A stretch of DNA of 26,345 nt, taken from positions 1-26,345 of the IMG/VR virus record IMGVR_UViG_3300034375_007308. One strand, given 5' to 3'. Positions 1 through 26,345 of this stretch are shown here, piece after piece; position 1 is the first letter of the stretch, and each line of letters opens with the position of its first letter. Source of the DNA: a virus. The position numbers and the translations under genes were made by a program. The notes beneath the pieces are model-generated. The model made no database searches. It saw only the letters and a program-made list of their open reading frames with translations, and had not been told where the DNA came from.

Positions 1-1211
1 GTACGTCAAAAGAGTGGTGCGCTTCGCTGCACCCGTACCTCGTTGATGATGAGATCGAACTGCACGGCGTGGTCATTCCAGACGTTAGAATCTCGGCAAC
101 GACGGCTAATCCTCTGACCGGCCTCGATTCTCGGTCGGGCGTCAAACACGCGGTCTACGGTGCTACCAAACTAGCGATGAAGACAATAGCGACGCCAATG
201 GAGAGATTGCCTAAGATCCTCTACAGTACGGGGTGTGTCACGGAGCCCAACTACTCGCAAACCAAGGCGGGTAATCTGGCAGATTTTCACCATTCGATGA
301 GCGCAATCATTATCGAACAGGATGTGAAGAAGCGTACCTTCATACGATCAGTCACTTGGGACGGCGAATGCTTTATCGACATTGATACGATGTATACTCA
401 AGAAGACTGGTTTCCCGCTGCCCCTTGGCTGGCGCTCGTGACAGGTGATGAACATGCTTGGTTCGTTGACCCCAAGGTCAAGGCGGCAACCTATATGAAT
501 TCAGACTCGATGGTCTGCGTGGGCCGACCCGAGGTCGTGGTGCGACATGACGTACTTGATTGTTACAGCGTCTCGCACCACCACGAAGGGAATGGCGTGA
601 TTCAGAGGAACAAAGCAATCTTCGGCTGGGGCGACTTGCGCAAGGAGCTTGACGATACACTTGAGTATATAAGAGAAACGTCAACCGAGGACTTTACGAA
701 TCTGATAGTATCGTCAAACCACAACGACCACCTAACCCAATGGCTTGCAAGGGGGGAACGTGGCGTAACGCCCGAAAACGCATTGCTCTACCACGAGTTG
801 ATGGTAAAGGTGCTGCGATCCGCCGAGCGGCACGAAACAGGCGTTTCGACGATCAACCCATTCGAGGCTTATGCGGAGGAATACTTTGGGCCGGAGGAGG
901 TGTCGATCGAGTTCCTGAGCCCTCGAAAGGGATACATGATCCACGATATTGACGTGAGTCAGCACGGCCACAATGGGCCAAACGGTGTGCGCGGATCCTT
1001 GACAAATCTGTCAAAGATTGGTATCAAGACAGTTATTGGGCATTCGCACTCGCCCGGGATCATGGGTGGATGTTGGCAGGTCGGCACTAGCTCACGGTAT
1101 GACCTTGAGTATCTCAAGGGGCCGTCGAGCTGGCTGCAAGCCCATTGCGTGATCCACGCAAACGGCAAACGACAGATGTTGCCGATCATCGACGGGAAGT
1201 GGCGTCGGTAA
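1..1211 (+). CDS. Metallophosphoesterase-fold phage protein, 5' end outside window
   Basis: The reading frame is open from nt 3 with no stop, so the true start lies left of the window; the GTG at 69 is only the first in-frame start codon and is not credible as the start, because the residues before it (nt 3-68) look like ordinary protein. The five calcineurin-like metallophosphoesterase motifs appear in order: DEH (about nt 445-453), HDVLD (about 543-560), SNHND (about 712-728), an isolated HGH (about 960-970) and GHSHS (about 1039-1053). These residues bind two metal ions in the family, so a phosphodiesterase or phosphatase activity, possibly on nucleic acid, is expected. The layout reminds me of the T5 A1-type DNA-transfer/host-DNA-degradation proteins, but that is recollection rather than demonstrated homology. 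It sits just upstream of the primase-helicase and ends 34 bases before it. The fold assignment is fairly secure; the biological role is not. Confidence 0.72.
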   Translation, partial: TSKEWCASLHPYLVDDEIELHGVVIPDVRISATTANPLTGLDSRSGVKHAVYGATKLAMKTIATPMERLPKILYSTGCVTEPNYSQTKAGNLADFHHSMSAIIIEQDVKKRTFIRSVTWDGECFIDIDTMYTQEDWFPAAPWLALVTGDEHAWFVDPKVKAATYMNSDSMVCVGRPEVVVRHDVLDCYSVSHHHEGNGVIQRNKAIFGWGDLRKELDDTLEYIRETSTEDFTNLIVSSNHNDHLTQWLARGERGVTPENALLYHELMVKVLRSAERHETGVSTINPFEAYAEEYFGPEEVSIEFLSPRKGYMIHDIDVSQHGHNGPNGVRGSLTNLSKIGIKTVIGHSHSPGIMGGCWQVGTSSRYDLEYLKGPSSWLQAHCVIHANGKRQMLPIIDGKWRR

Positions 1212-1236
1212 ACAAAAACAAAAATTGTGCCAGAAT
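1208..1236 (+). promoter_or_regulatory. Repeated promoter-like element, copy 1
   Basis: GTAAAC at 1208-1213, a 14-nt spacer, then TGCCAGAAT at 1228-1236. The same two blocks with the same spacer occur at 5458 and 12473. Read as a promoter, TGC followed by a CATAAT-like hexamer is an extended -10, with the GTAAAC block 17 nt upstream in the -35 position. The GTAAAC block overlaps the TAA stop of the upstream gene. The primase-helicase ATG is only 10 nt past the last base, so transcription from here would give an almost leaderless mRNA. Confidence 0.5.
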
Positions 1237-1245
1237 AGGGGACAT

Positions 1246-3417
1246 ATGAGCGCAACAATTTACAACGAAGAGTGTTTTGCCTTCTACCAGCGTCGGATGG
1301 ATCAGTTGATCCCTCTGAACAGGTGGGACTATGTTGACGAGAAGGGTAAGGTGCGTGGCAAGTCGCCGAGAGATACTGATTGGCGATCCAAGCAGTATTC
1401 TTCAGCCGCCATCACCAACGCGATCGAGTCGGGGAGCAATCTAGGCTTCCGTCTTTCTGAGCGCGATCTCGTCGTCGATATGGACCCGCGAAACATGGAA
1501 GTTTCGTTGGAAGATGCCATCGACTACTTGTCCAAAGAGTTCGGAATGGATATGGAGTCTGCCCCGGCAGTAGTGACCGGAAGCGGTGGTCTGCATTTCT
1601 ATTTCTCGATTCCGGAAGCATGGGTTGGCGTCCGGCTGATGAACGAGATGGAAAAGCTGCCCGGCGTCGAGTTCAAGGGCGTTGGCCGTCAGGTTGTTGC
1701 AGCAGGGTCGAGGCACCCGAATGGCAGCCAGTACGACCCCGGAGAGGGAAACACGCTCGACTCGATGCCGGAGGCATCCACTATCTTGCTGACGGCGCTC
1801 CGAAAGCCGGAACTTGAAACCTCGGCGGTAGAGGTCGAGATTTCCTGCGAGCAGTTGGCAGAGATGCTGAGCTGTCTTGACCCGACCAACTACGCCTCGA
1901 ATGACTCTTGGCTCAAGATGGCTATGTCTTGCCATTCAGCTACGGGCGGTCTGGGAGTCGAGGAGTTTATCGCTTGGTCGATTCTCGACCCCTACTACGC
2001 CGATGACGCAGAGGTCATTCGGGATCGTTGGGAGAGTTTTCGAGGGAACGGAATCACGGCTGCGACTCTTTTTCGGGAGTTGGTGAACGCCGGGCACGGC
2101 GATTTGATTCGCGAAAATCCGGAGAAAGCGTTTACTGTTAGCCTCTCGGAGTCGGATCAGGAGCAGCTACGCAAGAGTGCCGAAGCTGCGCGTAAGCAGG
2201 CCGACACTCACGCGGTGTTTGAATGTGCCAGAGATGGGCGGCCCAAGCGTACTGTCGATAACACGAAGATTGCGATCAAAGCCCTCGGTATCGTTGCGCG
2301 CCGAAATCTGCTGACCGACACCAACTTCATCGAAGGTGATCTGAGCATTCTGACCCACTACTACCCAGATGCTTCTGGGCAGGTGGATGATGACTTTCTG
2401 CACGGAGTTCGATCGGCGATCACGGCTAACTTCTACTTCGAGCCTAGCTTGGCGCAAGTGTCGGAAGCCCTCTCCGCTCTATCTTTGTTGAAGCCGTACC
2501 ACCCGATTCGAGAATATCTGGATGACCTTGAGTGGGATGGAAACGATCGAATCAGCGATTTCTTCACTCGATACTGCGGAGCCCCGCCTTCGATGTATGC
2601 GACCGGCGTGGCCGAGATCTTTTTCAAGGCAGCGGTGGGTCGAGTGTACCGACCCGGTATCAAGTTTGACACGATGGTTGTTCTGGAAGGAACGCAGGGT
2701 TGCGGCAAGTCTAGCCTCGTGCGAATCCTCGGAGGCGAACACGCTCTTGAAGGATTGCCCAACAAATCGGATCTGAATCACAAGGACGTGATTCAGTCCA
2801 TCCAAGGGCATTGGATTGTTGAGATCGAAGAGCTTGCGGCGATGCGAAAGACCGATGTGGATTCGATGAAAGCATTTCTGAGCCGTACTTCCGACAAGGC
2901 CCGGTTTGCGTATGCGCGCGAGGCCAAGGAGTATCCGAGGCAATGCGTGTTTATTGGAACTACGAATGATGCCCAGTATCTGCTGGATTCTACGGGCAAT
3001 CGTAGGTTTCTGCCGATTGCGGTAGAGTCCATTCACTTGCAGCAGTTGAGAGACGATCGAGATCAGATCTGGGCGCAGGCTATGACGATGTGGCGTCGCC
3101 GACCGACACCGCAAGCGTTGATGCTTCCTGAGTCTCTGTGGAACAATGCCCGAGAGGAGCAGGCAGCTAGGCGGTTGCATGATCCGGTCGAGTCCAAGCT
3201 GCTGATGGTTCTGGCCAATGCGGAAGAGAACGGCCTCGACTTCCTGTCGATCGACGATCTGATGGAAAAAGTCTTTTCCAAGATGCCCGGGCAGGGAGAT
3301 CAATCTGATGTTCGCCGACTGACGCGAGCCATTCAAGCTATCTCCGATACGTCGAACTGGCGAAACGGTCGAAAGCAGGTTGGCGAGCAGATCATCAAAG
3401 GTGTTCAGAAAAGATGA
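1246..3417 (+). CDS. Bifunctional primase-polymerase / VirE-type helicase
   Basis: Replicative primase fused to a helicase-type ATPase. The N-terminal prim-pol domain carries the acidic pair VDMD (D78, D80) and the following SGGLHFYF strand (about residues 111-118), as in bifunctional primase/polymerases. The C-terminal half is a virulence-associated-E/D5-like P-loop ATPase: Walker A GTQGCGKSS (G482-S490, K488), an acidic EIEE Walker-B-like strand at about 526-529, and the VirE-type sequence ending TTNDAQYL then GNRRFLPI. The ATG at 1246 is preferred over the GTG at 1225 because AGGGG lies 5 nt upstream of it; this gives 723 aa. The last codon overlaps the next gene by 4 bases (ATGA). It probably primes and unwinds DNA for the family A polymerase downstream. 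No separate DnaB-type helicase is present in the window, so this protein may fill that role. Confidence 0.9.
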   Translation: MSATIYNEECFAFYQRRMDQLIPLNRWDYVDEKGKVRGKSPRDTDWRSKQYSSAAITNAIESGSNLGFRLSERDLVVDMDPRNMEVSLEDAIDYLSKEFGMDMESAPAVVTGSGGLHFYFSIPEAWVGVRLMNEMEKLPGVEFKGVGRQVVAAGSRHPNGSQYDPGEGNTLDSMPEASTILLTALRKPELETSAVEVEISCEQLAEMLSCLDPTNYASNDSWLKMAMSCHSATGGLGVEEFIAWSILDPYYADDAEVIRDRWESFRGNGITAATLFRELVNAGHGDLIRENPEKAFTVSLSESDQEQLRKSAEAARKQADTHAVFECARDGRPKRTVDNTKIAIKALGIVARRNLLTDTNFIEGDLSILTHYYPDASGQVDDDFLHGVRSAITANFYFEPSLAQVSEALSALSLLKPYHPIREYLDDLEWDGNDRISDFFTRYCGAPPSMYATGVAEIFFKAAVGRVYRPGIKFDTMVVLEGTQGCGKSSLVRILGGEHALEGLPNKSDLNHKDVIQSIQGHWIVEIEELAAMRKTDVDSMKAFLSRTSDKARFAYAREAKEYPRQCVFIGTTNDAQYLLDSTGNRRFLPIAVESIHLQQLRDDRDQIWAQAMTMWRRRPTPQALMLPESLWNNAREEQAARRLHDPVESKLLMVLANAEENGLDFLSIDDLMEKVFSKMPGQGDQSDVRRLTRAIQAISDTSNWRNGRKQVGEQIIKGVQKR

Positions 3418-3803
3418 CCGCAGATGATTGGGCAATTAGAGCCCACGAGACTGTCCACGCTTCAGAAGTAGTCGCGCAGAATTATTCGACTTTTGATGAC
3501 AAAGGCAACGCTATAGGATCTCCGGTTCAGGTAACGGCCAGAAAGACACAAGCAGACGTTCAAGCAAGCCTTGACTACGATCTGAAGACTGCTTACTCTA
3601 AATTTCTCGATACGGGAATCCATGCATATATCTATTTTGGTAAGGTAGTGGCGGGATTCACGATCAAAGAGCTTGTGACTTTTGGAGAGGCAGATAAAAA
3701 CCCAGACAGTCCCGACACCGAATGGAAGGTTAGGGAGTGCATTGAGCTAGGCCGAACAGAATGGAGGATGGCCCTCTTTCGCATCGGTATAAAAGCAGAC
3801 TAG
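3414..3803 (+). CDS. Hypothetical protein, 129 aa
   Basis: Not recognised. The ATG overlaps the TGA of the primase-helicase by 4 bases (ATGA), implying translational coupling, and the stop lies 7 bases before the next gene. The product is soluble, mixed alpha/beta, with no signal peptide or membrane segment. The middle (FLDTGIHAYIYFGKVVAGF) could form two beta strands, and the C-terminal third is rich in charged residues. Position within the replication operon suggests an accessory role in replication or an early anti-host function, but nothing in the sequence decides between them. Confidence 0.75.
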   Translation: MTADDWAIRAHETVHASEVVAQNYSTFDDKGNAIGSPVQVTARKTQADVQASLDYDLKTAYSKFLDTGIHAYIYFGKVVAGFTIKELVTFGEADKNPDSPDTEWKVRECIELGRTEWRMALFRIGIKAD

Positions 3804-3810
3804 GAGAAAC

Positions 3811-4110
3811 ATGCAGATCACCATCGACCTCGGAAAAGACTTCTTCTCGGCTATCAGCGACGCGGTTGCTGAAGGCATTCGACGCGCGAACCAGCCTGCA
3901 AAACCCGAGAAGGTCATCAAGAAGACTGCGGGCGACCTCATCAAGCTGGTGAACGAGTCGGTCAAGGACGTGGACCCGCAGAAGGGCAAGCAGAACCGCG
4001 AGATTATCAAAGCGGTTTTCGCAGAGCATGGGGCCTCGAAGGTTCCGGAAGTGCCCGACAACGAGATCGGCGAAGTGTGTCGCAAGATCGAGGAGCGTCG
4101 AGTTGCCTAG
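3811..4110 (+). CDS. Hypothetical protein, 99 aa, lysine-rich
   Basis: Not recognised. It has a clear ribosome binding site, AGGAG then AAAC directly before the ATG. The product is soluble, with a lysine-rich helical centre (about residues 28-60) that would suit nucleic-acid or protein binding, and no membrane segment. Its last codons overlap the TTG start of the DUF2800-type nuclease by 8 bases, so the two are probably translated together. Many DUF2800-containing phage cassettes have a small gene here, but I cannot assign a family. Confidence 0.75.
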   Translation: MQITIDLGKDFFSAISDAVAEGIRRANQPAKPEKVIKKTAGDLIKLVNESVKDVDPQKGKQNREIIKAVFAEHGASKVPEVPDNEIGEVCRKIEERRVA

Positions 4111-5455
4111 TCATTCAAACTTAGGTGCATCGTCGATGTACCGATGGTCTAACTGCACGATGAGCCCTTCGCTCATTAGCACCTTAGACCCCTCGTTGAG
4201 TAATCGCTCAAGTAGAGCGGCGGAGGAAGGCTCCGCCGCTCATCGGCTTTGTGACCTTGGAGTGCAATGGATTGCCGAACAGTTGAATCTCGGCACTCCC
4301 AAGTCTGCTCTACGCGGAGTGCTACTCGTAAACCTGATCGGAACGCAGATCGCCCAGATGAAAACCCGAGACGCCTTCGAGGTTGTAGGGCGGGATCCAT
4401 TCTCTACTGATATGATCTGCTACCCCCATGAAGTAAAACTCGACTGGGAGTTCAACGTATTCACCTGCGACGAGGAGATGCAGAGAGGCGTTCGACGCTA
4501 TCTCGAAGAGGTTCTGGCCGCCATTGATGAATGCGAATCGGCGTGCCCGGTAGTGCGATCCGAATCGAGAGCCTATCCGCTTCTAGGTAGGCAGGACGTT
4601 TTCGGCACATCCGATTGCATTATCTACGACGAGACGACTCAAAAACTGTGGGTACTGGATTTCAAATTCGGCCGACGTATCGTTTCGGCTATTGACAACC
4701 CTCAAGCATTGTTTTACGCAGCCGGGGCGATGAATGAGCTTCGTCTATCCGGAGACTGCGAAGTAGTTCTAAAGATCGTTCAGCCGAGAGTTGAGTTTGC
4801 TGACGGTCGAGATATTTCAGATCAATTCCTTACCGGCGATCAGGTTCTGGATTGGATCCAGTATACCTTGCAACCGGCGATTCAAGACTGTGAGACTCCA
4901 GCGCGAGCTGAATACAAGATCGGGACATGGTGCGAATTTTGCCCGGCTGCGGCCATGTGCCCGCTGATGCAAAAGGAAGCCCTACGATCGGCGCAGAAAG
5001 CCTTTGCAGATGATCTCGACGTTTTGGCTTTCGAGGACATACCGGACGTTGAGCTTATCATGCCCGACGCCGACGACCCGGACCAGCTTGCGGCAGCCCT
5101 CAAGATCGCGGCTGTTTTGGAGATCTGGACTTCCAGAGTCCGAGAGACTGCTGATGTGGTCGGCAAGAAGATGAGCATCCCCGGCTTCAAACTGGTGAGA
5201 AAACAGACCAAGCGCCGCTGGAAAAATGAGGATGCGGTATTGCAAGCGTTGGAGGAGTCTGGTACAATAGCTACTGGAACGGCACCCACCAAACCTCTGA
5301 CGCCCAATCAGATGGAGAAGTCTGGGGCGCTGACCCAAGACCAGATCGACGAGCTTTCTGTCAAGCCGGACGGCGGCCTGACGCTGGCTCCCGATGGAGA
5401 CCGCCGAAAGGCAGTCGAACCGGCCGTAAATGCTTTTCCCTCGATTGAGGATTAA
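4103..5455 (+). CDS. DUF2800-type RecB-like (PD-(D/E)XK) nuclease, TTG start
   Basis: Predicted single-strand/recombination exonuclease of the phage DUF2800 family, which normally precedes DUF2815 and a family A polymerase as it does here. The N-terminus after the TTG at 4103 matches the family opening, with a serine-rich stretch leading to RWSNC, then AAEEGSAAHRLCD. The TTG has GAGGAG upstream with 7-nt spacing; a longer frame back to 4028 runs through the previous gene and lacks the family pattern. The nuclease core shows RQDVFGTSD (D165, D171) and LDFKFG (D186, K188). Four cysteines, C18 and C277-x2-C280-x5-C286, match the split arrangement that holds a 4Fe-4S cluster in AddB and Cas4-like nucleases. 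The product is 450 aa and the C-terminal 100 residues are charged and probably flexible. A sigma70-like promoter for the next gene lies inside it. Confidence 0.88.
   Translation: MPSHSNLGASSMYRWSNCTMSPSLISTLDPSLSNRSSRAAEEGSAAHRLCDLGVQWIAEQLNLGTPKSALRGVLLVNLIGTQIAQMKTRDAFEVVGRDPFSTDMICYPHEVKLDWEFNVFTCDEEMQRGVRRYLEEVLAAIDECESACPVVRSESRAYPLLGRQDVFGTSDCIIYDETTQKLWVLDFKFGRRIVSAIDNPQALFYAAGAMNELRLSGDCEVVLKIVQPRVEFADGRDISDQFLTGDQVLDWIQYTLQPAIQDCETPARAEYKIGTWCEFCPAAAMCPLMQKEALRSAQKAFADDLDVLAFEDIPDVELIMPDADDPDQLAAALKIAAVLEIWTSRVRETADVVGKKMSIPGFKLVRKQTKRRWKNEDAVLQALEESGTIATGTAPTKPLTPNQMEKSGALTQDQIDELSVKPDGGLTLAPDGDRRKAVEPAVNAFPSIED
5240..5268 (+). promoter_or_regulatory. Sigma70-like promoter inside the DUF2800 gene
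   Basis: TTGCAA at 5240-5245, a 17-nt spacer ending in TGG, then TACAAT at 5263-5268. This is a close match to a host sigma70 promoter with an extended -10 (TGG before the hexamer). It lies about 280 nt upstream of the DUF2815 ssDNA-binding gene, whose product is usually needed in large amounts, so an internal promoter is plausible. It is a coding-region match only and could be chance. Confidence 0.4.
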
Positions 5456-5457
5456 AG

Positions 5458-5486
5458 GTAAACGGCGCAAGACATTATGCCATAAT
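5458..5486 (+). promoter_or_regulatory. Repeated promoter-like element, copy 2
   Basis: GTAAAC at 5458-5463, a 14-nt spacer, then TGCCATAAT at 5478-5486, identical in layout to copies at 1208 and 12473. This copy is in a true intergenic gap of 93 bases, three bases after the DUF2800 stop. The -10-like part also lies in a small inverted repeat, CATTAT-GCC-ATAATG (5473-5487). Used as a promoter it would give a leader of about 55 nt before the DUF2815 ATG, with a GGAGC/GCTCC hairpin (5502-5517) in that leader. Confidence 0.55.
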
Positions 5487-5548
5487 GCTCTTGTCATCGA
5501 CGGAGCAATTTCGCTCCAAACTACTGACTAACTGCTAAAGGAGGCCAC

Positions 5549-6073
5549 ATGGCCAATTCGACCCGCAAGGTTATCACTCCCGTAGGAACGCTTTCGTTCC
5601 CGAGCCTTGCCGAGCCCAACGAGAAGGGCAAGTACGGCGCGAGCATCGTGTTCTCGCCGGGCACGGACCTTACCGATCTTCAGGCCCTCATCGACGAGGC
5701 TCTGAACACGATCGTTCCGTCCGGCGTCAACAAGAAGGCCATCAAGCTGCCGATGCAGCGGGATGGCGCGGAGAAGGAGCAGTACGGCGGACCCTACGTC
5801 CCCGGCGCTCGTTTCTTCGAGGCCAAGACCAACTTCCCTCCGGGCATCGTGGACGCCAAGCGTTCTCCGATTCTCGATGTGAAGAGCGAGTGCTACCCCG
5901 GCGCTCAGGTGCGCTTGCAGGTCCACGCCTTCTACTACGACGTGGATGGGTCGAAGGGGATCGCTTTCGGACTCGATAACGTCCAGAAGGCGGGCGAGGG
6001 TGAGCGCCTCGACAATGTGCAGAAGGCAGAGGACGTGTTCGATGAGATCGACACGAGCGACCTGATCGGCTAA
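5549..6073 (+). CDS. DUF2815-type single-stranded DNA-binding protein
   Basis: Phage SSB-like protein that coats ssDNA for the neighbouring nuclease, primase-helicase and polymerase. The N-terminal TPVGTLSFPSL opening, the KYGASIVF strand, the GARFFEAKTNFPPGIVD segment and the FGLDNVQKA near the end are typical of DUF2815 proteins, which have an OB-like beta architecture. The start has the best ribosome site in the window (AAAGGAGG, 5 nt before ATG). Length 174 aa is normal for the family. Two oddities: the heptapeptide LDNVQKA is duplicated 12 residues apart (142-148 and 154-160), and the C-terminus is an acidic tail (EDVFDEIDTSDLIG) with hydrophobic residues at the tip, resembling the protein-docking tail of bacterial SSB. 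A hairpin follows the stop. Confidence 0.87.
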   Translation: MANSTRKVITPVGTLSFPSLAEPNEKGKYGASIVFSPGTDLTDLQALIDEALNTIVPSGVNKKAIKLPMQRDGAEKEQYGGPYVPGARFFEAKTNFPPGIVDAKRSPILDVKSECYPGAQVRLQVHAFYYDVDGSKGIAFGLDNVQKAGEGERLDNVQKAEDVFDEIDTSDLIG

Positions 6074-6080
6074 CGTCCTC

Positions 6081-6107
6081 GGTCGCCTAGCCTTGCGCTA
6101 GGAGACC
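6081..6107 (+). promoter_or_regulatory. Stem-loop after the ssDNA-binding gene
   Basis: GGTC-G-CCTAGC (6081-6091), loop CTTGC (6092-6096), GCTAGG-A-GACC (6097-6107): ten base pairs with one G/A mismatch. There is no U-tract after it, so it is unlikely to be a complete intrinsic terminator; mRNA 3'-end protection or attenuation is more plausible. It starts 8 nt after the stop codon. Confidence 0.55.
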
Positions 6108-6112
6108 TCTGG

Positions 6113-6168
6113 AGCCCCACGATGCGAGAAGCTGTGATTCATATCATCGTTTCGGCCATCGTGGGGCT
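6113..6168 (+). promoter_or_regulatory. Long-range hairpin covering a start codon, terminator-like
   Basis: AGCCCCACGATG (6113-6124) is perfectly complementary to CATCGTGGGGCT (6157-6168): 12 bp with a 32-nt loop, followed by TTCTA. The left arm contains the ATG at 6122 of the small membrane ORF and part of its GGAG. It may act as a weak intrinsic terminator between the SSB-like gene and the polymerase, or it may restrict translation of the small ORF. Confidence 0.55.
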
Positions 6169-6295
6169 TTCTACATATATGGTAGAGGAACACCTGTTTC
6201 AGCAGGAGCAGGAAAATCTGCACGATACCCTCATCCATGTGATAGATTCACAACGAATCATGCTGGAGCATTGTTATGAAAGTGGCGACGATTGA
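6122..6295 (+). CDS. Small one-TM membrane protein, 57 aa
   Basis: A 57-codon ORF filling the gap between the SSB-like gene and the polymerase, overlapping the polymerase start by 20 bases. It has GGAG 7 nt before the ATG. Residues about 4-20 (AVIHIIVSAIVGLSTYM) form one hydrophobic helix; the rest is polar and helical, rich in Glu, Gln and His. Such small N-anchored proteins are common early-phage products, sometimes involved in membrane attachment, inhibition of host functions or superinfection exclusion, but no family is recognised. The start codon lies in a 12-bp hairpin, which either regulates it or argues against it being translated. Confidence 0.5.
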   Translation: MREAVIHIIVSAIVGLSTYMVEEHLFQQEQENLHDTLIHVIDSQRIMLEHCYESGDD

Positions 6296-8459
6296 TTTCG
6301 AGACTCGATCCGCATTTGATCTTATCAGAGGCGGAAGCTGGGCATACGCCGAGCATGAGTCCACCGAGATCATGTGTCTGGCCGTATTGATGCCCGACGG
6401 CTCCGAGTTTATCTGGCACCCGGACTACGAAAGCGTGGGGTTGGAGGAGCAGGGCTCGAACGAGCTGGCTGATTTCTTCGCCTACGTCCAGCGCGGGGGT
6501 TTGATCGAAGCCCACAACGTGCAGTTTGAGCGCGCTATCTGGACCTACGTTGGCACCAAGCGACTGGGTTGGCCCTATGTAAAGGGCGAGCAATGGCGTT
6601 GCTCTGCCGCGCTTGCAGCTATTCACGCGATTCCCCGCTCGCTTGCCGGTGCCGCAGACGCTCTTGGTTTGCCCCAGATCAAGGATGACAAGGGTGCGAG
6701 AGTGATGAAAAGAATCTCAAAGCCTCGACTGCCGGTCAAGACCGATCTGTCCTACATCGCACAGAAGCTCTGGGGCGACTCGTCACGCTGGCAGGAAGTA
6801 GCCAAGCCGAAAGATATGTGGGTTCTGAAGCAGCTCTACCGGCACCTGCCCGGCGTAGACAGCATGAACCCGTGGCACGAAAATGCCGACGATCTGAAAA
6901 TGCTTTTTGATTACTGCCAGCAGGATGTTCGCACCGAGAAGGCGCTATCGGAACGGCTGGGCGTTCTCGATCCGGACGAGCTGGCTCTCTGGCAGCTCGA
7001 CCAGAACATGAATGCCCGGGGCGTTCAGGTTGATATGGAGCTTGTCGATCAAGCGATGGCGCTGGCGGACATTTGTGCCGAGGAATCGAATACTAGGCTG
7101 GCGACGATCACACATGGCGCTGTCCGAACGTGCAATCAGCGTGATGCCTTTCTGGAATGGATCAACGGGCGTGGGGGTCCGCGTCTCAAGAATACTCAGA
7201 AGGCCACGATCGAGAAGGCGGTGAAGAATCCCAAGTGGGATCCGGAAGCCCGCGAAGCCCTGCAACTGCGGCTCGATCAAGCTAAATCATCAGTCAAGAA
7301 ATACCCAGCCATGAAGAAAGTTTCCAATTCGGACGGCCGCGCCCGTGGGCTTCTGGCGTATCATGGTGCGGATACCGGCCGATGGGCTGGACGGCTGATT
7401 CAGCCGCAAAACTTCCCGCGCGGAACTGCGGACGGCCCCATCGACATTCTGTGCGATACCATCCTCTCCGGAGATCGAGAAGAGATCGAGTTTCTGTATG
7501 GACCCACCATGGAAGCCCTATCGTCTGCTCTGCGTGGTGCTTTGGTCGCAGGCCCCGGTTATGAGCTTATCTGTTCCGATTACTCCTCGATCGAGGCGCG
7601 CGGAACCTTTTGGATTACCGGCGATCGAGAGGCTTTGAAGGTCTTCGAGCAGGGCAAAGACATTTACAAAGACATGGCCACGCTAATCTACGGCGTTGCT
7701 TATGACGAAGTGACGAAGGATCAGAGGCAGGTTGGCAAGCAGGCAATTCTCGGCCTCGGATACCAGATGGGCTGGGAGAAGTTCCGAGACACTTGCGCGT
7801 CCTACGGAATCCAGATGGATGACGAGATGGCGCAGCGAGTTGTCCGGACCTATCGGCAAGCGCACCACCCGGTTCGATCCTTCTGGTATGATCTGGAAAA
7901 GTACGCCATCGAAGCGGTAGGCAGCCGACGCCGAATGGAGTTCGGAAAGCTGAAGCTGTTCCTGTCAGATGATGACTTTTTCAAAATCCAACTTCCATCT
8001 GGCCGATGCCTCTCATACTTCGAGCCCCGCGTTGAGCGCGTCGTGTCGAAGTGGCAAGACGATCACATGGAGAAGGTTTATGAACAGGCGCTCGCCGAGA
8101 AGTGGTCTGTTGAGAAATGCGATCTCGAAGGTCTGAAAACCAAGAACCAACTGACCTTCATGGGAGTCAATTCCCAAAGCAAAAAGTTTCTGCGTCAGTC
8201 AACCTACGGGGGCAAGCTGACGGAGAATGTCGTCCAAGGCATCAGTAGAGATGTGATGGCGGCGGCGTTGCTTCGACTCGATCGGACTGGCATCTACTCA
8301 CCCATCCTGACGGTTCACGATGAGGTGATTGCAGAAGTCAAGCCCGGCGAGGGAAGCATCGAGGATTTTGAACACCAACTAACAATCTTGCCCGACTGGG
8401 CAAGCGGATTTCCGGTTGAGGCTGACGGCGGCTGGAGAGGACATAGGTATAGAAAATGA
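6276..8459 (+). CDS. Family A DNA polymerase with 3'-5' exonuclease
   Basis: Replicative polymerase of the PolA family. The N-terminal proofreading domain has IDFET (D7, E9), AHNVQFE (about residues 77-83) and YCQQD in the third exonuclease motif. The polymerase domain has motif A DYSSIEAR (catalytic D435), motif B RQVGKQAILGLGY (R484, K488, Y496) and motif C HDE (H681-D682-E683). All catalytic residues are present, and no 5'-nuclease domain is attached, as usual in phages. The residue equivalent to E. coli Pol I Phe762 is Leu492, a variant known from virioplankton polymerases. The ATG has GGAG 7 nt upstream. The last four bases overlap the following small gene (ATGA). Confidence 0.95.
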   Translation: MKVATIDFETRSAFDLIRGGSWAYAEHESTEIMCLAVLMPDGSEFIWHPDYESVGLEEQGSNELADFFAYVQRGGLIEAHNVQFERAIWTYVGTKRLGWPYVKGEQWRCSAALAAIHAIPRSLAGAADALGLPQIKDDKGARVMKRISKPRLPVKTDLSYIAQKLWGDSSRWQEVAKPKDMWVLKQLYRHLPGVDSMNPWHENADDLKMLFDYCQQDVRTEKALSERLGVLDPDELALWQLDQNMNARGVQVDMELVDQAMALADICAEESNTRLATITHGAVRTCNQRDAFLEWINGRGGPRLKNTQKATIEKAVKNPKWDPEAREALQLRLDQAKSSVKKYPAMKKVSNSDGRARGLLAYHGADTGRWAGRLIQPQNFPRGTADGPIDILCDTILSGDREEIEFLYGPTMEALSSALRGALVAGPGYELICSDYSSIEARGTFWITGDREALKVFEQGKDIYKDMATLIYGVAYDEVTKDQRQVGKQAILGLGYQMGWEKFRDTCASYGIQMDDEMAQRVVRTYRQAHHPVRSFWYDLEKYAIEAVGSRRRMEFGKLKLFLSDDDFFKIQLPSGRCLSYFEPRVERVVSKWQDDHMEKVYEQALAEKWSVEKCDLEGLKTKNQLTFMGVNSQSKKFLRQSTYGGKLTENVVQGISRDVMAAALLRLDRTGIYSPILTVHDEVIAEVKPGEGSIEDFEHQLTILPDWASGFPVEADGGWRGHRYRK

Positions 8460-8695
8460 AACTTACTACCAATCAAATATGGACGATCATTGTGATTGTG
8501 GGGATCTGGGCGTTCGGAGAAACGGCCGTGGCTTTCAAGCGCGCCGGGATTACTGCACAGTCTCTCGATCTATTCTTTACGGACCTGACTCAAGGCGAGC
8601 TTTTCGCTGCGATTGGCGCTAGTTTGACGGGCGGCGCTGGGTTCTTTGTTGGCGGCCGGTATCAGAAGGCCAAGTTGGTTGAGGGGACAAAGTAA
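8456..8695 (+). CDS. Small two-TM membrane protein, 79 aa
   Basis: The start overlaps the polymerase stop (ATGA) and the stop overlaps the reductase ATG by one base, so it is embedded in the operon. Two hydrophobic stretches are visible, about residues 8-27 (IWTIIVIVGIWAFGETAVAF) and 48-67 (glycine-rich), with a short basic and polar C-terminus (QKAKLVEGTK). The size and topology fit class II holins, but the lysis genes are on the opposite strand 6 kb away, so another membrane role such as a replication anchor or exclusion factor is at least as likely. No family recognised. Confidence 0.7.
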   Translation: MKLTTNQIWTIIVIVGIWAFGETAVAFKRAGITAQSLDLFFTDLTQGELFAAIGASLTGGAGFFVGGRYQKAKLVEGTK

Positions 8696-10401
8696 TGAGC
8701 TACGGGCCGAAGACGCAGTTTAGTGATGACCTCCACGCGCAGAAGTATCGAGCGAAGGGAGAGACATTTACGGAATCCATGAACCGGGTTGCGGGTGCGC
8801 TCAAGGATAGCGAGGAGCATTTCCGAGACATTCAGGACACGCTTCGCAACATGCGGTTTCTACCCGGAGGCCGAGTTCAGGCAGCGATGGGGGCTATCAA
8901 AGACGTGAGCCCGATCAACTGCTTCATGTCCGGGGATATTTCCGATTCGTTCGTGGATGACGAAGGTAACATCATGCAGCGCGCTACCGAGGCGGCGGCA
9001 ACGATGCGACTGGGTGGCGGTATCGGAACCAACTTCTCGACTCTGCGCCCTCGCGGCGATCTCATCACGAAACTCGATTCGCAATCTTGTGGCCCGATCG
9101 GGTTCATGGAGATTTTCGACGCGATCGGAAAGACGGTCGCGTCCAGCGGCCACCGACGCGGGGCGCAGATGGGCGTTGTGCGTGTCGATCATCCCGACAT
9201 TGAGGAGTTCATTCACGCGAAGAATGACAACCACACGCTCACCGGGTTTAACATCTCCGTTCTAGTGACGAACGAGTTCATGCAGGCCGTCGAGGCCGAC
9301 GCTGACTTTGACCTGAAGTTTAAGGGTCGAGTCTACAAGACGATTCGGGCACGCAATCTCTGGGAGATGATTATGCGCTCGACGTATGATTACGCAGAGC
9401 CGGGCGTCATCTTCATTGATACGATCCAGAGTGAGAACAACCTGCACTACTGCGAAACGATCACCGGGACGAACCCGTGTGGTGAGATTCCGCTGCCGCC
9501 GTTTGGTGCTTGCTTGCTGGGTTCCTTCAATCTGGTCAAGTATGTAGATCCGTCGAGGAACCAGTTCCTTACCGAGAAGCTGCAAGCAGATATTCCCGGG
9601 ATCGTTCGGGCTCTGGATAACGTGATTGATCGAGCGCAGGTCTGGCCGTTGCCCCAGCAAGAGGCAGAGATGAAGTCCAAGCGACGAATCGGAATCGGCG
9701 TAACCGGCTTGGCCAACGCGCTAGAAGTGCTGGGTTGCGAGTATGGCTCGAAGAGCTTTGTGAGCGCGACTCGATTCATCATGCGTACTCTGCGGGATAG
9801 CTGCTACGAAGCGTCGATTGATCTGGCGATCGAGAAGGGATCTTTCCCGCTGTTCAATGCAGATGAGTTTCTGAAGAGCGAGTTCACGAAGCGACTGCCT
9901 GAAGAGATTCGAGAGCGGATCGCAAAGAACGGGATTCGTAACTCGCATTTGCTCGCCATCGCTCCGACCGGGACGATCAGCCTGTGTGCGGACAACGTAT
10001 CTTCTGGCCTTGAGCCCGTATTCGCTCACCGATTCGATCGGACGATTCAGCATTTCGACGGGCCTGTCATCGAGACGGTCGAGGATTATGCTGTTCGAGA
10101 ATGGGGCGTCGAGGGTAGGACGGCTAATGACCTGAGCCCTGATGAGCATCTGAACGCTTTGGCCGCCTGCGTGCCTTATGTAGATCAGGCGATCAGCAAG
10201 ACGATCAACTGCCCCCGAGACATTTCGTGGGAAGCCTTCAAGGACGTGTATGTCCGGGGCTGGAAAGAGGGTGCAAAGGGTGTCACTACATTCCGAATTG
10301 GCGGAATGCGGGGCGCTCTCCTCGAAGAAACTGAGAAGAAAGACGAGCCCTCGGCAGCCTGTGAGCAGGATCCGAATACGGGACGTTGGGAGTGCAACTA
10401 A
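8695..10401 (+). CDS. nrdJ: Class II (adenosylcobalamin-dependent) ribonucleotide reductase
   Basis: Reduces ribonucleotides to deoxyribonucleotides, supplying DNA synthesis. The active-site triad NPCGE (N260, C262, E264) is followed by the class II-type LPPFGACLLGS, whose C273 pairs with C76 in PINCFMSG as the redox dithiol. The phosphate-binding APTGTISL is present at about residues 422-429. Two C-terminal cysteines (C556 and C567, the latter next to last) match the tail that is re-reduced by thioredoxin or glutaredoxin. No ATP cone, no NrdB radical subunit and no glycyl-radical site are present, pointing to the B12-dependent class, so host cobalamin would be required. Length is 568 aa. The ATG overlaps the previous stop by one base and has GAGGGGA upstream. 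The gene symbol is by class, not by close homology. Confidence 0.87.
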   Translation: MSYGPKTQFSDDLHAQKYRAKGETFTESMNRVAGALKDSEEHFRDIQDTLRNMRFLPGGRVQAAMGAIKDVSPINCFMSGDISDSFVDDEGNIMQRATEAAATMRLGGGIGTNFSTLRPRGDLITKLDSQSCGPIGFMEIFDAIGKTVASSGHRRGAQMGVVRVDHPDIEEFIHAKNDNHTLTGFNISVLVTNEFMQAVEADADFDLKFKGRVYKTIRARNLWEMIMRSTYDYAEPGVIFIDTIQSENNLHYCETITGTNPCGEIPLPPFGACLLGSFNLVKYVDPSRNQFLTEKLQADIPGIVRALDNVIDRAQVWPLPQQEAEMKSKRRIGIGVTGLANALEVLGCEYGSKSFVSATRFIMRTLRDSCYEASIDLAIEKGSFPLFNADEFLKSEFTKRLPEEIRERIAKNGIRNSHLLAIAPTGTISLCADNVSSGLEPVFAHRFDRTIQHFDGPVIETVEDYAVREWGVEGRTANDLSPDEHLNALAACVPYVDQAISKTINCPRDISWEAFKDVYVRGWKEGAKGVTTFRIGGMRGALLEETEKKDEPSAACEQDPNTGRWECN

Positions 10402-10814
10402 TGTTGCTGTCTATTGAAGACGCTATTGACAAAGTAGAGGAGCATCTGGAGCAACTTCGAGAAGCATTGAGGATCCTATCACAGCCCGGCACGCTGGACG
10501 TGATTATGGAAGTCGCAAACCAATGGGCTGAAGACAAAAACAGCGCGTGGCTCACGATGAGAGCTGAGTGCGCTGAAAACGTAATCGAAGCCCTTTGGAT
10601 CTTCATCGAAGCCCACGATCGAATTTTCAAAGAGAGTGGCGGAATGGCTAATCTCTGTGATATGATTGGTATTGACGTTCAATCCATTCGAGATTCGATT
10701 CGAGTTGAGATGATCGAGCCGCTGATGGAGGGCGGGCTGTACGACGTGAACGTGTTTAAGTTTAGGGAGATGGTAACTAAACTCGTCGAGCGCCTGCATT
10801 CATGTGGCAACTGA
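10401..10814 (+). CDS. Hypothetical acidic helical protein, 137 aa
   Basis: Not recognised. The ATG at 10401 shares one base with the TAA of the reductase and has GGGAG 8 nt upstream; the longer frame from the TTG at 10386 would start inside the reductase and is not preferred. The product looks almost wholly alpha-helical and acidic, with a heptad-like N-terminus (IEDAIDKVEEHLEQLREAL) suitable for a coiled coil. No signal, membrane segment or catalytic motif. It overlaps the GTG start of the VRR-NUC gene by 11 bases. Confidence 0.75.
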   Translation: MLLSIEDAIDKVEEHLEQLREALRILSQPGTLDVIMEVANQWAEDKNSAWLTMRAECAENVIEALWIFIEAHDRIFKESGGMANLCDMIGIDVQSIRDSIRVEMIEPLMEGGLYDVNVFKFREMVTKLVERLHSCGN

Positions 10815-11193
10815 GAAAGCGTTAGAAAAATACGGCGCGTCTCAAGCAAAGCAAAGAGGCATCTTTGTCATCAAACTAGGTGTCTTGGGCGGTGGAGGCT
10901 GGCCCGATCACTCTTTTTTCAAAGGGGGTCGGGTCGCCTTTATCGAATATAAAGTAAGCGAATCCGCTAAGTTTCAACCCCTCCAGAAGTATTATCTCAA
11001 GCTATTATCAACGCTTGGTTTCCGAGTAGCCGTTTGCTGGACCAAGGATCAGGTGGATCAGTTTTTAGAAGGTTTCGACAATGAAATTCAAACCTCACGG
11101 TTATCAAGAGAATGTGCTGGGCAAGATGATGGAGCAGGGGAAGCTGGCTCTGCTTCTGGATCCGGGGATGGGCAAGACGGCGATCTGCCTTGA
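10804..11193 (+). CDS. VRR-NUC domain nuclease
   Basis: Small nuclease of the VRR-NUC family (PD-(D/E)XK fold), of the stand-alone phage type that accompanies SNF2-like helicases. The catalytic pattern is GGWPDHSFF (D35), then FIEYK (E48, K50), then a glutamine-rich QPLQKYYLKLL helix. In the family these nucleases act on branched or flapped DNA. The start is a GTG with only a weak upstream GAG. The nuclease domain ends at about residue 92; the last 37 residues are a Gly/Ser/Asp-rich tail encoded within the first 113 bases of the next gene in another frame. Total 129 aa. Confidence 0.83.
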   Translation: MATEKALEKYGASQAKQRGIFVIKLGVLGGGGWPDHSFFKGGRVAFIEYKVSESAKFQPLQKYYLKLLSTLGFRVAVCWTKDQVDQFLEGFDNEIQTSRLSRECAGQDDGAGEAGSASGSGDGQDGDLP

Positions 11194-12484
11194 GGATTTC
11201 GTCCGCCGACGAGATGCTATGATTGCCAGCCGCGCGTTGGTGGTAGCTCCGCTGAGAGTTTGCCATTCGACGTGGCCGACCGAAGTAAAGAAGTGGTCCA
11301 ACTTCTCGAACCTACGAGTGCAAGTGGCACACGGCAAAGGCAAGATTCTGGAGAGCGTCAACGCCGCAGATCTAGTCGTCATCAACCCGGAAGGACTCGA
11401 TTGGCTTTTACAGAATGCAAAGCACCTGTTTGCTTTTGATGTAATCTATGTTGATGAATCGACCATGTTCAAAAACAGCCAATCTAAGCGGTCGAAAACG
11501 CTGTATAAGGTTGTCCATTCTATGAATGGCGGCATTCCGTTTCGTTTTATCCTGACGGGAACACCCGCCCCGAATGGCGTCGAAAACCTATTCGGCCAGT
11601 TCAAGGTTCTCGACCCCGACATTCTGGGATCCACCCTAGCTAAATTTCGCGGAGATCATTACTTCTACGCGCGCAGAATGTCTTTTGGGATTCTGTGGGA
11701 ACCAACAAATGCTTCCGTGGAGTCAATCACGAAAGCGATCAGCCCCCATAGCGTTCGATTAGATGCAAACGATCATCTTGATCTACCGGGGATCCAGTAT
11801 ATCCGTAGGCCGATTCGTTTACCGCAAGAAGTGATGAGATTGTACCGGGAGCTGGATTCAGAGCTGATGATTGAGGTGAGTGGTGGGTTGGTCATGGCCG
11901 CGAATGCTGGCGTGGCTACCTCGAAATGCAGGCAGGTAGCTAACGGAGCTGTCTATCTGACAGAAAACGGTATGGCGGCGACCGAAGAAACTCGACGCAT
12001 CGAGTGGGTTCACACTTGCAAGGTGGAAGACCTCTGTGACCTCTACGAAGAATTAGGCGGGAAACCACTACTGGTTGGGTTCGAGTTCAAACACGATCTT
12101 AGCCAGATAAAACTGGGGGTCAAAGAGCGATTCGGTTTTACTCCCCGATACATCGGCGAGACCACAAACGCCGAAGCGGACGCAGAGCTGATCGAAAAAT
12201 GGAATCGACGCGAACTGCCAATGCTGATGATTAACCCAGCGGCAGCCTCGCATGGACTCAATCTTCAGGCCGGTGGGCATCACCTATATTGGTACTCGCA
12301 GATCTGGGATTTGGAGCTTTACCAGCAGTTTAATGCGCGATTGTGGAGGCAGGGGCAATCAGAGGGTGTCTTTGTCCACCACGCCGTCGCTGAAAAAACT
12401 GTAGACGAAAAAGCCTTTAAGGGCAGACTGAAAAAAGAGGGCACGCAAAGAAAGCTGCTGCTGGAATTGAAAGGAAACAAGTAA
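11081..12484 (+). CDS. SNF2-like (superfamily 2) DNA helicase/translocase
   Basis: DNA-dependent ATPase typical of the phage VRR-NUC/SNF2 pair, probably remodelling replication or recombination intermediates. N-terminal KPHGYQENVL is the Q-motif region, followed by motif I DPGMGKTA (K32), motif II DEST (D125-T128), motif III TGTPAPNG (from T162) and motif VI RLWRQGQ (R420, R423). The 467-aa length is normal for phage members, which lack chromatin-binding extensions. The start at 11081 is chosen because the family begins with this motif; AAGG lies 9 nt upstream. The first 113 bases are also coding for the VRR-NUC tail. The TAA overlaps the next ATG by one base. Confidence 0.92.
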   Translation: MKFKPHGYQENVLGKMMEQGKLALLLDPGMGKTAICLEDFVRRRDAMIASRALVVAPLRVCHSTWPTEVKKWSNFSNLRVQVAHGKGKILESVNAADLVVINPEGLDWLLQNAKHLFAFDVIYVDESTMFKNSQSKRSKTLYKVVHSMNGGIPFRFILTGTPAPNGVENLFGQFKVLDPDILGSTLAKFRGDHYFYARRMSFGILWEPTNASVESITKAISPHSVRLDANDHLDLPGIQYIRRPIRLPQEVMRLYRELDSELMIEVSGGLVMAANAGVATSKCRQVANGAVYLTENGMAATEETRRIEWVHTCKVEDLCDLYEELGGKPLLVGFEFKHDLSQIKLGVKERFGFTPRYIGETTNAEADAELIEKWNRRELPMLMINPAAASHGLNLQAGGHHLYWYSQIWDLELYQQFNARLWRQGQSEGVFVHHAVAEKTVDEKAFKGRLKKEGTQRKLLLELKGNK

Positions 12485-12501
12485 TGGACTCGTGCCATAA
12501 T
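12473..12501 (+). promoter_or_regulatory. Repeated promoter-like element, copy 3
   Basis: GGAAAC at 12473-12478, a 14-nt spacer, then TGCCATAAT at 12493-12501; same layout as 1208 and 5458. It straddles the end of the helicase gene and the first codons of the longer kinase reading frame. If it is a promoter, the expected transcription start (about 7 nt past the -10) falls on the ATG at 12508, which is the kinase start that best fits the family, giving a leaderless message. Confidence 0.5.
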
Positions 12502-13107
12502 GCCGGTATGAACAAGGTAATCATCCTGACGGGAGCGGCGGGGAGCGGCAAAGATACGGTCGCGCAGGCTCTGAAAAACCATTTCGAGAAAATGGAAGAG
12601 GCAAAGTTTTCTGCCGCTCTGAAGGATCTGGTCTGCGATATGTTTATTTGGGATCGGAATCGAATCGACTCCGACCTCGAATACAAGCAGGAGATCGCGC
12701 GATGGCCGGGCGGAGGTGCAGTAAGCAACACGTCCGCAGGGCCGAGAACGCGCAGGGAGCTGCTTCAGCTAGTCGGCACCGACATGGTTCGAGACATGAT
12801 CGACAAGGACTTCTGGGTCAAGCGAACCTTGCTCCAGATGCGAATGGAGAGCCACCCGGATAGCCGGTGGGTGGTGTCTGATTGCCGATTTTGGAACGAG
12901 TACGAAGCCTTGAAACGATCCTTCAATGAATGTTTTGTGCTTCGCCTGCATCGGATGGGGCATACGATTGAGGAGTCTTCCCACCCATCAGAACAGGAAT
13001 GGAAGGAGATCCCGGCCGACGCTGAGATCGAAGTCTGGAGCGGAGATATTAGCAGGCTCACCGAAGGTTCCATTTCTTTGGTCAAATATTTTCTGGAGGA
13101 TGAATGA
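12484..13107 (+). CDS. Deoxynucleoside monophosphate kinase
   Basis: Phosphorylates dNMPs to dNDPs, working with the ribonucleotide reductase to feed the polymerase and to recycle degraded host DNA. The Walker A motif GAAGSGKDT is at residues 17-25 (K23), and RELLQLVGTDMVRDMID...FWVKR and WVVSDCRFWNEYEAL match the phage dNMP kinase family (T4 gp1-like). Length 207 aa. Two starts are possible: ATG 12484, which overlaps the helicase TAA and has AAAGGA upstream, or ATG 12508 (199 aa), which matches the usual family N-terminus (MNKVIILTG) but has no ribosome site. The last codon overlaps the next gene by 4 bases (ATGA). Confidence 0.88.
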   Translation: MDSCHNAGMNKVIILTGAAGSGKDTVAQALKNHFEKMEEAKFSAALKDLVCDMFIWDRNRIDSDLEYKQEIARWPGGGAVSNTSAGPRTRRELLQLVGTDMVRDMIDKDFWVKRTLLQMRMESHPDSRWVVSDCRFWNEYEALKRSFNECFVLRLHRMGHTIEESSHPSEQEWKEIPADAEIEVWSGDISRLTEGSISLVKYFLEDE

Positions 13108-13286
13108 GGTTCCTTCTCATCATGCTACTCGCGACCGGCTGTCATTCATTCAAGATGGCCGAAAAACAGATCAAGACGTATCTGAAACACGTCGATGAGA
13201 ACTACGATTGCATTGGAGTTGAGATCGTCGATGACGCCGCCATCTGCATTGATGATGTTGCGGTGACTATCACGGTGACTTTCTGA
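13104..13286 (+). CDS. Small putative lipoprotein, 60 aa
   Basis: The last gene of the rightward operon. It begins MRFLLIMLLATGC, a basic residue and hydrophobic core ending in a lipobox-like ATGC, so cleavage before C13 and lipid attachment are predicted, though Ala rather than Leu at -3 is less usual. The mature part is about 48 residues, acidic in the second half, with two more cysteines (C36, C48) that could form a disulfide in the periplasm. GGAGG lies 4 nt before the ATG, which overlaps the kinase TGA (ATGA). Phage lipoproteins of this size act in superinfection exclusion or as outer-membrane spanins; the early-operon position favours exclusion, but this is inference. Confidence 0.7.
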   Translation: MRFLLIMLLATGCHSFKMAEKQIKTYLKHVDENYDCIGVEIVDDAAICIDDVAVTITVTF

Positions 13287-13291
13287 CAACT

Positions 13292-13415
13292 ACTGCGCGG
13301 AGACCGCCTGCTGCGCCAGTCCCGGACGCTCGTCACGGCGGAGCCGGTTAGGGCGAGGTAGAGGTAAGGCCCGCCAACAGGGGATACTGGTCTGGTGACG
13401 CAGACCGGAGACCCC
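13292..13415 (+). ncRNA. Candidate structured RNA/element in the convergent junction
   Basis: A GC-rich non-coding stretch with several helices. ACTGCGC (13292-13298) pairs with GCGC-C-AGT (13313-13320, one bulge). GGCGG-A-GCC (13337-13345) pairs with GGCCCGCC (13368-13375), with a 22-nt purine-rich loop. GGTCTG (13389-13394) pairs with CAGACC (13401-13406), enclosed by GGGG/CCCC (13380-13383 and 13412-13415) across a 5x5 internal loop. The six loop bases GTGACG (13395-13400) are exactly complementary to CGTCAC at 13331-13336, giving a pseudoknot or an alternative fold. I do not recognise a known RNA family. Strand is assigned as + because on the minus strand it lies beyond the terminator. 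Confidence 0.4.
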
Positions 13416-13426
13416 AAATGCAAAAA

Positions 13427-13454
13427 GGCGGGGGGATCTCACGATCCCCCCGCC
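13427..13454 (-). terminator. Intrinsic terminator of the leftward structural operon
   Basis: Perfect 12-bp stem GGCGGGGGGATC / GATCCCCCCGCC with a 4-nt loop. Read on the minus strand it is followed immediately by five U (A at 13422-13426 on the + strand), the classical Rho-independent form. On the + strand no U-tract follows, so it would work there only weakly if at all. It lies about 100 bases past the last minus-strand gene. Confidence 0.9.
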
Positions 13455-13492
13455 TACGCAGCACGGCAAACCCCCGAAAGCCGTACTAAATG

Positions 13493-13552
13493 AAGTATCT
13501 CAGATCAGAGTTATTTCACGCCCACGAAAAACAACCCCTCTCTGAAATACTT
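13493..13552. repeat. Imperfect inverted repeat at the end of the leftward operon
   Basis: AAGTATCTCAGA (13493-13504) and TCTGAAATACTT (13541-13552) are inverted copies with one mismatch, separated by 36 bases. The right arm includes two bases of the stop codon of the last minus-strand gene. A second short hairpin, ACGGC/GCCGT (13463-13467 and 13480-13484), lies between this repeat and the terminator. Probably mRNA 3'-end structure of the operon. Confidence 0.5.
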
Positions 13553-13928
13553 ATCTGAATCTCCAAGCCTTCCAGCCGAATGCTCGAAGGACGTAGTAGC
13601 GCACCCACGATCGGAAAATGCCGATCGCAGTCATCATTTTTCCATCGAGTGATTCTTTGATCTCTCGTATGCAGTCTTTCCTATAGGCAATGTCAGCCGC
13701 TCGCCGATGGGCCTCGCTAAGATCGAACCGCCGTCCGAGCTGGTATCTCCAGTCGTGAAGGTTAGCTGGCAAATCAATATAGCCGTAGCAGGGGGACGTA
13801 ATACCGATTCGGATACCCATGATGTGATCGGTGGAACATGAGGAGCCATCCGGCCCTTCCCATCCCTGCGCCAGTTCGGACGCCCATTGCTCTTTCGTGG
13901 GGATCTGCATGAACTCTTCGATCTGCAT
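13551..13928 (-). CDS. Small HDxxY protein of the lysis region (DUF1353-like?)
   Basis: Last gene of the leftward operon, 125 aa, its ATG directly abutting the endolysin TAA with GGAGGA upstream; an internal Met at residue 7 is an alternative start. The pattern LHDWRYQLG, then an Arg/Ala-rich helix (SEAHRRAADIAYRKDC), then RSWVRYYVLRAFGWKAWR resembles DUF1353-type phage proteins, where HDW-Y, a helix with an acidic residue, and a basic aromatic C-terminal helix recur. The amphipathic, arginine- and tryptophan-rich C-terminus could touch membranes. The function of that family is not established, and the match here is by eye, so the family name is tentative. Confidence 0.6.
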   Translation of the reverse strand: MQIEEFMQIPTKEQWASELAQGWEGPDGSSCSTDHIMGIRIGITSPCYGYIDLPANLHDWRYQLGRRFDLSEAHRRAADIAYRKDCIREIKESLDGKMMTAIGIFRSWVRYYVLRAFGWKAWRFR

Positions 13929-14324
13929 TTAGTCCTCCACAATCTCGAAATGAACGTAGTCTCTAAAAGACTCGTCAGACATTCTGCCGTCTCGATCCCA
14001 ATCACCGCCCCACCGCAGCTCGATCCCACGCTGGCTGGCGAGCGTAAACATGACGCCAGCCAAAAGAACGAATCGTTCTGTATCAGCCCAGTCGATCGGA
14101 TATGGAGCCAGATCAACGGCTTTACTGGGGAGCTGATTATGCTTGGAGTCGGGCCATCTCAAATGAGAGTGCCCATCTGCGAACATTTTCTCCTGTTTGA
14201 CATAATCCCGATGACCCTCGATAACTGAGAAATCCATAACCTCGATGGCCTTCATCACGATCTCCTGTAGCCGTATATCGACTAGGGAGAGCTTTTCCAG
14301 ACTTCTAGGGCTTAGGCTGGCCAC
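13929..14324 (-). CDS. Endolysin, M15-family peptidase (L-Ala-D-Glu type)
   Basis: Zinc peptidase that cuts peptidoglycan peptide bridges at lysis. The VanY/M15 signature is complete: SKHNQLPSKAVDLAPY provides ligands H62 and D71, ELRWGGDWD is the conserved strand after the central helix, and DYVHFE supplies H125. The 131-aa single-domain form with no cell-wall-binding module resembles endolysins of Gram-negative phages such as T5. The start is a GTG with a near-perfect AAGGAGGT 7 nt upstream and overlaps the previous gene by 20 bases. There is no signal peptide, so export depends on a holin, whose identity is not certain in this window. Confidence 0.9.
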   Translation of the reverse strand: MASLSPRSLEKLSLVDIRLQEIVMKAIEVMDFSVIEGHRDYVKQEKMFADGHSHLRWPDSKHNQLPSKAVDLAPYPIDWADTERFVLLAGVMFTLASQRGIELRWGGDWDRDGRMSDESFRDYVHFEIVED

Positions 14325-14652
14325 CAGACCGACCTCCTTCGTGGAATCTACTCAAACGATCTGTGCGCTCGTTTAGAGACTGAATCTGAGTTTCAAACCG
14401 AACCTGCACCTCTCGACCCTGCTGAAGATCATCAGAGGCGTTCTCAAGAAGAGTCACAATGCGGTCTAAGCTCTTATCAATGTTCTCAAAAGTCTTTGCG
14501 AACATTCGGTCCTGCTCCTCCAGCCGGGTGATTCGACTTTCCACCCGGACAGCTCCAATACACATCATCACGAGACCGGCTATAACGATTCGCAGAAACC
14601 ACGAAGGAGCATTAGCCAGAGCGGTCTTGGCCTCTTCTTGAGGGCTGTCCAT
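14305..14652 (-). CDS. One-TM coiled-coil protein (holin- or i-spanin-like)
   Basis: A 115-aa protein between the tail tip and the endolysin. The start at 14652 (ATG with GGAGAT 5 nt upstream) is preferred to 14694, which would begin inside the tail tip gene. One membrane helix, about residues 17-35 (WFLRIVIAGLVMMCIGAV), is followed by about 65 residues with coiled-coil character (LEEQDRMFAKTFENIDKSLDR and onward) and a polar Gly/Pro tail. With the charged N-terminus inside, the coil would lie in the periplasm, the layout of an inner-membrane spanin or of XhlA-like lysis accessory proteins. No outer-membrane spanin lipoprotein was found on this strand nearby, so the specific role stays open. 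Confidence 0.75.
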   Translation of the reverse strand: MDSPQEEAKTALANAPSWFLRIVIAGLVMMCIGAVRVESRITRLEEQDRMFAKTFENIDKSLDRIVTLLENASDDLQQGREVQVRFETQIQSLNERTDRLSRFHEGGRSGGQPKP

Positions 14653-14663
14653 TTTGTATCTCC

Positions 14664-17600
14664 TTACGGTGTTCTGTTTGTGTTCGCGGTCCACTCAATG
14701 ATATGACGTTGCCGACCCCACGATTGGTTTGAATTAGAATCCTCCATGCCGATCCAGACTTCGATCCAATATTTCTGCCCACTCGTAATAGATAGTCCAT
14801 TACCAGCGTTAGTGGCTTCAGTATCCAGCAAATTCATTAGGTTTACGCCACTAATTGATGTGGACGCTGTGGTCCCAGCGTATCCGGCGGAGACACGAAA
14901 GCCAACTTCATCGGCAGCTTCGGCTGTGTAGTCGTCTACAGATACCCCGCCGGGATTTGTATAGCCATAGATTTCAACAGCTTCCGGGTATCTAAGGGCT
15001 GGGGTCGTCGGCATCCAGCCTTCTTTCCACCTAGCCCAAGCGGTCTGTTGTCTCTGTTGCTCAGTCGCGCCAGTTGAATTATCTTGCAACAAATGAAATC
15101 GCAAAATTGGCTTCCAATTAGCATTTGCAACCGTTGTGTCTGTATTTACATTCACGAAATTAGATGCAGCATTTTGAGGGTCAAAGTGCGTAAAACTAAG
15201 ATTGTAACCTACGCCTTCAGTATACGCTGGGAAGTTAATTCCTGTGAAATATCCGGGCGCGTTCACGGCGCTTACTTCCGGCTCATTCACTCCCCATATT
15301 TTCATTTCGCCAATGCCCGTTGAACTCATTTTCTTAGGAACCATCGGCAAATCTTTACGGTTAATTGATGCGGCGGTTGCCAACACATCGCCAGCATTGT
15401 TCAAATCCAGTAGACTAGCGGCAGAAGTCGTTTGATGACGATAAGTCCTATCAGAAAGCGTACCTAGTTGCCCAACCTCATCATAGAGGATGTGATCTGT
15501 CGGAAGGATGAACACTTCCGAATCGTGGTTTAGAATCTGAATGCCGGTATCCAAGAGCCCTCGATATATGTTAGAAAGGCAAATGTAAGTCGTTTCCCTT
15601 AGCCAAGAATTTACGACGGGGAAGGTACTATTCAAAACATAAGTGTTCGTATTAGCCGTAATATACCGAGTCCAACCTTGCGGATACCCCGGCCCCAGAA
15701 TGGACTCACCGACCCCGAGCGGCACAATCATCGCATTTTCAAAGGCAATAATTTCGTCGAAACGGGTATCTCCGTTAGCCCAAGCTGGCCTTATCAAAGC
15801 CAGTCCGTAACCGAATTCCTTAATTTGGCTCAGAGTTTGCAATGCCGTGTCAACAGTAAGGCCCGTAAACTGGCTATCAGGTCCGGTATAGAACCTGATG
15901 TTTATATCGCCCAAAAGATCCCCATCCCTTCGGTCGATGGTGTCCTTTATGACCTGAAGATACGGAAAATATCCGTAGACTGCATCTCCGGTAGTTTCGT
16001 TGTTGTAAGAAGGAGAAAATTCGGCGTTTCCAAAAAAGTCTACCGGGTCTGTGTTGCCGCCTCTACCGACACCGTAGGGGCCAGAAGATACAAGATCGGT
16101 GTTGTTATGATGCGGCTGATCGAGTAGTTGTTCAAATAGTATATCTACGGGGAACTGCCCGGGAATCGTCGTCGATGAATCAAATGTGGGGTATGAAAAG
16201 CTACCGTCTGGGTGGTCGTAGAACAACATAGATGAGTTTGCGACCAACCTACCATGAAGGACTGGCGGCCTTTGGACGGAAGTTGGTACATACTGACCTG
16301 TGACCGAATTCAGTTCATATGGCCTAACGCTAGTTACCTCATTGTTAGCCGCAGGAACGATATGCCAAGTAGTATCGCTGGATGCCTCCAGCGTAGTCTG
16401 GTCGGAAAACAGCTTATGGAAGAAATAGGGCAAACCGCTAACAATAATGTCAGTAGCATTTACAATGGGCGGTTCGCGGTCAACTGGAGGGTTGATCGGG
16501 TTCGGCGCAGCAGAATCTACTGTGACTGCCGTGCCACCGACGTAGATAGTATCCCCGAACGTCGGTTCGTCAAAAACATCTCGAATCCCCCGAAGAAATA
16601 CATTGCCCGTATTATCCGAAGGTAGTCCGACTTCCAAAACCCGTAAAAAGAAATCGTACAAGCCGAAATCCGGATAGTTTACCTTTACAAGATCGCCCGG
16701 CCGAATTGAACTAAATCTCCTCGATACTTCTAGGTTTATGGAAGTGATTGGATATGAGTGTGTTCGTAAAAGTCTCTGAGCAACTACACTTGCGGTATTG
16801 GGGTGACGAACGCCTTGTAGATCATAAGTCTTAACGATTCGTTTGCCATTCTGAATGGACAAATTCCCCATGTCATGTGCAGTAGCAACGGTCTCCTTAA
16901 AATCCTGAGTTCGGTTCAAATACTTCAACTGCAACACGTTGAAAGTTTCAGCCCAACTCTGGCGGTCTGCTGTCTTTACATTGATAACTGCCGATTGAGT
17001 TAGCTCAGGGATCTTTTCATATTTCTCAATCGTAGCATTTACAGCAGTACCTAAAATGTTCGGAACAGAGCTTATATCTTCGCCGTCGAGTCCGGTCAAA
17101 GTTATAGTCGAAGTTGAGACATTTTTCGTAACTACCTTACCAAAAGCTGAAGCAGAATTTGTAACATTTGTTACTCGGACCCATTCATCTACTTCAACAG
17201 CGGCGGTAAGCGTAGCGGAAACGACATTGATTGCATTCACTCCCGCTGTAATATTGGCAGAGTCAGAAATCTGACTTTCAACAATTACACTCCCCTGATA
17301 GTCAAATTTAGCCAAATCTTCTGTCCGGTAGGTTCTCCGAAGCAGACTCAACTTGAACTTGCCGTTTTCGTCTTGGAAAAGCACACCGTTGATTTGCTGA
17401 GTGATAAGGTCGATGATAGATTTGGCTTGTTTAGGGGTGTCAACAGACATGCTGAAACCGTTGTTTTCTGAGTATAGTTGTCTCGCAACATCAATGAAAG
17501 AGTCAACATCAATAAAAGATGTGTCAACACCCAATCCCCAATTCGTATCAGTAAGGATCTCATAGATTACATGAGCCGGATTGGCGTCGGCTTGACCATT

Positions 17601-18434
17601 TACGGAATCGACATTTAGCTGGCTAAAAGCACTTGTTAGGGAGGTGGGGTAGCGGCTAAGATAGATCTTGAACTGAGGGATATTTGCTCTTTCTCCCAGC
17701 TTGCCGCCCTGCCAGACCATGTGGCAAATATTAGTCTGTTTAGGGATAAGAAGTCTCTTATCTACCGGACCATCTCCAAGGTCTACTGTTTGGCCCTCAA
17801 ATTTAGAACGCAGATAGCTACTCGCGCCTTGTGTTTCGGTGCCAAAGAAAAAGGTCATTTCGCCGCCAATACCCCCTCCGGTTTTCTGACCTCCAAAAAA
17901 GGCGTCATCTCTGACATACCAAGTGTAACTATCAGAGTAACCAACAGATCGAGATAGGCCATTATCAGGAGCCCGGTTCCCAGCCAAGGTTTGTCCGGCT
18001 TTCATTACAAACCCATCGTCAACTTGTACGGCGTTAATCGAATCTACTGGCCCCCAACAAAGAGCTAAGTCGAACCCAAAAGAGTATTCGTAGGCTACAG
18101 TTTTACCGCCAGTATCTAGCTCTTGCGCTTTGAAATCCCCATACCACGTTATGTTCTGACCGTCAATCCGGCTAGTGCCCCAAAGCACGGGGATGTATCG
18201 ACTTTCTAGGTTTGTGGGGAAATTAAAGTCCCCCAGACCAGCGGGCTTGGGTTCCTCAATATCCATTTTTGGGGCGATCAAAGAGGTTGTGATCGACAAA
18301 GCAACGGACAGAAGAGTGAGAACAATGAGGGCTGTAAAACCGAAATCGGCAACGTAGTAATCGCTTCGGAGACTAGAATCTGGCCCGAAGAAAAAACAAC
18401 TAAAAATCAAAGACAGGAGAGTTATGTTCTTCAC
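14664..18434 (-). CDS. Tail tip / central fibre protein (lambda J / GTA tip-like)
   Basis: Large 1256-aa tail tip protein that probably contacts the host receptor. After two hydrophobic stretches (about residues 3-16 and 32-54), the segment DDAFFGGQKTGGGIGGEM then FFFGTETQ (about 177-202) and AHVIYEILTDTNWGLG (about 287-302) are hallmarks of the phage tail tip attachment family that includes lambda J and the large GTA tip protein. The region from about 600 to the end shows no family I recognise and is rich in Asn, Thr and Gly, as in receptor-binding parts. The start is GTG with GGAGGG 6 nt upstream, two bases after the hub gene stop. The N-terminal hydrophobic segments are unusual and may be removed or buried in the assembled tail. 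Confidence 0.85.
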   Translation of the reverse strand: MKNITLLSLIFSCFFFGPDSSLRSDYYVADFGFTALIVLTLLSVALSITTSLIAPKMDIEEPKPAGLGDFNFPTNLESRYIPVLWGTSRIDGQNITWYGDFKAQELDTGGKTVAYEYSFGFDLALCWGPVDSINAVQVDDGFVMKAGQTLAGNRAPDNGLSRSVGYSDSYTWYVRDDAFFGGQKTGGGIGGEMTFFFGTETQGASSYLRSKFEGQTVDLGDGPVDKRLLIPKQTNICHMVWQGGKLGERANIPQFKIYLSRYPTSLTSAFSQLNVDSVNGQADANPAHVIYEILTDTNWGLGVDTSFIDVDSFIDVARQLYSENNGFSMSVDTPKQAKSIIDLITQQINGVLFQDENGKFKLSLLRRTYRTEDLAKFDYQGSVIVESQISDSANITAGVNAINVVSATLTAAVEVDEWVRVTNVTNSASAFGKVVTKNVSTSTITLTGLDGEDISSVPNILGTAVNATIEKYEKIPELTQSAVINVKTADRQSWAETFNVLQLKYLNRTQDFKETVATAHDMGNLSIQNGKRIVKTYDLQGVRHPNTASVVAQRLLRTHSYPITSINLEVSRRFSSIRPGDLVKVNYPDFGLYDFFLRVLEVGLPSDNTGNVFLRGIRDVFDEPTFGDTIYVGGTAVTVDSAAPNPINPPVDREPPIVNATDIIVSGLPYFFHKLFSDQTTLEASSDTTWHIVPAANNEVTSVRPYELNSVTGQYVPTSVQRPPVLHGRLVANSSMLFYDHPDGSFSYPTFDSSTTIPGQFPVDILFEQLLDQPHHNNTDLVSSGPYGVGRGGNTDPVDFFGNAEFSPSYNNETTGDAVYGYFPYLQVIKDTIDRRDGDLLGDINIRFYTGPDSQFTGLTVDTALQTLSQIKEFGYGLALIRPAWANGDTRFDEIIAFENAMIVPLGVGESILGPGYPQGWTRYITANTNTYVLNSTFPVVNSWLRETTYICLSNIYRGLLDTGIQILNHDSEVFILPTDHILYDEVGQLGTLSDRTYRHQTTSAASLLDLNNAGDVLATAASINRKDLPMVPKKMSSTGIGEMKIWGVNEPEVSAVNAPGYFTGINFPAYTEGVGYNLSFTHFDPQNAASNFVNVNTDTTVANANWKPILRFHLLQDNSTGATEQQRQQTAWARWKEGWMPTTPALRYPEAVEIYGYTNPGGVSVDDYTAEAADEVGFRVSAGYAGTTASTSISGVNLMNLLDTEATNAGNGLSITSGQKYWIEVWIGMEDSNSNQSWGRQRHIIEWTANTNRTP

Positions 18435-18436
18435 GA

Positions 18437-19303
18437 TTAGCCCTCCGTGCTACGCAGGCGATTGTCAATCGCAAATGGGTTGAGGGTGGGAATAAAGGTA
18501 AATCCACCGTAGTTTTCTGTGTTCGCGAAACGGGTATGGCATTTATGGACGGAATGGTCACAGCCAGCGGATACTGACACAGCTTGACCGACCGAAACGT
18601 CATCAATCGGAACCATCAAATCAACCTGATAGGAATTGATATTTGCGTCAGGTTGAGTTAGCCTGATAAGCATTCTCTGATCTCCGCTAACGCCGGTGGT
18701 AAGGGTTCCGCCATTAAAAAAAGCCACATCTGTAGCTATTTCAGCGGCTGCAAGGCCAGAATCAGTTAGGGTCAGACTTACACCATCAGAGCTTACTGAA
18801 CTGATTGAGAAATCAAAAGTGAAATCGGTAGCCGAAACTTTACAGGAACTGTCATACAAAACGTGATTGCACATCCAAGAAAAAGTTTTGGTAGGGATTT
18901 GACCCGAGGTTTTAGCCGGTAGCGCGCTAATGGTAACAGTTGCTTCTTGTTCTTTGAATTTTACACCCGAGACAGACCCCGCGATAAATGGAAAAACCTC
19001 CTGAGCGGTGTCGCTAAGGTGGAGTCTGTAGATTTGAATCAGATCTGGGGAAGGTGGAACGCCTCGGAGATACCGAGTAACGAATTCATTATTGAAAGGA
19101 AACTTAATAGTCAGACTGCCCGAAGTCTCTTTATCGTTGACCGTAGGGGCCGTGCGTGTGATCGGGATGGGTTTATATACGTCTCCAGCATAAGTATACT
19201 CGACCGAGGACGACGTATAGAAAAAAGATTCCGATCCCGTAATCTTGTAAAGCTCAATCGGTGCTGCGGATTCGGTAGACTGTTCCTGTTCCTTAAAAGA
19301 CAT
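18437..19303 (-). CDS. Tail hub protein, BR0599/DUF2163-like
   Basis: Baseplate hub protein linking the Dit-like ring to the tip. The C-terminal GCDHSVHKCHTRFANTENYGGFTFIP (described here as C248, C255, then F-N-x2-NYGGF and IP) matches the BR0599 domain; the N-terminal beta-rich half with YTYAGDVYKPIPITR fits DUF2163. Four cysteines, C145-x8-C154 and C248-x6-C255, are placed as expected for the iron-sulfur cluster reported for GTA hub proteins and for lambda L. Length 288 aa is normal. The gene lies between the Dit-like gene (16 bases upstream) and the tip gene (2 bases downstream). The cell-wall peptidase that sits between hub and tip in GTA clusters is missing here. Confidence 0.85.
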   Translation of the reverse strand: MSFKEQEQSTESAAPIELYKITGSESFFYTSSSVEYTYAGDVYKPIPITRTAPTVNDKETSGSLTIKFPFNNEFVTRYLRGVPPSPDLIQIYRLHLSDTAQEVFPFIAGSVSGVKFKEQEATVTISALPAKTSGQIPTKTFSWMCNHVLYDSSCKVSATDFTFDFSISSVSSDGVSLTLTDSGLAAAEIATDVAFFNGGTLTTGVSGDQRMLIRLTQPDANINSYQVDLMVPIDDVSVGQAVSVSAGCDHSVHKCHTRFANTENYGGFTFIPTLNPFAIDNRLRSTEG

Positions 19304-19319
19304 TTGGGGGTTATCCTGT

Positions 19320-20912
19320 TTATTGTTTAACCGTTTGCAGATTCAGGTTACAAGTAACGGAGTCGTTTCCGTAATACTGCAATGTAACCCGATCGGAAGC
19401 CAAACGGACATGAAGCAAAAGTTCAACTGATACCAAATCGGTAACGTCGGCTATGGAAAGGGATTGGGTATAGTTAAGAGTAATCGTATCGTTTTGGTTC
19501 ACGGTGGTCCCAACAATTTCGTGCTGGGTCTTACTCCCGTCCGGCCAAGTAGCTTCAAAAGCAGAATACCCATCGAGAAAAGGTGCCAAAAAACCCATCG
19601 AAATCCCATCAATCACCATTGTTTTTGTAGTATCGTTGTGAGAGAGTGGGAATATGTTATTGAACCCGCTGGAAATCCAGAACGATCTCTGCCTTCCTTG
19701 CGTCCAGAATATAAACTTACGCAAAGCAAGAACACTATCATAGTCGAAAGAATAGTCAAACTTTCTTGGGATTACGAGGGTCGAAGACTGCCTTCTGTGG
19801 AATGAATCTCGATTTCCGATTTTCTTATCAAAGACGATCGCGCCTGAATTTGCCTCGATCTGCAATGTGGATGTAATCAGGTTGCCCTCCCTCAAAAGTG
19901 GTCTTGTGGTATCGAAACTGGGAGTTTCAGGAGCGAGATCAACATACAGCGTAGAAGTATCAAGTTCGTTACCCGGGTAGTCTGGAATACTGCCTACCCA
20001 CACCGCTTCATATCCTAGAGTTTCGTTAGGATAGACGTTAATAGAAGGGTTCTCATCAAGCATAAATGTCGCTGCGGGGATAATGGATGTTCCGCTAAAG
20101 TTAATGTTAGCTCCAGAAGAATCGGTCTGAGATACATAAAGCTCAAACGCAGAATAATCAGCATCGAGAGTCAATGCCGTGCTGCTCAAAGTGCCAGCCG
20201 AATTTATAAGATATAGTCGATCCCCCGTAACTAGAGAAGCGATAGCAGGGTCTCGATCAGCTTCAGCAATGATTAGTGCCTGCCCTTGAGAGGTAGCAAC
20301 AGTAGAAGAAACTTGGTTTTCTCGATGCCATAATAGAACTTTTGCTTGATAAGAAGGCAACCCAATCATTCGAGATTGCAACAGATTCTTTGAAGACTGA
20401 TCCGATTCAGGAAGCAGGTACTCATAAGTTATGGTAGCTCTAGGGTTGGGCCGGATTCGGGTTCTTTGTTCAGTCCCATCCCACGCCTCTGAAACATCGG
20501 TTATGAATTCCAATCTTTCAGTCATTTCAGATTGCGGAAACTCAACAATCTCTATCGACCTAGAGATTTCTAGTTCTAGTTTCTTATCAGAAAACGTCAA
20601 AGTAGCTTTTGAATCTGATCGTCTGCCAGATCCCAAGAAAATCAACGTGAGTGTTTTAGCGGTGTGTGGGGGGATAGAAAGCGGGTTTGCTGCTAATTCA
20701 GCCGAAGTGTAAAGGCTGGCCTGATTTATCCAACTGATTGCAAAGGTGTTATCTTCCAGATCTACACCTAGTGCGCCCGAGATAGGAGAATCTGAAGCGT
20801 TGTATACATCCACAACGTAACTCAGCCCTTCGGAAATTTGGCCCACATAGTCAACATAGGGCTTATCAATGAAATAAGCGTTCTGGAAATATAACTGGCT
20901 GAAAGTTGACAC
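19320..20912 (-). CDS. Distal-tail (Dit)-like baseplate protein
   Basis: A 530-aa structural protein occupying the place of the distal tail protein, directly upstream of the hub. Recognisable stretches are FITDVSEAWDGTEQRTRIRPNPRATITYEY (positions about 134-163, with the W-D-G-x-E-Q-R core), and ALRKFIFWTQGRQRSFWI near residue 400, both recurring in phage baseplate proteins of the Dit/DUF2460-like type. The sequence is predicted to be beta-rich without signal or membrane segments. It is larger than typical Dit proteins (about 200-250 aa), implying inserted domains. The start is GTG with AAGGGA upstream, two bases after the previous stop. Assignment rests on position and the two motifs. Confidence 0.65.
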   Translation of the reverse strand: MSTFSQLYFQNAYFIDKPYVDYVGQISEGLSYVVDVYNASDSPISGALGVDLEDNTFAISWINQASLYTSAELAANPLSIPPHTAKTLTLIFLGSGRRSDSKATLTFSDKKLELEISRSIEIVEFPQSEMTERLEFITDVSEAWDGTEQRTRIRPNPRATITYEYLLPESDQSSKNLLQSRMIGLPSYQAKVLLWHRENQVSSTVATSQGQALIIAEADRDPAIASLVTGDRLYLINSAGTLSSTALTLDADYSAFELYVSQTDSSGANINFSGTSIIPAATFMLDENPSINVYPNETLGYEAVWVGSIPDYPGNELDTSTLYVDLAPETPSFDTTRPLLREGNLITSTLQIEANSGAIVFDKKIGNRDSFHRRQSSTLVIPRKFDYSFDYDSVLALRKFIFWTQGRQRSFWISSGFNNIFPLSHNDTTKTMVIDGISMGFLAPFLDGYSAFEATWPDGSKTQHEIVGTTVNQNDTITLNYTQSLSIADVTDLVSVELLLHVRLASDRVTLQYYGNDSVTCNLNLQTVKQ

Positions 20913-20914
20913 GC

Positions 20915-23059
20915 TTATCCCTTCCTATAGAAGTAAGCCGCCCATCCAGAAGAACTCTCAGTAGGGATGGTTGGCCTTTGTTTTCCGGTGGAAAGCGCCG
21001 AGGCGCGGGAAGTTACGGGACGCCCTACATAGCTTTTTGAACCCACTATGGCCTCTGGCAGAACCTGTGCATTTAGCGTACCCCTCCACACTCCGGGGAA
21101 TTGCCCAATGAGTGTATATGCACCCTTAGTGTATCCGTAAATTGAGTTTCTTTGAAGTCTATTTTGACCTACGGTAATGTAGTCTACTTCAATGATCTCC
21201 CTAACACTCGGCGAAAAGCTATGGGTGATAAAATCAAATCGAAGATGTGTGATATTTCCGGTCCATCCAGCATTGCTACTAGGGTCAATACTAACAGTCA
21301 CCCACTCACCATCACGAAAGCCACTAGGTTCACTAAAGGTCTCTGAGTAAGCGCCAAAGGGGTAAGTTCCGGAAGTCCAAGTAGAGTCATTATTGAAATA
21401 GAAAACTCCTTGCCACACACTAGCGGGAGTGGATTCTCTTCTCAACCTAAAACGGATCTCAACTGTGTCATAAACAGCACCGACGACCGGAAAGGTCATC
21501 CATCGCGTATTGGTATCCCCAAACTCTAATCTAGGATCGTTCCCGGTTCCGCTCAATACAAGAAGACCATCCTCTAACGTCGTAGTGCAGTCCCGCGCAA
21601 AAAATAACGGATCTGAATCCAATTCAGGTGCGTATGCTTGAGGCTCGCTGGTCCCTGTTCTTGTGTGGACTATTTCGGGCCTCGGCAATCCATATAAAAT
21701 AGCTTCGGTTGGCACAAAAGGATTGATGTAGTATGAGGTCTGGCTTAGCTGCAAACCTAAAGGCCCTGCTACGGGGCCGGACCTAAGCGGATAGATGGTT
21801 CGGCCACGGCCTCCGCGCATACCGTGTGAATGACCGCCGGAAAAATGATTCAAACCGGCCTGAATGGAGTATGTTTGGGACACTAGATTCTTAGTAGTTG
21901 AGGCGGTCGGTCCATAGCTATTATCGTGAGAGGCTCCGGTTGGGCCATACGAATTCCTACCGCCGTTCACTTCTTTGAAGCTATCAGTTCCATCGTTTGT
22001 AATCGGGGCAATCAGGATCGAAGGGTTCTTCCAACACTCTCCAGCGTCTTGATAAGAGAAGGGATATTGGTAAGTATCCGTGCCATTTTCGTCCGTATGA
22101 GGCCCTGTCGTTCCGAGAAACATTCCGGCCGGACTATCGCCTGAATTCAAACACGGTGCATTTCCGGAAACTCGCCCCATCCACCAATGGTGCTTCCTCG
22201 AAGATCCTACGTTATTTAGAACAATGTGGAAATGCTCATCGCCGAGCTGCGAACTGCCAAAAAACTCATACTCGACACCTAAATCAAATCGTAGTCTACC
22301 CATCCGGGGAAACCAACCCTTCGCTACATCAGCTTTGGGTACGACTCCACCCCACAGATTTGCAGAGAATTCATTGAACAGGGTATTACCATAATCAATA
22401 GCCGCATACGGAGAAAGACTTGACCTAGCATAATCGCCTGTATAGGGCGAGGGTAGACTAAAATTGCCCGGATCTGATGTATCTGTTGCGCCAGATGACC
22501 TGTTGATGGAGCCCACATACTTGGCCGTAAACGTGTGGGAGGCATTTGCGGAGCTGTTATTTAGTGCAGTTATTTCGAGGATATGCCTTGTTTGTGGAGT
22601 CTGCTTGAAAACTAAAGTGCTGCCAACCGATAGGCTACCGAGCGGACCCGGAGCCGAAGCGTTGCTCGCGGTTCCTGTATATGTCGAGACACCATTGACA
22701 ACAGAAACAGTTGCGCTTAGAGTGCCAGCTAGATCAAGTAGGAAGGAGGCTTCATTAGCTCCGAAGAATCCGGCATAGTTAGGACCGGACGATCCGCTTA
22801 GTTCATTCAGAACCTGACCGACGATTACTGTTTCATTCGCTGCGCCGTGCATCTCCAAACCATTTACAAAATCGAAGACATAAGCCGCCTTGGTGTCTTT
22901 GTGCCTGAAAATAACCGTGCCGCTACTTGAGCTAAAGGGACTCTTACCAAAAGCATTAAAAAGAGGATCGTCAAATGTACCAAGGACTCGCACGGCAAAG
23001 GCCCTAATAGACCTTTTGAAGTCATCAATATCGGTCGCGGTGCCGCTAGAATACGCCAT
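20915..23059 (-). CDS. Tail structural protein, 714 aa, with carbohydrate-binding-like module
   Basis: Not recognised as a whole. It is in the tail operon, with ATG after GGAG (5-nt gap) and two bases from each neighbour. No membrane segment or signal. The middle is rich in Gly, His, Asn and Ser (for example HFSGGHSHGMRGGRGR). Residues about 505-632 read like a jelly-roll carbohydrate-binding module: DTVEIRFRLR, then W-x-G-x-I-x-x-LRFDF, and finally EIIEVDYITVG, the usual closing strand of such modules. A role in contacting surface polysaccharide is therefore reasonable, but the module call is by pattern only. It lies between the tape measure and Dit-like genes, where a GTA-type tail module normally has nothing. 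Confidence 0.75.
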   Translation of the reverse strand: MAYSSGTATDIDDFKRSIRAFAVRVLGTFDDPLFNAFGKSPFSSSSGTVIFRHKDTKAAYVFDFVNGLEMHGAANETVIVGQVLNELSGSSGPNYAGFFGANEASFLLDLAGTLSATVSVVNGVSTYTGTASNASAPGPLGSLSVGSTLVFKQTPQTRHILEITALNNSSANASHTFTAKYVGSINRSSGATDTSDPGNFSLPSPYTGDYARSSLSPYAAIDYGNTLFNEFSANLWGGVVPKADVAKGWFPRMGRLRFDLGVEYEFFGSSQLGDEHFHIVLNNVGSSRKHHWWMGRVSGNAPCLNSGDSPAGMFLGTTGPHTDENGTDTYQYPFSYQDAGECWKNPSILIAPITNDGTDSFKEVNGGRNSYGPTGASHDNSYGPTASTTKNLVSQTYSIQAGLNHFSGGHSHGMRGGRGRTIYPLRSGPVAGPLGLQLSQTSYYINPFVPTEAILYGLPRPEIVHTRTGTSEPQAYAPELDSDPLFFARDCTTTLEDGLLVLSGTGNDPRLEFGDTNTRWMTFPVVGAVYDTVEIRFRLRRESTPASVWQGVFYFNNDSTWTSGTYPFGAYSETFSEPSGFRDGEWVTVSIDPSSNAGWTGNITHLRFDFITHSFSPSVREIIEVDYITVGQNRLQRNSIYGYTKGAYTLIGQFPGVWRGTLNAQVLPEAIVGSKSYVGRPVTSRASALSTGKQRPTIPTESSSGWAAYFYRKG

Positions 23060-23061
23060 GT

Positions 23062-24969
23062 CTACTCCATTGGATCCATAGCAAAAAACAAGTTGCCGGA
23101 GTTGTACAATGAGTCTCCGCGAATTTGAAATACTTCAGTAGGCCAAGTGCTACGAGCGCCGATCACCATGTAGTATCTTTTCCCACCTATAGTAAACTCA
23201 GAACCTGACTCATAATAAGTTTTACCCGTGTTGGCTGTAAACTCAATCTCCGGACCCCAATACAACCCCGGCATAACCCCTATGTTCTCGTAAATATCCG
23301 TATCGGCAAAAAAAGATGTAGGTTGATTATACTCCGTCCCGCCAGCCGATGTGCCATCTTGGAAAGTCCAAGTATGGTGATCTCCAGAAAGTTGAGTTAG
23401 TGTAAACGGCTCTAGGTTCGGTATGCCGCCCGGGTTAGCCAGCCATAAGCCCATACCCATAGCCGGAGAATTATACCCAACAATCGGATCCCAACCTACA
23501 GACTCCCTACCCGTCTCAAAACGAGTAGCAAAACAACGAGTAGCATCATTTTTGCTCCCGATAGATATGGCAGATGTGTTGCCGGTGGGGTTGACCGTCT
23601 GAATAATTGGCATAACTCCATTGCTTGATAAGGGCATTTTTACATATCTCGGTTGATTCCAAGTACCCGTGGCCGTAGCCTCAATTTGAAACTCGTGAGA
23701 AAGAATGAATGGCATTATTGCCGAATACTGACCGTTAGTCTGCATAACCGCTCGGTATGGAGCAGGCCCCCAAATATCACAATCCGGTTGATCCAGACGC
23801 CCGGCCGAAGCCCTCCACCAAGAACGAGACCCATCCACAGTTAGACCTACGCCCGGATCCAGTTTGCCGACCGCGCCAAAAAAAGCCATGGGGTGCGGGT
23901 AGTCTTCTACGGTCTCGAATGAGTCAAACTTGCCAAAAAAGTAAACCTCATCTTGAATGGAGCGAGCAGAATCAACCACTCCGGTTAGGGGCGCTGCCAC
24001 TCTCGCTAAGATTCTAATATACCCATTTCCCCTAATCATCCTGAAATGATTAGGGACAAAATTTGCGGTATTGTTCGTGGCGCTTGAAGCATAACCCGCT
24101 GAGAATTGTGTGAAGATATTATTAGTGGATGTGTTGAATAGATCTGTGTTCCAAAAAGACCCGAGGGCATTACTAATCCTATGGTCAATAGTGGCTACTG
24201 GAATAGCGAGCGAGTCCTGATTCCAATGGGCAAACCCCAAACCCTGCATGTCATAATCACTAAGGGGCTGAGAGCTGCTTGTATTCTCTTTTCTACCCGT
24301 ATCGTGGTACAGCACAGAAAAACAGGCATTGTGTAACGTGGCATTGTTTCGCGAAGGCGAGCTTAACTCGGCCCAGTTTAGGGATTCGGTATAAGTCGGT
24401 TGTTTTACGCGAAAGAGACACACATCTGTCTGTCCGGTTGCTGGAAACTGGCCGCTTATCATGTTAATACAAATACAGAATTGAAACTTACCGTTTAGGT
24501 AAAAATCAGTCGGTGTATCATATGACGCGGCCGAACCTCCGCCGGATGGTGTTAAGGTAAGTGGGGTTGTGCCTTGAAGTATGTTGAATGAACTTGCATT
24601 AAAAACAATAACATAAACACCTACCGCAGAAGACCGCTGCGTATCTGATTTATTTTGAAACAGTTGAGCCGTATACGCTGAATACGGGGAACTGTTACTT
24701 ACTGGACTTTTTGTCAGATCAGCAGCTCTAATTGAAGTATCAAGAAAGTTAATCACAGCGTGCGACTGGCTGGTTATAAAAAATTGAGTCGCGTGGTACT
24801 CAACTATCGGGGCACCTAATAGGAATTGACAAATGTTGGAATGGAGCGCACCCGGACCAGAAATCCTTGGTCCAAAAAAATTTGGTGATGAATACCCAAC
24901 CGCTTGGCTATTTGCAATAGGACTTGCAAAAAACCTACTGGGGACCGTTACTTCAACTACATCTTCCAT
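23062..24969 (-). CDS. Tail structural protein, 635 aa, unknown
   Basis: Not recognised. It directly follows the tape measure gene (10-base gap) and precedes the 714-aa protein (2-base gap), so it belongs to the virion operon. The start has GAGGA 5 nt upstream. The sequence is rich in Asn, Ser, Thr, Gly and aromatic residues with little charge, typical of beta-structured tail or fibre proteins; no signal, membrane helix or enzyme motif was seen. The last 40 residues (GKRYYMVIGARS and following) look like a compact C-terminal beta element. It may decorate the tail tube end or baseplate. Confidence 0.75.
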   Translation of the reverse strand: MEDVVEVTVPSRFFASPIANSQAVGYSSPNFFGPRISGPGALHSNICQFLLGAPIVEYHATQFFITSQSHAVINFLDTSIRAADLTKSPVSNSSPYSAYTAQLFQNKSDTQRSSAVGVYVIVFNASSFNILQGTTPLTLTPSGGGSAASYDTPTDFYLNGKFQFCICINMISGQFPATGQTDVCLFRVKQPTYTESLNWAELSSPSRNNATLHNACFSVLYHDTGRKENTSSSQPLSDYDMQGLGFAHWNQDSLAIPVATIDHRISNALGSFWNTDLFNTSTNNIFTQFSAGYASSATNNTANFVPNHFRMIRGNGYIRILARVAAPLTGVVDSARSIQDEVYFFGKFDSFETVEDYPHPMAFFGAVGKLDPGVGLTVDGSRSWWRASAGRLDQPDCDIWGPAPYRAVMQTNGQYSAIMPFILSHEFQIEATATGTWNQPRYVKMPLSSNGVMPIIQTVNPTGNTSAISIGSKNDATRCFATRFETGRESVGWDPIVGYNSPAMGMGLWLANPGGIPNLEPFTLTQLSGDHHTWTFQDGTSAGGTEYNQPTSFFADTDIYENIGVMPGLYWGPEIEFTANTGKTYYESGSEFTIGGKRYYMVIGARSTWPTEVFQIRGDSLYNSGNLFFAMDPME

Positions 24970-24979
24970 ACCAATCCTC

Positions 24980-26345
24980 TCACCCTAACGATCTTATAAT
25001 CTCAGGATTACGCTGGATTACGTTAAGGATAATGCCTTCTGCCTCTTCCGATCCGAGGGCATTAAGAGTGTTATCCATAGAGTCAACATTAACGATCGTA
25101 ACCTGCGGCGGCTGTTGAGCCATCATGTTCATCTCGCGATTACTCTTCAGCGACCCACTTTGCGGCGGCACAAAAAGCTCAGGCCCCCGCTCGCCAACCA
25201 TATATGGCATACCCGCCCTCATCGGCCGCCCGGCCGCGCCCGACGACCCGGGGTAGGTAAGTTTGGGGACAGAAATCGCAGCTTGAGCAGAACTCTGAAG
25301 CATCGAAGAGGTAGTCGTACTGAGAGTAGAAGTAGCTGTGTTTGCAGCCTCGGCCGGAACCGCTCCACCCAGCCCCATCATTGCCAGAATGCCGCCTCCG
25401 CCCATCGCTTTGATTGCCGTAACGATTGCCAGCATAGCGGTGAGCTGTACGATCATTTGGGTAATCATCTGGACAAAAGATGTGGCCACTTGTTTGAAGT
25501 CTGCCTTAGCGCCTGTCGCGAGCAGGCCAAGCTGGCGCGACAATCCGCCAATCGCAGCCGAGGTGATTTGCTGGATATTACCGGCTAGGTTCATAGACTG
25601 GAGAGCAACTTGGCCAAAGCCTTGGGCCATCGCAGTTGTAACGCCGGTTCCGGCTTCTCCGAGAGTGAGAGTGCTATCTAGGAGACCTTGATTCAGGTCG
25701 AAGAGTGCCTGTTTATTTTCGATCTCATCCAGCTCGTTCTGGTGCTGAAGCTCACGAAATTTAAGGGCTTTCTCCCACATTTCTCTCAGAGCGGGATTAT
25801 CTGCATCCTGCTGCATCAGGGATTGCAGAGGTCCGCGAACCTCTCGCCCGAACGTATCCTCTGCTCGCATTGCCGCAATCGGGCCAAAATCGCCAGCGGC
25901 TTGGTATCCGGCAAGGGTTTCTTGCTCTGCTTTCCAGACTCTCAAAGCATCTACATATGCCAGCACGTCCTGTGAGCTTTGCCAAGCAACCTTACCGGCC
26001 TTCGCAAGCTGGTCATTGAACTTGGCCTGAATCTGCTCCATCGGCCCAAGCGACTTGCTAATATCGTCGTACAGCTCTTGACGATCGCGTTCAGCCTGCG
26101 CAGCATCAATAGCCGATTTGGTGGCATCCTCGTTGGCCGTCTTGATTCGCTCTTGGATTTCTGCTAGAGCATTAAGAGGAATGCCTACCTCTTCTAGTAC
26201 GATCATAAGTCTCTTGTAGGCTTCCGAGTTTTCGTCGATCGTACCTTCCTGAGCATTGACAAGCGGAATAAGTTGAGCTATACCGTTCGCCAACTCCTTA
26301 TACATCCGACTAAAAGACTCTTGCAGTTGCGGGTTGTCAATACCC
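24980..26345 (-). CDS. Tape measure protein, C-terminal part, 5' end outside window
   Basis: Determines tail length and passes through the tube with the DNA. The frame stays open to the right edge (no stop from 26305 to 26344; residues before the Met at 26303-26305 continue as sensible protein), so the gene is cut by the window. Visible: a long charged helical region, a hydrophobic segment of about 40 residues (QMITQMIVQLTAMLAIV and the glycine-rich AMGGGGILAMMGLGG), and the near-universal C-terminal signature PYMVGERGPELFVPPQSG. The alternation of helices with a membrane-like stretch fits siphovirus tape measure proteins. The C-terminus after the signature is probably the part that docks to the baseplate. 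It is the first gene visible in the leftward operon. Confidence 0.92.
   Translation of the reverse strand, partial: GIDNPQLQESFSRMYKELANGIAQLIPLVNAQEGTIDENSEAYKRLMIVLEEVGIPLNALAEIQERIKTANEDATKSAIDAAQAERDRQELYDDISKSLGPMEQIQAKFNDQLAKAGKVAWQSSQDVLAYVDALRVWKAEQETLAGYQAAGDFGPIAAMRAEDTFGREVRGPLQSLMQQDADNPALREMWEKALKFRELQHQNELDEIENKQALFDLNQGLLDSTLTLGEAGTGVTTAMAQGFGQVALQSMNLAGNIQQITSAAIGGLSRQLGLLATGAKADFKQVATSFVQMITQMIVQLTAMLAIVTAIKAMGGGGILAMMGLGGAVPAEAANTATSTLSTTTSSMLQSSAQAAISVPKLTYPGSSGAAGRPMRAGMPYMVGERGPELFVPPQSGSLKSNREMNMMAQQPPQVTIVNVDSMDNTLNALGSEEAEGIILNVIQRNPEIIRSLG

Follow-up and report, generated by a model that had tools for sequence, protein, structure and literature searches.

A previously undescribed family of structured phage RNA with an invariant pair of complementary hairpin loops

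When the junction of two converging phage operons appears to be more structured than a terminator needs to be, an obvious question arises: what else is encoded there? We consider this question for a 26,345 nt IMG/VR virus record (IMGVR_UViG_3300034375_007308), the whole of which was analyzed and is referred to here as the window; all element positions are window positions. Rightward genes for a primase/helicase with VapE-like and Prim-Pol domains, an exonuclease, a single-strand binding protein and DNA polymerase A, followed further on by those for a ribonucleotide reductase, an SNF2-type helicase and a dNMP kinase, meet leftward genes for an endolysin and tail proteins. The convergent-operon gap (13287-13550), flanked by a plus-strand ORF that stops at 13286 and a minus-strand ORF that stops at 13551, comprises 264 bases, the length given in a preliminary description of the locus, whose positions for CGTCAC (13331-13336), GTGACG (13395-13400) and the two copies of GGAGACC (13299 and 13407) are equally accurate. 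That description had proposed a structured element in the gap, namely, an undescribed phage small RNA, an mRNA 3' element or a structured DNA site. Of these options, the small RNA is the best.

The junction contains a single strong terminator, an inverted repeat at 13426-13455 that reads the minus strand: the U-tract is found on the minus strand only, which identifies the repeat as the intrinsic terminator of the endolysin/tail operon, located outside the RNA described here. On the plus strand, the combination of a GC stem and a U-tract that defines an intrinsic terminator was not found, the last helices of the RNA (P6 and P7, see below) being followed in the window by AAAUGC. The suggestion of an element distinct from a terminator is borne out by the relative L030, which retains both the synteny and the terminator sequence but yields no match to our model R2 of the RNA. 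A promoter for the element was looked for in the window and none was found, and there is no same-strand gene 3' of the RNA in the window. On the 5' side, the plus-strand ORF 13104-13286 (60 amino acids) has a lipobox-like start (MRFLLIMLLATGC) and is kept as an ORF in L027, L028 and L030; its product, for which no family match was obtained, could, judging from the sequence, be a small lipoprotein, e.g. a spanin part. Elsewhere on the plus strand, the ORFs 10804-11193 (endonuclease-like, phrog_93) and 11081-12484 (helicase) overlap by 113 bases in different frames.

Protein searches yielded three relatives in which the genes around the junction are arranged as in the window, namely, L001 (on the same contig as L010, L029 and L049), L028 (the L046 contig) and L027 (the L050 contig). 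L001 is 95.8% identical to the window over 6.3 kb; in L027 and L028, the element is 88% and 85% identical to that of the window, respectively, as compared to about 66-72% for the flanking coding DNA. Between the window and L001, differences are in excess in 13052-13102 and in the RNA (13268-13414), with 13415-13538 identical, an unevenness that possibly reflects recombination patches. A second group, L045, L116, L163 and L164, was found by pattern scans and covariance models, among the matches listed; these four show no protein homology to the window, and the RNA is the same in L116 and L163. Altogether, there are at least seven distinct member sequences in viral contigs and, probably, more exist. 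The alignment analyzed below consists of seven distinct sequences from two unrelated phage lineages and, owing to the kinship within lineages, not all of the changes in it are independent.

This comparison makes it almost certain that 13294-13415 is a structured RNA. In the seven-member alignment, the proposed structure pairs in 99.4% of the cells, and changes on both sides are seen in 14 of the 38 nested pairs; moving the partners by one to three bases reduces the pairing to 31-44% of the cells and the number of such pairs to five or fewer. On four of five measures, none of 500 shuffles matched the observed value, and on the fifth, 11 of 500 did; the shuffle control ignores relatedness, and the slid control and the change count carry more weight. 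Even the closely related window and L001 differ at 17 places in the RNA, ten of which combine into five compensatory pairs (13308/13363, 13309/13362, 13327/13340, 13381/13414 and 13388/13407). The test for compensatory changes in homologous junctions, which had been proposed with the preliminary description, is thus passed. The strand is fixed by G-U pairs: 264 of the 266 cells pair on the plus strand as opposed to 239 on the minus strand, with 26 G-U cells and a single A-C cell. Hence, the RNA is read from the plus strand, and the strand specificity of the G-U pairs makes a structured DNA site unlikely.

Thermodynamics alone is weak support for the element, whereas the comparative evidence is far beyond chance. 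Specifically, the plus strand of 13292-13415 folds with z = -1.3, a stability equalled by 19 of 200 shuffles, and z is 0.0 for the minus strand; the value for the whole gap, z = -4.9, is largely owed to the separate minus-strand terminator, and energy minimization of L049 and of L046 gives structures that differ from the consensus. As for protein coding, no conserved open frame was found, stops occurring in changing frames among the members, and a shared reading frame is excluded by one-base indels in alignment columns 27, 60 and 97, with L046, L050, L116 and L164 differing from the window at different places. Frame-breaking indels also led us to drop the minus-strand ORFs 13202-13423 and 13290-13469. 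Mimicry of a Shine-Dalgarno sequence by GAGGU was likewise dropped, the corresponding bases being GAUGU in L116 and GAAGU in L164.

The RNA core, delimited by the seven-member alignment and the pair counts, encompasses about 122 nt of the plus strand (approximately 13294-13415) and consists of two arms: a long interrupted hairpin with the loop CGUCAC, and a hairpin of 12 bp that is interrupted by a single internal loop and carries the loop GUGACG. At the base of the first arm, P1 (13294-13300, UG-GCGG, with 13371-13376) has six pairs, one of which changes from C-G to U-A in L046; it is followed by P2 (13304-13309 with 13362-13369), where three types of pair are seen at 13308-13363 and likewise at 13309-13362, and by P3 (13311-13317 with 13352-13358), the 5' strand of which is largely invariant. 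Next comes an internal loop, AGUC (13318-13321) facing UUAG (13348-13351), which is invariant in all seven members, and, above it, P4 (13322-13325 with 13344-13347; C-G to U-A in L046) and P5 (13327-13330 with 13337-13340), in which the pair 13327-13340 is C-G, G-C or A-U and which closes the CGUCAC loop (13331-13336). The arms are joined by an ACA linker (13377-13379), with one base more in three members. In the second arm, P6 (13380-13383 with 13412-13415) reads GGGG/CCCC, GCGG/CCGC, GAAG/CUUC, AGAG/CUCU or GGAG/CUCU across members; a conserved internal loop, AUA (13384-13386) facing AGA (13409-13411), separates it from the P7 hairpin (13387-13408; stem 13387-13394/13401-13408), which has changes on both sides in six of its eight pairs and carries the GUGACG loop (13395-13400). 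The unpaired position 13370 (C or A) varies together with the P2 pairs: it is C with P2 CU/AG (window, L050 and L116) and A with the other versions of P2. This co-variation may stem either from a tertiary contact or from alleles with a common ancestor; the same version of P2 is found in L049 and L164, members of different lineages.

This fold departs from the three helices originally drawn for the element in its central part. The hairpin placed at 13389-13406 holds and, in fact, extends to 13387-13408, but the central helix, in which GGCGG (13337-13341) was paired with an upstream or a downstream CCGCC, does not hold in L049 and L046 with either partner. The bases 13337-13340 rather form the 3' side of a local hairpin, with CGUCAC as its loop of six bases. 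A pseudoknot between the two complementary loops had been considered sterically strained, so that partial melting or a two-state switch was preferred, and this objection, which rested on the non-conserved GGCGG helix, falls with it. Since both partners are free hairpin loops of six bases, they can pair in full without breaking or melting any helix.

The exact complementarity of the loops, correctly noted from the outset, is evidently of importance: both are exactly six bases long, fully complementary and invariant in all seven members. The CGUCAC loop is closed by 13330-13337, C-G or U-G, and the stem below GUGACG varies while its loop is fixed, six of the eight pairs being replaced in one member or another. 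The probability of a perfect match between two random 6-nt loops is 2.4e-4. Inasmuch as the pairs of the kiss never vary, the contact itself receives no support from covariation; from the invariance and the match, we infer that CGUCAC and GUGACG very probably form a kissing loop, and this could be within one molecule or between molecules.

The surroundings of the RNA differ between the two lineages. In the window and its relatives, it is placed after the dNMP-kinase operon, whereas in L045, L116, L163 and L164 it is found 7-8 nt upstream of a tRNA-Arg(UCU) gene, on the same strand; L045, the only member with a close upstream tRNA, has it also about 12 nt downstream of tRNA-Thr. In the window, L116 and L164, a stop codon immediately precedes the RNA, and L049 and L046 align at the same junction. 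In L045, L116 and L164, a GUUUU stretch comes between the 3' hairpin and the tRNA; across the family, a U-run after this hairpin is not conserved. In L116, the tRNA-Arg downstream of the RNA is directly followed by a gene for a pentapeptide-repeat protein (Pfam PF00805; 7824-8339). No convincing copy of the RNA was found in L011. The presence in two lineages with different neighbors points to an RNA gene that stands alone and is mobile among phages, and the regulatory tail of one mRNA does not explain such a distribution.

Does this RNA belong to any known family? The preliminary description had recognized none, and our searches concur: at the gathering threshold, no Rfam 15 family matches in the window, and permissive searches with short stretches gave only weak matches, far below threshold. 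In particular, there was no match to the Rfam models of ROOL and GOLLD, whose size the core of about 122 nt also does not reach, of phi29 pRNA, or of ribozymes and riboswitches. The resemblance of GGAGACC to the B12 box of cobalamin riboswitches was dropped, as the cobalamin models of Rfam gave no match up to E 10. ARAGORN detected neither tRNA nor tmRNA genes in the window, nor any over the RNA itself in L045, L116, L163 and L164. The exact pattern GGTCTG(N6)CAGACCGGAGACC had zero matches in viral contigs because the stem sequence varies; the pattern matches L047, L048 and L051-L055 were dismissed as chance. Distant blastn searches of cultured phages and plasmids with the window, L045, L116 and L164 elements returned chance fragments or nothing, a pattern scan of GTDB genomes gave two chance matches in which the fold is absent, and a model search of 398 genomes, all of one phylum and thus an uninformative sample, found no copy. 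The family of structured phage RNA with an invariant kissing-loop pair is genuine and previously undescribed; it resembles several known RNAs in parts, and is a member of no family that could be tested.

Among these analogs, RNAC and RNAD of phage T4 are small stable RNAs beside tRNA-Arg, with no role assigned (PMC3014915; PMC9697503). Like the second-lineage copies, they are small phage RNAs (119-139 nt) with tRNA-Arg as a neighbor; however, they are downstream of tRNA-Arg whereas our RNA is upstream, and there is no credible match in sequence or structure, the best hit of model R2 in the T4 tRNA region with filters off scoring 9.0 bits on the opposite strand, over tRNA-Gln. T4 RNAC (L184:1909-2047, minus strand) ends in a hairpin resembling a tRNA T-arm (CCGGGUUCGAAUCCCGG) and folds well below shuffles (z -4.6).

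What, then, might such an RNA do? On balance, we favor a compact, structured, trans-acting phage RNA that would be processed out of an operon transcript and bind a protein as a scaffold or decoy; action in trans rather than in cis appears likely, and the particular role of protein scaffold or decoy is put forward tentatively. The region 13294-13415 would be transcribed from the plus strand with its neighbors, i.e. with the dNMP-kinase operon in the window and with the tRNA cluster in the other phages. The two arms, on a linker of 3-4 nt, would then be joined by full pairing of CGUCAC with GUGACG, and this kiss would lock a rigid shape that presents the invariant internal loops. In the tRNA-cluster phages, the 3' end would probably be freed by the RNase P cut at the 5' end of tRNA-Arg, which is a consequence of established tRNA processing. 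The RNA would most likely bind a host or phage protein rather than act as an antisense: there is almost no exposed single strand, the longest unpaired run within the core being 4 nt, and, of the 36 positions of the core that are neither paired nor part of the kiss, 26 do not vary among the first five members, which would suit a rigid surface for protein binding.

Alternatively, the RNA could act in cis, as a folded 3' end that stabilizes or ends the plus-strand mRNA in the window and, elsewhere, as a processing or attenuation leader of tRNA-Arg. The start at the stop codon and the hairpin-GUUUU-tRNA order, which could terminate or attenuate, are compatible with this possibility. Such a role is, nevertheless, unlikely considering that the neighboring genes on both sides are wholly different between the two lineages, that the window has no same-strand gene downstream, that the U-run is not conserved, that L030 has the synteny and the terminator without the RNA, and that the invariant internal loops and the kissing pair exceed the needs of a stabilizer. 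Thus, the mRNA 3' element of the preliminary description is possible for the window alone and fits the tRNA-adjacent copies poorly.

A somewhat less probable arrangement is an intermolecular kiss that would build dimers, rings or cages. The pRNA of phage phi29, about 120 nt long, is also a small phage RNA with two complementary hairpin loops. Its intermolecular kiss involves four base pairs, AACC/GGUU (PMC7357161), as compared to the six predicted here, and the loops of our RNA, being complementary to each other and not to themselves, would suit head-to-tail assembly of this kind; the arms, moreover, are unequal in length, so that an intramolecular kiss requires a sharp bend. ROOL and GOLLD, phage RNAs near tRNA islands with unassigned function, assemble via kissing loops (PMC12286853), and thus share with our RNA the phage origin, the tRNA neighborhood and the kissing loops, predicted in our case. 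However, the bend could be provided by the invariant internal loops, and homology to pRNA, ROOL or GOLLD is lacking, as judged by Rfam; ROOL and GOLLD are far larger, many GOLLD members exceeding 800 nt, and our RNA is located beside replication genes or tRNAs, not packaging genes.

That the RNA is a self-cleaving ribozyme of a new class or a ligand-binding RNA is improbable, even though the many invariant unpaired positions and the occurrence of phage ribozymes next to tRNAs would be in keeping with it. HDV-like ribozymes form a nested double pseudoknot, which differs from the topology found here. The theta (HDV-like) ribozymes of gut phages are, similarly to our RNA, structured phage RNAs adjoining tRNA genes, but their place is downstream of the tRNA, at the 3' end of which they cleave (PMC10879173), whereas here the tRNA is downstream of the RNA; Rfam ribozymes and riboswitches do not match, and the window contains no regulated gene downstream.

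Still less probable is the two-state switch, in which CGUCAC and GUGACG would pair only once stems melt: the complementarity is indeed exact, but the fold supported by covariation leaves both partners as free loops, and the competing GGCGG helix is not conserved. In HIV TAR-TAR* and ColE1 RNAI-RNAII, loops of 6-7 nt pair completely with the stems unmelted; these kisses are intermolecular, and they resemble the one proposed here in the way they work, not by homology. Finally, a chance structure or by-product of the terminator, with which the unremarkable folding energy of the element (z -1.3) would agree, is refuted by the pair counts, and covariation, conservation above that of coding DNA and occurrence in unrelated phages all speak against it.

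Few cases of a demanding tertiary fold are known among small phage RNAs, and this family offers a compact, defined fold in which stems are swappable and the core is invariant, together with a loop-loop contact that can be tested. A more far-reaching possibility, which we consider doubtful, is that of a new class of RNA machine, self-assembling or catalytic, with an invariant six-bp kiss, that would travel between unrelated phages as an RNA gene of its own and serve them against the host, e.g. by acting as decoy for a defense or translation factor. The carrier phages of the two lineages share nothing else detectable. Taken together, the exact match of the loops and the occurrence of the same RNA beside tRNA-Arg in unrelated phages suggest that this RNA is probably a real phage tool, one that lends itself to immediate synthesis in vitro and to use as bait in the search for its partner.
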